Of a stretch of 56,420 nt of DNA, positions 1 to 56,420 are shown piece by piece. Made by a program: the position numbers and the translations under genes. Source of the stretch: an uncultured Actinomycetes bacterium. Its GTDB lineage: Bacteria; Actinomycetota; Thermoleophilia; RBG-16-64-13. The DNA is taken from contig CAIQPS010000124.1 in the NCBI GenBank assembly GCA_903873715.1, forward strand, positions 1-56,420, in the 5' to 3' direction. The notes under the pieces are model-generated. The model was not told where the DNA came from. It made no database searches and worked only from the letters and a program-made list of their open reading frames with translations. Positions within the stretch are counted from its first letter, which is position 1. Every line of letters starts with the position of its first letter.

Positions 1-20
1 CGCCGTCGGCGGCGCCGCCG

Positions 21-2077
21 TTACTGCACGGTGAGGACGACCGCCCCGGTGTAGGTCTTGCCCGGTTCGATCGGGGTGGCGGTGCCGTCCACCGTCATGG
101 TCACGGTCTTGCCGGATGCGGCCGTTACGGTCGAGTCCGCCGAGATGGTCAGGCTGGTGAGGTAGCAGGTGCCGGTGAGCGTCCAGGTGGAGCCGTTCTT
201 GAGCTCCACGATCGCGCCATTGTTCACCGCGGCGCTCGCCGTGTTGGTCACGGTGCCCAGCTGCTTGTAGTTGGTGGCGTCGATCGTGGTGATCCCGTCG
301 GCGTACTTGGCCGTCGAGGCGGAGATCATGCCGGTGAGGTCCGCCTTGTCGAAGGTCAGCACCATGTTGAGACCGCCCGCACTGCCGCCACCAGGCATGC
401 CGCCTGAGGGCGGCGCGCCGCCGCTGGGCGGAGTGCCGCCGGGGCCACCGGACGGGGGCGTACCGCCGGCCGCACCGCTCGGCGGGGTGCCGCCGCTCGG
501 GGGCGCGCCGGCGCCGCCGGGAGCCGCACCGGTGCTGCTCGTGTCACCGCGGAAGGCGTTGAAGAAGTCGCCCTTGAGAGTGATGTTGGCGAAGGTCGCC
601 GTGGCGCCGCCGTCCTTGGAGGTGACGTCGAAGCTGTCGTTCTTCGTGGGAACGGTGGTCGGCACGGTGAAGACGCCGGTGGTAGAGCCCGGGTCGTCGT
701 TCTCGATCACCTGGAAGAGGATCCCGTTGGCGGGGTTCAGCTGGGCGCCCTTGGAGCCGTCGACGGTGACGGTGACGGTCTGGCCCTTGTCGAGGAACGT
801 GGCCTCGGCGGTGTTGACCACCGTCCCGCCGCTCACGTCCACGCTGCCGCTGCCGTGCCACATCACGCCGAAGCGCTTGGAGGTGATGGTGGTGCTCTGG
901 CTTTCAGCGCCGCCAACTCGGTGTCGCTCAAGCCCCAGCCCAGGTCGGTGTTGAGCTTGGCGATGGTGGCCGCGTCGCTGTCGCCGTAGTAGATGGCGCC
1001 GCCGCGGTTGATGGCCGCGTAGGTGGCCACGTTGATGGTGGTGCCCAGGAACTTCTCGGTGGCGTTGCCGATGGCGTACGAGCCGTAGCCGTCCTCGCCG
1101 GTGATGGACAGGGTGCTGTCGACCGCGGTCAACTGGCCGTTGTTGCCCTCGTCCACGGAAAGGACGCCCCAGCCCTCGGAGCTCACCTGGGAGTTGATGT
1201 AGCTGGCCTTGGTGTTGTCGCCCAGCAGGTTGGTGGCCCGCACGTTGCCGGAGAGCCCGAGCATCCACGGGACCGTGCGCATCTGGGTGGTCTCGGTGGT
1301 GGGCTGGTAGTCGGCCGGGATGGTGCCGTTGCTCGTCGAGATGGTCGAGTTCTTGACGATCATGTTGCTGCCCGCCGTCGCCACTACGGCAGTGCGGACC
1401 ACGCCCTTGTTGGTGATGGTCGCTCCATCCACGACCACCTTGGTGTCGGTGCCCGCCGAGGTTATCCCGGCGCCGTAGCCGGTGAAGTCGCTGCGGCCGT
1501 TCCCCGTGAGCGAGATCTTGGGCGCGGTGAAGGTGTAGCTGCCGCCGGCCACGTAGATGCCGTTGAAGCATTCGCCGGTGGAGGTGATGGCCAGGTCCTT
1601 GATGGTCGTGCCGGCCGGTGCCGTGCCGCCCGCGGCGGCCACAACGGATTTGCCGGCGACCAAGCCGGTCGCGTCGAAGAACAGGGCCTGGCGGAAGGGG
1701 AAGACGACGTCGGTGGTCTTGGCCACCTTGTTCTCGTCGGTGACGGTGAGCACCACCTTGCCGGCATAGGTCCCGGGGAGGATGTGCGTGTCGGTGCCGG
1801 CGGTGGTCACGAGCGCCTGCCCGGTCTCCACGCCGTCGACGGTGAGCGTCAGACTCTTGCCGTCGGGTGCTTTGATGGTGGCGCCGTCGGCGACCTTGAG
1901 CGATGCGACCTCAGTGGTCTTCTCCACCACATAGGTCTTGCCCGCAGCCACCGATAGTTCGTCGCCACCGGCGCTCTCGCCCTTACTGCAGCCACTGAGG
2001 ACCGCGGGCAGCGCCCCGGCCATCACCAGCAACAGAAGCGCGACGAGACCGACCGCGAAGGTCCGCTTCGTCTTCAT
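21..2077 (-). CDS. beta-helix-like secreted lipoprotein, frameshifted
   Basis: This is one gene read in two frames. The first frame starts at ATG 2077, behind GGAGTGAGGGG. It encodes a signal peptide with a lipobox (LSGC, Cys30) and about 370 residues of repetitive short beta-strand sequence rich in T, V, G and N. Such sequence is typical of right-handed beta-helix or adhesin-like proteins. Reading frame is lost at the AAA run at 902-904 (TTT on the plus strand). The other frame then continues the same kind of sequence to the stop at 21-23, including a Pro-Gly-Ser-rich linker (PPSGG repeats) and a terminal beta domain. Adding one A to the run restores a single product of about 685 residues. 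A sequencing error, a pseudogene or phase variation would all fit. The function is unknown; surface exposure is inferred from the lipobox. The Pro/Gly-rich segment recalls the tail of the CotH-like lipoprotein at 53099-54832. Confidence 0.65.
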
Positions 2078-2254
2078 TCCCCTCACTCCTTGCCCATCGG
2101 AGACACTCATCCACTCTTGTCAGCCTAGTACAGGAGTACGAGTACCGCAATAGGTTATGCCTTTTGTCCAATCGGCTTTATGACGGCCTTACACGGGACC
2201 CCGAGCGAGTGTCGGGCGCCACCGCGACTCGGTGCCGCCGTGCCGCCGCGCGGT

Positions 2255-2965
2255 CTAGGCCCGGCGCCGTTCGGCGTGCATCAACCTGCTCGCCCGCCGC
2301 GTGACCCGGATGAAGCTGGAGAAGTGCGCCCAGGGCTTGATGTCGCTCTTCTCCGTGCCATAGATGGTCTTGATGGGGACCCAGGCCAGTCCGTACCCCC
2401 GCCCCACGCAGATGGCGATCTCCTCCACCTCGAAGGCGAACCCCTGCTCCTCGCTGGCCAGAGCGGCCTCCGCCAACCTTCGGCTGTGCACCCGGTAGCC
2501 GGACTGGTTGTCGGGGATGCGGCGGCCGAGCGCCCGGGAGAACAGCAGGCGGCTCACCGAGTTGGTGAACCAGCGGATGGGCGGCATGTCCCGGTAGTCG
2601 CGCATGCCGACGACGAGGTCGGCGCCGCTCGTGCGCCAGGCTTCGAGCAGGCGCGGGATCTCGGCCGGGTCGTGCTGGCCGTCGCCGTCGAGGGTGAGGA
2701 AGGCGGACCAGCCGTCCGGAGGCGCGCCGGGGCTGCCGGTGGCCAGGGCGTCCTTGAACCCGGCCTTGAGGGCCCCGCCCTTACCCCTGTTGGGCTCGAG
2801 GCGGAGGACCCGCGCGCCGGCGGCATCGGCCTCGGCCCCGGAATCGTCGGCCGACCCGTCGTCCACCACGAGCACCGGGAGACCCTGCCCGATGACGGCC
2901 CGCACCACCTCGCCCACCCGGCCGGCCTCGTTGTGCGCCGGCACGATGGCGAGCACCACGCTCAC
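2255..2965 (-). CDS. glycosyltransferase family 2 (polyprenyl-phosphate sugar transferase type)
   Basis: A 236-residue GT-A fold glycosyltransferase. It has the family 2 start (IVPAHNEAGR), the nucleotide-binding VDDGSADDS, and the catalytic-site DGDGQHDP near residue 95. No long C-terminal membrane segment is visible, so it resembles the soluble catalytic half of dolichol- or polyprenyl-phosphate mannose/glucose synthases. These transfer a sugar from a nucleotide sugar to a lipid carrier at the inner face of the membrane. The GTG start overlaps the stop of the upstream small membrane protein by 4 bases (GTGA), so the two are probably translationally coupled. The sugar and the lipid acceptor cannot be read from the sequence. 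Confidence 0.85.
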   Translation of the reverse strand: MSVVLAIVPAHNEAGRVGEVVRAVIGQGLPVLVVDDGSADDSGAEADAAGARVLRLEPNRGKGGALKAGFKDALATGSPGAPPDGWSAFLTLDGDGQHDPAEIPRLLEAWRTSGADLVVGMRDYRDMPPIRWFTNSVSRLLFSRALGRRIPDNQSGYRVHSRRLAEAALASEEQGFAFEVEEIAICVGRGYGLAWVPIKTIYGTEKSDIKPWAHFSSFIRVTRRASRLMHAERRRA

Positions 2966-3492
2966 CGCGGCAGCAGGCTCTTGACGGCGGCAGCCAGTTC
3001 GTCGGCGCGGCGGGAGCCGATCATCACGCTACGGCCATCGCGGAGCGTCACTTCCGCTCCGTGGGAACCGCTGACGTTGTAGGCCATCTTGGCCTTCGAC
3101 CAGCCCTTGATGCCCCAGCCGCCGTATTCCTTCACGGCGTTGTACTTTCGGGCTTCGACCGTGGCGATCTCGCTCAGTACGATGGTGCGGCGCACGAACG
3201 GGCGGTAATTGATGCGGATGCCTTCGCCGGACACCTCCACGATGAGGGCGGCGTAGCCGAACAGGATGGGCAGCCCGAGGCCGATGAGGATCCAGATGAT
3301 CCATATCAGCCAATCCGGCCCGGGATTCTGTCCGACGGGGTGCCCGCCGATGACCTGCTCGACGAACGGCCACCAGGACAACCCGGCAGGCGCGATCACC
3401 AGCACCCAGAGCCACCACTGGTTGAAGTGCTGCTCCTCGCGGAAGAGCGCGGGGGTCTTGCCCAGTTCGGATGTTGAAGCGGACCGGTCCAT
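2962..3492 (-). CDS. small membrane protein resembling DUF6141
   Basis: A 176-residue protein whose start at 3492 (MDRSAST) gives the natural N-terminus; the same frame runs on upstream only as the antisense shadow of the acyl-CoA synthetase. It has two hydrophobic segments (about residues 25-43 and 60-85) followed by a soluble beta-rich half containing EYGGWGIKGW and AYNVSGSHG. That order, and the N-terminal FREEQHFNQWWLW, match my recollection of DUF6141 proteins, a Pleckstrin-homology-like membrane family of unknown function. It is the first gene of a two-gene unit with the glycosyltransferase (4-base overlap). It is divergent from the acyl-CoA synthetase across a 48-base gap. Confidence 0.75.
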   Translation of the reverse strand: MDRSASTSELGKTPALFREEQHFNQWWLWVLVIAPAGLSWWPFVEQVIGGHPVGQNPGPDWLIWIIWILIGLGLPILFGYAALIVEVSGEGIRINYRPFVRRTIVLSEIATVEARKYNAVKEYGGWGIKGWSKAKMAYNVSGSHGAEVTLRDGRSVMIGSRRADELAAAVKSLLPR

Positions 3493-3540
3493 GCCGCCAG
3501 TATAATGCCCTGACCGCACACCAGCAGAAGGATCGGCTCC

Positions 3541-5175
3541 ATGGTCATCACCGACGTACTCGCGCGGAACGCCGCGGACTACGGGGACGAGGTATGCCTC
3601 GTCTGCGTCAACCCCGAGATGAAGGACAAGCCCGCCGTCACCTGGCGCGACTACGAACTCCAGGAGACCAACGCCGGCGAGTATTCCCGGCGGGAGATGA
3701 CCTGGCGGATCTTCGACGACCACGCCAACCGCTTCGCCAACCTGCTGCTGAGCCGCGGCATCGGCAAGGGCGACAAGGTGGCCATCCTCCTGATGAACTG
3801 CCTGGAGTGGCTGCCCATCTACTTCGGCATCCTCAAGGCCGGCGCTATCGCCGTGCCCATGAACTACCGCTACACGGCCGAGGAGATCGAGTACTGCCTC
3901 AAGCTGTCCGAGTCGCGGGCGCTGGTCTTCGGGCCGGAGTTCGTGGGCCGCGTGGAGGCGGTCGTGCCCAAGATGCCCGGATTGACGCCGCGCTTCTTCG
4001 TGGGCGCCGACCGGCTGACCTTCGCCGAGAGCTACTACGACGCCACCGTCGACTGCTCCGCCGAACCGCCGGCCGTGGCGCTGACGCCGGAAGACGACGC
4101 CGCCATCTATTTCTCGTCCGGCACCACCGGCTTCCCCAAGGCCATCCTGCACGACCATCGCAGCATCCTGTCGGCCGCCGAGGTGGAGCAGAACCATCAC
4201 GGCCAGACCCGCGACGACTGCTTCGTGTGCATCGCCCCGCTCTACCACACCGGGGGCAAGATGCACTGGTTCGGCAGCCTGCTGTCGGGGAGCAAGGGCG
4301 TGCTGCTGCGGGGCACCAGGCCGGAATGGATCCTCAGGACCATCTCCGACGAGAAGGCCACCGTCGTGTGGCTGCTCGTGCCGTGGGTGCAGGACCTGCT
4401 GGTTGCCATCGACCGCGGCGACGTCAAGCTCGACGACTACGACCTGAGCCAGTGGCGCCTCATGCACGTCGGTGCCCAGCCGGTACCGCCGAGCCTCATC
4501 CATCGTTGGCTGGAGCACTTCCCCCATCATCAGTACGACACGGACTACGGTCTCACCGAGTCGGTGGGGCCGGGCTGCGTGCACCTCGGTGTGGAGAACG
4601 TCCACAAGGTCGGTGCCATCGGCATCGCCGGCTACCAGTGGGAGACCAAGATCGTCGACGAGGCCGGCGCTCCGGTGCAGCCCGGCGACATCGGCGAGTT
4701 GGCGGTGAAGGGCCCCGGCGTCATGAAGTGTTACTACAACGACCCCGCGGCCACCGCGGCGACCATCCGCGACGGCTGGCTGCTCACCGGCGACATGGCC
4801 CGCACCGACGAGGACGGGTTCATCCACCTGGTGGACCGCAAGAAGGACGTCATCATCACCGGCGGCGAGAACATCTACCCGGTGCAGGTGGAGGACTTCC
4901 TCCATCGCCATCCGGCCGTAAAGGACGTGGCCGTCATCGGCCTGCCGGACGAGCGCCTGGGCGAGATCGCGGCCGCCATCGTGCAGGTCAAGCGGGGCCA
5001 GCACGCCACCGAAGAGGACATCCTGCAGTTCTGCGCCGAGTTGCCACGGTACAAGCGCCCGCGGCGGGTCATCTTCGACCAGGTGCCGCGCAACGCCACC
5101 GGCAAGATCGACAAGCCGGGACTGAGGCGGCGGTATAACGCGGAGGGGCTGGTACAGACGGAGTCAGAGAACTAG
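3541..5175 (+). CDS. AMP-dependent acyl-CoA synthetase / ligase
   Basis: A 544-residue ANL-superfamily adenylating enzyme. It shows the AMP/phosphate-binding loop YFSSGTTGFPKA at about residues 190-201, the A5-type motif DYGLTESVG near 337, the hinge region TGDMARTDEDG near 417, and the C-terminal catalytic lysine context ATGKIDK. It activates a carboxylic acid to an acyl-adenylate and then to acyl-CoA. Length and motifs fit medium/long-chain fatty acid or aryl acid CoA ligases, but the substrate cannot be read. It starts at ATG 3541 behind AAGGA and stands alone. A structured repeat element begins 3 bases after its stop codon. Confidence 0.9.
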   Translation: MVITDVLARNAADYGDEVCLVCVNPEMKDKPAVTWRDYELQETNAGEYSRREMTWRIFDDHANRFANLLLSRGIGKGDKVAILLMNCLEWLPIYFGILKAGAIAVPMNYRYTAEEIEYCLKLSESRALVFGPEFVGRVEAVVPKMPGLTPRFFVGADRLTFAESYYDATVDCSAEPPAVALTPEDDAAIYFSSGTTGFPKAILHDHRSILSAAEVEQNHHGQTRDDCFVCIAPLYHTGGKMHWFGSLLSGSKGVLLRGTRPEWILRTISDEKATVVWLLVPWVQDLLVAIDRGDVKLDDYDLSQWRLMHVGAQPVPPSLIHRWLEHFPHHQYDTDYGLTESVGPGCVHLGVENVHKVGAIGIAGYQWETKIVDEAGAPVQPGDIGELAVKGPGVMKCYYNDPAATAATIRDGWLLTGDMARTDEDGFIHLVDRKKDVIITGGENIYPVQVEDFLHRHPAVKDVAVIGLPDERLGEIAAAIVQVKRGQHATEEDILQFCAELPRYKRPRRVIFDQVPRNATGKIDKPGLRRRYNAEGLVQTESEN

Positions 5176-5178
5176 TGG

Positions 5179-5282
5179 GAACCCAAGCGAGCCCCCGCTC
5201 ACCACGCGGGAACCCAAGCCAGCCCCCGCTCACCACGCGGACGGGTACGCCCGCTCACGTTCGCACGGGCTCGCTTGGGTTC
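5179..5282 (-). repeat. structured intergenic hairpin element, copy 1
   Basis: An arm of 16 bases at 5179-5194 is the exact reverse complement of 5267-5282. A near-copy of the left arm is repeated at 5210-5225, so the left side is partly duplicated in tandem. The enclosed loop at 5226-5266, read on the minus strand, contains GCGAACGTGA, a 7-bp inner hairpin with loop TACC, and GTGGTGAG. The inner stem has one G-U pair in that orientation. It lies between the acyl-CoA synthetase stop codon and mntP. Role unknown; it could act as a terminator or as an RNA-level element. Confidence 0.75.
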
Positions 5283-5329
5283 TGTCGAATTGGGGACGAG
5301 CGCTATCTGCCGGCCCGGGGCGGTAGGCG

Positions 5330-5887
5330 GTGAGTCTTCCCTATCTTCTGCTGATCGCGGTCAGCCTCGCCATGGACGCCTTTGCCGTGTCGACGGCGTG
5401 CGGGGTGCAGATCGCTGTGGTCCGCTACGGGCACGTGCTGCGGGTGGCCATCGCGTTCGGGCTGTTCCAGTTCATGATGCCGGTGATCGGCTGGCTGGTC
5501 GGGTCCACCTTCTCCTCGTGGATCCTGGCTGTCGACCATTGGGTGGCGTTCGGGCTGCTCTTCGTCATCGGGACCCGGATGATCTGGGAGTCGTTCCGCG
5601 ACGATTCCGGGGCTCCCGCGAAGGACCCCACGCGCGGCTGGAACCTGCTGGTGCTGGCCGTGGCCACGAGCATCGACGCGCTGGCAGTCGGGCTGAGCCT
5701 GGCCTTCCTCAAGACGTCCATCTGGTATCCGGCCGTGGTGATCGGCATCGTGGCCGCGATACTCAGCGCCATCGGCGCGCTGTTCGGGTGCCGCCTGGGC
5801 CACCGCTTCGGCGTGTGGGCCGAGCGGGCAGGCGGCCTGGTCCTCATCGGCATCGGGGTCAAGATCCTGGTGGAGCATCTGTCCTGA
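5330..5887 (+). CDS. mntP: MntP-type manganese efflux pump
   Basis: A 185-residue membrane protein with six predicted membrane segments arranged as two homologous halves. Each half carries an acidic signature: SLAMDAFAVS near residue 15 and ATSIDALAVG near residue 115. This matches the MntP (YebN) family, which exports Mn2+ and protects against manganese excess. The start is GTG 5330, downstream of GGCGGTAGGCGG. In many bacteria mntP is controlled by MntR or a yybP-ykoY riboswitch; I see no yybP-ykoY consensus in the 150 bases upstream, which hold the hairpin element instead. Confidence 0.9.
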   Translation: MSLPYLLLIAVSLAMDAFAVSTACGVQIAVVRYGHVLRVAIAFGLFQFMMPVIGWLVGSTFSSWILAVDHWVAFGLLFVIGTRMIWESFRDDSGAPAKDPTRGWNLLVLAVATSIDALAVGLSLAFLKTSIWYPAVVIGIVAAILSAIGALFGCRLGHRFGVWAERAGGLVLIGIGVKILVEHLS

Positions 5888-5911
5888 CAGGTAGGCCCCC
5901 ATGCGGGGTGA

Positions 5912-5986
5912 CGCGCCCGGGCATGCCCCAGCGAACGTGAGCAGACGTACTCGTCAGCGTGGTGAGATGGGGTATGTCCGGACGCG
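5912..5986 (+). repeat. structured intergenic hairpin element, copy 2
   Basis: The core arms are 5918-5930 and 5968-5980: 13 pairs, of which two are G-U in the plus orientation. The stem extends outward to 5912/5986 with one C-A mismatch. The loop 5931-5967 contains GCGAACGTGA, an inner hairpin capped by TACT, and GTGGTGAG, nearly identical to copy 1 read on its minus strand. The right arm ends one base before the stop codon of the convergent reductase gene. Confidence 0.75.
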
Positions 5987-7072
5987 CTAGTACACCTTGG
6001 GGATGATGCGGCTCGGCACTCGCCGCCTGTATTCGGCCCACAGCGGCCCGTACTTGGCCGCGCAGCGGCGGTCGTCGGCCCACTGGCGCGGGAACAGCAG
6101 GAAGACGTAGAACGCCGGGTAGAGCCAGACCTCCCAGACGCCCAGGTACCATGGCGCCAGGGCGAGCGCCAGCGCCATCAGTATCTCGCCCAGGTAGTTC
6201 ACGTGCCGGGAGACGCCCCACCAGCCGTTGGCCAGCACCGACCTCTCGCCATCGGTTATCACGAGGGGCTTGATGAAGCCCAGGTACGCCTTGTCCGGGT
6301 GGCGCTTGAACACGTACTTCTGCATGTTGGCCCCGCGGGACAGCGCCCAGCCGGCAAAGAACACCACGGCGGGGACCACTATCCCCCAGACCGGTATGCC
6401 GGGATCCGGCTTGTCGGCGGTCGCCCACAGCCCGATCGCGTAGAAGTAGGGGTAGAAGGTGAAGCATCCCCAGCCGAGCTTGAACCCGAGCCGCTCCGCG
6501 AAGATGTCGTAGGTGTAGAGATGGACGCGCTCGAAGGTCAGGTAGTCGACGATGAACCACATGAACAGGGCGCAGTAGAGGCCGACGCCGGGCGACGACC
6601 GCGAGGCGAACGTCAGCACGTGGTGGGCGGTGAAGGAGAGCACGTTCAACGCCAGCAGCACGGCGCCGATGAGGTACAGGTACATCTTGACGTCCACCCG
6701 GCCGCCGAACCACTGCGGGTTCTCCCAACGGCCGAAGTAGAAGTCGGCGAGCAACGAGCGGCCGGTCTTGGGCGCGGGGATCACCATGCCGACGCTGAAG
6801 AGCACGCCCAGCACGAACGACCCGATGAGCCCGGACCAACGGTGCGTCCACAGCCAGTCCCAGGCGATGACGCCCGTCCAACTGAGCAGGACCCAGAGCA
6901 GCACGACGACACCCAGGACGAGCAGGCCGTTGAGGCGGTAGCGGAGGGGCTTGCCGGTCGCCGGGTCGGTGACGTAGCCCTCGACCTTCTCGGCGGGCAG
7001 GAGCAGGTGCAGCAGGAGGATGACCGCGTAGATGATCCAGGGGGCGAAGAAGCCCGGAACGAAGTCTTTCAT
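5987..7072 (-). CDS. ERG4/ERG24 sterol-reductase family integral membrane protein
   Basis: A 361-residue protein with roughly nine to ten membrane segments. The C-terminal half carries the family signature: GWWGVSRHVNYLGEILMALA near residues 270-290, and a terminal RRRVPSRIIPKVY. These correspond to the NADPH- and substrate-binding core shared by eukaryotic C-14 and C-24(28) sterol reductases and lamin B receptor. The family reduces a ring or side-chain double bond of a polycyclic isoprenoid using NADPH. The isoprenylcysteine methyltransferase-like fold is related, so the reaction in a bacterium is uncertain. Its ATG overlaps the stop of the upstream SDR by 4 bases (ATGA), which implies a shared transcript and pathway. 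Confidence 0.8.
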   Translation of the reverse strand: MKDFVPGFFAPWIIYAVILLLHLLLPAEKVEGYVTDPATGKPLRYRLNGLLVLGVVVLLWVLLSWTGVIAWDWLWTHRWSGLIGSFVLGVLFSVGMVIPAPKTGRSLLADFYFGRWENPQWFGGRVDVKMYLYLIGAVLLALNVLSFTAHHVLTFASRSSPGVGLYCALFMWFIVDYLTFERVHLYTYDIFAERLGFKLGWGCFTFYPYFYAIGLWATADKPDPGIPVWGIVVPAVVFFAGWALSRGANMQKYVFKRHPDKAYLGFIKPLVITDGERSVLANGWWGVSRHVNYLGEILMALALALAPWYLGVWEVWLYPAFYVFLLFPRQWADDRRCAAKYGPLWAEYRRRVPSRIIPKVY

Positions 7073-7983
7073 GGCGCATCCTTGTGTCGTGGGCGGTCGG
7101 CGGCGGGTGATGCGGTGGGCGATGCGGCCGCCGGGGCGGCCTGCGGGGCGGCGAGCACCTCGGTGTTGCCGGCCATGATGGCTATTGCGCGGCGGCGGGG
7201 CAGCAGGCGGATCATGAGCGCGGCGGCCACCTTGTTCAGCCGCCCGGGTACGACGACGGGCTTGCGGCCCAGCGCGGCCAGGGCTTGAGCGACCACCTGC
7301 TCGGGGTCGAGGGTGCCGGGAGCATCCTTGCCCTCGGAGGCGCCGGAGTAGCCGGGGGTGCGGACCGCGCCTGCCTGGCAGGCGAGGATGTCGACCCCCT
7401 CGTCCTTCAGTTCGTACCACAGCCCTTCGGCGAACACGCGGATGAACGCCTTGCTGGCGGCGTAGGTGGAGATGTAGGGCGACCCTTGATTGCCGGCCAG
7501 CGAGGTCATGAGGATCACGCCTCCCCGGCCGCGGGCGACCAGGCCGGGCAGGAGGCCGTGAACCAGGCTCACCGGCCCCCTGACGTTGACGGCGGCGACG
7601 CGGAGCAGATCGTCCAGCCGCGCCGATGTGAACGGGCCCACGGGTGCGTGGGCTGCGTTGTAGACCAGGAGCCCGACGTCCAGAGAGGCGCAGGTCTCGA
7701 GAAGCTCTTCGAGGAAACGGCGGTCGCCGAGGTCGCCGTCCAGGCAGCGGACCCGGACACCGTGGTCGCGCTCGAGCGCCGCGCCACACTCCTCGAGCGC
7801 CTCCCGCCGGCGGGCCACCAACACCAGGTCCAGCCCCCGGGCCGCGAGCGCCCGGGCATAGGCGGCGCCCAATCCCTCCGACGCGCCGGCCACCAAGGCC
7901 CAGGGACCATAGCGGTCCACGAACCCTGTGCGGGTCCACGCAGCGGAGGTGTCTCGTTTCGCGACCATCGGTGCCTGGAGCAT
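7069..7983 (-). CDS. short-chain dehydrogenase/reductase (SDR)
   Basis: A classical SDR of about 304 residues. The coenzyme loop is GASEGLG (TGxxxGxG type), followed by NAA in the NNAG position, SLAG containing the catalytic serine, and YAASK containing the catalytic Tyr and Lys. The C-terminal part after about residue 240 is basic and Ala/Pro-rich. I chose ATG 7983 (MLQAPMVAK); ATG 7968 is equally possible because neither has a clear Shine-Dalgarno site. It reads into the sterol-reductase homologue with a 4-base overlap. It most resembles ketosteroid/ketoacyl-type SDRs, but the substrate is unknown. Pairing with an ERG4/ERG24-type enzyme suggests a polycyclic or isoprenoid alcohol/ketone. 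Confidence 0.82.
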   Translation of the reverse strand: MLQAPMVAKRDTSAAWTRTGFVDRYGPWALVAGASEGLGAAYARALAARGLDLVLVARRREALEECGAALERDHGVRVRCLDGDLGDRRFLEELLETCASLDVGLLVYNAAHAPVGPFTSARLDDLLRVAAVNVRGPVSLVHGLLPGLVARGRGGVILMTSLAGNQGSPYISTYAASKAFIRVFAEGLWYELKDEGVDILACQAGAVRTPGYSGASEGKDAPGTLDPEQVVAQALAALGRKPVVVPGRLNKVAAALMIRLLPRRRAIAIMAGNTEVLAAPQAAPAAASPTASPAADRPRHKDAP

Positions 7984-8065
7984 AGCGAAGCGCAGGGGCG
8001 CCTGTCTACAGCGGGGACCGCGCGGTAGGATGGCTCTTGACTGCGAAGCGGCCCTCACTGGAGGC

Positions 8066-8839
8066 ATGATGAAGGCACTGGAGACCGACCTGTCCATCTT
8101 CCAGAAGTTCGCGTTCGAACACGCGCCGGTGGCGGTGAAGTTCGTGTTCAGCAAGCCTGAGGGGATCGAGCGGATCGATCGTCCGGCGGCCTTCTGCGAG
8201 ATGATCGGGATAGCTCAGCGGCGGGACACCCCCTTCTACTTCACCAAGAGCGACGAAGACTGCTACGGGCGCGTCGTTCTGGGGATGGAGGAAGCTCCGG
8301 TCATCGCCGAGGCCGGCCTGTTGGGCGAGCGGTTCGGCGTCTTCGCCGAGCCCCGGGCCAACGAGCGGATCTACCAGTACATCCCCAAGTTCGCGAAGGA
8401 CACCGTCAACTATGTGGTGTTCTCCCGCCTGGACGCCCTCACCTTCGAGCCCGACCTGCTCATCGTCATGGCCGACGCTTCGCAGGCGGAGGTGGTCATG
8501 CGCGCGAGCAGCTACTCCACCGGCGAACTGTGGGAGAGCGTCAAGACCCCGGTCCTGAGCTGCGCTTTCATCTACGCGTACCCGTGGCTCAAGGGCAAGA
8601 TCAACCACACCATCACCGGGATGGGGTTCGGATCGAAGGGCAAACAGGCGTTCCCTCCGGGACTGGTACTGATCTCGATCCCGTGGGACAAGATGGCGAT
8701 GATGGTGACCAACCTCGAGAAGATGGTCTGGGACCTGCCGGCGTACTCCGAGGGCCGCGAGAAGTTCATGCAGCGCGAGGAGCGGGTGCGGGCGGAAGCC
8801 ATGCGGGAGGCGGAACTGGAACTGGGGCCGCTTTCGTGA
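8066..8839 (+). CDS. DUF169 family protein (first of two)
   Basis: A 257-residue soluble protein with the layout I associate with DUF169 (PF02596): an N-terminal VAVKFVFSKPEGIER segment, a conserved Cys in the FCEMIGIAQRR region, CYGRVVLGM near residue 70, and a central block with FEPDLLIVMADASQ. No enzymatic activity is established for the family. The start is ATG 8066 or 8069, both right after GGAGG. It is divergent from the SDR/reductase pair across 82 bases. A second DUF169 protein lies at 47149-47874 but shares little obvious sequence. Confidence 0.75.
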   Translation: MMKALETDLSIFQKFAFEHAPVAVKFVFSKPEGIERIDRPAAFCEMIGIAQRRDTPFYFTKSDEDCYGRVVLGMEEAPVIAEAGLLGERFGVFAEPRANERIYQYIPKFAKDTVNYVVFSRLDALTFEPDLLIVMADASQAEVVMRASSYSTGELWESVKTPVLSCAFIYAYPWLKGKINHTITGMGFGSKGKQAFPPGLVLISIPWDKMAMMVTNLEKMVWDLPAYSEGREKFMQREERVRAEAMREAELELGPLS

Positions 8840-8992
8840 GAGACACCGTCTTCGCCTTCGGCGCCGCCGGCTCGCCGGACAGGACGAAGGACATCATCGC
8901 GGTGCCGTAGCGGCCCGCGCGCGACCGCCCGTGCGAGCTGCGCAGTCGGCGCGGCACATCGCGCCCCTCGGCCCGCGCGGCGAAGCCGCGCC

Positions 8993-9868
8993 TCAGGTCC
9001 TGGCCGGCGCCCCGCTGCGCGGCGGCGCCTCCTTCAACCCCCACGCGAAGAGGATGGCGGACCCGGCCAGGATGGCGACCATCCCGATGCCCTCGAGCAC
9101 CGTCGGCTGCTCGCCGAGCTGGGCCCACGAGTAGAGGATGCCGAACACCGGCGTGGCCATGGTGCCCAGGCCGGCGATGCTGGCCGGCAGGTGGCTCAGC
9201 ACGTAGAACCAGAGGAACACCGCGAAACAGGTCCCTATCAACAAGGCGTAGGCCAGCGTCCAGGCGAAATGGACCGACCAGACGGGTGACTTCCGTTCGA
9301 CCAGAGCACCCACCAGTATCAGCGGGATCGACCCGAACAGGCTGGACCAAGCCGTCATCGAGAGGGTGTCGACCTCGTGGCGGCGTCTCAGCAGCTTCAC
9401 GATCATCGACCCCGCCGCCCAGCAGACCGCACCGGCAAGCGCGAGCATCGCGCTGAGCACGCCGTGCAGCTTCCAGGGCTCCACTATCAGCACCAGGCCG
9501 GCCAGCGCCAGCAACACCGACGACCACTGGGAGCCCCGCAACCGCTCGCCGAGGAGGGGCCAGGCCATGAGCAACATCCAGAACTGCCAGGTGTTGGCCA
9601 GGATGGAGATGCGTCCGGCACCGCCCGTCACCAGAGCCGCGATGGTGAGCCCCATGAAGCCCCCGGTCTGCAACACCCCCACGGAGATGACGTGGAGCGC
9701 GGCCTTCAGCCGCACCGGCCGCCCCAAGGCGGCAGCTATCCCGAGCAGTATCAGCCCTCCGGGGAGCGCCCGCAGGGCCGCGAACGTGAACGGCGGACAA
9801 TACGCGACCCCTATCTTGAGCGGGACCCAGGTGTAGCCCCAGATGAAGGGGAGCACGGCCAGGGCCAC
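8993..9868 (-). CDS. EamA/DMT-family transporter
   Basis: A ten-membrane-segment drug/metabolite-transporter-superfamily protein made of two EamA repeats (about residues 5-125 and 135-280). The 291 residues run from GTG 9868. The reading frame continues upstream toward the acyltransferase stop with plausible residues (RRYLPLVA), so the true start may be a little earlier. Substrates of this family range from amino acids to nucleotide sugars and cannot be inferred here. It is closely similar in layout to the DMT protein at 35078-36037 (shared FTFAALR near the N-terminus and LGEQP near the end), so the two are paralogues. It probably sits downstream of the acyltransferase in one transcript. Confidence 0.85.
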   Translation of the reverse strand: MALAVLPFIWGYTWVPLKIGVAYCPPFTFAALRALPGGLILLGIAAALGRPVRLKAALHVISVGVLQTGGFMGLTIAALVTGGAGRISILANTWQFWMLLMAWPLLGERLRGSQWSSVLLALAGLVLIVEPWKLHGVLSAMLALAGAVCWAAGSMIVKLLRRRHEVDTLSMTAWSSLFGSIPLILVGALVERKSPVWSVHFAWTLAYALLIGTCFAVFLWFYVLSHLPASIAGLGTMATPVFGILYSWAQLGEQPTVLEGIGMVAILAGSAILFAWGLKEAPPRSGAPART

Positions 9869-9890
9869 CAGCGGCAGATAGCGGCGCGTC

Positions 9891-10556
9891 CTAGTCCTCC
9901 CCGGCGAGGCAGGGCTTGGCGCTGCGCCGGTACGGATACTCTTTCCCCATCCGCTGCGCGATGCGCGGCATCACCATCTCGTGGACGATATCGCGCGGGG
10001 AGTTCCGGGAGACGTCCGCATACCTGACCGGTTCGAGGAGATCGACCTCACACATCTTCTTGAAGCGGGGGATCTTCCGCTGGCGCGGATAGGCCTCGAA
10101 AGCCCCGAGGATCGCCACCGGTATGATGTCCGCCTTGCCGTCCAGAGCGATCTTGCCGAGACCGGTGAAGGCCTTCTGGAGGTCGCCCGTCCACGAGCGC
10201 GTGCCCTCGGGGAACACGCAGAGCACGTCGCCCCGTGCCAGGATCGCTGCGGCCTGGTCCACCACGGCCAGCGGCCGGTCCTTCGATACCCGCACCTGCC
10301 CCGAGGCCCTCAGCAGGAAGGCGAAGACGGGCATGTGGTAGAAGAAGTCCTCCACCAGGAAGTACACCCGGCGCGGGCAGACGATGACCAGCAGGGCGAA
10401 GTCCAGGAAGCTCACGTGGTTGGCCGCCAACACCACCGGCCCGGTCTCGGGGATGTGCGCGACGCCGCCGGCGCGCTTCAACCAGACCGCCTTCACCACC
10501 GGCCCGAGGGCGTGCGTGGAGAACCAGTAGAGGAACGCGCCAAACATGTCTGTCAT
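9891..10556 (-). CDS. 1-acyl-glycerol-3-phosphate acyltransferase (PlsC-like)
   Basis: A 221-residue PlsC-domain acyltransferase. The catalytic HX4D motif is present as NHVSFLD near residue 46, and the glycerol-phosphate-binding motif FPEGTRS near residue 116. A hydrophobic N-terminal segment suggests a membrane-associated enzyme. It likely transfers a fatty acyl chain to lysophosphatidic acid or a related lysolipid in phospholipid synthesis. It is slightly short for housekeeping PlsC but normal for the wider family. The small protein at 10607-10873 lies upstream and a DMT transporter downstream, all on the same strand. Confidence 0.87.
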   Translation of the reverse strand: MTDMFGAFLYWFSTHALGPVVKAVWLKRAGGVAHIPETGPVVLAANHVSFLDFALLVIVCPRRVYFLVEDFFYHMPVFAFLLRASGQVRVSKDRPLAVVDQAAAILARGDVLCVFPEGTRSWTGDLQKAFTGLGKIALDGKADIIPVAILGAFEAYPRQRKIPRFKKMCEVDLLEPVRYADVSRNSPRDIVHEMVMPRIAQRMGKEYPYRRSAKPCLAGED

Positions 10557-10606
10557 TCAGGCTGCGGAGTCGGTCCACCGGGCGCGCGGCCCGGCCGGCG
10601 ACTCTC

Positions 10607-10873
10607 CTACTGGGCCGTGCCCCCGGCGACGTAACCGGTCTCGCCCCAGTCGGGCTCGTCGGCGTCGTCCGCACCGTGTTCGCGCACGCGTTTGACCGCG
10701 TCGCTCGCCTTGTGCACGACTTCGTCGTAGACGCGCTTGGCCTCTCCGGGGACATCGCCGAAGGATTCGGGCAGGCTCTTCTGGGTCTCCTGCGACACCC
10801 GGTAGGCAAGCAGGAAGAACCCCGCCAGGACCCCACCGACGAACGCTGCCAGCACCGCTTTCCAGAAGCTCAT
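10607..10873 (-). CDS. small membrane-anchored protein with helical tail
   Basis: An 88-residue protein. The start ATG 10873 is chosen because AAGGAGACGAG precedes it; the upstream Met of the open frame has no such site. One N-terminal membrane segment (about residues 3-23, with GG repeats) is followed by a charged amphipathic helix and an acidic, Gly-rich end. The layout is like YtxH/YtjA-type small stress proteins, but I cannot assign a family. It shares orientation with the acyltransferase 50 bases downstream. Confidence 0.6.
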   Translation of the reverse strand: MSFWKAVLAAFVGGVLAGFFLLAYRVSQETQKSLPESFGDVPGEAKRVYDEVVHKASDAVKRVREHGADDADEPDWGETGYVAGGTAQ

Positions 10874-10917
10874 CTCGTCTCCTTCCACCTATGACCGTGT
10901 CGATCGATCGCGCGCTC

Positions 10918-11202
10918 TCAGACCTCGACGCCCGGGAAACGGGCCGCGTAGCTCTCCACCAGCGTGTTGAACTTCGTGGCCAGACCCTTGGTCCTAAGGC
11001 ACTCGAGCGCGTACATCACGTCTTCGCGGGCCAACCCGCAACTTGCCATGAGTTGGGCGGCCGTCCGGGCGCCCTTGGCCGTGACCAAGGCGTCGAGCAC
11101 GGCCCTCTCGTGAACGGTGAGCGGCCGGGCCTGAGCCTCGGCCTCCCCATTCACCGGCGTATCGCCGACACCTGCGCTGCGGCCTGCATCTTGTCGAGCC
11201 AC
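10918..11202 (-). CDS. small winged-helix-like DNA-binding protein
   Basis: A 94-residue protein read from GTG 11202, seven bases after AAAGGAG. Residues about 27-90 look like a winged helix: an Arg/Leu-rich first helix (LTVHERAVLDALV), then RTAAQLMASCGLAREDVMYA as a helix-turn-helix, then a short wing and C-terminal helix. It could be a small transcriptional regulator. A perfect 7+7 base inverted repeat lies at 11213-11230 and overlaps its ribosome binding site, a natural position for autoregulation. The family assignment is by appearance only. Confidence 0.55.
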   Translation of the reverse strand: MARQDAGRSAGVGDTPVNGEAEAQARPLTVHERAVLDALVTAKGARTAAQLMASCGLAREDVMYALECLRTKGLATKFNTLVESYAARFPGVEV

Positions 11203-11212
11203 TGCTGCGCTC

Positions 11213-11230
11213 CTTTCACATGCGTGAAAG
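11213..11230. promoter_or_regulatory. inverted repeat, possible operator
   Basis: CTTTCAC-ATGC-GTGAAAG is an 18-base perfect inverted repeat just upstream of the small winged-helix gene, overlapping its AAAGGAG site. It lies in the 185-base gap before the divergent AI-2E-family gene. It is a candidate binding site for a dimeric repressor; as RNA it could also form a hairpin hiding the ribosome binding site. Confidence 0.4.
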
Positions 11231-11387
11231 CCACAATCCGCGGCCTGCCCGCCGGTAGGACTGAAAAAAGCCTATCAGATAGCGGCACAAAGGCCCACTT
11301 CCGCCTGCACCGCGCATCTCCTACACTAGAAAAGCACCAATACGAGGCGGGTACGTTCCTGCGATAGCGGTGGGGAGGCATGACGAC

Positions 11388-12533
11388 ATGAGCCAAGACG
11401 ATGTGACGCAGCCCGTGCCGTCCGACCGCGAGGGCGAGGCCGCCAAGCACCGGATGTTCACCGGCCCCACCCGGCTTCTCCTGCCTCTCGCCCTGGCCGT
11501 CATCGTGCTGTACGGCATGAAGTACGCATCGAGCGTGCTGGACCCCATCTTCTTCGCCCTGTTCCTCACCATGGGAGTGAGCCCCGTCCTCTACTGGCTC
11601 AAACGCCGCGGGCTCCCGCCCTGGCTCTGCATCGTGGTCGTCATGCTCGTGACCGTCATCCTCTTCGTCATGTTCGCGCTGGTGATCTTCTCCGCGGTCA
11701 ACCAGCTGGACGACAAGCTCCCCGTGTACGAGCAGAACCTGGGCAAGACCACGGCATCCGTGCAGCAGTGGTTGGCCGACCGGGGCATCGACGTCGGGTC
11801 GCTGACCGGCAAGACATTGAGCCCCGCCAGCATCCTGTCGGCGGCCAAGGCGCTCCTCTCCAGCATGGCGGGCGTGTTCGGCAACTTCTTCTGGCTGGTG
11901 CTCATATTCATGTTCATGCTGGCGGAGGCCTACGCCATACCGGCGAAGATCCAGGACATGCACCTGGACCGCAAGTTCGTGCACTCGTTCGTGAACTTTG
12001 CCGACGTCACCAAGACCTTCCTGTTCACCAAGGGCTGGCTGAGCGCCATCATGGCCGCGGTCTGCGGCCTCATCTACTGGGCCTTCGGCGTGGACTTCGC
12101 GCTGGTCTGGGCGGTCCTCTTCTTCCTGCTCAGCTTCGTTCCCAACATCGGGTTCATCCTATCGGTGATACCTCCCTTCGCCGTGTGCCTGCTGGAGTTC
12201 GGGTTCGTCCGGGCATTGATCGTCGTGGTGGTGGTCATCGTGGCCAACTCCATGGTCGACAACGTGGTCGCGCCACGGATCATGTCCCGGAGCATCGGCC
12301 TGAACAGCCTGACGATCTTCCTGTCACTGTTCTTCTGGAGCTGGCTGCTGGGCGGCCTGGGCGCGCTGATGTCGGTGCCGCTCACCCTCATAGTCAAGCT
12401 GCTCTTCTTCGATTCGTTCGATAGTACGCGGGCCATCTCCGAGATCATGACGACCCCGGTCCGCCAGATCGCCAAGCGGAAGCGGCGCGGGAGGAAGACG
12501 GACACCCCGGCCGCCACCCCGGCCGCCGAGTGA
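11388..12533 (+). CDS. AI-2E family transporter (PF01594)
   Basis: A 381-residue polytopic membrane protein. ATG 11388 is preferred because GGGGAGG lies nine bases upstream; an in-frame GTG at 11370 has no site. It has an N-terminal pair of membrane segments (about residues 25-65), a loop with VQQWLADRGI near 125, and a C-terminal bundle. The C-terminal signature NSMVDNVVAPRIMSR falls near residue 285 and is followed by GLNSLTIFLSLFFWSWLLGG. The family includes the AI-2 exporter TqsA and Na+/H+ antiporters, so the substrate is open. It overlaps the next gene by 4 bases (GTGA). Confidence 0.88.
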   Translation: MSQDDVTQPVPSDREGEAAKHRMFTGPTRLLLPLALAVIVLYGMKYASSVLDPIFFALFLTMGVSPVLYWLKRRGLPPWLCIVVVMLVTVILFVMFALVIFSAVNQLDDKLPVYEQNLGKTTASVQQWLADRGIDVGSLTGKTLSPASILSAAKALLSSMAGVFGNFFWLVLIFMFMLAEAYAIPAKIQDMHLDRKFVHSFVNFADVTKTFLFTKGWLSAIMAAVCGLIYWAFGVDFALVWAVLFFLLSFVPNIGFILSVIPPFAVCLLEFGFVRALIVVVVVIVANSMVDNVVAPRIMSRSIGLNSLTIFLSLFFWSWLLGGLGALMSVPLTLIVKLLFFDSFDSTRAISEIMTTPVRQIAKRKRRGRKTDTPAATPAAE

Positions 12534-13642
12534 CCGGCCGCCGATCGACCGGCCGCCCGAGGCGCACGAGGACTCTTCTACGGAAGGTCCTGGGCCCCGT
12601 CGGGCGAGCGCTCGCCCCTCCGGGAAGCGTGCTCAAGGAGGCGCTGGTCGGGGCCTGGGCCCACAACATCGGCCGGATGGCCGCGTCGATCGCATATTTC
12701 GGAGCGTTCAGCCTGGCGCCGATGGTCGTCATCATGACCAGCCTCGCCTCGATGATCTTCGGCAAGAGCGCCACCCAGGGCCTCATAGCCGAGCGGCTGG
12801 AGAGCACCTTCGGGGCGGAGACGGCCGGATTCATCCAGTCGATGATCGCGGCGATCTACAGCAGCACCGGCCTGACCTTGGCGACCGTCCTCGCCATCAT
12901 CCTCCTGGTATGGGCGTCCACGCGCATCGTCGGGTCGGTGCGGGGCGCGCTCAACGACGTCTGGGGCGTTCCCGGACATGCCGGGGGACGGGTGCTCGGC
13001 TACTTCGTGGGCAAGCTGATAGACATCGCCACGGTGATAGGCGTGGGCTTCATGTTCGTGCTCACCATGCTCGCGAACACGGCCGTCACCACCATGACCA
13101 CCTACTTCTCCCAGCACCTGCCGGTGCCGGGGTGGCTGCTCCAGGTGTTCGGCATCGTCTTCTCCCTGGTGGTCACCATCTTCTTCATCATGGTGATCTT
13201 CCGTTGGCTGCCGAACATCCGGGTGCGCTTCCTCTACATCGTGGTGGGAGCCACCATCACGGGGGTCCTCTTCACGGTGGGCAACTACCTCATCGCGCAG
13301 TACCTGGGACGCACGAGCCCCGGATCGGCCTTCGGGGCGGCGGGCTCCCTGGCGGTTCTGATGATCTGGATCTACTACGTGGCCTACATCATCATCTTCG
13401 GCGCCGAGGTGACCCGGGCATACGCGCAGCGCGCCTCGATGCGGCAGGTGAGCGCAGCGGCGGCCGAAGCAGCGGCCGAGGCGGCCCCAGAGGCGCCGGC
13501 CGGAGGCGGCGGCGAGCCCGCTACGACAGCCGAAGCGGCCCCGCGCACCGCGGCCGGGGGCGGCGCCCCGCCGGCCGCACCGGGACCATGCGGCAGTCCG
13601 GACGACGACGAGGAGATCTGGCCCCCCATCTGCAGGAGCTAG
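12530..13642 (+). CDS. YihY/virulence factor BrkB family membrane protein
   Basis: A 370-residue protein with six membrane segments of the YihY (PF03631) type. Diagnostic stretches are NIGRMAASIAYFGAFSLAP near residue 45, RGALNDVWGVPG near 140, and IYYVAYIIIFGAEVTRAYA near 285. The last 70 residues are Ala/Pro/Gly-rich with an acidic end and are probably disordered in the cytoplasm. The older name ribonuclease BN for this family is a misannotation; the role is unknown. It begins at GTG 12530 inside the stop of the AI-2E-family gene, so the two are co-translated. Confidence 0.87.
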   Translation: MTGRRSTGRPRRTRTLLRKVLGPVGRALAPPGSVLKEALVGAWAHNIGRMAASIAYFGAFSLAPMVVIMTSLASMIFGKSATQGLIAERLESTFGAETAGFIQSMIAAIYSSTGLTLATVLAIILLVWASTRIVGSVRGALNDVWGVPGHAGGRVLGYFVGKLIDIATVIGVGFMFVLTMLANTAVTTMTTYFSQHLPVPGWLLQVFGIVFSLVVTIFFIMVIFRWLPNIRVRFLYIVVGATITGVLFTVGNYLIAQYLGRTSPGSAFGAAGSLAVLMIWIYYVAYIIIFGAEVTRAYAQRASMRQVSAAAAEAAAEAAPEAPAGGGGEPATTAEAAPRTAAGGGAPPAAPGPCGSPDDDEEIWPPICRS

Positions 13643-13685
13643 CCCCGGCGCGTCACGAAGCCGCGGTCTCAGGCCCCATGTGGCC

Positions 13686-14510
13686 TCAGCGTGGGATGGG
13701 CCGGAACAGTGCGACGTCCGGCGACCCGAGTACCTGCCATACGCCTGAGGCGCCCATTAGACGCGCACCCACCTCGAAGTGCAGCATCGCTATGCCGACA
13801 TCGAGCAGCCGCGACACCGACCCCTCGGCACCGCGCTTGACCACCGTGACCTTGACTGCGCCCTGGTCCAACTCGAACCGCCAGGGCTGACGGTTCACGG
13901 CCGACGGAGCGATGCGGGCCAGCCGCACCCCTTCGGCCGCCCATGCGGGCCAGTGCTCTTCGTCGAAGCCCGGCGCTATCTCGAGCACCGGCCGCCGGTG
14001 CTTGGCGCGGACCATCGCCTTCAGGAGGGCCTCGCTTCGCCGCGGCTTCTCTTCAGCGTAGCCGAGAGGCGAGATGGCGAAGACCTGCTCCTCCGGCCCC
14101 AGGTCGACCAGCCGGGAGGCCACCGTCCGGTCGAACGACCCGGCCACCCAGCAGGTGCCCAATCCCATCGCCGTGGCCTCTAGAAGCGCGGCCTCACCGA
14201 GATACCCCATGGTCTCCTGGACCAGATCCGCGTCCGATCTGCCGATGACCAGGAACGCCGAGCCCGCACCGGTCACCCGGCCGTAGCCGCCGACCACGAG
14301 TCCGGTGAACAGATCCGGGGGAGCGTCGTCGAGCACCGCCACCCTGGCGATCGAGCGGGCCGGCAGCGCGGTGCAGAAACCGTGCAGGGCGGCCAGGGCT
14401 GCAGGGTCGACCCGCTGCCCTTTGTAGCTCCGCACGGAGCGGCGCGTGTTGATGGCGGAAGCCCACTCGACGAGAGGGATATCGGGAAGCGCTGCCGGGA
14501 AATCCGTCAA
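13686..14510 (-). CDS. nitroreductase family protein (TM1586-like)
   Basis: A 274-residue FMN-type nitroreductase. Its N-terminus (LVEWASAINTRRSVRSYKG) contains the Arg-Arg-Ser FMN phosphate-binding signature. The fold repeats in the second half (EGVRLARIAPSAVNRQPWRF), as in single-chain pseudo-dimeric nitroreductases of the PF14512 type. It would reduce an unknown substrate with NAD(P)H. The start is TTG 14510, behind AGGAGGGG, in a conventional position. It is convergent with the YihY gene and divergent from the MoaE-like gene. Confidence 0.82.
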   Translation of the reverse strand: MTDFPAALPDIPLVEWASAINTRRSVRSYKGQRVDPAALAALHGFCTALPARSIARVAVLDDAPPDLFTGLVVGGYGRVTGAGSAFLVIGRSDADLVQETMGYLGEAALLEATAMGLGTCWVAGSFDRTVASRLVDLGPEEQVFAISPLGYAEEKPRRSEALLKAMVRAKHRRPVLEIAPGFDEEHWPAWAAEGVRLARIAPSAVNRQPWRFELDQGAVKVTVVKRGAEGSVSRLLDVGIAMLHFEVGARLMGASGVWQVLGSPDVALFRPIPR

Positions 14511-14666
14511 GGCCGTCCCCTCCTTTCCCGAGGTGTCAGTTGAAGCAGTCCCGGGAAATGATGCCTCATGGAAGGGCCGAGGCGGAAGCGGGCGGGTCGT
14601 GGCCCCCTGCTATCCTCTACGCGAGCGCGCCGCCGGTCGCGGCCCGCATGAGGACGAGGAGGGCTT

Positions 14667-15035
14667 ATGAGCAAGGACATACCGCAGTACGAGACCTGGC
14701 TGGAAGAGCTCAAGTCCAGCCCCGATGCCGCCCGGATAGGGATGTACCTCATGCACAACGGCGTCGTCCGGGGCACCACCCGCGGCGGCGAGCCGGTCAC
14801 CGGGATGGACCTCACCTACGACAAGGCGAGACTCGAGTCCATCCTCGAGGAGATCAAACAGCGCCCGGGGATCTATGCCGTCAAGATATGGATCAACGAG
14901 GGCAGCCTCGCTGTCGGCGACGACATCATGCGGGTGCTCGTGGGCGGCGACATCAGGGAGAACGTGTTCGGCGCCCTCCAGGAGATGGTGCGCCTCGTCA
15001 AGACCGAGTGCGTCAAAGAGCGCGAGATAGGCTGA
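14667..15035 (+). CDS. moaE: MoaE-like molybdopterin synthase large subunit
   Basis: A 122-residue protein. The core resembles MoaE: HNGVVRGTTRGG corresponds to the GVVR loop, followed by LTYDKARLESIL, then IWINEGSLAVGDDIMRVLVGG in the position of the HR-G-L-VGE block, and a Lys-rich end (VKTECVKEREI) where MoaE has its catalytic lysines. MoaE with MoaD converts precursor Z to molybdopterin. No moaD or other cofactor gene is in the window, although a molybdopterin oxidoreductase is present at 51000-53093. The central loop is short for MoaE, so a divergent member or another function is possible. Confidence 0.6.
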   Translation: MSKDIPQYETWLEELKSSPDAARIGMYLMHNGVVRGTTRGGEPVTGMDLTYDKARLESILEEIKQRPGIYAVKIWINEGSLAVGDDIMRVLVGGDIRENVFGALQEMVRLVKTECVKEREIG

Positions 15036-15045
15036 AGGAGGGGCG

Positions 15046-15429
15046 ATGGACCTCGACTACACAGTGGCGACCGGCAAAGACTTCGACGCCGCCGTCGAGG
15101 CGGTCGAGCGGGGCGTCTCGGACGCGGGCTTCCGCGTACTCTTCACTCACGACGTGGCGGCGACGCTGGCCGAGAAGGGCTTCGACCGCGAGCGGGTGAG
15201 CATCATCGAGATGTGCAACGCCAAGTACGCCAGCGCGGTGCTGGCGGCCGATGTCAAGATCGGGTTGATGCTGCCCTGCCCGATCATGGTCTACGCGGAA
15301 CAGGGCAAGGTGTTCATCACCACCATGCGACCCTCCCTCATCAAGGACTTCTTCCCGCACGCGGACATAGAGGCCGTCGCAAAGATGGTCGAAGACGTGC
15401 TGATCGACATCATCGACAAGGCGGCGTAG
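15046..15429 (+). CDS. DUF302 domain protein
   Basis: A 127-residue protein covering one DUF302 (PF03625) domain. It includes FDAAVEAVERGVSDAGFRVLFTHD at the start, SIIEMCNAKYA near residue 50, and VKIGLMLPCPIMVYAEQGKVFIT near 70. The conserved Cys residues sit where most members have them. The domain is a small alpha/beta fold of unknown function, often linked to stress or redox conditions. It lies 10 bases after the MoaE-like gene behind GAAGGAGGGGCG, so the two are surely co-transcribed. Confidence 0.82.
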   Translation: MDLDYTVATGKDFDAAVEAVERGVSDAGFRVLFTHDVAATLAEKGFDRERVSIIEMCNAKYASAVLAADVKIGLMLPCPIMVYAEQGKVFITTMRPSLIKDFFPHADIEAVAKMVEDVLIDIIDKAA

Positions 15430-15440
15430 CGGCGCGGGCT

Positions 15441-15478
15441 GCGGGCGCCGGCACGGGACGCGGGCGCCGGCACGGGAC
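15441..15478. repeat. tandem duplication of 19 bases
   Basis: Two exact adjacent copies of a 19-base unit beginning GCGGGCGCCGGCAC fill 15441-15459 and 15460-15478, in the gap between the DUF302 gene and the MenG-like gene. Each unit contains the palindrome GGCGCC. No function is evident. Confidence 0.7.
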
Positions 15479-15534
15479 ATCGCGGCCCCGCTCGGTATAT
15501 GCTTCTCGGCGGCAGTGACGGCACGGGAGGATCC

Positions 15535-16299
15535 ATGAGCGCGCACGACCGGAGACAAGGGGGACGGCCTGGGGCACGCACGCCCAAGGACCCATCGTAC
15601 CTGCGCGGCCTCTTCGACCGTGCCGCCCGCTACTACGACTCGGTCAACCAGACCACCAGCCTCGGCCAGGTGGGCACCTGGAGGCAGGAGGTGGTGTGGG
15701 CCGCGTCCCTGCATCCCAACGACCGCGTCCTCGACGCCTTCTCGGGCCCCGGCGGGCTCGCCGCGGAAGCCGTGCCCCAACTCGGCCCGGGTGCGCAGTT
15801 GGTGCTGGCCGATCTCAGTCCGGAGATGCTCCATCAGGCCCGCAGGCGGCTCGGCCCGATCCTGGCCGCGGAAGGTCAGTACCGGCCGTGTGTGGACTAC
15901 GTCGTCGGGGACCTGCTCCGCGACGACCTCGGTCTCGGCGAGTTCGACGCCGTGTTCCTGGGCTGGGCCCTCCGGTACGTGGACGACGTGGACTCGGCGC
16001 TAGCCCGCATGCGGACGTTCGTGAAGACCGGAGGCACCATCGTGGTGCTCGAGTTCACCCGCCCGCCGAAGGTCAGCTGGGCCACGCCCGCTCATCTCTA
16101 CTTCCGCTATGTGCTCCCGCAGATCGGGTCGGCCCTGGCCGGCGACCGGGAGTTGCACGAGTACCTCACCGAGTCGGCGGCGAAGTTCCTCACAGCTCCG
16201 CAACTCCTGCGCTCCATCCAGAACGCCGGGTTCGACCTCGACAAGTACAGCACGCACCTCGACGGCCTCGTCACCATCGCCGCGGCGACGGCCAAGTGA
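15535..16299 (+). CDS. menG: UbiE/MenG-like demethylmenaquinone methyltransferase
   Basis: A 254-residue class I SAM methyltransferase. LFDRAARYYDSVNQTTSLGQ (residues about 23-42) is the UbiE/MenG N-terminal signature. Motif I is VLDAFSGPGGLAAEA and motif II VLADLSPEMLHQA. The post-motif region reads AVFLGWALRYVDDVDSALAR, and EFTRPP in the late segment is another UbiE-like feature. MenG methylates demethylmenaquinone as the last step of menaquinone synthesis. No other men gene is nearby, so a role in another quinone or lipid methylation remains possible. ATG 15535 follows GGGAGG by four bases. Confidence 0.75.
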   Translation: MSAHDRRQGGRPGARTPKDPSYLRGLFDRAARYYDSVNQTTSLGQVGTWRQEVVWAASLHPNDRVLDAFSGPGGLAAEAVPQLGPGAQLVLADLSPEMLHQARRRLGPILAAEGQYRPCVDYVVGDLLRDDLGLGEFDAVFLGWALRYVDDVDSALARMRTFVKTGGTIVVLEFTRPPKVSWATPAHLYFRYVLPQIGSALAGDRELHEYLTESAAKFLTAPQLLRSIQNAGFDLDKYSTHLDGLVTIAAATAK

Positions 16300-16341
16300 C
16301 AGGCCCGGCACCATCCATCGGCCCGATCCGATAACCACGCC

Positions 16342-17328
16342 ATGACTCCCGGCATCTGGGGCGCCCTATCGGCCGTTTCGTGGGGCGTCAGCGACTTCTT
16401 CGCCCGTCTCACCGGCCGGGCCGCCGGGTTCGTCGACGCGCTGCTCGGGGTGCTCTTCATGGGCACGGTCTTCCTGAGCCTGTGGCTGGTGATCGGCCGG
16501 GTCGCGTTGGTGTGGACGGTGGCCGGGACGGTGCTGCTGGTGGCCGCGGGCGCATGCAGCCTCATCGGCTACTTCTTCCTCTATTGGTCGTTCGGGCAGG
16601 GCCCGGTGAGCGTGGCTGCGCCTATCGCCGGGAGCTATCCCGCGCTGGTGGTTATCTTCGCCGTCGTCCTGGGGAGCAGACCGTCCGTGATGCAATGGGT
16701 CGGGACGGCCGTGACCCTGGCAGGAGTGGTCATCGTGGCCAGGAGCGGGGCCGAGCCGGCGGTGGGCGAGTCGGACGAACCGGTGCCCGCGGCCACCCCG
16801 GCACCGCCCGCGGCGCCACTGCCCGCCCCGGTGCAACAAACGGCAGCCGCGGCGGCGAAGCCCGCGGCGCGGACCGTCGCAGCCTTGCCGCGCCTCACCT
16901 CCGTCAAGAGCCGGACGGTCGCGGGAGCGGCGATCTCGTCGGTGGCCTGGGCCGTCATGATCAGCGCCACCCAGCGAGTGGCCCCCGAACTCGGGACCGT
17001 CGAGACCATATGGCTGCCCCGGGTGGTGGCGTTCGTGTTGCTGGCCGCCGTGGTAGCGGTCCGCTGGTCGCGCGGGCGGGCCCGCCCGTCGGTGCCCGGC
17101 CGCTGGTGGCCGGTGCTCGGGGCCCAGGCCGGTTTGGACGTGATCGGCTACTACACGCTCTACGCCGCCGCCACCGGACCGAACCCCGAGATCGCCGCGA
17201 TGGCGTCCTCGGCCTACTATGTGGTGACGGTCGTCCTGGGACGCATCTTCCTGAAGGAGCGCATCGGGTGGATGCAGGCGGGAGGCATCAGCTTGGTGTT
17301 CGCCGGGGTGGTGCTGCTGTCGGCGTGA
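16342..17328 (+). CDS. EamA/DMT-family transporter with long central linker
   Basis: A 328-residue DMT transporter with about ten membrane segments. The two EamA repeats (residues about 3-135 and 195-325) are separated by an unusually long Ala/Pro-rich, probably disordered cytoplasmic linker (about residues 138-190). The second repeat contains SSVAWAVMISATQRVAPELG and ends LKERIGWMQAGGISLVFAG, a typical EamA close. It lies 42 bases after the MenG-like gene on the same strand. Substrate unknown. Confidence 0.85.
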   Translation: MTPGIWGALSAVSWGVSDFFARLTGRAAGFVDALLGVLFMGTVFLSLWLVIGRVALVWTVAGTVLLVAAGACSLIGYFFLYWSFGQGPVSVAAPIAGSYPALVVIFAVVLGSRPSVMQWVGTAVTLAGVVIVARSGAEPAVGESDEPVPAATPAPPAAPLPAPVQQTAAAAAKPAARTVAALPRLTSVKSRTVAGAAISSVAWAVMISATQRVAPELGTVETIWLPRVVAFVLLAAVVAVRWSRGRARPSVPGRWWPVLGAQAGLDVIGYYTLYAAATGPNPEIAAMASSAYYVVTVVLGRIFLKERIGWMQAGGISLVFAGVVLLSA

Positions 17329-17423
17329 GACACCCGGCGTGAGGCTGCCGGCGTGAGGCTGCCGGCGTGCGAGTGACGCGGTGAGGCCGCCGGCGCAGAG
17401 GCCGGGAGCCGGTTCACCGGGCG

Positions 17424-18080
17424 CTAGCCCCCCGAGAGCCTCCGGTAGTACGAGTGCGCCGTGTGGAGCGCCGCGACCGGGTTGTGGCCGAGCACCCGGT
17501 CCTTGGCGACCAGCACAGTAACCGGCGCCTTGGAGTTGGCGAAGAACATGCTGTCGTGGCCCACGCACAGGCCGATGACCACGTTGAACTCGGTGCCGGC
17601 CTCAGCGAGGAGGGCCGCTTGGCCGACCGGGCTACAGAGAGGCTCGAACTCACCGGGGGCGACCTTCTCGGAGTCGAGGATGCCCACGTCCTCCTTCGCG
17701 ATGGAGCCGACCTTGCAGCACGCCGTCGAGACCTCGAACCCGCCGGCCCGGAAGATATCCCTGGCCGCCTTGGCCTCCTGCATGAGCCCCACACAGTGGG
17801 CTATGCCGAGATGGCTCCACCCCATGCGCCTGGCGAAATCCATGATCTCCTCGACACGCGTCGAGCGGCCATAACCTGCAGCCTCGGTGCGCGCGGATTC
17901 CACGGCCATGCGGCGCAAGCCCTCGTCCTCCTGGTACCGGGCGCGCACTTCGTCCAGCAGGTCGGGCTCCGCGGGCATGGGGCACGCCTTGGGGATCGGC
18001 TTGGAGCCAGGCGCGGCCATACAGGCGACGGCGCGGCAGGTGGCGCAGTCCGGTCCTGAGTAGTCGGGGTGATCGGCCAT
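17424..18080 (-). CDS. DUF1847 family cysteine-rich protein
   Basis: A 218-residue protein. The N-terminus has a metal-site-like Cys cluster (CATCRAVAC, then ACPMP), followed by ESARTEAAGYGRSTRVEEIM, MGWSHLGIAHCVGLMQEA, CCKVGSIAKED and GLCVGHDSMFFANS. These match DUF1847 (PF08901), a family of anaerobes proposed to bind metal; its biochemical role is unknown. The start is ATG 18080, with the usual MADH opening. The 90 bases downstream to 17330 hold imperfect copies of CCGGCGTGAGGCTG. Confidence 0.82.
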   Translation of the reverse strand: MADHPDYSGPDCATCRAVACMAAPGSKPIPKACPMPAEPDLLDEVRARYQEDEGLRRMAVESARTEAAGYGRSTRVEEIMDFARRMGWSHLGIAHCVGLMQEAKAARDIFRAGGFEVSTACCKVGSIAKEDVGILDSEKVAPGEFEPLCSPVGQAALLAEAGTEFNVVIGLCVGHDSMFFANSKAPVTVLVAKDRVLGHNPVAALHTAHSYYRRLSGG

Positions 18081-18152
18081 GGTGTGCCTATGCTACCGCC
18101 TGCCGGCGGCGACGTCGCGCCGGCGTCACCGAGTGCTGCCGCTCGCCCCCGC

Positions 18153-21100
18153 CTACGGGATGGTCCCCGCCGCCTCGACAGCGTCCAGGTTGATGGAGGC
18201 CGCGCTGGAAAGGGAGTTCTTCATTCCCGTCCATTCCACTTTGACCGTGTACGTCCCCCACGGGAGCCACGGGGTGTCGAAGACTCGTTGCTGCAGCAGA
18301 GTGGTGGGGCTGTACAGGTCCACCGTCCAGTATTTGCCCAGCAACGGCCCGATCCTCATGATCCCCTGGTTCGGCGCCTTGAGGGCGATTATGGTGGCCC
18401 CCATGCCGGTGAACGTGAAGGTGGCCGAAGAGCCGGCCGCGTTGGCGTACTTGTACGTCCCCCCGGAGAGGCCAGCCCCTGCGATGCTGACCCAGTCACC
18501 GGCGTAGGTGACCGGCGCGGCGGTCTCCTGGCAGAGCGTACGAGCCACCGGGGCACCGGCGATATCGACCGCGTCGAGGTTGACGTACTTGCCGGCGGGG
18601 TTGCCCGACCAATACGAGACCGTGAGCCGGTGGTAGCCGCTCGTGATGATGCCGCTGGACCATACCGTCTTCGCGTAGGCGGCGATGAGACTCGATTCAT
18701 CCACGACGAACTCTGCGCCACCGTCTAGGCTCACCGCCACCTTCCCCATGGTGCTGTCGGTAGTCGCGAGGAGGTCTATCTGCCGGCCCCTGAACGGGAT
18801 GGTGATCGCGGACAGGGCAGCACTCGAGCGTTTGTACGACCCCCCACTTGCGCTCCCTGCTACGATCGTGGACCAAGTCCCGACCGGCCAGAGGCGGGTG
18901 TCGCTCTGCTGGAAGCGAGTCAGGGCAAGTGCGGCGGTGTAGGTGAAGTCATCGGCGGCGACATCGGCACTGGCCCCCCCGGCTGCGGTGACCGCCACCT
19001 GCACAGCCCCCGCCACGTGGGCGGGGGCCACGGCGATGATGCGGTTCGTGCCGCTCACGGAGTAGCTCGTCGCGCTCACCCCGCCGAAGGTGACGGCGGT
19101 GACGTTGCTGAAGTCGGCACCGGAGACATCCACCCAGGCACCTCCGCCGGTGGAACAGGAGTGGACGCTCAGTCCCGTTATGGAGGGCGGAAGGACGTAT
19201 CGGTACGAACCGGTCGCCGACCCCCCGGCAGCCGTGATTTTGACCGGTACCGTGCCCGCGCTGTGCGCCGGTGCGACGACGACCAGTCGGGTGGCGGAGT
19301 ACTGGGTCATACTCGGGATGGGGACCCCTCCGAACGTGACTGCACTGGGGACCGCTATCCAGAGATCGGTGCCGGTGATGACGACCGAGTTCCCGCCGGC
19401 GTACGGGCCCACTGCAGGCGAGACCGAGGTTATCGTGGGAGCGGCTGCATAGCGGAAGTCGTCCGCCGCCGTGTCCGCACTCGCGCCTACCACGTTCGTC
19501 ACCTTCACCCGAACGACGCCGGCCGCGTGCGCTGGGGGGACCGCCCTTATCCGCGTGGGCGACTCGACCGTGTAGCTTTGTGCCGGGACGCCGTCAAAGG
19601 TCACCGCCGAGGAGCCGCTCAAGCCGTAGAACAGCGTACCCTTGATGTCCACAGCGACGCCTCCCGCCAAGGGACCGGCGGACAGGTACAGTCCGGTGAT
19701 CGTCGGGAGGCCCAAGTACCCATAGTCGTCCGCGGGAGTGTCGGCGCTCGCGCCGTAGGTGCCGGTCACCTGCACCTGCACGGTACCTGCCGCATGAGCC
19801 GGCGCGATCGCCGTTATCTGCTTGGAGGAGTCCACGGTGTAGCTGGCCGCGTTCACCCCGCCGAACGTCACTCCGGCCGCCCCAGAGACACCCGAGAAAC
19901 CGATGCCTTTGATGACGACGGAATTGCCGCCCGCCGCGGACGCATAGCTGGGCGCCACCGATGTGATCGCCGGACCTTGGACATAGGCCTTGATGCACAC
20001 GTTGGATTTGGCCCGCACCGTCGTGAGGTCCGTCCACGGGCCTCCGACCGCGGCAACATAGCTCTCCCCCGCGGAAGCGGTGGCTCCGGCCGAGTAGTAG
20101 CCCGCAAGGGGCATCTCGATGGCGACCGGGGCTGTCACGCCCGGGGTGGAGATCTTGACCGCCACCACGAAGGTCTGACCGGCCGTGAGCGGTATGGCCG
20201 AGGGCAGCAAGACGGTGTTGAAACCCATTGTGGTGAACACCCCGGACGCGCACGAAACCAGCGAGTCGAGAGACGAGCCCACATACACTGAGTACGAGGT
20301 GTTCGGGCCGAGTGCGTAGAAGCCGACCGCTTTCAGCGGGCACGACGTCCGTGCGGTGAAGACGTTGGCCTCCCAGGCCGCGTTCGGGGTGGCCGACGAG
20401 GGATAGCCGAGGTCGCTGGTGAAACCCCACTGATCGTACTGATAGATGTCGGAGTACGTGCCGACTGACGCTGCGTTAGCAAAGACCGCGAGATCCGCAC
20501 CGTAGTCCTTGTCGTAGTAGGAGACCCAGAAGTAGCCGCCGTCGCCCCAATCGGTGCCCCAACTGTTCTTACACAGCAGGGCGCCCGGCCCGGCCGGCGT
20601 AGTAGCGAAGTTGGCTGCCGGGTAGTTGTCGTCCCACCCCACCACGACTACGGCGTGGTTTATGGCGACCGAACTGTTGCAGTAGTAGGCATGCGTCGTA
20701 GCGTTGTAGTAGGCGGCACTCGTGTCCATGTGGAGGGTGGCGTAGACGCCACCGTACTGGGACACCGCGCCCTTGATCCTGGTGATATAGCCGGAATATG
20801 TGCGCCCAGGAAGCCACTCGAAGTGCATCACATTCTTGCGCGCGAGAAGGCTCGATCTCGTATAGCCGTCCCCGTAGGGATCATCGCTCTCGTTGACGGG
20901 GCCTCCCCACCGGAGCAGATAGGCAGCAGCCAACTCCTCGGTGCCGCCGCGGCTGTACATGGCGGTCGAGGTGCTCCACCCTCCGGAAAGGACCATGTGA
21001 TCCTCGGAAAAGTCCCGCGTCTCGCCAGGCAGCAGACAGGACTCCACCGAACCGAGGGTCGCAAAGGCCCAACACGTTCCGAGAGTCCCTTGGTCCCTGA

Positions 21101-21440
21101 CCGGTGTCACCTTTCCGACGGCGCGAAGGTCATAGCTGGCTGGGAGCGCCGTGAGGGGCGTTTGCGTGCCGGCAGCGAGATCGGCGGCGCGAAAGCCTGC
21201 CGAAAGATCGCACGAGAAGGGGATGACTCCCAGGCCGTGGCCCATCGAGACGGCGGCCGGTGCCGCGGCAAGGGGGTGCAGTTGCCAGGCGATGAAGTCG
21301 GCGGGCAACGGGGACGACACCGGCTGAGGAGCGAGGGTCACAGTGGTCGAGGCGAGCGCCTGAAAGGACACGAGCAGCGAGAGGAGCAGCCCGATCACGA
21401 TGGCCGTCGTAGCGGTGCGGACTGCAGTGCGTGCAGACAT
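18153..21440 (-). CDS. secreted papain-like (C1) protease with TIG repeats and two C-terminal YEQ-type modules
   Basis: A 1095-residue exported protein. Residues 1-32 form a signal peptide. Residues about 85-330 are a C1A cysteine protease with all catalytic residues: oxyanion Gln117 and Cys123 in DQGTLGTCWAF, His262 in NHAVVVVGW, and Asn292 in KNSWGTDWG. A jelly-roll-like region follows to about 480. Then come four IPT/TIG domains, each beginning with P-xIT and containing GG-xxVxIxG, up to about 830. Last are two C-terminal modules of about 120 residues of the kind found in the M23 and NlpC/P60 proteins here. The N-terminal region ahead of the protease may be a short propeptide. It is probably an extracellular protease or adhesin. 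ATG 21440 follows GGGGGCTACTCG. Confidence 0.88.
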   Translation of the reverse strand: MSARTAVRTATTAIVIGLLLSLLVSFQALASTTVTLAPQPVSSPLPADFIAWQLHPLAAAPAAVSMGHGLGVIPFSCDLSAGFRAADLAAGTQTPLTALPASYDLRAVGKVTPVRDQGTLGTCWAFATLGSVESCLLPGETRDFSEDHMVLSGGWSTSTAMYSRGGTEELAAAYLLRWGGPVNESDDPYGDGYTRSSLLARKNVMHFEWLPGRTYSGYITRIKGAVSQYGGVYATLHMDTSAAYYNATTHAYYCNSSVAINHAVVVVGWDDNYPAANFATTPAGPGALLCKNSWGTDWGDGGYFWVSYYDKDYGADLAVFANAASVGTYSDIYQYDQWGFTSDLGYPSSATPNAAWEANVFTARTSCPLKAVGFYALGPNTSYSVYVGSSLDSLVSCASGVFTTMGFNTVLLPSAIPLTAGQTFVVAVKISTPGVTAPVAIEMPLAGYYSAGATASAGESYVAAVGGPWTDLTTVRAKSNVCIKAYVQGPAITSVAPSYASAAGGNSVVIKGIGFSGVSGAAGVTFGGVNAASYTVDSSKQITAIAPAHAAGTVQVQVTGTYGASADTPADDYGYLGLPTITGLYLSAGPLAGGVAVDIKGTLFYGLSGSSAVTFDGVPAQSYTVESPTRIRAVPPAHAAGVVRVKVTNVVGASADTAADDFRYAAAPTITSVSPAVGPYAGGNSVVITGTDLWIAVPSAVTFGGVPIPSMTQYSATRLVVVAPAHSAGTVPVKITAAGGSATGSYRYVLPPSITGLSVHSCSTGGGAWVDVSGADFSNVTAVTFGGVSATSYSVSGTNRIIAVAPAHVAGAVQVAVTAAGGASADVAADDFTYTAALALTRFQQSDTRLWPVGTWSTIVAGSASGGSYKRSSAALSAITIPFRGRQIDLLATTDSTMGKVAVSLDGGAEFVVDESSLIAAYAKTVWSSGIITSGYHRLTVSYWSGNPAGKYVNLDAVDIAGAPVARTLCQETAAPVTYAGDWVSIAGAGLSGGTYKYANAAGSSATFTFTGMGATIIALKAPNQGIMRIGPLLGKYWTVDLYSPTTLLQQRVFDTPWLPWGTYTVKVEWTGMKNSLSSAASINLDAVEAAGTIP

Positions 21441-21604
21441 CGAGTAGCCCCCATGTTGCCCACGCGCTCCGGGCGGTGATGGTCGCTGACTTGCTTCGGA
21501 CACTGAGGTGACTGCATAGCATCGCCGCTCGCAAGACACCAGCGGACGGCTGGTCGGTGTGGACCAAAGCATTACCTGTCCGGCCGTCGGCGTATGCTCC
21601 GGGC

Positions 21605-22717
21605 ATGAGGACAGGCACCGCCACACTCCCGCTCCACGGCGGCAAAGCGCCCGCGTGGCTCTTCTCGCGCATGCGGCTCCTCGCCCGGGAGATCACCCTG
21701 GTCGTCGCGAGCGAGTACGGCCCGGGCGAGATGCTCGTCCGGCTGTCCGACCCGGCGTGGTTCCAGGCCTTCGGCTGCGTACTGGGGTTCGACTGGCACA
21801 GTTCGGGCGTCACCACCACGGTGTGCGGCGCCCTCAAGGACGGCCTGCGCGGGCTGGAGCACGAGTGCGGCCTGGTGGTGGCCGGCGGCAAGGGCGGAGT
21901 GTCGCGCAAGACGCCGGGGGAGATCGAGGCGGCGGCGGGCGGCGGCGCGCTGGCCGTGGCGCCCGGCCCGCTGGTGCGAGCCAGCAAGATGGCGGCCAAG
22001 GTGGACAGCGCCGGCTTGCAGGACGGCTATCAGATCTACCACCACAGCTTCTTCTTCACCCGGGACGGCCGCTGGGCGGTGGTGCAGCAGGGCATGAACG
22101 ACGCGAACGGCATGGCCCGCCGCTACCACTGGCTGAGCGATTCGGTCACCGACTTCGTGGTGGAACCGCACCAGGCCATCGCCTCTGAAGGTCCGGGCAC
22201 CGGCGTCCTCAACCTGGTGGCGCGGGCCAGCGTGCCCGCGCAGGTGACGGTCACGGAGTTGTCCCACGAACCGCCGGACAAGATCGCCGGCCAGCTGGTG
22301 CGCCTCAAGTCGTTGGCCATGCCCCGCCGCCACGAGGTGGAACTGAGCGACATCCGCCCGGAGAACCTGCTGAAGGCCTTCGAGTCCACCTACGAGCGGC
22401 AGGCCGAGGACTTCGAGACCCTGCTCGGTCTCCCCGGTGTGGGTCCCAAGACCGTCCGAGCGCTCGCGCTCATCGCCGAACTGGTCCACGACACGCCCGC
22501 CAGCCGCCGCGACCCCGCCCTGTTCAGCTACGCCCATGGCGGCAAGGACGGGTTCCCATACCCGGTGGACAGGCCCACCTACGATCACAATATCGAGCTT
22601 CTGCGGGCGGCGGTCGCTCAGAGCAAGGTGGGGCGCACCGAGAAGTTGGACGCGCTCAAGCGGCTGGCCACGCTGTCGAGACGGGTGGAGGCGGCGCCGG
22701 GGAGGGCTGCGGTCTGA
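21605..22717 (+). CDS. DUF763 family protein with helix-hairpin-helix motif
   Basis: A 370-residue protein of DUF763 (PF05559). Family blocks are clear: TATLPLHGGKAPAWLFSRM at the start, FGCVLGFDWHSSGVTTT near 60, AKVDSAGLQDGYQIYHHSFF near 135, and VVQQGMNDANGMARRYHWLS near 160. Residues about 275-300 (LLGLPGVGPKTVRALALIAE) form a helix-hairpin-helix, as in non-specific DNA-binding repair proteins. The family is best known in archaea and thermophilic bacteria and has no established function; nucleic acid binding is inferred from the motif. It lies divergent from the papain-like protease and is followed 61 bases later by the aminotransferase. Confidence 0.87.
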   Translation: MRTGTATLPLHGGKAPAWLFSRMRLLAREITLVVASEYGPGEMLVRLSDPAWFQAFGCVLGFDWHSSGVTTTVCGALKDGLRGLEHECGLVVAGGKGGVSRKTPGEIEAAAGGGALAVAPGPLVRASKMAAKVDSAGLQDGYQIYHHSFFFTRDGRWAVVQQGMNDANGMARRYHWLSDSVTDFVVEPHQAIASEGPGTGVLNLVARASVPAQVTVTELSHEPPDKIAGQLVRLKSLAMPRRHEVELSDIRPENLLKAFESTYERQAEDFETLLGLPGVGPKTVRALALIAELVHDTPASRRDPALFSYAHGGKDGFPYPVDRPTYDHNIELLRAAVAQSKVGRTEKLDALKRLATLSRRVEAAPGRAAV

Positions 22718-22778
22718 GGGGCAGGCGCGCCCGGGAGCCGCTCCTCCGGCGCCCGGCCCCACCGACTACAATGGTGCG

Positions 22779-23996
22779 ATGAGCACCATGCCCACATCAC
22801 CGGGCGCACGGGCCGGCGGCAGCCGCGACGGCGCCCCATACGACTTCGACCGGGTCATCGACCGGCGGGGCACCGGCAGCTTCAAATGGGACCGCTACAG
22901 CGGCCGGGACGTCATCCCGCTGTGGGTGGCAGACATGGACTTCGCCTCCCCTCCCGCGATCACCGAGGCGCTTCGCCGCCGGGTGGACCACGAGGTGTTC
23001 GGCTACTCCCACGCCACCGACGAGTTGGAGATGGCTGTGGCGGCCCATCTCGCCCGCGACCACGATTGGGACGTACCGGTGCCGTGGATCGTATGGCTAC
23101 CCGGCCTGGTATCGGGGCTCAACATCGTCTGCCGGGCGATAGGCGACCCGGGCGACGAGGTCCTCACGTTCGTGCCCGTATACGGGCCGTTCCTGACGGC
23201 GCCCGGGTTCAACCAGAAGACCGTGGTGCGGGTGCCGCTGGAGTTCTCCGGCGGCCGCTGGGAGATGGACCTCGACGCCCTCGAGCACGCCCTCACGCCG
23301 CGCAGCCGGCTGCTGCAGCTCTGTTCCCCGCACAACCCGGTCGGGCGGGCGTGGAGCCGCACCGAACTGGAGGCCCTGGCGGAACTCGTCCTGCGCCGCG
23401 GACTCGTCGTCGCCTCGGACGAGGTGCACGCCGGGCTGGTGTTGGACGAAGACAAGCCGCACATCCCGTTCGCCGGCCTGGATGACGAGGTGGCGGCCCG
23501 CACCATCACGCTGATGGCCCCCAGCAAGACCTTCAACGTCCCGGGGCTGGGATGCTCGTTCGCCGTCATCTCCGACCGGGGTCTGCGCCGCGACGTCTAC
23601 CGCGCGATGGAAGGCATCGTCCCCCACGTCAACCTGTTCGGCTACGTCGCCGCCCAGGCCGCCTACGAGCACGGGGAGCCCTGGCGCCAAGCGCTGCTCG
23701 CCTACCTGCGCGGCAACCGGGACCTGGTGGAGCGGGAGATCGCCGGGATCCCCGGGCTGAGCATGACTCACGTCGAGGCCACGTACCTCGCATGGATAGA
23801 CACCAGGGAGTCCGGTCTGGACGATCCGGCCGGAGACTTCGAGAGGGCCGGCGTGGGCCTGTCGGACGGCAAGGAGTTCGGCATGCCCGGGTTCGTGCGG
23901 CTCAACTTCGGCTGCCGCAGGGCTCTGCTCTCCGAGGGTCTGGCGCGCATGCGGGCCGCGGTCGAAGGGGTGCGCCGAGCGGCGGCGGAAGGGTAG
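22779..23996 (+). CDS. MalY/PatB-type PLP-dependent aminotransferase / C-S lyase
   Basis: A 405-residue fold-type I PLP enzyme. The MalY/PatB opening is clear: FDRVIDRRGTGSFKWDRY, then VIPLWVADMDFASPPAI. Later come YGPFLTAPGF, LLQLCSPHNPVGRAW with the substrate-binding Asn, VVASDEVHAGL with the PLP-binding Asp, and APSKTFNVPGL with the Schiff-base Lys. Members cleave the C-S bond of cystathionine or cysteine and some act as aminotransferases. The start is ATG 22779; an upstream ATG at 22771 is out of frame. With the Cys/Met enzyme at 45831 it suggests sulfur amino acid turnover. Confidence 0.88.
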   Translation: MSTMPTSPGARAGGSRDGAPYDFDRVIDRRGTGSFKWDRYSGRDVIPLWVADMDFASPPAITEALRRRVDHEVFGYSHATDELEMAVAAHLARDHDWDVPVPWIVWLPGLVSGLNIVCRAIGDPGDEVLTFVPVYGPFLTAPGFNQKTVVRVPLEFSGGRWEMDLDALEHALTPRSRLLQLCSPHNPVGRAWSRTELEALAELVLRRGLVVASDEVHAGLVLDEDKPHIPFAGLDDEVAARTITLMAPSKTFNVPGLGCSFAVISDRGLRRDVYRAMEGIVPHVNLFGYVAAQAAYEHGEPWRQALLAYLRGNRDLVEREIAGIPGLSMTHVEATYLAWIDTRESGLDDPAGDFERAGVGLSDGKEFGMPGFVRLNFGCRRALLSEGLARMRAAVEGVRRAAAEG

Positions 23997-24016
23997 AGGG
24001 CCGACGGTCGCGCATC

Positions 24017-24063
24017 TTTTTACCCGGGTGATATTGACGCCATGATTTTATCCGGGTAATATC
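24017..24063. promoter_or_regulatory. duplicated palindrome-like operator before the DUF2239 gene
   Basis: Two similar AT-containing boxes stand out in the 115-base gap before the DUF2239 gene: TTTTTACCCGGGTGATATT at 24017-24035 and GATTTTATCCGGGTAATATC at 24044-24063. Each centres on a near-palindrome (TACCCGGGT / TATCCGGGTAAT) and the centres are about 28 bases apart. This is typical of paired operator sites for a TetR-like or similar repressor. No regulator gene is adjacent, so the protein is unknown. Confidence 0.5.
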
Positions 24064-24111
24064 AGGCCCGCCGGCCCATCCCACATCGGGCCGCTTCAGA
24101 AAGGAATCGGC

Positions 24112-24741
24112 ATGAACGTCCGTTGCATCGCCTTCGAGGGCCCCGTCTGCGTAGCCTCCGGACCGCTGGCCGACGTGATCGTGCGGGTCAAGGAACAGAT
24201 CGAGAAAGACCCGCGCACGAACGTGCTCATCCTCGATTCGACCACCAGCGAACCGGTGGAGATCGATTTCCGCGGCTCCGTCCAGGACGTCCTTGCCCGC
24301 CTGGCGCCGCCTGTGGACTCAGTCTCCGCCCCGTCGGTGGACGGCGCCGGCTCGGTGGACTCGCCGGCCCTGGACGCACCCGGCCCGGACGACCCCAAGA
24401 CCCCCGGCCGGCCCCGCCTGGGAGTGGTGGCCCGCGAGGTCACGCTCCTCCCCCGCCACTGGGAGTGGCTCGCCGAGCAGCCCGGCGGCGCCTCGGTGAC
24501 GCTGCGCAAGCTTGTCGAGGAGGCACGCAAGGCCACGGCCGGCGGGGCCAAGGTCCGGCGCGCTCAGGAGGCCTGCTACCGGTTCATGAACACCATGGCC
24601 GGCAACGAACCGGGGTTCGAGGAGGCGCTCCGCGCACTCTACGCCGGCGAAGCCGAGCGCTACGTGTCGCTCACCGAGGCCTGGCCGGACGACGTGCGGG
24701 ATCACGCGCGCCGCTTGGCGGCCGACTGCTTCCCGGAGTGA
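24112..24741 (+). CDS. DUF2239 family protein
   Basis: A 209-residue protein of DUF2239 (PF09998). The N-terminal half has a small beta-rich domain (MNVRCIAFEGPVCVASGPLA), a Pro/Asp-rich linker (residues about 65-100), and then the conserved C-terminal part. That part contains GRPRLGVVAREVTLLPRHWE, ASVTLRKLVEEARK, RFMNTMAGNEPGFEEALRAL and WPDDVRDHARRLA. Function is unknown. It is preceded by AGAAAGGAATCGGC and, further up, by the duplicated palindromic boxes at 24017-24063, which may control it. Confidence 0.8.
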   Translation: MNVRCIAFEGPVCVASGPLADVIVRVKEQIEKDPRTNVLILDSTTSEPVEIDFRGSVQDVLARLAPPVDSVSAPSVDGAGSVDSPALDAPGPDDPKTPGRPRLGVVAREVTLLPRHWEWLAEQPGGASVTLRKLVEEARKATAGGAKVRRAQEACYRFMNTMAGNEPGFEEALRALYAGEAERYVSLTEAWPDDVRDHARRLAADCFPE

Positions 24742-24868
24742 CGCGCCGGCCGCGCCGGCCGGACGATGCCGGCTCGCCCGATCCCCGGCACCGGCACCCC
24801 AGGCTTGAGCCACCCCGCAGTCTGAGATATCGTCGCTGACTGTCCGTAACGCTCCGGGGGGAGGCCTC

Positions 24869-25789
24869 GTGAACTTCCGCGTGTTCCTGCACAGCCATCT
24901 GGGGTTCCGCTCGACGTCCACGCTGTTCTACGGCGAGCGGGACGCGATCCTCATCGACGCCACCCAACTGCGCAGCGACGCCCACAGGATGGCGGCGGAG
25001 CTCATCCTGATGCGGAAGAACCTCACGCACATCTACGTGTCGCACTTCCATCCGGACCATCACTTCGGTCTCTGCGTCCTCAAGGACGCCTTCCCGGCCG
25101 CCAAGATCGTCGCCCTGCCGAGCGTGGTGCGCGACCTCGTGTTCACGTCGAGCGACAAGCTGGACACCTGGTCCATCGACCGCTTCGGCCCCGACACGCC
25201 GGTGGGCACCACCATCCCGGTCCCCATGGCCGAGCCGCGCCTCGTGCTGGAGGGGCAGGAGCTGCTCTTCTCCGACGATTGGGAGGGCGACAGCGTCAAC
25301 AATTCCGCCGTCTGGGTGCCGTCCGAGAGGATCCTCTGCGCCACCGACATCGCCTTCGACGACTGGAACGTCTGGTTCATCGAGAGCAACGTCGAGCGCC
25401 GGGAGAAATGGCGCCAGGCCCTCGACCGGCTCAAGGAGTTCCCCGCCCGGGTGGTGATCCCCGGCCACGGCAGCGAGAAGACCATGGAGTTGCTCGAACG
25501 AGCGGCCGCCGACCCCACGTTCGAATACACATCGTGCATAGATTGGACGCGGGAGTACGTCGACTTCTACGAGACCGTCTACCAGACGGCCACCACCGGC
25601 CCCGAACTGGTCGACCGCGTCCGCGCCCGCTACCCGGACGTCAAGGGCAACGACTTCGCCATCGAGTGGCTGGCCCGCCTGCTGTTCCCCAAGAGCAGCC
25701 CGGACTGGTACGAACCGCTGCCCGGCGAGCCGGGCAGCATCTTCCTCAACCCGTTCGGGGTCTGCGACGGGGATCCGCCTCGGGAGTGA
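24869..25789 (+). CDS. metallo-beta-lactamase-fold hydrolase
   Basis: A 306-residue MBL-fold protein. The zinc-binding HxHxDH motif appears as HFHPDHH near residue 60, and later metal ligands are present in SERILCATDIAFDD and the PGHG motif near residue 205. It starts at GTG 24869, behind GGGGGGAGG. The substrate is unknown; alkyl sulfatase, quinolone-degrading and lactonase enzymes share this core. The C-terminal 90 residues form a helical extension (FDFYETVYQTAT region). Confidence 0.82.
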   Translation: MNFRVFLHSHLGFRSTSTLFYGERDAILIDATQLRSDAHRMAAELILMRKNLTHIYVSHFHPDHHFGLCVLKDAFPAAKIVALPSVVRDLVFTSSDKLDTWSIDRFGPDTPVGTTIPVPMAEPRLVLEGQELLFSDDWEGDSVNNSAVWVPSERILCATDIAFDDWNVWFIESNVERREKWRQALDRLKEFPARVVIPGHGSEKTMELLERAAADPTFEYTSCIDWTREYVDFYETVYQTATTGPELVDRVRARYPDVKGNDFAIEWLARLLFPKSSPDWYEPLPGEPGSIFLNPFGVCDGDPPRE

Positions 25790-25873
25790 CCGCCGGCCGG
25801 ACGCGCCCGGCGCGGCTCACCCCACCGGGCGACCGCACGCCGCCGAAGCGCCGGACGCGGCTTCAGCCGCCCC

Positions 25874-26410
25874 CTACGTCAGCGCCCAGTTCTCCGGTTC
25901 CGCCGGGAGCACGCCCTCGCCTGCGGACTCGGTGTCCGCCGCCGCCTGCTCCGCCTCCGTCCACGGCTCCATGAGCTTCTCGCCGAACGTGCGGCCGTAG
26001 TCGTGGCAGCCGCGCATGCCCTCCTGGGTCTCCACCTTGGCCTCGAGGAGCCGGAACGAACCCAGGTAGAAGGGCCGCATCTTGTAGACGTACTGCATGG
26101 TGTCAAGCACCATCTTCGGAGCGTCGCCGCTGTGGGTGTATGAGCCGAAGGCGCCGGCAAGCTTGCCTTTGAGGTCGCCTTCCCGGGCGACGAACAGCCA
26201 GTTCTTCACCGGGCCGGCCATGTCGTGATGATAGGTGGGCGACCCGAAGATGTAGCCGTCGTAGCCGTGGAGCTCATCGGCCGACTTGAGATCGCTCATC
26301 TTCTTCACCACCGCTTGGTGCTCCGTGAAGCGGATGCCCTCGGCGATGAAATCGGCCATGCGCTGCGTGCGGCCGGTCAGCGAGTAGTAGGCCACCAGGA
26401 CTTTGCCCAT
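25874..26410 (-). CDS. flavodoxin family protein
   Basis: A 178-residue flavodoxin-like protein. The N-terminal VAYYSLTGRTQRMADFIAEG is the FMN-phosphate-binding loop in the flavodoxin position (T/S-x-T-G-x-T). FGSPTYHHDMAGPVKNWL corresponds to the second FMN loop and FGSYTHSGDAPKMVL to the third. It may act as an electron carrier or an FMN-binding reductase. It is convergent with the MBL hydrolase and divergent from the small protein at 26590. A Shine-Dalgarno-like GGGGGTATCGGGG precedes ATG 26410. Confidence 0.83.
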   Translation of the reverse strand: MGKVLVAYYSLTGRTQRMADFIAEGIRFTEHQAVVKKMSDLKSADELHGYDGYIFGSPTYHHDMAGPVKNWLFVAREGDLKGKLAGAFGSYTHSGDAPKMVLDTMQYVYKMRPFYLGSFRLLEAKVETQEGMRGCHDYGRTFGEKLMEPWTEAEQAAADTESAGEGVLPAEPENWALT

Positions 26411-26589
26411 CCCCGATACCCCCTTGTCTTGGGATGCCTCACACGCCGCCCCTCACCCCCCCGGGGAGGGGACGCGAACGTGCTGATTGTAGCCTGATTG
26501 CGGGTCGGCGACGCACGCCGGGACCGTCGGCGTATGATGGAAGTAGCGGTCCACATCCAGTGAGGTCCGAGTCTGCAGGGGGTGTTGCC

Positions 26590-26823
26590 ATGACCGCTTC
26601 AGTGCACGCCGTCAAGGAGGAGATCCGGGTCGGCGACGTCGTCGAAACCATGCTGGGCGAGGGAGTGGTCACGCGCGTCTCGAAGGCGCTCCGTGAGGGC
26701 GACCCGCCCGCCATCGAGGTCGATCTCGGGCGCAAATGGGTGAGGATGGAGCAGCTGCGGTTCATCCGCCGCCACGGAGGGGACCAGCCCCAGGCCGAAT
26801 GGCACTGGGACGAGCGCGACTAG
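26590..26823 (+). CDS. small conserved-looking beta-barrel protein
   Basis: A 77-residue protein starting at ATG 26590, behind GGGGGTG. Residues about 12-60 (VGDVVETMLGEGVVTRVSKA, then IEVDLGRKWVRMEQLRFI) look like an SH3-like or KOW-type small beta barrel, with a charged C-terminal tail. I cannot place it in a named family. It is convergent with the MFS transporter gene, whose stop lies 7 bases beyond its own. Confidence 0.55.
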   Translation: MTASVHAVKEEIRVGDVVETMLGEGVVTRVSKALREGDPPAIEVDLGRKWVRMEQLRFIRRHGGDQPQAEWHWDERD

Positions 26824-26830
26824 GAGCCCG

Positions 26831-28114
26831 CTAGCTGCCGGCCTCGTCCGTGACCGGAGCCTGCCCCGCCGCTCCGCGGTGCGGCGCATACTTCTTCAGC
26901 GGCAGTTGCACCACGAGCGACAGCACCGGCACCGCGATCGCCACGCCCATGGCCACCCGCAACCCGTACTCCGACGGGGTCCATCCCGCCGGGGCGTGAG
27001 CCGCGAAGTGGTCCGACAGCGAGCCGGTGAGTTGGCCGACCACAGCTATCCCCAGGTCGCCGCCGCCGGCCAGCAACGCGAAGATCAGCGCGCCGGTGTG
27101 GGGTAGGTTGTCCGCCGCCACTATCAGGGTGCCGGTCCACAGCATCGACGAGCAGAACCCGATGAGCCCGAAGGCCACGAACACCATCCACGGGGCCGGC
27201 ACCAGGGCCACCACCACGTAGAGCACCACGCAGGCGAGCGACCCCCAGATCATCAGCCGGTTCATGTTCAGCCGGGAGCCCTTCTTGGCGTAGAGCAGCC
27301 GCGCCAGCGCGAGCATCGCGGAGAAGAGACACAGGCCCACCACGTCGCCCAGGATCTTCGAGAGCCCCAGCCCTTCCTCGAGGTAGGTGGAGCCCCACTG
27401 GACGATGAGCAGTTCGGTCGCCGCGCCGAAGAAGATCGCGAAGAAGGCTATGAGGAACACAGGGCTGGCGAGCAGCCGGGCCGTCTTCATGCGCTGGTGC
27501 TCGGGGACTATCGCCGGGAACGGGACCCGGAGGAAGCGGACGGTGTTGTACAGGGGCAGGAGCGCCCACAGCAGCACCACCAGTTGCCACATGCCGTTGC
27601 CGAGCACCCGGACGAGAACCGTGGTCACCAGCGCCGCCGCGAAGATGCCCCCGGCGAACGAGGTGTGCATGACCATGAAGTTGGCTTCGCTGTTCTCGGC
27701 CGGGATCGACTTGGTGATGGGCGACAGCAGCACTTCCAGCAGGCCGGCCGAGGCGGAGAAGATCACCGTACCGATGACGAGCACCACCATCTCGTGGCCG
27801 GGTGCGATCCAGGGCGCGCAGGCGAACAGCGCCAACCCGATGACTATGGCAAGTTGGGACCCGATGGCGAACGGTCTGTAGCCGTACTTGTTGACCGGCC
27901 AGCCGAAGTAGAGGTCGGCCGCGAACTGGGCGACGAAGTTCACCAGCACCAGGGCGCCCAGCTCCGTGTAGCTCAGGCCGTAGAGCAGCATGAGCGGCAC
28001 GAACAGGAACGGCGACAGGTTCATGGTGGCGCTCTGGATGAAGCCCGCCAGGTTGCAGGCGCTCAGAGTGCCTTTGTAGCCGGTCGCGGCCGCCGTCTCG
28101 GATGCCACCCGCAT
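26831..28114 (-). CDS. MFS transporter
   Basis: A 427-residue major facilitator protein with twelve membrane segments. The loop between segments 2 and 3 carries FGWPVNKYGYRPFAIGSQ, equivalent to the MFS signature G-x-x-x-D/N-R-x-G-R/Y-R. The N-terminal half runs to about 210 and the C-terminal half starts at MKTARLLASPVFLIAFFAIF. Family ligands include sugars and drugs and cannot be told here. It ends just before the small protein, and its ATG 28114 is 15 bases after the aldo/keto reductase stop on the same strand. The two probably form an operon. Confidence 0.87.
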   Translation of the reverse strand: MRVASETAAATGYKGTLSACNLAGFIQSATMNLSPFLFVPLMLLYGLSYTELGALVLVNFVAQFAADLYFGWPVNKYGYRPFAIGSQLAIVIGLALFACAPWIAPGHEMVVLVIGTVIFSASAGLLEVLLSPITKSIPAENSEANFMVMHTSFAGGIFAAALVTTVLVRVLGNGMWQLVVLLWALLPLYNTVRFLRVPFPAIVPEHQRMKTARLLASPVFLIAFFAIFFGAATELLIVQWGSTYLEEGLGLSKILGDVVGLCLFSAMLALARLLYAKKGSRLNMNRLMIWGSLACVVLYVVVALVPAPWMVFVAFGLIGFCSSMLWTGTLIVAADNLPHTGALIFALLAGGGDLGIAVVGQLTGSLSDHFAAHAPAGWTPSEYGLRVAMGVAIAVPVLSLVVQLPLKKYAPHRGAAGQAPVTDEAGS

Positions 28115-28128
28115 GTCCGGTGCCGAAG

Positions 28129-29121
28129 CTACCGTTCGAGTTCGAGCGTGCCCAGCGCCTCTTCAATGACGGCCATCTCCGCGGCGGACAGCACGACGTC
28201 GCCGGCCACCGCGTTCTCCTCCACCTGCGCGGCGTTGCGGGCTCCGGCAAGCACGTGGGTGAGCCCCGGGCGGTTGAGCGCCCAGGCGAGCGAGAGCTGC
28301 GCCAGGGTGATGCCGTGGTCCGTGGCGATGTGCCGGATCTCCTCGAGATAGGCGCAGATGCGGGTCCGGTTCTCGACACTGAACAGGGTGTTGAAGCGGC
28401 AGTCCTCCGACCGGTAGTCACCTTTGCCGAGCTGGCGGTCGGGGGTCATCTTGCCGGTGAGCAGGCCTTGGGCCAGCGGGGAGTAGGCCAGCACCGCGAT
28501 GTTCTCACGCTCGCAGTAGGCGAGCTGGCCGTCGTCCATCTGGCGGGCGAGCATGCTGTAGCGCTCCTGGTCGGTGTCGACGGGGCCGGCCTTGCGGTAC
28601 TCGTCCATGTCCTCGATGGTGGCGTTGCTCACGCCGATCGCCCGGATCTTGCCCTCCTGTTTGAGCTCGAGGAGCGTGCCCATGGTCTCGGCGATGGGAG
28701 TGGTGGGATCCTGCCAGTGGGTCTGGTAGAGGTCGATGTAGTCGGTCTGGAGGCGGCGCAGACTCTGCTCGATCTCGTATCTGATGGTTTCCGGGCCGAG
28801 ATAGCGGTGCAGCGGGTCGCCCTCGACGTCGTCGAAATGGTTGCCCTTGCTCGGGTCCCACCAGACCAGACCACACTTGGTGGCCAGGACGACCTCGTCC
28901 CTGCGGCCCTTGATGGCCTTGCCGACCACTTCTTCGGAGCGGCCCTTCCCGTAGATGGGGGCCGTGTCTATGAAGTTGATGCCTAAGTCGAGGCAGCGGT
29001 GGATGGCGCCGATGGACTGGGCATCATCGGCCCCGCCCCAGAACCAGCCCCCGATGGCCCACGCGCCGAACGCGACGACGGACGCCTCTATCCCAGATTG
29101 CCCCAGCGCGCGGTACCGCAT
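28129..29121 (-). CDS. aldo/keto reductase
   Basis: A 330-residue (alpha/beta)8 NADPH-dependent oxidoreductase. The catalytic tetrad is visible as Asp and Tyr in NFIDTAPIYGKGRSE, Lys in LATKCG, and His in YQTHWQDP. VSNATIEDMDEY and SPLAQGLLTGKM are further family landmarks. It starts at ATG 29121, behind AAGGGGATGGC. Together with the MFS gene it may form a sugar uptake and metabolism unit. It resembles the Yeast Gcy/YccK-like AKR11/AKR12 group, but the substrate is unknown. Confidence 0.88.
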   Translation of the reverse strand: MRYRALGQSGIEASVVAFGAWAIGGWFWGGADDAQSIGAIHRCLDLGINFIDTAPIYGKGRSEEVVGKAIKGRRDEVVLATKCGLVWWDPSKGNHFDDVEGDPLHRYLGPETIRYEIEQSLRRLQTDYIDLYQTHWQDPTTPIAETMGTLLELKQEGKIRAIGVSNATIEDMDEYRKAGPVDTDQERYSMLARQMDDGQLAYCERENIAVLAYSPLAQGLLTGKMTPDRQLGKGDYRSEDCRFNTLFSVENRTRICAYLEEIRHIATDHGITLAQLSLAWALNRPGLTHVLAGARNAAQVEENAVAGDVVLSAAEMAVIEEALGTLELER

Positions 29122-29214
29122 GCCATCCCCCTTGACGAGAACTCCCGGTGTCGCCATTGTAGGGTATACGGTGGCTATTGGGCCGCCGCTCAATAGAAGC
29201 CAAGGAGGCTCGTG

Positions 29215-29655
29215 ATGTCCGAGGAAGTCAAGTTCTATCCCGCATATTGGGGGGGCAAGAAGCTCAACTACCCCAACTTCCCGGCCGAGTCGCCCAAGTT
29301 CGCCAACTCGGTGGTCGTGGGTAACCTCATCTTCGTGTCCGGCTGCCAGGGTCAGAACGACGAACTGATCAAAGTCGAGACCGACGTCTTCGAAGAGCAG
29401 ATGTGGATCGCCCTCGACAAGGTGCGGGCCGTGATGGAAGAGGCCGGCAGCAGCATGAACAACATCGTGAAGACACTGATGATGCTCAAGCGCCTCGAGG
29501 ACTACCCCAAGATGCGCAAGACCGAGCTCGAGTACTACCAGAAGTACGCGCCGATGCTGGTGGAGAACCCGCCGGCGAGCACCTTCATGCAGGTGGGGCT
29601 GGCCAAAGACGAGTTCCTGGTCGAGATCGATGTAGTGGGAGTCGTACACCGGTAG
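29215..29655 (+). CDS. RidA (YjgF/UK114) family protein
   Basis: A 146-residue RidA-fold protein. FANSVVVGNLIFVSGCQGQN and DVFEEQMWIALDKVRAVMEEAGSS are the central RidA blocks, and ENPPASTFMQVGLAKDEFLVEIDVVG holds the C-terminal strand. The family hydrolyses reactive enamine/imine intermediates, but the catalytic Arg of canonical RidA is not obvious here because it reads FMQVG, so another subgroup is likely. ATG 29215 follows AAGGAGG. A structured repeat starts at the base after its stop codon. Confidence 0.8.
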   Translation: MSEEVKFYPAYWGGKKLNYPNFPAESPKFANSVVVGNLIFVSGCQGQNDELIKVETDVFEEQMWIALDKVRAVMEEAGSSMNNIVKTLMMLKRLEDYPKMRKTELEYYQKYAPMLVENPPASTFMQVGLAKDEFLVEIDVVGVVHR

Positions 29656-29733
29656 GACCACGCGCACAGGCCCGCGGCTCACTCTGCAGCAGAGTACCGC
29701 CGCAATGTTCGCCGCGGGCCCGCACGCGTGGTC
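29656..29733 (-). repeat. structured intergenic hairpin element, copy 3
   Basis: The 22-base arms at 29656-29677 and 29712-29733 pair along their full length when read on the minus strand, with three G-U/U-G wobbles; on the plus strand those become A-C mismatches. The loop 29678-29711, also on the minus strand, holds CGAACATT, a 7-bp inner hairpin capped by TACT with two more G-U pairs, and AGAGTGAG. The left arm begins at the base after the RidA stop codon, 90 bases before the Ku gene. Confidence 0.8.
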
Positions 29734-29823
29734 GCACCCTGTCACTTCTGGCGGGTGAAGAGCGCGGCCGGGTGGCGCGCAATACGGCAGGTTCGGGTAG
29801 GGCGAAGGGAAGGGAGAAGGCGT

Positions 29824-30669
29824 ATGGCTCGGGCGCTGTGGAAAGGGGCGATCAGCTTCGGGCTGGTGACCATCCCGGTGTCGCTCTACCCCGCGAAGGA
29901 CGCCCGGGACACCATCGCGTTCCACATGCTCCATCGTGACGACCTGCGCCGCGTGCACTACAAGCGCGTGGACGACGAGGGGCACGAGGTCGCCCTGGAG
30001 GACATCGTCAAGGGATACGAGTACGAGCGCGGACAGTACGTTGCGCTCGAGCCCGCCGACCTAAAAAAGGCGAACGTCGAGGCCACCCAGAGCATCGACA
30101 TCATGCAGTTCGTCGACGCGAGCGAGATCGACGTCGCCTACTACGACACCCCTTACTACACGGAACCGAGCAAAGTCGGCCGCCGGGCCTACGCCCTGCT
30201 CCGCGAGACCATGCGGCGGGCGGGCAAGGTGGGCGTGGCCAAGATCGTCATCCGCGAGAGACAGCACCTGTGCGCCGTCGTAGCCGACGGCCCGGTGCTG
30301 CTCGCGTGCACCCTGCGCTGGCCGTATCAGTTGCGCGGCGCCGCCGACCTGGACCTCCCCAGCGAAGACCTCTCCGACCTCTCCGTCACGGAGCAGGAGC
30401 TAAAGATGGCCGAGCAACTCGTCGCCGCCATGGCCGGTGAGTGGCGACCCGAGCAGTACCGCGACACGTATCACGACGACGTGCTCGAGTTGATCGAGGA
30501 GAAGGTCAGGAGCGGGAAGGTCACCGCCCGGAAGGAACCCACCAAGCCCGGGCAGGGCGGCGAAGTGGTCGACATCATGGCGCTGCTCAAGCAGAGCATC
30601 GAGTCGAAGCGCTCGGCACCCGCACAGAAGGAAGCCAAGCCGCGGCGCACGGCCGGCGGCACCCGCTAG
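29824..30669 (+). CDS. ku: Ku protein for bacterial non-homologous end joining
   Basis: A 281-residue homologue of bacterial Ku. The opening MARALWKGAISFGLVTIPVS is characteristic. The core beta barrel runs to about residue 200 (YYTEPSKVGRRAYALLRETM is a family block). A short basic C-terminal tail (residues about 235-281) probably contacts LigD or DNA. A Ku homodimer encircles DNA ends and recruits LigD, whose gene follows 9 bases downstream. The start ATG 29824 has AGGGAGAAGG upstream. This pair appears complete and functional. Confidence 0.95.
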   Translation: MARALWKGAISFGLVTIPVSLYPAKDARDTIAFHMLHRDDLRRVHYKRVDDEGHEVALEDIVKGYEYERGQYVALEPADLKKANVEATQSIDIMQFVDASEIDVAYYDTPYYTEPSKVGRRAYALLRETMRRAGKVGVAKIVIRERQHLCAVVADGPVLLACTLRWPYQLRGAADLDLPSEDLSDLSVTEQELKMAEQLVAAMAGEWRPEQYRDTYHDDVLELIEEKVRSGKVTARKEPTKPGQGGEVVDIMALLKQSIESKRSAPAQKEAKPRRTAGGTR

Positions 30670-30678
30670 GAGACACCG

Positions 30679-33474
30679 ATGGCGCTTGAGGAGTACCGCA
30701 GGAAGCGGGACTTCGCGAGGACCCCGGAGCCGGCGGGTGGCGATGACGGCGCGGCCGGGCAGGGCGGCGGCGCAGGGCACGGAGAGGCGGCCGGCGGCGC
30801 AGCCGCGCCGGTCACACCGGCGGCGCAGGCCGTGGGCGGCCGGCGCCTTTACCTCATACAGAAACACGACGCCAGCCGCCTACACTACGACTTTCGTTTG
30901 GAACTGGACGGCGTGCTGCTGTCTTGGGCCATCCCCAAGGGCCCGTCGCTCGATCCCCATGACCGGCACCTGGCCGCGCGCACCGAGGACCATCCGCTGG
31001 CGTACGGCGGCTTCGAGGGCACCATCCCGGAGGGCGAGTACGGAGCCGGCACGGTGCTCCTTTGGGACCGGGGGACGTGGGAACCGGAGGGCGACCCGCA
31101 CGAGATGATGCGCAAGGGGGATCTCAAGTTCACCCTGCGCGGCGAGAAGCTCCGAGGGTCGTGGGTACTGGTGCGCATGAAGCCCCGGCCCGAACGGGGC
31201 GACAAGGAGGAATGGCTGCTGATAAAGCACCGGGACGAGGAGGCCGTCGACGGCGAGGGCGGACGGATCCTTGCGGAGCGGCCAGAGTCCGTGGCGAGCG
31301 GCCGCTCGTTGGAGGAGATCGCGGCCGCCGGAACGGCCAGCGTGTGGCACAGCGACCGGCCCGCCGCCGAGCAGACGGGAGTAAGGCCGGGCGAGGACTT
31401 CGCCCTACAGCCGGGCGCGCTGCGCGGCGCCCTCCCCGCCGCCACCCCGCCGCGTTTCGTCCAGCCGGAACTCGCCACTCTGGTCGAGAAGGCCCCGGCC
31501 GGCAAGGACTGGCTCCACGAGATCAAGTTCGACGGCTATCGGGCGCTCGCGCGCATCGAGGACGGCTCGGTCCAGATGTACTCCCGCAACGACAAGGACT
31601 GGACCGCCCGGTACGGCCCGATCGTCGATGATTTGGCCCGGATGCCGGTGGAGAGCGCGGTTTTGGACGGCGAGGTCGTCGTGGTGCTGCCGGACGGCCG
31701 CACCAGTTTCCAGGGACTGCGCGACGAACTGGGCGTCGGCGGCCGGGGCGCCGACGGGACGGGGGCCGGCGCAGCCGCCGGCGCGGACAGCCGCCTCGTC
31801 TTCTACGTCTTCGACCTGCTGCACCTGGACGGATACGACCTCACCGGCGCGGCCATCGAGGACCGAAAGGACCTGCTCCGCCGCCTGCTGGCCCGGCTGG
31901 GCCAGGGTGGCCGCATCCGCTTCTCCGACCACGTCGCCGGCGACGGCGCCGAGATGCTCGCCCAGGCCTGCAGCCTGGGGCTGGAGGGCATCGTGAGCAA
32001 GCGGGCATCGACGCCGTACCGCCCGGGTGTCCGTGGCGGCGAATGGCTCAAGTCGAAGTGCAAGGCACGGCAGGAGTTCGTCATAGGGGGCTACACCGAC
32101 CCGGCCGGAGCCAGGACCGGGTTCGGCGCGCTGCTCCTGGGGGTGCGGGAGGACGGCGGGCTGCGCTACGTCTCCAGGGTCGGCACCGGCTTCGACGAGC
32201 AGACACTCAAGGCACTGGCCGGGCGGCTGACGGCCATGCGGGTTGACGCTCCGCCGTTCACGGCCGGCGTGGACAAGGCGCCGAGGGCCGCCCACTGGGT
32301 GCGCCCGGACCTGGTGGCCGAGGTGGAGTTCGCCGAGTGGACGCGGGACGGGGGGATCCGCCACCCCAGCTTCAAGGGACTGCGAGAGGACAAGCCGGCC
32401 GACGAAGTGGTGGCGGAGGTGCCTCTGAGGGCTTCGGAGACGAAGAGCGCTGCGCCGGCGGCGGCTGGCGGCGACGCAGCGAGAGGCGGCCGCTCCAAGG
32501 GCGCCACCGCGGCCGCGGCGGCCGCGGCGGCCGCTGCCGTCGAGGTCAACGGCGTCACCATCACCCATCCCGAGCGGCTGTTCTGGCCCACCCCGGGCGT
32601 CACCAAGCTCGACCTGGTCCGCTACTACGACCAGGTGGCCGAGCGGATGCTCCCCTACGTCGTCGACCGGCCCATCTCCATGGTGCGCTGCCCGGCGGGC
32701 GTGGACGACGGCGCCCCGGCGGCACAGCAGCGCGGCGGTCGCCCGGCGGGGTGCTTCTTCCACAAGCATCCTGCGGAGGATTTCCCCCGGCCTCTTGGGC
32801 GGGTGATGATCACCGAGTCGGCGGGGCCTGCGCCCTATCTCACCATAGAGGAACCCGGCAGCCTCACCGCCCTGGCGCAGATGGGCGTATTGGAGATCCA
32901 CATGTGGGGAGCGACGTGGCCGGACATCGAGCGGCCGGACATGGCCGTCTTCGACCTCGACCCGGGGCCCGGCGTCGCTTGGGAGGCCCTCGCGGACGGG
33001 GCGCGGCTGGTGCGGAAGGTGCTGAAGACGGTAGGGCTGGAGAGCTTCGTCAAGACCACCGGGGGCAAGGGCCTGCACGTGGTCGCACCCCTCACGCCTC
33101 ACGACGGCTGGAAGGAAGTGGAGCAGTTCTGCCGCCGCATCGCCGACATCATGGTGGAACTCGTGCCCGATCGCTTCACCGCGAACATGTCGAAGTCCAA
33201 GCGCGAGGGCAAGATGTTCGTCGACTACGTGCGCAACACCAGAGGTTCGACGTCGATAGCCCCGTTCTCCACCCGGGCCAAGGAGCAGGCGACCGTGTCG
33301 GTGCCTCTGCGCTGGTCGGAACTCAGCGGCTCCATCCGCCCGGACAGCTTCACCGTCGAGACCCTTGGGCGGCGCCTGCGCCGGCTCAGGGACGACCCGT
33401 GGGAGGGCTACTTCGAGGTGAGGGCCGCCCAGCAGGTGCGGCCCGACATCAGGCGGGCGCTGGGTCTCGAGTAG
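30679..33474 (+). CDS. ligD: multidomain ATP-dependent DNA ligase LigD
   Basis: A 931-residue LigD with all three modules. The 3'-phosphoesterase occupies about residues 50-185 (HDASRLHYDFRLELDG). The ATP-dependent ligase occupies about 250-560, with nucleotidyl lysine Lys283 in EIKFDGYRA. The archaeo-eukaryotic primase-like polymerase occupies about 625-925, with metal-binding Asp759 and Asp761 in FDLDPGPG. The phosphoesterase-ligase-polymerase order is that of Pseudomonas LigD, not the polymerase-first order of mycobacteria. Low-complexity Ala-rich linkers flank the ligase (residues about 15-50 and 590-620). It acts with Ku to process and seal double-strand breaks, and is co-transcribed with ku. 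Confidence 0.95.
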   Translation: MALEEYRRKRDFARTPEPAGGDDGAAGQGGGAGHGEAAGGAAAPVTPAAQAVGGRRLYLIQKHDASRLHYDFRLELDGVLLSWAIPKGPSLDPHDRHLAARTEDHPLAYGGFEGTIPEGEYGAGTVLLWDRGTWEPEGDPHEMMRKGDLKFTLRGEKLRGSWVLVRMKPRPERGDKEEWLLIKHRDEEAVDGEGGRILAERPESVASGRSLEEIAAAGTASVWHSDRPAAEQTGVRPGEDFALQPGALRGALPAATPPRFVQPELATLVEKAPAGKDWLHEIKFDGYRALARIEDGSVQMYSRNDKDWTARYGPIVDDLARMPVESAVLDGEVVVVLPDGRTSFQGLRDELGVGGRGADGTGAGAAAGADSRLVFYVFDLLHLDGYDLTGAAIEDRKDLLRRLLARLGQGGRIRFSDHVAGDGAEMLAQACSLGLEGIVSKRASTPYRPGVRGGEWLKSKCKARQEFVIGGYTDPAGARTGFGALLLGVREDGGLRYVSRVGTGFDEQTLKALAGRLTAMRVDAPPFTAGVDKAPRAAHWVRPDLVAEVEFAEWTRDGGIRHPSFKGLREDKPADEVVAEVPLRASETKSAAPAAAGGDAARGGRSKGATAAAAAAAAAAVEVNGVTITHPERLFWPTPGVTKLDLVRYYDQVAERMLPYVVDRPISMVRCPAGVDDGAPAAQQRGGRPAGCFFHKHPAEDFPRPLGRVMITESAGPAPYLTIEEPGSLTALAQMGVLEIHMWGATWPDIERPDMAVFDLDPGPGVAWEALADGARLVRKVLKTVGLESFVKTTGGKGLHVVAPLTPHDGWKEVEQFCRRIADIMVELVPDRFTANMSKSKREGKMFVDYVRNTRGSTSIAPFSTRAKEQATVSVPLRWSELSGSIRPDSFTVETLGRRLRRLRDDPWEGYFEVRAAQQVRPDIRRALGLE

Positions 33475-33516
33475 CGAGCCGGTCGAGCGCCCCACAGAGG
33501 GTAATATGTAGACCCT

Positions 33517-35034
33517 ATGGGGGGGAACACAGGCAGGATCCTACTGACCGGCGGCACCGGTTACATCGGCGGCCGCATGATCGCTCTGCTCGAAGCGACC
33601 GGGCGGCCGCTCCGCGTCCTGGCCCGGGACCCGCAGCGCCTGCGCCCCGCGCACGCCCCCCGCTCGTTCCAGCCCCGGGTGGCCGACAGCACCGAGGTCG
33701 TCCGCGGCGACGTGACCGAGCCGGCCAGCCTCCACGCAGCCATGGCGGACGTGGACACGGCCTACTACCTCATCCACTCCCTGGGCATCGCCGACGGAGA
33801 CCTCTACGAGCGGGAGATGACCGCCGCCCGGAACTTCGCCGCGGCCGCACGCGACGCAGGGGTGCGCCGCATCATCTACCTGGGCGGCCTCGGGAGCGGT
33901 TCGGACACCCTGTCGTCACACCTGGCCAGCCGCCAGGACGCCGGCAAGGCGCTCTGCGAGAGCGGCGCCGAGGTGATCGAGTTCCGCGCTTCGGTGATAC
34001 TCGGCAGCGGCTCGGTGTCGTTCGAGATGGTCCGCGGTCTGGTCGACCGCCTGCCCATAATGATCACACCCCGCTGGGTGGAGACACTTACGCAGCCCAT
34101 CGCCGTGGAGGACGTGACCGCCTACCTGGTCGCCGCGCTGGACAAAGAGGTCACGGAACGGTGCACCGTCTACGAGATCGGCGGCTCCGACCGGGTCTCC
34201 TACGCAGGGATGATGGCCGCCTACGCCAGATCCCAGGGGCTCCGCCGTCTCACACTGCGGGTCCCGCTCCTCACACCGCGGTTGTCCGCCGCCTGGTTGG
34301 CGCTGGTGACCCCCATCTACTACCGGATCGGCCGCCATCTGCTCGACGGCCTGCGCAACGAGACGGTCGTGTCCAACGACGACGCTGCGCGCGCCTTCCC
34401 CGACATCCATCCGCTCGGGATCGATGCCGCCATCGCCAGGGCCCTGGCCAACGAGGACCGCATGTACGCCGCCACCCGCTGGAGCGACGCCCGGTCGAGC
34501 ATGCCCGAAGTGGGGACCCGGAAGCCCGGTAGGCCGCCGCGCCGCACCGGCCGGCGCTGGATGGAGCAGCGCATCCTCGACGTCAAGTGCGACCCGGAGC
34601 AGATCTTCGACGCGGTGCTGTGCATCGGTGGCGAGAACGGCTGGTATGCCTGGAGCTGGATGTGGACGGTGCGCGGCATGGTGGACCAGCTGGCCGGCGG
34701 GGTCGGTATCCACCGCGGACGCCGCGACCCGGTATGCGCCATCCCCGGGGACACCATCGATTTCTGGCGCGTGCAGGAGTTGGAGCCCGACCGCAAGTTG
34801 CTCCTCACCGCGGAGATGCGCGGCCCCGGCCGGGGATGGCTGCAGTTCGACTGCCTGCCTCTGCCCGAGGGTGGCACGCGCCTGGTCCAGACGGCCACCT
34901 GGGACCCCATCGGCCTGGGCGGCCATCTGTACTGGTTGTCGCTGTGGCCGGTCCACAAGCTGATCTTCGGTTCGATGATCCGGGCGATCGCCCGCGCGGG
35001 AGGCTGCGAGCTCAAGGAGCGACGCCGGCGCTGA
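33517..35034 (+). CDS. atypical SDR with C-terminal DUF2867 domain
   Basis: A 505-residue two-domain protein. Residues about 5-300 are an NAD(P)-binding extended/atypical SDR starting RILLTGGTGYIGGRM, with YYLIHSLGIADGD and RRIIYLGGLGSGSDTLSSHL further on. Residues about 345-500 are a DUF2867-like (SRPBCC-fold) domain with ENGWYAWSWMWTVRGMVDQL and a YWLSLWPVHKLIF block. This fusion is common in actinobacteria and others; the reaction is unknown. It starts at ATG 33517 without a strong ribosome binding site, 42 bases after ligD. Confidence 0.82.
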   Translation: MGGNTGRILLTGGTGYIGGRMIALLEATGRPLRVLARDPQRLRPAHAPRSFQPRVADSTEVVRGDVTEPASLHAAMADVDTAYYLIHSLGIADGDLYEREMTAARNFAAAARDAGVRRIIYLGGLGSGSDTLSSHLASRQDAGKALCESGAEVIEFRASVILGSGSVSFEMVRGLVDRLPIMITPRWVETLTQPIAVEDVTAYLVAALDKEVTERCTVYEIGGSDRVSYAGMMAAYARSQGLRRLTLRVPLLTPRLSAAWLALVTPIYYRIGRHLLDGLRNETVVSNDDAARAFPDIHPLGIDAAIARALANEDRMYAATRWSDARSSMPEVGTRKPGRPPRRTGRRWMEQRILDVKCDPEQIFDAVLCIGGENGWYAWSWMWTVRGMVDQLAGGVGIHRGRRDPVCAIPGDTIDFWRVQELEPDRKLLLTAEMRGPGRGWLQFDCLPLPEGGTRLVQTATWDPIGLGGHLYWLSLWPVHKLIFGSMIRAIARAGGCELKERRRR

Positions 35035-35077
35035 AGTCGGGGCCCCACGCGGGAAGCCTGGACGCGGCCCGAGACCG

Positions 35078-36037
35078 CTACGCGCCCGGCCCTCGCTTCG
35101 CGGCACCCGCCGGTGCCACCCCGTACTTGGACCGGCCCGCCAACACTTCCCTGCTGGTGAGTATGGCCAGCGCGATCACGATGAGCCCCATGCCGATGCC
35201 CTCGGCCAGCCCGGGCTGCTCGCCCAACTGTATCCAGGCCGAGAGCACGCCCACCACCGGGACTGCCAGGCTGCTGAGCCCCGCGGTGCCGGTGGGCAGC
35301 TCGTGGAGGATGTAGAGCCACAGGATCCAGGTGATGGCGTTCGCCGGGATGATGTTGAAGGCCAGCGCGGCGATGAAACTGCCCGTCCACTGCACGGACT
35401 CCGTGGTGGTGAAGATGGCGATGATCACCAGGGGTATCGACCCGAACAGCCCTTGCCACGCGATGAGGTTCAGCAGGTCGATCTCGTGCTTCTTGCGCAT
35501 GATCTTGACGACGACCGAACTGAGGGCCCACACGAACCCGGCTGCCACCGCCAGCAGGCTGCTCTTGAGCCCCGTGAGGTTCCACGGCCCCAGGATGGCG
35601 ACCAGCCCGCCGAGCGCGAAGAGCACGGCCGCCCACTGCAGGCCGCGCACCGGTTCCTTGAGGATGGGCCAGGCGAGCATGAGCAGCCAGAACGGCATGG
35701 TGTAGGAGAGGATCGAGATCTTTCCCGCCCCGCCGATGCTCACCGCCCACATGATGAGCCCGACGAAACCGCAGGTCTGCAGGAGCCCGAAGATGATGGT
35801 GAGGCCGAGCGCCTGCGGCTTGATGCGCCGGTGCAGCAACGGCAGTAACATGAACATGAAGACAGCGCCCAGAACGGTGCGCAGAGCGGCGAAGGTGAAG
35901 GGCTGCGCGTAGGCCATGCCGACCTTCATGACCACCCAGTTGTAGCCCCACAGGAGGGCCAGAAGGGCGAGGGCCGCGAACGGCAGCCAGCCGGCTCCGG
36001 CTCGTTTGCCCCCTGGATTGTCAGGCGCGACGCTCAC
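35078..36037 (-). CDS. EamA/DMT-family transporter, paralogue of 8993-9868
   Basis: A DMT transporter of about 319 residues with ten membrane segments in two EamA repeats. I place the start at GTG 36037; an upstream GTG at 36046 and longer N-termini are possible because no clear ribosome site is present. ALLWGYNWVVMKVGMAYAQP and FTFAALR at the start, TFAALRTVLGAVFMF, and LGEQPGLAEGIGMGLIV near the end closely match the protein at 8993-9868. It is convergent with the SDR and divergent from the heliorhodopsin gene. Substrate unknown. Confidence 0.84.
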   Translation of the reverse strand: MSVAPDNPGGKRAGAGWLPFAALALLALLWGYNWVVMKVGMAYAQPFTFAALRTVLGAVFMFMLLPLLHRRIKPQALGLTIIFGLLQTCGFVGLIMWAVSIGGAGKISILSYTMPFWLLMLAWPILKEPVRGLQWAAVLFALGGLVAILGPWNLTGLKSSLLAVAAGFVWALSSVVVKIMRKKHEIDLLNLIAWQGLFGSIPLVIIAIFTTTESVQWTGSFIAALAFNIIPANAITWILWLYILHELPTGTAGLSSLAVPVVGVLSAWIQLGEQPGLAEGIGMGLIVIALAILTSREVLAGRSKYGVAPAGAAKRGPGA

Positions 36038-36097
36038 CCGTGACACTCTAGCGCAAACCGGGATGCGCCACTGTCTTGAATACCGTGCGGCAGGTAC

Positions 36098-36125
36098 TTG
36101 CAAAAGGTGATTACCTTTATATACT
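36098..36125 (+). promoter_or_regulatory. heliorhodopsin promoter with embedded palindrome
   Basis: TTGCAA at 36098-36103 and TATACT at 36120-36125 are separated by 16 bases, an acceptable sigma-70-type promoter. The spacer holds a perfect inverted repeat, AAAGGT-GATT-ACCTTT, at 36103-36118, which nearly fills the space between the two elements. This placement is typical of spacer-binding activators or repressors. ATG 36151 follows 25 bases after the -10, behind GGAGGGGAGG. The region is unusually AT-rich for this genome. Confidence 0.55.
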
Positions 36126-36150
36126 ATTGTTCAGACCAGGAGGGGAGGAC

Positions 36151-36957
36151 ATGGCGAACAATCAGAAGAAGAAGGTCTCAGGGGCCGCGGCGCCCGCAAC
36201 GGAAGCCCGCTTCCGCAATCTTCGCTGGTGGAACCTCATCGTGGGACTTGTCCTGGCCGCGCAGGCGGTGGTCATCGCCGTGCTGCAGAACGGCTTCAGC
36301 ATCCCGGTGATAGCCACCTACGTCAACGGCCCGCCCGGAACGGCAGCTGAGCCCCACAAGCTCGGCGATTTCCAGTTGGGCTGGGGCGTGTTCGCCTTCA
36401 TGGCCCTGTCGGCGTTGGCGCTGCTGCTCATCGCGTCGCCGGGCATCTTCGGATGGTACAAGCGCAACCTGCTGAAGAACCGCAACTACGGCCGCTGGAT
36501 CGAGTACTCGGTCACTTCGTCGCTCATGATCGTGCTCATCACCATGATCTGCGGCGTCACCGACCTCGCCGCGATGATCGCCATCTTCGGCATCAACGCC
36601 TGCATGATCCTGTTCGGGCTGCTCATGGAGAAGTACGAGAACCCGGGCAAGCCCAACTGGCTGTCGTTCATCTACGGATGCTTCGCGGGGATCGTGCCCT
36701 GGATCGTGGTGCTCGTCTACGTGTGGAGCCCGGGATTCGGCCAGCAGGCCCCGGGGTTCGTCTACGGGATCATCTTCTCCCTGTTCATCTTCTTCAACAT
36801 CTTCGCCATCAACATGATCCTCCAGTACAAGAAGGTCGGCCGCTGGAAGGATTACCTGTTCGGCGAGAAGGTCTACATCATCCTGAGCCTCACGGCCAAG
36901 GCGCTACTGGCCTGGCAGGTGTTCGCCTCGGTGCTCGCCGGCACCGGGCAGGCGTAA
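36151..36957 (+). CDS. heliorhodopsin
   Basis: A 268-residue seven-helix protein matching heliorhodopsin, the microbial rhodopsin class with inverted membrane topology. Diagnostic parts are YVNGPPGT near residue 52, the third-helix RWIEYSVTSSLMIVLI with the Schiff-base counterion Glu118, and NACMILFGLLMEKY. The loop AGIVPWIVVLVYV and FVYGIIFSLFIFFNIFAINM follow, and the seventh helix SLTAKALLAWQVF holds the retinal-binding Lys250. It should bind all-trans retinal and work as a photosensor or modulate another membrane protein; no ion transport is expected in this class. No retinal synthesis gene (such as a carotenoid oxygenase) is in the window. ATG 36151 fits the family N-terminus and a strong GGAGGGGAGG site. 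Confidence 0.92.
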   Translation: MANNQKKKVSGAAAPATEARFRNLRWWNLIVGLVLAAQAVVIAVLQNGFSIPVIATYVNGPPGTAAEPHKLGDFQLGWGVFAFMALSALALLLIASPGIFGWYKRNLLKNRNYGRWIEYSVTSSLMIVLITMICGVTDLAAMIAIFGINACMILFGLLMEKYENPGKPNWLSFIYGCFAGIVPWIVVLVYVWSPGFGQQAPGFVYGIIFSLFIFFNIFAINMILQYKKVGRWKDYLFGEKVYIILSLTAKALLAWQVFASVLAGTGQA

Positions 36958-36987
36958 CAGCAGAACATCGCCGGCCTTTCGGGGCGA

Positions 36988-37032
36988 CGAAGGTGCCTGT
37001 TGCTGGGGGGCGGCAAGCACCTTCGCTATTTT
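36988..37032 (+). terminator. Rho-independent terminator after heliorhodopsin
   Basis: The stem CGAAGGTGC (36988-36996) / GCACCTTCG (37017-37025) contains an inner TTGC/GCAA extension and is followed by CTATTTT. It starts 31 bases after the heliorhodopsin stop codon and has the GC stem plus T-run of an intrinsic terminator. Confidence 0.7.
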
Positions 37033-37100
37033 GTGCCATGACCTCCGGCCGCGGTATTCTCGACACGAGGGGGACGTTCTGACTCCATCAAGGAGGGGCC

Positions 37101-37385
37101 ATGCCGTATGTCCTGCTGCAACACACCGTGGCGGATTACGACGAGTTCAAGGCGATCTACGACGCCGACATCCGGTACCGGAAGCGGCGTGGTTCCCATG
37201 GCGCCCGGTTGTTCCGCTCGGCCGACGACCCCAACTTCCTCGTGATGCTCTTCGAGTGGGACACCCTCGAGAAGGCGCACACCTTCGCCTCGTCGTCGGA
37301 ACTCGAGGACGCGATGCGGTTCGCCAGTGCGAAGGGCGACTGGAAGCTGACCGTACTCGAGGAGGTCGAGGAGGACGAGGCCTAG
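37101..37385 (+). CDS. small ABM-like ferredoxin-fold protein
   Basis: A 94-residue protein. The single domain (MPYVLLQHTVADYDEFKAIY, GARLFRSADDPNFLVMLFEW, then a helix with LEKAHTFASS) looks like the dimeric alpha/beta-barrel fold of antibiotic-biosynthesis monooxygenases and their relatives. Conserved residues for heme degradation are not evident, so the function is unknown. ATG 37101 follows AAGGAGGGGCC. Confidence 0.65.
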   Translation: MPYVLLQHTVADYDEFKAIYDADIRYRKRRGSHGARLFRSADDPNFLVMLFEWDTLEKAHTFASSSELEDAMRFASAKGDWKLTVLEEVEEDEA

Positions 37386-37429
37386 GGCGGCCGCGCCTGC
37401 TGCAGCCCGCCTGACCCTAACCTGAACGG

Positions 37430-37479
37430 CGGTTTCCCCCTGGCGGCCACTCGCTGATAAAGTGGGCCGCCGTAAACCG
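37430..37479. other. long hairpin in the gap before the M23 gene
   Basis: CGGTTT (37430-37435) pairs with AAACCG (37474-37479), and within this GGCGGCC...GGCCGCC with an ACT/AGT extension forms the inner stem. It lies 45 bases after the ABM-like gene and 95 bases before the M23 start. It could be a terminator without a clear T-run or part of a longer leader. Confidence 0.45.
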
Positions 37480-37535
37480 GCGCGCCCGAAGTGCCGATAT
37501 CCACAGTGCCCCCTACCTGATACCCCAACCTGGAG

Positions 37536-37555
37536 CCGCCCGGACATGCGGGCAA
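37536..37555 (+). promoter_or_regulatory. leader motif shared with the papain-like gene
   Basis: CCGCCCGGACATGCGGGCAA lies 19 bases before the M23 start codon and contains a GCCC/GGGC hairpin. Upstream of the papain-like protease (minus strand, about 21451-21475) the same CCGCCCGGA, a 7-base spacer and GGGCAA recur in a similar position. The two genes encode related secreted proteins, so this may be a shared control element, but two copies are few. Confidence 0.3.
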
Positions 37556-37574
37556 GAGCAAGGAGGTCAGGACC

Positions 37575-38969
37575 ATGCCCTCAGCGGCGCGTCCCGCCGG
37601 AAGCACGCGTGTGAGAACGTGCCTCGTAACGGCGACCATCGGCCTGTTGGCCGCTCTCATGATCGTGGCGAACCCCTTCGCAAGCCGGGCGTCGGCCACC
37701 GCCATCCCCATCGTCTTCCCGCTGGAGAAGCGGGTCACGGTACTGCACGACTACCTGGCGCCCCGGGTGGGGCACCTCCATCAGGGCACCGACCTGATGG
37801 CTCCCAAGATGACCCGGGAGATGGCCGCGGTCGGCGGGATCGTCACGCTCCGCGTGAGTTCCTACAACGGCCTGCCGTCATACTCGCTCTGGCTTGCCGG
37901 AGACGACGGGCACGGCTACTTCTACATCCACATCAACAACGACACCCCGGGAACCGACGACGGGGCCGGCGGGCTCCAGTACGCGTTCGCGCCCGGCCTG
38001 CAGTCGGGCATGCACGTCCAGAAGGGCCAGTTCATCGCCTACGTGGGAGACAGCGGCAACGCCGAGTCGGTGGGCCCACACCTGCACTTCGAGATCCACG
38101 AGACCACCTCGATCTCCTCGCCCTCCATGGATCCCTACGACAGCCTCATCGCGGCACCGCTCTACAACGAGACCCAGCCGCCCGTGGGGGTCACCCGCTA
38201 CGAGCAGAGCAACGCCAACATCCTGTACCTGGGCACGTGGATAGACTTCTCGGCGACCGGCGCCTCCGGGGGCAGCTATAAGTACGCGGATTCGCCTGCC
38301 CGGGCGATCATCACCTTCAAAGGCACCCGTCTGGACCTGATAGCCACCAGGGGCGTCACCCAGGGCAAGGCCAGGGTGTACCTGGATGGCGCCGACAAGG
38401 GGGTCATCGACTTCTCCGCCACCTCGACGGTCCGGCAGGTCAAGGTCTGGTCGACGGGCACGGTGACTTCCGCCGCCCACAAGGTGGAGCTCATCTGGCT
38501 CGGCCAGGCGGGAGTGGCCGGCGGGACACGCATCAACGTCGACGCGGTGGACGTTGCCGGGGCATTGACCAAGGCGGCCCTGCCCGCGATCGAACAGACC
38601 GACACCCGCTTCCACTACGCCGGCACGTGGGCGACCGTCGACACCACTTCCGCCTCCGGCGGGAGCTTGGCCGAGACGAAGACCGGCGGTTCTTCGGTGA
38701 CCCTCCACTTCCACGGCAGCTATCTGGTGTGGCTCACCAGGGTCTCCTCCTCCTGCGGCATCGCCAAGGTGAGCGTGGACGGCAAGACGCCCGTCCTGGT
38801 AGACCTCTACAGCGCCACCACCTACTTCAAGAAGGCCGTGTGGAACACGGGGGTCCTGCCGTATGGCGCCCACACGGTCGTGATCAGTTGGAACGGCACC
38901 AAGAACGCCTCGGCCCTCCAGACCACCATCGGGATAGACGCTGTGCAGGTGCTCGGCACGCTGGATTGA
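37575..38969 (+). CDS. secreted M23 metallopeptidase with two C-terminal YEQ-type modules
   Basis: A 464-residue exported protein. Residues 1-41 form a signal peptide. Residues about 50-195 are an M23 (LytM-type) peptidase with the metal motif HLHQGTD (His69, Asp73) and the catalytic HLH (His169, His171) in GPHLHFEIHE. Residues about 210-330 and 335-464 are two copies of the YEQ-type module also seen in the papain-like and NlpC/P60 proteins. It probably cleaves peptidoglycan peptides or glycine bridges in cell wall remodelling. AAGGAGGT before ATG 37575 is an ideal ribosome site. Confidence 0.9.
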   Translation: MPSAARPAGSTRVRTCLVTATIGLLAALMIVANPFASRASATAIPIVFPLEKRVTVLHDYLAPRVGHLHQGTDLMAPKMTREMAAVGGIVTLRVSSYNGLPSYSLWLAGDDGHGYFYIHINNDTPGTDDGAGGLQYAFAPGLQSGMHVQKGQFIAYVGDSGNAESVGPHLHFEIHETTSISSPSMDPYDSLIAAPLYNETQPPVGVTRYEQSNANILYLGTWIDFSATGASGGSYKYADSPARAIITFKGTRLDLIATRGVTQGKARVYLDGADKGVIDFSATSTVRQVKVWSTGTVTSAAHKVELIWLGQAGVAGGTRINVDAVDVAGALTKAALPAIEQTDTRFHYAGTWATVDTTSASGGSLAETKTGGSSVTLHFHGSYLVWLTRVSSSCGIAKVSVDGKTPVLVDLYSATTYFKKAVWNTGVLPYGAHTVVISWNGTKNASALQTTIGIDAVQVLGTLD

Positions 38970-38995
38970 GCGGGCCCGGCCGGCGCCGCAGCCCT

Positions 38996-39057
38996 CCGGG
39001 GCGGCGGCGCCTCACCCGCGAAGGGGCCGTGCCCCGCCCGCTCCGGCGCCCCGCCGG
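38996..39057 (-). repeat. possible diverged copy of the hairpin element
   Basis: On the minus strand a GC-rich stem encloses GGAGCGGGC, a hairpin GGGGC-ACG-GCCCC and GGGTGAG. The order is like the main element family, but the TACY loop is missing and the stem has mismatches. The call is tentative. Confidence 0.25.
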
Positions 39058-39156
39058 GAAGGAGGCCCGGCGCATCGCGTCGAAATGAACCATGAGAGGA
39101 ACGCCCGTCAGGGAGGACCTATCGACGGCAGAAAAGCATTTTGCGTGCAAACGACG

Positions 39157-39235
39157 GGTATCGGGAGGCTCGTTCTTCAGAAAAACGCCCTTCGGGCCGA
39201 TACAGAGGGTATCGGCGACGTCAGATACCGGAGGG
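39157..39235 (+). promoter_or_regulatory. leader with mutually exclusive hairpins before the NlpC/P60 gene
   Basis: GGTATCGG occurs at 39157-39164 and again at 39208-39215. CCGATAC at 39197-39203 can pair with either one. The second GGTATC can instead pair with GATACC at 39224-39229, which directly abuts the Shine-Dalgarno GGAGGG at 39230-39235. Thus pairing of copy 1 with CCGATAC frees copy 2 to mask the ribosome site, and the opposite pairing releases it. This is the logic of a riboswitch or other leader regulator. It does not match the c-di-AMP (ydaO) consensus that often precedes NlpC/P60 genes. Confidence 0.5.
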
Positions 39236-39239
39236 AACC

Positions 39240-42200
39240 ATGAAGCCGATGAAGACAAAGACTCTACTCATCATCGCGGCCCTCGCGTTCGTGGTCGCGC
39301 TGTTTGCTGTCTCCGCAGCGGCTCAGGCTGCGCCTGCCCTGGATCGCCCCGTCGACGAGGGCTCCCACGTCGCCAACGCCATCTCGCTGTCGAGATCGGC
39401 CTACTCGGGTGGAGCGTCCACCGTGGTGCTCACGAGTGTGGACGGATACAGCGAATCGTTGACGGCAGCCGTCCTCGCGAAGGCCTATTCCGGCCCGTTG
39501 CTCCTGACCAGCGCGAGCAGCCTCAGCGCCGACGTGGCCTCCGAACTCACCCGCCTCCATCCCACCAAGGTGTTCCTCGTGGGCCTGCCCGCGACGTTCG
39601 CCACCGGCGTGAAGGCGGCGGTGTCCGGACTCACCGACGCCGGCGTGGTGGTGCTCAAGGGCGCCGATCGCTACCAGACTGCCGCTTTGGTCGCGGCGGC
39701 GGTGAAGGCCAAAGTGGGCTCCGTGTCCAAGGTCGTCATCGCTCCCGGCGACAGCTATGCGTCCGCGCTGGCCGCGTCCTCCCTGGCCGCGGCGCAGGGC
39801 TGGCCTCTCCTGTTGACGCCGGCCGCCGGCCCGCTCCCGCAATCCGCCAAAGACGCCATCACCAGCCTCGGGGCCACCTCCGGCGTGGTCGTCGGGACCA
39901 ACGCCACGTTGGGCCTCAGCAACTTCACCATCCTCACGAGGATCCTCGGCACCGCCAGCACCGGCGACGCCGACGGCCGCTACGACACCGCCGCCAAGCT
40001 GGCCGAGTATGCCGTCGGCCAGGGCTGGCTCACCTACTCGAGGGTGGGCATCGTGGCCGGCGACGACTATCAGTGCGGCGAGGTGACCGTGGCTTCCATC
40101 GCCCGAGACAAGGGCGTACTCCTGCTGGCCCTTAGCACCGGTCTGCATTCCAAGAGCAGCGCCGCCCTCAAGGTCCACGGGCCCCAGGTGGACCGGGTGC
40201 AGTTCGTGGGCATCGGCTGGGCCGTCTATCGCGACGTCAAGAGCCTCAACAGCGCCCGCGTGACCGCTCTGAGTGTCACGGGCGGACCCACAGGCGGCGG
40301 CACCAAGCTGGTCGTCACCGGGACTTCGCTCGACAAGGCCACCCGTATCCGCGTGGGCAAGGTCGACGTCCCCACCGGCAACTGGCACAGCGATTCCGCC
40401 ACACAGATCACCATCTCCGCCATGCCTGCCGCCTACGGTGACGGCCCCGTGGAGATCACCGTGTTCGACTACTGGGGCGCCAGTCCGGCCACCACCAAGG
40501 ACCTCTACTGGTACGGCGGCGACGGCTACCTCACCGCCGGCGAGAAGGTCGTGCAGAAGGCCGTCGAGTACCTGGGCATCCCCTACCTGTGGGCGGGGGC
40601 CAGCCCCACCACCGGGTTCGACTGCTCCGGCCTGTGCATGTACGTGTACAAGCAGTTCGGCATCAGCCTGCCGCACTATTCCCGGTCGATGTCCACGTAC
40701 GGAACCTACGTCGCCAAGGCCGACCTGCAGCCCGGCGACCTCATCTTCTTCTACACCCCCATCAGCCACGTGGGCATGTACGTGGGTGGCGGGATGATGA
40801 TCAACGCTCCGCGCAGCGGCGACCTGGTGTGCATCGAGGACGCGTACCGCTCGAGCTACGTGACCGCCCGGCGGATGGTCGTCTCGACCCCACCGCCCTC
40901 GTACACCAAGTACGAGCAGGGCGACACCCATCTCGCCTACGCGGGCTCCTGGTCCACCGGCAACACCACCTCGGCCTCGGGCGGCAGCTTCGCCTACGCC
41001 AACTCGGCGAACGCCTCGGTCACCATCGCCTTCGAAGGCACCTACCTGGGTCTCATCGCCAAGAAGAGCCCGGTGTACGGGATAGCCAAGGTGAGCGTCG
41101 ACGGCAAGACCCCGGTGCTGCTGGATCTCTACAGTTCCGCCGAGGCCTATCAGCAGAAGGTCTGGAACACGGGCACCCTCGCCTCGGGCGCTCACACCGT
41201 CACCGTTTTCTGGAGCGGGACGAAGAACGCCTCCGCCACCGGCACCAACATAGGCATCGACGCGGTGGAGATCGCCGGTTCGCTCGCCCAGGCCACCGCG
41301 CCGAGCACCCCGCCCCCCGGCACGGTGCGCTACGAGCAGACCGACACCCATATCGCCTGGTCAGGCACCTGGACTCCGTTCTCCACGACCGGCCCGTCCG
41401 CCGGTGACTACGCCCGCAGCTGCACGAGCGGCTCCTACGCCACCATCGCCTTCAACGGCACCTACCTGGCCTGGATCGCGACCAAAGGGACCACCCTCAG
41501 CAAGGCCCAGGTGAGCCTGGATGGGGGGACGCCCAAGACCATCGACCTGGCGGCCACCACTGTCGCCTACCAGCAGAAGGTCTGGGACACCGGCACCCTT
41601 CCGAGCGGCTCCCACACCGTGAGGATCACATGGGACGCGAGCAACGCGGCCGGCAAGTACATCAGCGTCGATGCGGTGGACGTGAACGGCACCCTGACGA
41701 CCGCGTCCAGCGGAGCCATCCCGCCGCCGCTCCCCACCACCACCCGCTACGAGCAGAAGGACACCCGCTTCGCCTTCGGCGGCGGATGGATAGCGGCCAA
41801 CGCCGACCTCGCCACCGCCACCAGCTTCCGCTACGCGAGCTCCGCCGCTTACGCCACCGTGACCTTCACCGGCACCTACCTCGTGTGGATAGCCAAGAAG
41901 AGCCCGGAGTACGGAACGGCCAAGGTCACCGTCGACGGCGGGACCCCGGTCACCGTGGACCTCTACAGCGCCACCGCGGTCTGGAAGCAGCCCGTCTGGA
42001 ACACCGGAGTCCTGGCCTCGGGCAGCCACACCGTCAAGATCGAGTGGTCCGGCGCCAAGAACGCCGCCGCCACCGAGGACAACATCAACGTTGACGCCTT
42101 CGATATCGCCGGCACCGTGACCCAGGCCCCGGCCCCCGCCCCCACGCGGTACGAGCAGAACGACACCCACTTCATCTACGCCGGTATCTGGACCGCGACC

Positions 42201-42533
42201 AGCAGTACGTCGGCCTCGGGCGGCAGCTTCCGCTACGCCAACACGACCGGCTCCTCGGTGACCATCACGTTCACCGGCACGTCGCTGGCGTGGATCGCCA
42301 AGAAGAGCTCGGTGTACGGCAAGGCCAAGGTGACCCTGGACGGCGGCACCCCGGTGATAGTCGACCTCTACGCCTCGAGCCCGCTCTTCCAGAAGACCGT
42401 CTGGTCCACCGGCACGCTCACCCCCTGGGTGCACACCGTCAAGATCGAGTGGACGGGCACGAAGAACTCGTCCTCCACGGGGACGAACATCAGCGTGGAT
42501 GCGTTCGACATAGTGGGGACTTTGAACGAGTAG
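39240..42533 (+). CDS. secreted NlpC/P60 wall hydrolase with cell-wall-binding repeats and four YEQ-type modules
   Basis: A 1097-residue exported protein. After a signal peptide (residues 1-30) come cell-wall-binding repeat 2 units to about residue 340: NAISLSRSAYSGGASTVVLT, GADRYQTAALVAAAVKAK and GDSYASALAASSLAAAQGWP are classic blocks. A TIG-like domain follows (about 340-425). The NlpC/P60 domain (about 435-555) has catalytic Cys462 in FDCSGLC and His510 in ISHVGMYVGGG. Four C-terminal modules begin at about 560, 695, 835 and 968, each starting KYEQ or RYEQ. It likely cleaves peptidoglycan stem peptides while bound to the wall. ATG 39240 follows GGAGGG, which sits in the switch-like leader. 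Confidence 0.92.
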   Translation: MKPMKTKTLLIIAALAFVVALFAVSAAAQAAPALDRPVDEGSHVANAISLSRSAYSGGASTVVLTSVDGYSESLTAAVLAKAYSGPLLLTSASSLSADVASELTRLHPTKVFLVGLPATFATGVKAAVSGLTDAGVVVLKGADRYQTAALVAAAVKAKVGSVSKVVIAPGDSYASALAASSLAAAQGWPLLLTPAAGPLPQSAKDAITSLGATSGVVVGTNATLGLSNFTILTRILGTASTGDADGRYDTAAKLAEYAVGQGWLTYSRVGIVAGDDYQCGEVTVASIARDKGVLLLALSTGLHSKSSAALKVHGPQVDRVQFVGIGWAVYRDVKSLNSARVTALSVTGGPTGGGTKLVVTGTSLDKATRIRVGKVDVPTGNWHSDSATQITISAMPAAYGDGPVEITVFDYWGASPATTKDLYWYGGDGYLTAGEKVVQKAVEYLGIPYLWAGASPTTGFDCSGLCMYVYKQFGISLPHYSRSMSTYGTYVAKADLQPGDLIFFYTPISHVGMYVGGGMMINAPRSGDLVCIEDAYRSSYVTARRMVVSTPPPSYTKYEQGDTHLAYAGSWSTGNTTSASGGSFAYANSANASVTIAFEGTYLGLIAKKSPVYGIAKVSVDGKTPVLLDLYSSAEAYQQKVWNTGTLASGAHTVTVFWSGTKNASATGTNIGIDAVEIAGSLAQATAPSTPPPGTVRYEQTDTHIAWSGTWTPFSTTGPSAGDYARSCTSGSYATIAFNGTYLAWIATKGTTLSKAQVSLDGGTPKTIDLAATTVAYQQKVWDTGTLPSGSHTVRITWDASNAAGKYISVDAVDVNGTLTTASSGAIPPPLPTTTRYEQKDTRFAFGGGWIAANADLATATSFRYASSAAYATVTFTGTYLVWIAKKSPEYGTAKVTVDGGTPVTVDLYSATAVWKQPVWNTGVLASGSHTVKIEWSGAKNAAATEDNINVDAFDIAGTVTQAPAPAPTRYEQNDTHFIYAGIWTATSSTSASGGSFRYANTTGSSVTITFTGTSLAWIAKKSSVYGKAKVTLDGGTPVIVDLYASSPLFQKTVWSTGTLTPWVHTVKIEWTGTKNSSSTGTNISVDAFDIVGTLNE

Positions 42534-42660
42534 ACCGCGCCGGGGGGCACCGGGAGGCGCCCGGCGGCGGGCGATGAGCGGCGCCAGACCGCGCCGCGGC
42601 GCGCCGCCACGACACCGCAGCGCACGCTGAGCGGCACGAGCCGCCCGGGCGGCGCCGGCC

Positions 42661-43251
42661 CTAGCCCAGCGCCCGCGCCAGACTTACCAGCATCCCCGCA
42701 GTGGCCCCCCAGATACGCCGCCCCGGATAGGGCAGCACGTAGAAGGACCGCTCTATGCCGTCGTGCACCATGGTCTCCCGAGTGTGGTTCGCGGGATCGA
42801 GGACGAACGCGAGCGGCACCAGGAAGACCTCCGCCACCTCGCGCGCGTCGGGCGCGAACCACACCGGCGGTTCCACCCAGCCCACGAACGGCTGCACGCA
42901 GTAGTCGGACACTGTCCTGTAATGGGGCAGACACCCGAGGATCTCCACCCGTTCGGGCGGCAATCCCACCTCTTCCCAGGCCTCGCGCAGCGCGGCGTCG
43001 GCGGGAGTCGCGTCGCCGGGTTCGATGCGCCCTCCGGGAAAACTTATCTGCGCGGGATGGTGCCGGAGATCGGCGGTCCGTTGGGTGAGGATGATCTCGG
43101 GACCGCCGGGAGACGCGACGAGCGCCACCAGGACGGCGGCGGGAGTGAGCACGTCGCCGGCGTCCACGCAGGAGGCACGGTCCATATGGTGATGGCCGGT
43201 GTCCTCGCCGCATACGGCGGCGAGGCGGAGGCGGATGTCGGCTTTGTCCAT
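42661..43251 (-). CDS. Nudix hydrolase (CoA pyrophosphatase type)
   Basis: A 196-residue Nudix hydrolase. The Nudix box GGRIEPGDATPADAALREAW followed by EEVGL is complete (G-x5-E-x7-RE-x2-EE-xG), and the preceding LTQRTADLRHHPAQISFPGG matches the NuCoA (UPF0035) signature of CoA-diphosphate pyrophosphatases. The likely role is hydrolysis of CoA or its derivatives to 3',5'-ADP and phosphopantetheine. The start ATG 43251 (MDKADIRL) fits the family; the open frame upstream overlaps the promoter of the divergent Fe-S gene. Confidence 0.85.
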   Translation of the reverse strand: MDKADIRLRLAAVCGEDTGHHHMDRASCVDAGDVLTPAAVLVALVASPGGPEIILTQRTADLRHHPAQISFPGGRIEPGDATPADAALREAWEEVGLPPERVEILGCLPHYRTVSDYCVQPFVGWVEPPVWFAPDAREVAEVFLVPLAFVLDPANHTRETMVHDGIERSFYVLPYPGRRIWGATAGMLVSLARALG

Positions 43252-43357
43252 GGTGGGGATTATAGGACGGCCGCAGCCATGCAGAGACTCGCACCTATCC
43301 CGAACATCCTCTGTTCGCTCTTGCACCGCGCGACCCCAATCCGTCATGATGGCCGTC

Positions 43358-44227
43358 ATGTGTGAATACTGCATGCAGCACGGCGCAGGCGGCAAGTGGT
43401 ACCTGAACGCGGAGCACTATACGAACGAGGTCGTCGAGAAACACGACCTTAGAGCCTTCCTCCTCGAGCAATACACCAACTTCGAGCAGATCTCCGTGCG
43501 CCCGGTGGGCGGCTTCAGCCCGGTGGGGATGGACCACACCTTCCGCATCCCCATAATCGGCAGGGTGGTCAAGAAGATGGCGGAGCGCATGCTCCACACC
43601 CACAAGCCCGTGCACGACCCGTTCAAGCCCAAGGGGCACATCGGCCAGGTGATCCCGCTCGAGGACGCCGAGGAGATCCTGCGGCACTGCGCAGCCGAGC
43701 CGCTCATCGAGAAGAACTGCATGTGCCGCTACATGACCCGGGGCTACAAGGAATCGTGCTGCATCAACTTCGGCGTGATGTCGGAGATCATCGACAAACT
43801 GCCGCGGTTCATCCCCGAGAGCGAGAAGTACCACCTCACCCGCGACGAGGCCATCGCCCGCTTCCGCGAGCACAACCGCAAGGGATACATCGGGACCATC
43901 TGGTTCGGGCCGTTCCCCTACATCAACAACCTGTGCTCCTGCGAGAGCCCCGAGTGCGCCGGATTGCGCCCGCGGGTGGACTTCGGCATCAAGTCCATCT
44001 ACAAGGCGGAGTACGTGGTCCACTATCACCCCGAGACGTGCCTGGGCTGCGGCGCCTGCGTCAAGCAGTGCCCGTTCGGCGCGATCTCGATGGACAAGGC
44101 GTCCGGCCGTCCGGTCATCGACTTCGAGGGCTGCTACGGCTGCGGCGTATGCCGGCACGTGTGCGCCACCGATGCCCTGTTCCTGGTCCCCCGCGACGAG
44201 ATCCCGGCGCTGGCCGGACGCTACTAG
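43358..44227 (+). CDS. 4Fe-4S ferredoxin-type protein
   Basis: A 289-residue iron-sulfur protein. The N-terminus carries a Cys pair (CEYCMQHG). The middle has a CMCRYMTRGYKESCC cluster and CSCESPECAG. The C-terminus has two 4Fe-4S motifs, CLGCGACVKQCPFGA and CYGCGVCRHVCATDA. It looks like a redox subunit of an unknown anaerobic enzyme or an electron carrier. The start is ATG 43358 or the upstream 43346; neither has a strong ribosome site. It is followed 37 bases later by a ferredoxin and then an epimerase that overlaps it, so the three form an operon. Confidence 0.78.
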   Translation: MCEYCMQHGAGGKWYLNAEHYTNEVVEKHDLRAFLLEQYTNFEQISVRPVGGFSPVGMDHTFRIPIIGRVVKKMAERMLHTHKPVHDPFKPKGHIGQVIPLEDAEEILRHCAAEPLIEKNCMCRYMTRGYKESCCINFGVMSEIIDKLPRFIPESEKYHLTRDEAIARFREHNRKGYIGTIWFGPFPYINNLCSCESPECAGLRPRVDFGIKSIYKAEYVVHYHPETCLGCGACVKQCPFGAISMDKASGRPVIDFEGCYGCGVCRHVCATDALFLVPRDEIPALAGRY

Positions 44228-44264
44228 CCCGGCGACGGCCGGGCGGTGGACGAAAGCGGGCAAG

Positions 44265-44651
44265 GTGGCACGCACCAAGATCAAGATCGACTACGGCCTC
44301 TGCGGCGACGGCCAGGGCGTGGACCCGCGGGAGTGCGGCGAGTGTCTGCGGGCGTGCGGACCGGCCGTCTTCCTGCTGCATCAGACCCTGGGCGCGGTCG
44401 AGCCCGATCCCTTCGACCCCCAAGCGTGGCGCGTGACCCCCATGTGGGCGACGCTGTGTGACCGCTGCGGCAGGTGCGTCGAGGTGTGCCCGCAGAAGGC
44501 CATAGCGGTGACGGGCGGAGCGGGCCGCAGGTCTGCGGCGGCCGGCGCGCCCGGCACGGGAAGGCGACCGGCAGATGGCGGCGCGCCCAGCGCGGGGTGG
44601 CGCTCGCGGATAGGGTCCCACAGACTACGGAAGAGGAGTCCGGCTTCGTGA
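44265..44651 (+). CDS. small ferredoxin-like protein
   Basis: A 128-residue protein read from GTG 44265. Residues 10-35 hold a Cys group (CGDGQGVDPRECGECLRAC) and residues about 65-85 a second (CDRCGRCVEVCPQKA), as in 2[4Fe-4S] ferredoxins. The last 40 residues are low-complexity Ala/Gly/Arg. It is the middle gene of the Fe-S operon, and its stop overlaps the GTG start of the epimerase by 4 bases. Its partner is unknown. Confidence 0.7.
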   Translation: MARTKIKIDYGLCGDGQGVDPRECGECLRACGPAVFLLHQTLGAVEPDPFDPQAWRVTPMWATLCDRCGRCVEVCPQKAIAVTGGAGRRSAAAGAPGTGRRPADGGAPSAGWRSRIGSHRLRKRSPAS

Positions 44652-45667
44652 GCGCACATTCGATGGCACCCGCCATGGACTACACCCGCTGCACCGTCAT
44701 CGGCGGCGCGGGCATGCTGGGCTTCGAGATGGTCAAGCAGTTGCTGGCCGCCGGCAAGCAGGTGACGGTGCTCGATCTGCACCCGCTGCCTGAGCCGCTG
44801 TGCGACGGCCGCGTGGGCGACATCCGCGACCGAGCCGCCGTAAGGGCCGCGTGCGAGGGCAGCGAGGTGGTCTTCCAGACGGCCGCCGCAGTGTGGGAGC
44901 CGGGGACCCCGGCCGGGATCTACGAGACGGTGAACGTCGAAGGCAACCGCATCGTCATCGACGCGTGCCGCGGACTGGGCATCCGGCGCCTGGTGTACAC
45001 CAGCACCATCGACGTGGTGTGCGACGGCCGCAAGCCCATCGTGGACGGCGACGAATCGCTCCCCTATCCCGCCGAGACTCCGGACGACCACTACTCCCGC
45101 ACCAAGATCGAGGCGGAGAAGATGATGATGGCCGCCAACGGCCCGGACCTCGCCACCTGCGCTCTCCGACCCGCCGGGATGTACGGCCCCCGCGACCGCT
45201 ACCACCTGGGCAACATCGTGGACATGGCCCGGCGCGGCAAGTACATGCGGGTCGGGAGCGGCAAGGCCCGCTTCACCCATGTGTACTCGGAGAACGCGGC
45301 CCACGTCCATCTGCTGGCGGCAGACCGGCTGTTCCCCGGGTCACCGGTCGCCGGCCAGATCTACTTCGTGGGCGACCACTACCCGGCCACCAACCTGTTC
45401 GACTTCATGGAGCCCTACCTGGAAGGACTGGGATTGCCGGTCCCCAAGCGGAGCATCCCCTACCCGGTGGCGTACGCGGCCGCCTGCGTGGCCGAATTGG
45501 TGGCGCCGAAGTCCAACCTCACCCGTTTCTCCGTGGCCCAGACCTGCGTGGACCACACCTACCGCCACGACAAGGCCGAACGCGACCTGGGCTACTCACC
45601 GATAGTGTCGTTCGAAGAGGCCTTCCGGCGGACGTTGGCCTACTGGAAGGAGCATTCAATAGAGTGA
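44648..45667 (+). CDS. NAD-dependent epimerase / 3beta-hydroxysteroid dehydrogenase-like SDR
   Basis: A 339-residue extended SDR. The Rossmann motif CTVIGGAGMLGFEM (TGxxGxxG type) opens the fold. VYTSTIDVVCDGRKPIVDGD and HYSRTKIEAEKMMM carry the catalytic YxxxK (Tyr, Lys), and TCALRPAGMYGPRDRYHLGN matches the 3beta-HSD/NSDHL group (PF01073). Members oxidise 3beta-hydroxy groups of sterols or act on nucleotide sugars. It starts at GTG 44648, overlapping the ferredoxin stop. The structured hairpin element starts at the base after its stop. Confidence 0.82.
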   Translation: MSAHSMAPAMDYTRCTVIGGAGMLGFEMVKQLLAAGKQVTVLDLHPLPEPLCDGRVGDIRDRAAVRAACEGSEVVFQTAAAVWEPGTPAGIYETVNVEGNRIVIDACRGLGIRRLVYTSTIDVVCDGRKPIVDGDESLPYPAETPDDHYSRTKIEAEKMMMAANGPDLATCALRPAGMYGPRDRYHLGNIVDMARRGKYMRVGSGKARFTHVYSENAAHVHLLAADRLFPGSPVAGQIYFVGDHYPATNLFDFMEPYLEGLGLPVPKRSIPYPVAYAAACVAELVAPKSNLTRFSVAQTCVDHTYRHDKAERDLGYSPIVSFEEAFRRTLAYWKEHSIE

Positions 45668-45747
45668 GCGCCGCCCACAGGCGCCCGAAGGAGCATGAGC
45701 GTAGCGTACTCGCGCGCGTAGCGACGACGGGCGTCTGTGGGCGGCGC
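45668..45747 (+). repeat. structured intergenic hairpin element, copy 4
   Basis: 20-base arms at 45668-45687 and 45728-45747 pair fully, with a single G-U in the plus orientation. The loop 45688-45727 contains AAGGAGCATGA, an inner hairpin capped by TACT, and GTAGCGACGA. The loop is nearly identical to copy 5 although the arm sequences differ. It starts directly at the end of the epimerase stop codon. Confidence 0.8.
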
Positions 45748-45784
45748 CCCGTGCGCGTAGCGAGGAGGGGAGTCCACGCGCGCC
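45748..45784 (+). repeat. truncated copy of the hairpin element (3' half)
   Basis: GTGCGCGTAGCGAGGAGGGG and the following AGTCCACGCGCGCC match the 3' half of copy 5 (its GTAGCGACGA segment and right arm) but have no left arm. It sits directly downstream of copy 4, before the Cys/Met enzyme gene. It may be a remnant of a duplication. Confidence 0.5.
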
Positions 45785-45830
45785 GCCGCCCACGCGGTAT
45801 AGTCGTGACCGCACAGCGACCGAGGAGAGA

Positions 45831-47057
45831 ATGATGGGTCACGACGAGAAGCTTTCGCCCAACGTGGGTCTGAAGACCGCGGCGGTCCACGCCGGCCACC
45901 CGCCCAACGCCATCACCGGCGCTTCGGCACCCGACTTGGTGATGTCCACCACGTTCGTCATCGACCCGGACGTCGCCTTCTCCGCCGACGAACTCACCGA
46001 CGAGAGCCCGTTCGTCTACACCCGCTGGGGCAACCCGACGGTCCGGCAGCTCGAAGAGAAGCTGGCGGTACTAGAAGGCACCGAGGACTGCGTGTGCTTC
46101 GCCAGCGGTATGGCGGCCATCACGGCGCTGTTCCTGCACTGCCTGAAGGCCGGCGACCACGTGGTCATGAGCGATGTCACGTACGCCGCCGCCTCCGAAC
46201 TGGCCAACGACCGCTGGCCGCACCTGGGCATCGACATCACCCGGGTCGACACCTCGGACGCCGAGCAGGTCCGCGCCGCGCTGAGGCCCAACACCAGGCT
46301 GGTGTATCTGGAGTCTCCGGCGAACCCGCTCATGCGCCTCACCGACGTCGCCGCCGTCTCCGCCCTGGCCCATGAGGCCGGCGCGTTGGTGGCCGTGGAC
46401 TCGACCTTCTCCACCCCCGTGGGCTACCGGCCGGTGGAACTGGGCGCCGATTTCGTCATCCACTCGCTCACCAAGTACATATGCGGCCACGGCGACGCCA
46501 TTGGCGGTTCGGTGGCCGGGCGCAAGGACGAACTGGTGAAGCTGCGCGGCCTCGCCATCCATGTGGGTGGTGTCCTCAGCCCGTTCAACGCCTGGCTGAT
46601 CCTGCGCGGTGCCGCCACCCTTCCGATCCGCATGGCGGCCCACGAGGAGGGCGCGCTGGCGTTGGCGCGCCACCTGGAGGACCATCCGAAGATCAAGCGG
46701 GTGATGTACCCGGGCCTGCCGTCGCATCCGCAGTACGAGCTGGCGAAGGCGCAACTCCAGAACTTCTCGGGGATGCTCACCTTCCAGGTGGCCGACGGCC
46801 CGGCGGCCGCGCGGCTGCTCTCCGACCGGCTGCAGGTGATCCACTACGCGGTGTCGCTGGGCCATCACCGGTCGCTGGTCTGCTATCTGTCGACAGCGGA
46901 CCTCATGCGCTCGTCGTTCCACCTGACGCCGGAGCAGGAAGCCTCCTACCGGACCTACGCGGGAGACGGGATCTTCCGGATGTCCGTGGGTCTCGAGGAC
47001 CCCGCCGATCTCATCGCGGACCTGGACCAGGCGCTGGAGCCACTCGGACGCGGGTAG
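45831..47057 (+). CDS. Cys/Met metabolism PLP-dependent enzyme (cystathionine gamma-synthase / methionine gamma-lyase type)
   Basis: A 408-residue PLP enzyme of the Cys/Met family (PF01053). VYTRWGNPTVRQLEEKLAVL and FASGMAAITALF are at the N-terminus, VYLESPANPLMRLTDV lies in the middle, and the PLP Lys is in HSLTKYICGHGD. The family includes cystathionine gamma-synthase, cystathionine gamma-lyase, O-acetylhomoserine sulfhydrylase and methionine gamma-lyase; the sequence does not separate them. ATG 45831 or 45834 both lie just after CGAGGAGAGA. Hairpin copies flank the gene on both sides. Confidence 0.88.
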   Translation: MMGHDEKLSPNVGLKTAAVHAGHPPNAITGASAPDLVMSTTFVIDPDVAFSADELTDESPFVYTRWGNPTVRQLEEKLAVLEGTEDCVCFASGMAAITALFLHCLKAGDHVVMSDVTYAAASELANDRWPHLGIDITRVDTSDAEQVRAALRPNTRLVYLESPANPLMRLTDVAAVSALAHEAGALVAVDSTFSTPVGYRPVELGADFVIHSLTKYICGHGDAIGGSVAGRKDELVKLRGLAIHVGGVLSPFNAWLILRGAATLPIRMAAHEEGALALARHLEDHPKIKRVMYPGLPSHPQYELAKAQLQNFSGMLTFQVADGPAAARLLSDRLQVIHYAVSLGHHRSLVCYLSTADLMRSSFHLTPEQEASYRTYAGDGIFRMSVGLEDPADLIADLDQALEPLGRG

Positions 47058-47082
47058 ACGGCGCCGGCGCCGAAGTTCGAGC

Positions 47083-47159
47083 GGCGTGCGTAGGCGCCCC
47101 GAGGAGCATGAGCGTTAGCGTACTCGCGCGCGTAGCGACGAGGGGTGTCTACGCACGCC
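47083..47159 (+). repeat. structured intergenic hairpin element, copy 5
   Basis: 18-base arms at 47083-47100 and 47142-47159 pair fully with two G-U wobbles in the plus orientation. The loop 47101-47141 contains GAGGAGCATGA, an inner TACT hairpin and GTAGCGACGA. The right arm covers the last codons and stop of the DUF169 gene on the opposite strand. Confidence 0.8.
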
Positions 47160-47874
47160 CCAGCGTCCCGCCCCGCGCCCGCATCAGCGTGCTGAGGAAG
47201 CGGTTGTGCAGCGAGCTCTTGGGGTCGGCCGCCCATCTGGCCAGCAGGTCGAACATCGGACGGGTGACGGTGAAAGCCACCATGCACGGGTCGAGATCGG
47301 CGCGCGCGGCCTGGTCCAGCGATCCGATGAGGGCCTGCGGCGCATCCAGATCGTCGAACAGCGCCGCCAACTGCATGCATCCCGAGCCGAACCTCGCGAT
47401 CAGCGGGTCGATGTCGTCCGGATGGCTGTAGTAGATGGCGCCGGCGGTCAGTACGGACAGCTGGTCGGGGTCGACGTACCAGGTCACGGACCGCAGGTAC
47501 TGGTACTGGCCGGGCTTGAGCGGCCCGATCAGCAGGTTGCCGTTCACCGGGGTGTAGTGCGGGGCCGAGTCGAGCCATAGGTTCATCAGCTCGTGGTCGG
47601 CCTTCAACCCCTCCTCGTCGCACAGGAACTCGACGAGGTCCTGCCGCGACCGTTCGGCCAGGCCGAGCAGGTGCATCCCGCCGCAGCCATGCTTCTCCTT
47701 GGTGAGGTGGAGGGTCTTGCCGTCGCGCCAGTCCTGCATCGAGCGGAAGACGCACTGCCGGCCCTTCGGCACCACGAGCGGCTCGAACGGCGCCGGATCG
47801 GGCGCGTCGTAGAAGCCCACCAGCGGGCCGGTGATGGAGAGCTTCTCGATGATCGGCGAGATGTCAGGCTGCAT
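47149..47874 (-). CDS. DUF169 family protein (second of two)
   Basis: A 241-residue protein that I place in DUF169 (PF02596) by its opening (SPIIEKLSITGPLVGFYDAP), a Cys at CVFRSMQDWRDG, GCGGMHLLGLAERS near 60, and a central block with TAGAIYYSHPDDIDPLIARF and GCMQLAAL. It is convergent with the Cys/Met enzyme, and its stop is inside hairpin copy 5. The function is unknown. Confidence 0.65.
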   Translation of the reverse strand: MQPDISPIIEKLSITGPLVGFYDAPDPAPFEPLVVPKGRQCVFRSMQDWRDGKTLHLTKEKHGCGGMHLLGLAERSRQDLVEFLCDEEGLKADHELMNLWLDSAPHYTPVNGNLLIGPLKPGQYQYLRSVTWYVDPDQLSVLTAGAIYYSHPDDIDPLIARFGSGCMQLAALFDDLDAPQALIGSLDQAARADLDPCMVAFTVTRPMFDLLARWAADPKSSLHNRFLSTLMRARGGTLGRA

Positions 47875-47894
47875 CGTGAAGTCCTTTCGTGACG

Positions 47895-47923
47895 GCGACG
47901 GGGCGCCGCAGGCGCCCCGTCGC
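47895..47923 (-). terminator. perfect hairpin downstream of the SHOCT-like gene
   Basis: A 13-base stem (47895-47907 / 47911-47923) with a 3-base loop is perfect and very GC-rich. It lies 46 bases after the stop of the 47970-48404 gene on the minus strand and 20 bases before the DUF169 start. No T-run follows, so it may be a factor-assisted terminator. Confidence 0.4.
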
Positions 47924-47969
47924 GAACTGCCGGGCCGGCGCGGCCGCGCCGCGCCGCCGGGCCCCGCTA

Positions 47970-48404
47970 TCAGGCAGCGTACACCCTCACGTTGTCCCCG
48001 TTGGCGGCGTCGACGTCGATCTCCATCTCGCGCAGCGACTCGATGATCTCTTCGAGGTCCTCGGGCTTGAGGTTCTTGAGGTCGAAGGACATGCCTTTCT
48101 CGGCCATGGTCTTGTCGATCTGCTCCATCGCCTGCGGCGGGATGAGCGACGTGAGCTTGAGGCCCGCGCGCAGAAGCCTCAGCGGGATCTTCACGTTCAC
48201 GTTGTCACCCTTGACGCTGACGACCTTCACGTACAGGAACTTGGGCAGTGCAGCCGTGGCGGTCTTGGCGCCGGCCGCCGCGGGACCGGCGTCGGCGGCC
48301 TGTCCGGACTGGGCTCCCACGACGTCGAGCAGGCGCCCGGCTTCCTCGGCGGTGATCTTCCCCGAGGCGAGCAGGTCCAGGATGCGGTCGCGTTCTTGAG
48401 TCAT
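47970..48404 (-). CDS. SHOCT-like domain protein
   Basis: A 144-residue soluble protein. The first 25 residues (ERDRILDLLASGKITAEEAG) match the SHOCT/SHOCT-like helical hairpin. The rest has two beta-rich segments (LYVKVVSVKGDNVNVKIPLR, and an acidic helical C-terminus with EEIIESLREMEID). It follows the membrane protein in the same operon and is preceded by AAAAGGAGCATGTC. Function unknown; a membrane or envelope stress link is inferred from the neighbours. Confidence 0.68.
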   Translation of the reverse strand: MTQERDRILDLLASGKITAEEAGRLLDVVGAQSGQAADAGPAAAGAKTATAALPKFLYVKVVSVKGDNVNVKIPLRLLRAGLKLTSLIPPQAMEQIDKTMAEKGMSFDLKNLKPEDLEEIIESLREMEIDVDAANGDNVRVYAA

Positions 48405-48421
48405 GACATGCTCCTTTTCTT

Positions 48422-48703
48422 CTAGCGCAGCCGGAAGGCCACGGTATGGTCTTTGTCCTCGACGAATATCTCGGTGCCCCGGGTCTCGCCCAGCAGGCCC
48501 AGCACCCCAACTGCCAGCCGGGTGTACGCGCCCTTGTGCCCCGCCAGGAAGCGGAACCCGTCCACGATTACCGTGCCCAGCAGGGTCAGGATCACGAACG
48601 GCAGCAGGATGGGCCACAGCAGGAACAGAGGCAGCCATAGCCGGACTTTGGTCTGGCCCCGCTCCACTATCCGCATGGCCACGAGGAGAGGCGGCATCTT
48701 CAT
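48422..48703 (-). CDS. small membrane protein of the DUF2089 operon
   Basis: A 93-residue protein with one or two membrane segments (about residues 21-46) after a short basic N-terminus, and a polar C-terminal tail. The ATG overlaps the stop of the DUF2089 protein by 4 bases (ATGA), and it is followed by the SHOCT-like gene 17 bases later. I cannot assign a family. Confidence 0.65.
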   Translation of the reverse strand: MKMPPLLVAMRIVERGQTKVRLWLPLFLLWPILLPFVILTLLGTVIVDGFRFLAGHKGAYTRLAVGVLGLLGETRGTEIFVEDKDHTVAFRLR

Positions 48704-49059
48704 CGCTTGAGCCTTTCCGTAGCTTCGTCCACGGAGATCTGGCCACGCTCGAGCAGGTCGAAGACCTCGTCCTTCTCGCTCACCTGCTCGACCTCCACCA
48801 GGTGCAGTTGCTGCACGATACGGTTCAGCCGGTTCTTGACGGTGGGATAGCTGATGCCGAACGCCTTCTCCATGTACTTGATGGAGCCGTGGCAGCGGAC
48901 GAACTCGCTGACGAACACCTGGTCCTCGAAGCGCAGCCCCGCGAGCGGCGGCAACTCGAACTCCCCGCGCACGGTGATCTCGGTGTTCGCGAGCTTGATC
49001 TCGGTCACGGCAAAGGGCCGGTCACCCACCAGATCGGTAAGTTCATGCCATTCGCTCAT
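48700..49059 (-). CDS. DUF2089-like helix-turn-helix regulator
   Basis: A 119-residue protein matching DUF2089. Its helix-turn-helix region is FVRCHGSIKYMEKAFGISYP, continuing TVKNRLNRIVQQL. The C-terminal EKDEVFDLLERGQISVDEAT is a short SHOCT-like helical hairpin. It probably binds DNA and leads an operon with the two downstream genes. GGGGAGC precedes ATG 49059. The promoter and palindrome at 49111-49161 suggest autoregulation. Confidence 0.78.
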   Translation of the reverse strand: MSEWHELTDLVGDRPFAVTEIKLANTEITVRGEFELPPLAGLRFEDQVFVSEFVRCHGSIKYMEKAFGISYPTVKNRLNRIVQQLHLVEVEQVSEKDEVFDLLERGQISVDEATERLKR

Positions 49060-49110
49060 AGTCGCTCCCCGTAGTCGTTCAGTTCGGCCCGGATGGCCTT
49101 TCTGAATCAG

Positions 49111-49138
49111 AGTCTACTCGTAGGATTAAAAAAGTCAA
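49111..49138 (-). promoter_or_regulatory. promoter of the DUF2089 operon
   Basis: On the minus strand TTGACT (plus positions 49133-49138) and TAGACT (49111-49116) are separated by 16 bases. The -10 lies about 52 bases before the ATG. The -35 element is inside the left half of the large palindrome at 49124-49161. Confidence 0.45.
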
Positions 49139-49161
49139 GTGTCGACTTGATTTTTTTAATC
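49124..49161. promoter_or_regulatory. 38-base AT-rich palindrome, operator or bidirectional terminator
   Basis: 17-base arms at 49124-49140 and 49145-49161 are complementary except for one pair, around a GTCG centre. The core is TCAAGT-GTCG-ACTTGA, flanked by A and T runs. It sits between the LCP gene end and the DUF2089 gene on the minus strand and overlaps the -35 of that operon. Either an operator for the DUF2089 protein or a terminator of the upstream gene fits. Confidence 0.55.
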
Positions 49162-49300
49162 TTCTTGACCGCCCTTGCTTGAACGGCAGCCGGCAAGCGG
49201 CGAATGGAGCGGGGGGGTGCGCCGGGCCGGTGTGCTGCAAGGCGGCCGGTAGGATGGCGAGATGGCCGGTGGGGCGGCCGGCGCCGGGGCGGTCAGAGCG

Positions 49301-50818
49301 CTACTGCGTGGTCTTCCAGCAGTCGGAGGCACCGCCGGTCTCGGCGACGGTCGGATGCTCGGCGATCCACTTGTCGGGATCGGTGAGGATGGTCTTGACC
49401 GCGGCCTTGATCTTGACGATGTCGAGCACGTTCGTGCCGTTGACATACCCGCTCACCCAGTCGGGCGGGGTGAAGCCCACGGTGATCATGTTGCTGGTCT
49501 TGATCTTGCCCCTCAGCTTGATCAGCTCGGGCAGGGTCTCGAGCGGGATGTTGGTCCGCACGCTCTTCTCAAGCGCCGCGGCGATCTTCGGGAAGCGGAG
49601 TGTCAGCTTGGCGACGCTGTTCTGGTAGAGCATCGCCATGATGACGCAGCGCTGGCGGCCCATGCGGACGTAGTCGTCGCTGTCGGAGCGGTCGCGGGCA
49701 TAGGCCAGAGCCTCGAGGCCGTTCAGCTTGTTGACCCCCACGTTGAAGACGTAGCTCTTCTTCTCCTCCCCCTCGTTGAGGGGCGCGTAGGTGATGTGGA
49801 GCGCCGTCTTGAGGTTGATCTGGATGCCGCCCAGGGCGTCGACCATGTCGACCAGGCCCATCATGTCCACCACGGCGTAGTAGTCGATCTTGACACCCAG
49901 GATGAGGGTGGCCGTCTCCATGATGGCCTCGGCCCCCGGGTCACCTCCGTCGGTGGCGATCTCGGGATGGGAGGAAGCCACGGTGTACAGGCTGTTGAGG
50001 AGGTCCGTGTAGACCTTCTTGCCGTCGACCGTCTTGACCTTGGGATTCTTGGCGAGCGCCGCCGCCGTGCGAGTACCAAGCGGTGTGTTGCCCGTGTTGC
50101 GGGGCAGCCCGAACATCGCGACCCGGCCGGTCTTGGTGTCGAGCGTGGCGATGTTCATGGAGTCGGCCCGGGCGCCGGTACGGCCGAAGCCCGCGTCGGT
50201 GCCTATCAGGAGGATGGTCATACGGCCGTCGGTGCCCCACTCGAGAGCCTCACCTGCCGTGGTGGACGTCGAGCTGCTGGTCTCCGAACCGGTGCCGCTG
50301 GTGCCGGTGCCGCCGGTGGAACTGGTGACCTTCTGCGTGGTGGTCGTGGTCTTGCCTGTGAACACCGAGGTGAGCAGGTTGTGCGACACCACGGTGTAGT
50401 AGCCGGCCACGGCATGCGGGACGATGACCAGCGCCAGGATGAGCACCATGCCCACCGCGGTCAGCGCGATGCCGCCGCCGGTGGGCCGGACCGGCTTGAG
50501 CGTGCCCCGCTTGGCCGTCATCCAGGCGTCTATGACCGCGAACATGCGGACGAGCATCACGATGATGTCCACCCAGAGGAGGGTGAGCAGGACCTTGGGC
50601 TGCACCACCCAGGCTACGATGCCGTCGAAGCCCTTGGTGAACACGATGACGATGGCTGCCACCGTCACAGCTATGAAGATCGTCAGGAGCATGGCGCCGC
50701 GGCGGCGCACACCGGCAGCAAGCTGCCCCAGTCCCGGGATGATGGCAGAAAGGAGCGCCCTGAACAGGCGGGCCGGGTAGGTGTCCCGGGAGTGACTGGT
50801 GTAGACGGTCGGCCTCAT
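49301..50818 (-). CDS. LytR-CpsA-Psr (LCP) family protein
   Basis: A 505-residue membrane-anchored protein. The N-terminal cytoplasmic/membrane part (residues 20-140) has three to four membrane segments, including a signature like that of small TM2-like repeats (SAIIPGLGQLAAGVRRRG). A Thr/Ser/Gly-rich extracellular linker (about 165-205) follows. The LCP domain is at about 205-450, with ILLIGTDAGFGRTGARADSM and ARDRSDSDDYVRMGRQR. LCP enzymes transfer glycopolymers such as teichoic acid or arabinogalactan to peptidoglycan. The conserved PRD loop reads GLPRNTGN here, with Asn in the Asp position. ATG 50818 lacks a good ribosome site. Confidence 0.88.
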   Translation of the reverse strand: MRPTVYTSHSRDTYPARLFRALLSAIIPGLGQLAAGVRRRGAMLLTIFIAVTVAAIVIVFTKGFDGIVAWVVQPKVLLTLLWVDIIVMLVRMFAVIDAWMTAKRGTLKPVRPTGGGIALTAVGMVLILALVIVPHAVAGYYTVVSHNLLTSVFTGKTTTTTQKVTSSTGGTGTSGTGSETSSSTSTTAGEALEWGTDGRMTILLIGTDAGFGRTGARADSMNIATLDTKTGRVAMFGLPRNTGNTPLGTRTAAALAKNPKVKTVDGKKVYTDLLNSLYTVASSHPEIATDGGDPGAEAIMETATLILGVKIDYYAVVDMMGLVDMVDALGGIQINLKTALHITYAPLNEGEEKKSYVFNVGVNKLNGLEALAYARDRSDSDDYVRMGRQRCVIMAMLYQNSVAKLTLRFPKIAAALEKSVRTNIPLETLPELIKLRGKIKTSNMITVGFTPPDWVSGYVNGTNVLDIVKIKAAVKTILTDPDKWIAEHPTVAETGGASDCWKTTQ

Positions 50819-50999
50819 CGATATCTGATCATCGGACAGATTCTCTGAAGGGACCGGTTCCCCTGCGAAGCCCGGGTGTGCGATGTGTTGGCTGCATGAG
50901 CGTGGCGTAATTATTCCCTGCCTCGAGGGAACTGTCAAAGTATGGACACCCGCGGGTAAAAAGCGCATGCTGGCCCGAGAAACGAGCGGCACGGAGGCG

Positions 51000-53093
51000 A
51001 TGATGGGAACTCGGACCGTGGTCAGGACCACTTGCCAACTCTGGTGCGGCGCCGGCTGCGGCATGCTGGTGCATCTCGAGGACGGCGTGCCCGTGAGAGT
51101 CGAGGGGGACCCCGGTCATCCCGTCAACCATGGCGCGCTGTGCAGCAACGGCGCGGCTGCTCTCGAGTACCTCCAGAGCCCGTTGCGGCTGCAGTACCCG
51201 CTCAAGCGCGTGGGGCCACGCGGGGCAGGCGAGTGGGAGCGCGTCACCTGGGACGAGGCGCTCGACACGGTAGCGGCCCGGCTGTCGGAGACGCGCGACC
51301 GGTACTCGGCGGACTCGGTGGCCTTCATGCAGGGATGCGCCAAGGGCTACGGCGACAGCTGGCTCTCGCGCCTGGCCAATGCCTTCGGCTCGGCGAACAT
51401 CGCGTCCATGTCCTCCATCTGCTTCCACGCCCGCCTGCGCGGGATGCTCGCCACCTACGGCTTCTTCTCGCGGCCCGACATCGATAACTCTCCGCGGACG
51501 ATAGTGGCCTGGGGTGCCAACCTCACCGCGACGTCGGCCCCCGAGGGCAAGACCATCCTGGCGGCCAAAGACCGGGGCAGTTCGCTGGTGGTGGTGGACC
51601 CCGCGCCCACTCCGCTGGCCCGCGCTGCCGATCTGTGGGTGAAGCCGCGCCCCTCTTCGGACCTGGCGCTGGCCCTGGCCGCCATCAACGTGATCGTCTC
51701 CGAGTCGTTGTACGACAGGGACTTCGTGGCGTCGCACACGGTGGGGTTCGACCGACTGGCCGCGCATGTGGCCCCGTTCACTCCGGAGTGGGCGGCGCCG
51801 ATCACCTGGGTGCCCGCCGAGCAGATCGTGGCGGCGGCGAGGCTCATGGCCCAAGGGCCGGCCGTCATCTACTCCGGGAACGGCCAGGACAACAACATCA
51901 ACAACTACCAGTTCAACCGGGCGGCCTCCATCCTCAGGGCCCTCAGCGGCAGCCTGGACGTCCCGGGAGGCGAGATCGCCTGGACCTCGCCTGCGGTGGA
52001 GCCGGGCGGCTCGGCGCTGCTGCACCTGCGGGACCTCGTGCCGCTCGAGAGGCGCTACTCGCGGGTGGGCGCGGAGGAGGGTCTCCTGCCGGACTACTTC
52101 TCCGCCCTGCCGCAGAAGCTGGTAAAGGCGATGCTCACCGGCGATCCCTACCCGGTCCGCGCCGCGTACATCCAGGGCGGCAGCTTCCTGCACACCTACA
52201 GCAACGCGCTGGAGGTGAAGGCCGCTCTCGAGAGCCTGGACTTCCTGGCCGTGAGCGACTACTTCATGACCCCCACCGCCGCGCTGGCGGATATCGTCCT
52301 GCCGGTGTCGATGTTCCTGGAGATGGACAACGTGGCCAACGCCGAGTGCGCGCCGCTCGCCGGTGCCGTACGGAAGGTGGCTCAGGTCGGCGAATGCCGG
52401 TCCGACCTGGACATGATCAACGATCTGGGCCATCGTCTGGGCCTGGGCGAGCACTTCTGGTCATCGGAGCGCGAAGCGCTCGACCTGCTCGTGGCTCCTT
52501 CCGGGCTGACGTTCGAGGAGTTCGGCGCCGCCGGTCCGCTGACAGGGACCCGGGACTACGGCGCCTTCCTCGATTCGGGCTTCCCCACGGATTCCGGCAA
52601 GGTGGAACTGTACTCCCAGCGCCTCGCAGACTGGGGGTACGACCCGCTGCCCGTCTACCACGAGCCGCCCGAATCACCGCTGAGCGACCCCGAGGCCGCC
52701 GAAGAGTTCCCGCTGGTGCTCACCAACTCCAAGATCCCGGGGTACGTGCACTCCGGTGGACGGCAGATCCCGAGCCTTCGCAGGATCCACCCCGATCCCT
52801 TGGTGACGCTCAACAGGGACACGGCTCAAGCCGCGGGTATCGCGGCCGGGGACTGGGTGGACATCAGCACCCGGAGAGGCACCATCCGCCAGCGCGCGGT
52901 GCTCTCAGCCGACGTCGACCCCCGCGTGGTCATCGCGGAACACGGGTGGTATTTCCCGGAGGAGCCCGGCGACCTCGCGGGCTGGGACAGGGCCAACCTC
53001 AACATCCTCACCAGGAACGACCCACCCTACGGAAGAGAGCTGGGAACGGCCACCTTACGGGGTATGGTCTGCCGGATAGCCAAGGCGGACTGA
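51000..53093 (+). CDS. molybdopterin-dependent oxidoreductase (DMSO reductase family)
   Basis: A 697-residue enzyme of the DMSO reductase superfamily. The N-terminal Fe-S motif has the spacing C-x3-C-x3-C (TTCQLWCGAGCGM) and a fourth Cys in GALCSNG near residue 47. LQYPLKRVGPRGAGEWERVT is a standard family block. A Cys in ASMSSICFHARLRG falls where the active-site Mo/W ligand is expected. The MGD-binding C-terminal domain is at about 555-690 (ITNSKIPGYVHSGGRQIPSL-like region). By overall layout it resembles the acetylene hydratase / polysulfide reductase branch, but the Asp of acetylene hydratase is absent. ATG 51000 and 51003 both follow GGAGG. Substrate unknown. Confidence 0.85.
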   Translation: MMGTRTVVRTTCQLWCGAGCGMLVHLEDGVPVRVEGDPGHPVNHGALCSNGAAALEYLQSPLRLQYPLKRVGPRGAGEWERVTWDEALDTVAARLSETRDRYSADSVAFMQGCAKGYGDSWLSRLANAFGSANIASMSSICFHARLRGMLATYGFFSRPDIDNSPRTIVAWGANLTATSAPEGKTILAAKDRGSSLVVVDPAPTPLARAADLWVKPRPSSDLALALAAINVIVSESLYDRDFVASHTVGFDRLAAHVAPFTPEWAAPITWVPAEQIVAAARLMAQGPAVIYSGNGQDNNINNYQFNRAASILRALSGSLDVPGGEIAWTSPAVEPGGSALLHLRDLVPLERRYSRVGAEEGLLPDYFSALPQKLVKAMLTGDPYPVRAAYIQGGSFLHTYSNALEVKAALESLDFLAVSDYFMTPTAALADIVLPVSMFLEMDNVANAECAPLAGAVRKVAQVGECRSDLDMINDLGHRLGLGEHFWSSEREALDLLVAPSGLTFEEFGAAGPLTGTRDYGAFLDSGFPTDSGKVELYSQRLADWGYDPLPVYHEPPESPLSDPEAAEEFPLVLTNSKIPGYVHSGGRQIPSLRRIHPDPLVTLNRDTAQAAGIAAGDWVDISTRRGTIRQRAVLSADVDPRVVIAEHGWYFPEEPGDLAGWDRANLNILTRNDPPYGRELGTATLRGMVCRIAKAD

Positions 53094-53098
53094 GAGCG

Positions 53099-54832
53099 TC
53101 ACTGCCCGCCCCCGCCCGGCGGGACGATGCCGCCGCCCGGAGCGCCGGCCCCCGGAGCGCCGCCGCCCGGCCCCGGGAAGCCACCCGGACCGCCGCCGGG
53201 GCCTCCCGGTGGGCCCCCTATGCCCTGCACGCCGCCGTTGCCGCTCCCGTCGGAGCTCTTGGCCGGCTGCGCGCCGCTCAGTTGCGCGCTGATGGACGCG
53301 TCCCGCCCTGTGACGAAGGCCATCAGCCCGATGAACGTCCCTCCCATGGTCCTCATGCCGCCGGTCGAGGTGAGGTCCTCGGTGAGACCCTGCTCGAAAT
53401 CGGCGGTGGAGAAGAACTTCAGGTCGTCCCTCTGCACGTAGGGCCGGATGAGCGCGGCGATCTGGCCGATGCGCGCCTGCATCCGCGCGGCGGAGAACGG
53501 CCCGTCCACCAGTCGCTGCAGGTATCCGTGATACGCCGCCAGGTACTCCGGCTTGGCCAGGAGTTGCGCCACCAGCGGGTACTGGCTCGTCTTCCCTGAC
53601 GTCGGCTCGTCGATGTAGAAGCCGATGATCCGCTCCCGGCTGAGCCCGCCGTCGAACCCCCCGAAGATCATGTTGAGGTCCCAGGGGATGATGGAGAAGC
53701 GCCCGGACTGCTCGTAGAGGTAGTAGTTGTGACCCGAGCCGATGTAGTTGTCGAGATGCACCAGAGCGGTCGACACTGCCAGGAAGCGGAGACATTCGTC
53801 GACGTCGAGGACCCGCTCCAGTTGCTCGGCAGTCGTCGCCGCGGGGTCCTGGTTCAGGACGTCCAGGAGGGCGAACAGGGCGGAGTGGTCGGGCGAATCT
53901 TCGTTGGTCTTGAGCCCCACCGAGGTGAGCAGGTCGGAGGACCCCGCCATACCACCGAAGCCGCCGGGGAAACCGCCGAAGCCCGCACCGCCCGCCGCCG
54001 TGCCCGCGACCGTGGTGGTCGTCTCACGCCCCGGGATCCACCCGGCGTCGTCGCCCGCCCGGTCGATGATCTCGTCGAGGCCGCCGCCGCCCATGTTGAC
54101 GGCCAAGGTGGTCGAGGTGGCCGCACCGGCCGAGGAAGCCTGCGCCTCGGCGTCTTCCTTGGTCCAGCGTAGTGACCCGGAAGCGAGTTCCGGCTTGTAG
54201 AGATTCCCGCGCGCTTCGGTGAAGTGCTCTTGGAGGAAGCGGGCGTCCACCTGCTCCACCTGGGTGTAGACGCCCATGTGGGTATCGTTCACCCACAGAT
54301 CGACGAAGCAGCAGCGTGGCGTGGGCAGACCGGCCTCGGCCATCAGCTCGTATCCCAGGAACTCCTTCATCAACGTGGGATCGCTGAAGCCGTTGTTGTA
54401 GTTGAGCTTCTTGATGCCGTGATACGACCGGGCCGAGTTGAAGAAGTTCAGGTCCACCTTCAGGCTCACCCGCTTGCTGCCGGACATCACCACCTGCATC
54501 AGCGAACTGTTGCCCTTCGGCCGGACGGCCACGTCGGGCACCCGCTCGCCGTCTATCCAGATATCGGCCCGGTAATACTGCTCGGTGCCGGGGCTGGCTT
54601 TCAGGGTTTCCCAGTCCTTGGCCTTCATCAAGATGCGGACGGTCTGGACGCGATCGTCGGGGAACTGCCGGTCGTATCGTCCGGTGAGGGCCGTGCCGGT
54701 CTCGCCCGCGGCGTTCCCGGCGGCCAGGCCGGAGGCACACCCGGCTAAGAGAATGCCCGCCAGCGCCAGCGCGGCCACGGCGAACGCGGCGACGCAGACT
54801 ACTACCAAGGTCTGTGGGCAGCGGCGTCTCAT
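53099..54832 (-). CDS. CotH kinase-like lipoprotein with Gly/Pro-rich tail
   Basis: A 577-residue exported lipoprotein. The signal peptide ends at a lipobox (LLAGC, Cys32). Residues about 55-480 are a CotH-type atypical kinase fold, with VRPKGNSSLMQVVMSGSKRV (the phosphate-binding Lys region), HGIKKLNYNNGFSDPTLMKE, and IIPWDLNMIFGGFDGG, the metal-binding Asp-x-Asn motif. The last 60 residues are a Gly/Pro-rich tail similar in composition to the linker of the 21-2077 lipoprotein. CotH in Bacillus phosphorylates spore coat proteins; other bacterial members are extracellular and unstudied. The start ATG 54832 is chosen for its signal peptide. It is divergent from the serpin gene and convergent with the Mo enzyme. 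Confidence 0.83.
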   Translation of the reverse strand: MRRRCPQTLVVVCVAAFAVAALALAGILLAGCASGLAAGNAAGETGTALTGRYDRQFPDDRVQTVRILMKAKDWETLKASPGTEQYYRADIWIDGERVPDVAVRPKGNSSLMQVVMSGSKRVSLKVDLNFFNSARSYHGIKKLNYNNGFSDPTLMKEFLGYELMAEAGLPTPRCCFVDLWVNDTHMGVYTQVEQVDARFLQEHFTEARGNLYKPELASGSLRWTKEDAEAQASSAGAATSTTLAVNMGGGGLDEIIDRAGDDAGWIPGRETTTTVAGTAAGGAGFGGFPGGFGGMAGSSDLLTSVGLKTNEDSPDHSALFALLDVLNQDPAATTAEQLERVLDVDECLRFLAVSTALVHLDNYIGSGHNYYLYEQSGRFSIIPWDLNMIFGGFDGGLSRERIIGFYIDEPTSGKTSQYPLVAQLLAKPEYLAAYHGYLQRLVDGPFSAARMQARIGQIAALIRPYVQRDDLKFFSTADFEQGLTEDLTSTGGMRTMGGTFIGLMAFVTGRDASISAQLSGAQPAKSSDGSGNGGVQGIGGPPGGPGGGPGGFPGPGGGAPGAGAPGGGIVPPGGGGQ

Positions 54833-54987
54833 GTCCCGATAATGTGTATCACAGGCCGCTGCGGCGGTGCTGGACGCCGAGCCGCGCTCGGCTGCTTCCC
54901 GGGCGGGCAGGAACCCGTGGCTCCGAGCCGTCCGTCCCAAAAGCATGGTCCGGCCGGAGGGGCCGGCGCTCGTGGAGGAGGGGTGAC

Positions 54988-56379
54988 ATGCACAAAGGTC
55001 CCATCGTCTCGTTGATGGTCGTGGCCGTCCTGGCGCTGTCGCTCGCCGCCCTCGCCGGCTGCGGCGACTCGGGCCTCACGACCACCACGACCGGCGGCGG
55101 GAGCAACACGACCGACACCACCGCGGACGACACCACGAACAGCACGGTCTCCGACGGCGGAGTGCAGATGGCCGTCTCTCCCATCGCCCGGGTCACCGCC
55201 TCGGCTCCACGCGCGGACATCCTTTCGGTGTCCAAAGGGATGAACGCTTTCGGCACCGGCCTCTATGCCATCCTCACCAAGTCCGCCGGCAGCGGGAACG
55301 TCGTGTTCTCCCCGGCCAGCATCGAGATCGCCCTGGCCATGACCTACGCCGGGGCCAACGGCGACACAGCCGCGGAGATGGCCAAGGCGCTGCACTTCGC
55401 CCTGCAGGGCGACGCCCTCCACCAGGGCTTCAACTCCCTGGACTCACTGCTCGAGTCGAGGAACTGGCAGGGCAAGACCGAGGACGGCAAGGACGAGGGC
55501 GTGGTCCTCAAGACCGCGAACAGCCTGTGGGGCCATAAGGACCTGTCGTTCGAGAAGGTCTTCCTCGACACTCTGGCCAAGGACTACGGCGCGGGCATGC
55601 GCCTGGTGGACTATAAGACCGCGGCCGAAGACGCGCGGGTGGCCATCAACAAGTGGGTCGCGGACCAGACGAACGACAAGATCAAAGACCTCGTGCCGCA
55701 GGGCGCGCTGGACGACATGACCCGGCTGGTACTGGTGAACGCCGTCTATCTCGACGCCACCTGGGCCTCCCAGTTCGACAAGGCAGCCACCCACGACGGC
55801 GACTTCACCACCCTCGCGGGCCCCACGGTGACGGCATCGATGATGGCGCAAGAGGCCGCGTTCCGGTACGCCAAGGATGACGGCTGGCAGGCGGTTGAAC
55901 TGCCCTACGCCCACGACCAACTGGCGATGTTGCTGGTCGTCCCCGACCAGGGCCGCTTCGCAGAGGTGGAGGCGCGACTCGGGAGCGGCCTCCTCGACCG
56001 GGCCGCCGGCGCGCTGGCGGATGCCGGTGAGGTAGACCTGACCATGCCGAAGTTCAAGTTCCGCACCCAGGCGAGTCTGCCTGCCGCCCTGAAGGCCCTG
56101 GGCATGAGCAAGGCCTTCGATCCGCTGGCCGCCGACTTCTCCGGTATGACCACGCAGGAGCCCCTCTACATCAGTGACGTCATCCACGAGGCGTACATCG
56201 CCGTGGACGAGGAAGGTACCGAAGCCGCCGCGGCCACGGCGGTGGTGATGCGTACAGCCAGCGCGCCGGCGCAGACGGTCCAGCTGACCATCGACCGCCC
56301 GTTCCTCTTCGCCCTCCGCGACCTGGACACCGGTGCCGTGCTGTTCCTGGGCCGGGTCACCGACCCCACGGCCGCCTGA
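54988..56379 (+). CDS. lipoprotein serpin
   Basis: A 463-residue exported serpin. Residues 1-24 are a signal peptide with lipobox LAGC (Cys24), then a Thr-rich linker and a full serpin fold (about residues 80-463). Family blocks are NVVFSPASIEIALAMTYAGA, LVLVNAVYLDATWASQFDKA, LPYAHDQLAMLLVVPD and the C-terminal RPFLFALRDLDTGAVLFLG. The reactive-loop hinge EEGTEAAAATA is of the inhibitory type with small residues. By counting from the hinge as in alpha-1-antitrypsin, the P1-P1' bond is Ala-Ser, which suggests an elastase- or subtilisin-like target. ATG 54988 follows GGAGGAGGGG. Confidence 0.9.
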   Translation: MHKGPIVSLMVVAVLALSLAALAGCGDSGLTTTTTGGGSNTTDTTADDTTNSTVSDGGVQMAVSPIARVTASAPRADILSVSKGMNAFGTGLYAILTKSAGSGNVVFSPASIEIALAMTYAGANGDTAAEMAKALHFALQGDALHQGFNSLDSLLESRNWQGKTEDGKDEGVVLKTANSLWGHKDLSFEKVFLDTLAKDYGAGMRLVDYKTAAEDARVAINKWVADQTNDKIKDLVPQGALDDMTRLVLVNAVYLDATWASQFDKAATHDGDFTTLAGPTVTASMMAQEAAFRYAKDDGWQAVELPYAHDQLAMLLVVPDQGRFAEVEARLGSGLLDRAAGALADAGEVDLTMPKFKFRTQASLPAALKALGMSKAFDPLAADFSGMTTQEPLYISDVIHEAYIAVDEEGTEAAAATAVVMRTASAPAQTVQLTIDRPFLFALRDLDTGAVLFLGRVTDPTAA

Positions 56380-56420
56380 GACCACAGGCCGGGCCATGCG
56401 CCGTCGGCCGGATCGCGCCG

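Follow-up and report, generated by a model that had tools for sequence, protein, structure and literature searches.

A dispersed hairpin family with covarying arms and a conserved tip, lying antisense at gene ends in the genome of an uncultured Thermoleophilia bacterium

What is the long hairpin that closes the L-PSP endoribonuclease-family gene (29212-29655, plus strand) of this uncultured bacterium, which of its strands folds, and why do others like it stand elsewhere in the same DNA? In the window, by which we mean the whole stretch of 56,420 nucleotides analysed, a first-pass annotation had described five copies of a shared architecture, and all five lie where it placed them or within a few bases, with the loop segments and the TACY loop that it gave. 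With one mismatch allowed outward, the hairpins extend over 5210-5282 (c1, minus strand), 5909-5989 (c2, plus), 29651-29738 (c3, minus; the element under study), 45666-45749 (c4, plus) and 47081-47161 (c5, plus). When the whole window is searched for long-loop hairpins, four of the copies head the rankings for one or other of the strands, and c1, whose arm is duplicated, also comes near the top.

The c3 hairpin, which belongs to the ATT/AGA subtype defined below, runs antisense to the L-PSP-family gene, and its foot overlaps the stop codon of that gene. A Ku gene (29728-30669) adjoins c3 as well, and after it comes a frame of 931 aa (30679-33474). As listed, the Ku gene would start within the hairpin; its true start probably lies near 29824. 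Similarly antisense, c2 overlaps with its foot the stop codon of an ERG4/ERG24-like gene (5987-7939, minus strand; upstream start uncertain), and its conserved tip (5933-5965, plus strand) is composed of GA, AC, GTGA, the inner stem with a TACT loop at 5948-5951, GTG, GT and GA. The c5 hairpin (ATGA/GTA subtype) is antisense to a DUF169 gene (47149-47874, minus strand), whose last codons lie inside its 3' arm. The c1 hairpin is antisense to an AMP-binding enzyme gene (3541-5175, plus strand) and stands 34 nt from its stop codon because a duplicated 3' half (5179-5209, minus strand; GCGTGGTGAGC at 5197-5207) sits between them; the span of 5179-5282 originally assigned to this copy therefore contains the hairpin together with this extra half. 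The c4 hairpin, also of the ATGA/GTA subtype, lies in the sense orientation directly 3' of the stop of a 3Beta_HSD gene (44474-45667, plus strand), and to its right is a partial extra 3' half (45753-45784, plus strand; GCGCGTAGCGAGGAGGGG...) that resembles the 3' half of c5.

A covariance model (R1) was built from the aligned copies c1, c2, c4 and c5, c3 being left out because the first MAFFT alignment had misplaced it. Within the window R1 recovered the held-out c3 at 50.9 bits (E 1.5e-9), and genome-wide (3.33 Mb in 169 contigs, 96.9% complete) it found 17 copies at E<=1.4e-5, while a DNA similarity search added an 18th, on contig C18, to which R1 gives 34.7 bits. A second model (R2), rebuilt from all 18, returns exactly these 18 at E<=5.1e-9 and no further or weaker match up to E=1 among the 150 first-look candidates scored genome-wide; no half-decayed copies are therefore apparent. 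The E-values derive from short-calibrated models and are rough, and the whole analysis rests on one genome assembled in 169 contigs. The five copies first described are thus part of a family of 18, 13 of which lie outside the window. A further hairpin in the window (25802-25859; 12 bp with a 34-nt loop), which lies between convergent genes and begins its 3' arm on the minus strand with GGTGAGC, is like the family in place and size; the model does not find it up to E=1, and it is possibly a distant cousin or else a product of chance.

Four pairs of copies lie no more than 2.5 kb apart (c1 with c2 and c4 with c5 in the window, 8597-9706 on contig C141 and 3871-6299 on contig C87), against an average spacing of 185 kb for 18 copies in 3.3 Mb, and neighbours within these close pairs have the same tip subtype. 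Additionally, an extra 3' half lies just beyond the hairpin in three copies, namely c1, c4 and the copy on contig C160 (L035 6108-6152), and in two of these three cases it lies between hairpin and stop codon; the extra halves look like remnants of a second copy whose 5' half is gone. Matches to GCGTGGTGAGC outside the elements, considered as candidate solo halves, lack the element fold and mostly look coding.

Across the family the hairpin is about 80 nt long (range 73-91 nt; 79-91 bp in 16 of the 18 copies) and consists, in the TACY orientation, of an outer stem of about 20 bp and a structured tip of 34-41 nt. The tip has GA steps facing each other on both strands (GA in 18/18 copies on one and in 17/18 on the other) and above them two base pairs (AC/GT or GC/GC), an asymmetric internal loop in one of three forms (GTGA/GTG, ATGA/GTA or ATT/AGA, the copy on contig C89 having an aberrant loop) and, at the apex, an inner stem followed by a G-TAC(T/C)-C loop. 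This tip is nearly invariant among the copies, as expected for a motif recognised by a protein, while the arms are free to change with pairing kept. The arms had been held to differ in every copy; genome-wide they prove to be homologous and not independent, with identities of up to 87% and a mean of 47% against 33% for shuffled arms, and the family therefore dispersed from common ancestors. The same homology rules out the capture of pre-existing terminators. In the flanks there is no conserved promoter, target or other motif, k-mer enrichment being within the shuffled range.

Several lines of evidence establish that the fold is maintained. In the 18-copy alignment, which was fitted to the model and has almost no gaps in the arms, standard pairs occupy 90.1% of pair cells against 64.2% after shuffling, both partners have changed in 23 of the 28 pairs, and covariation scores 0.69, compared with 0.21 for shuffled data. 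No shuffle reached any of the five pairing and covariation measures, and sliding the partner by 1-3 columns lowered the covariation score to at most 0.17 and pairing to at most 53%. Because relatedness can fake such counts, we used a tree-aware null in the manner of R-scape, a simplified implementation of our own applied to 18 sequences, in which parsimony substitutions are redistributed along the copy tree. Covariation above this phylogenetic null, a general criterion for a structured RNA, was found at E<=0.05 in 6 of the 28 pairs when all 2211 column pairs were considered, and in 12 of the 28 when structure pairs only were. The single significant pair outside the structure lies inside the internal loop, between the first base on the GTGA/ATGA/ATT side and the last on the GTG/GTA/AGA side; it exchanges G..G with A..A and is likely a non-canonical pair. 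The terminal branches in the tree of copies are for the most part younger than the dispersal; there, 96.0% of the ancestral pairs in the arms remain paired where 81.5% would be expected, and double changes number 30 instead of an expected 5.8. Selection has therefore acted since the copies spread. Even the most similar two share only 90% identity; the copies are therefore old, and each is still being maintained individually.

The non-standard pairs indicate which strand folds. In the TACY orientation the 13 copies outside the window have 31 GU against 5 AC (p 1.3e-5); the window copies, for which 11 GU and no AC had been counted originally, give the close figures of 12 GU and 1 AC on the model's pairs, and all 18 copies together give 43 GU against 6 AC. 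The structure conservation index is 0.94 for the TACY strand and 0.63 for its complement, and from these two measures it follows that it is the TACY strand, folded as a single strand, that is under selection. With held-out detection and tree-aware covariation, this asymmetry bears out the first-pass annotation in its view of a family of structured elements with covarying stems. Maintenance of a palindrome at the DNA level, through template-switch correction between the arms and without any folded strand being selected, would likewise produce matching changes in the two arms, but it predicts perfect arms and no GU/AC asymmetry; since the invariant tip and the covarying non-canonical pair of the internal loop also speak against it, we consider it very improbable. 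The asymmetry had further been taken as expected only if RNA is the selected molecule, which overstates the case. A G-T wobble is a tolerated mismatch also in folded single-stranded DNA hairpins, and because folded ssDNA likewise prefers GT over AC, the counts show which strand folds and do not prove RNA. The hairpin likely acts as RNA.

The most informative fact on function, which the first-pass annotation had missed, is the antisense placement of the copies at stop codons. Neighbouring genes were called by open frame and codon-position GC, and a Pfam domain confirms the strand for 15 of the 18 adjoining genes. The TACY strand is antisense to the adjoining gene in 17 of the 18 copies (p 1.4e-4), c4 being the only sense copy, and in 14 of these 17 its 3' foot lies at the stop codon of that gene, within -13 to +5 nt. 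Two of the other three are displaced by a duplicated 3' half, and the third, on contig C149, stands at 22 nt beside a small tandem repeat, three units of ~11 nt (GACTCAGTGAC...) lying between foot and stop codon (L037 6374-6400, right of the element). Compared with uniform placement in the intergenic gap, the placement of the feet has a combined p of 8e-12, in a test that uses our own gene-start calls for the far neighbour. About half of the copies lie between convergent genes and about half between codirectional genes; in all nine convergent gaps the hairpin is closer to the stop of its antisense partner than to that of the codirectional gene, and in the codirectional contexts the folding strand is part of no ordinary mRNA. 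The adjoining genes are without obvious common function (accA, a LysR regulator, ubiD, a T2SSF protein, MFS, LytR, an amidohydrolase and others), and one of them, a CN_hydrolase gene of contig C141, has a copy on either side, both pointing the same way. TAG predominates among the stop codons that adjoin the elements, as it does genome-wide (53% TAG), and copies beside TGA and TAA also exist.

With such a placement, the elements might be ordinary GC-rich terminators or mRNA-end-stabilising hairpins of the neighbouring genes, alike through shared composition. Their position directly after stop codons would agree with this, as would the strong hairpins found 10-90 nt downstream of several other genes in the genome. 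However, the strand whose fold is under selection is the antisense strand of the gene, the strongest of the other gene-end hairpins among the genes sampled are mostly short-looped and none has the tip, and a conserved tip of 35 nt is unneeded by a terminator. No T-tract follows the foot on the TACY strand in any of the 18 copies, and one does so on the gene strand in a single copy of 18; the lack of a U-tract directly after the hairpin rules out membership of the intrinsic terminators. Strand asymmetry and tip conservation largely refute this explanation, which we regard as improbable. The bidirectional terminators found between convergent genes (PMC7566282) are likewise long GC-rich hairpins at gene ends, whereas the elements described here lack U/A tracts, possess a tip resembling a protein site and occur in as many codirectional contexts.

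Beyond its own genome, the element was found in none of the more than 800 related genomes searched: 60 relatives (17 belonging to the same family, and none being another species of the same genus), 396 genomes of the phylum and 399 of the class gave no match, nor did the viral contigs, plasmids or phages searched. Wherever a search covered more than 40 genomes, the filters were stricter and only a few candidates were taken from each; the element was still found in its own genome under these settings. A strict pattern scan of genome_contigs gave 9 matches, but no convincing element surrounds any of them, the best scoring 22.6 bits (E 0.0084), and an empty-site comparison of the accA locus with relatives found the element absent and the downstream sequence unrelated. 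In Rfam no family lies at or near its gathering threshold, low-threshold scans giving chance-level miRNA and sRNA matches only; as membership in the REP, attC and intrinsic-terminator families failed too, the original impression that no known family fits has held. The lineage-specific structured RNA motifs of Rfam share with the elements covariation, invariant internal loops with tandem G-A and a strand-specific fold, but the elements are known only as many copies in one genome, at gene 3' ends and antisense.

A possible, if somewhat doubtful, explanation for this distribution is a non-autonomous mobile element of a REP- or REPIN-like kind, whose folded ssDNA would be recognised by a transposase or recombinase; orientation and stop-codon adjacency would then reflect the enzyme's choice of target, and the covarying arms a recognition of shape plus tip. 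The dispersed copies with homologous arms, the four neighbouring pairs within 2.5 kb, the restriction to one genome and the extra 3' halves in c1, c4 and the C160 copy are all consistent with mobility, and the GT-over-AC asymmetry fits ssDNA as well as RNA. On the other hand, a search for a Y1_Tnp gene (IS200/IS605, RAYT) gave 0 matches in the 96.9% complete genome and was positive in 5 of 14 control genomes; no two copies exceed 90% identity, which argues against recent spread, and yet there are no decayed copies; and the flanks have no conserved target, the adjoining stops being mostly TAG as elsewhere in the genome. REPs are palindromes that measure 20-40 bp; their stems comprise 5-13 bp, their loops span 2-20, and they bear a GTAG or CGTC tag (PMC3733652, PMC2817692; size definition PMC3733652), and have been seen as binding sites and possible mRNA-end elements (PMC3733652, PMC2817692). 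The elements resemble REPs, BIMEs and REPINs as dispersed intergenic palindromic hairpins with many copies in one lineage. However, they are longer, with stems of ~20 bp, a structured tip of 34-41 nt and covarying arms, and stand in a fixed antisense orientation at stop codons in a genome without a RAYT gene. Size, stem and loop place them outside the REP definition, and the TAG beside their feet is the stop codon itself, in a genome with 53% TAG usage, and beyond it the feet show no GTAG, GTGG or CGTC tag.

The attC sites of integrons follow stop codons, fold on the antisense strand of the gene and have their conserved part at the base. The elements share with them the position directly downstream of stop codons, the folding of the antisense strand and arms that vary yet stay complementary, and this position and folding strand, as well as the CN_hydrolase gene bracketed by two copies of the same orientation, would suit attachment sites of an integron-like system. 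In contrast to attC, the conserved part is apical, the RYYYAAC/GTTRRRY motifs of the R boxes occur in 0 of the 18 feet, and the copies are scattered beside housekeeping genes such as accA. In addition, the best match to the integron integrase model TIGR02249 reaches 85.7 bits against a cut-off of 265, the matches being ordinary tyrosine recombinases. Of the explanations considered, integron-like sites are the least probable.

The reading that we prefer, with a probability of roughly 0.42, is that of a dispersed hairpin, most likely RNA, that persists at the ends of genes as a site where antisense or convergent transcripts are blocked or processed. One hairpin family of ~80 nt would at some time in the past have spread to at least 18 sites in the lineage, selection for the folded shape of one strand now maintains each copy, and the tip (two GA/GA steps, a short helix, the asymmetric internal loop, the inner stem and the UACY loop) would be recognised by a putative protein factor. 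As the folding strand is antisense and ends at the stop codon, it would be present in any transcript about to enter the gene from its 3' end, whether that transcript reads through from a convergent gene or is an antisense RNA that comes from the promoter region of the next gene. The folded RNA and its tip-binding factor may stop, cut or stabilise such transcripts at the gene end, and the hairpin would thereby serve as an insulator against antisense transcription. While the structure is firm, we infer the mechanism, comprising action as RNA, a bound factor and a barrier function, from patterns in the DNA; a barrier or processing point for antisense transcripts would be the simplest function fitting both convergent and codirectional contexts. 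Several observations weigh against the barrier: the T-tract is absent after the foot on the folding strand, so the hairpin would not be a self-sufficient terminator; about half of the copies lie between codirectional genes; the flanks have no conserved promoter or other motif; c4 is in the sense orientation; and a barrier supplies no mobilising mechanism for the dispersal.

Most bacterial palindromic repeats have been explained as selfish DNA or ignored. In this genome the copies are old and diverged, yet paired substitutions have preserved the fold of each, and a single copy departs from the rule of orientation and stop-codon adjacency; individual upkeep together with the shared placement rule makes a per-locus function directly testable. 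It is conceivable, though rather unlikely, that the elements represent a new bacterial class, in which a dispersed hairpin with a putative protein-recognised tip, placed antisense at stop codons by rule, would shield gene ends from antisense or convergent transcription after domestication from a mobile palindrome. The family offers a case of a dispersed repeat that has apparently turned into a gene-end device.
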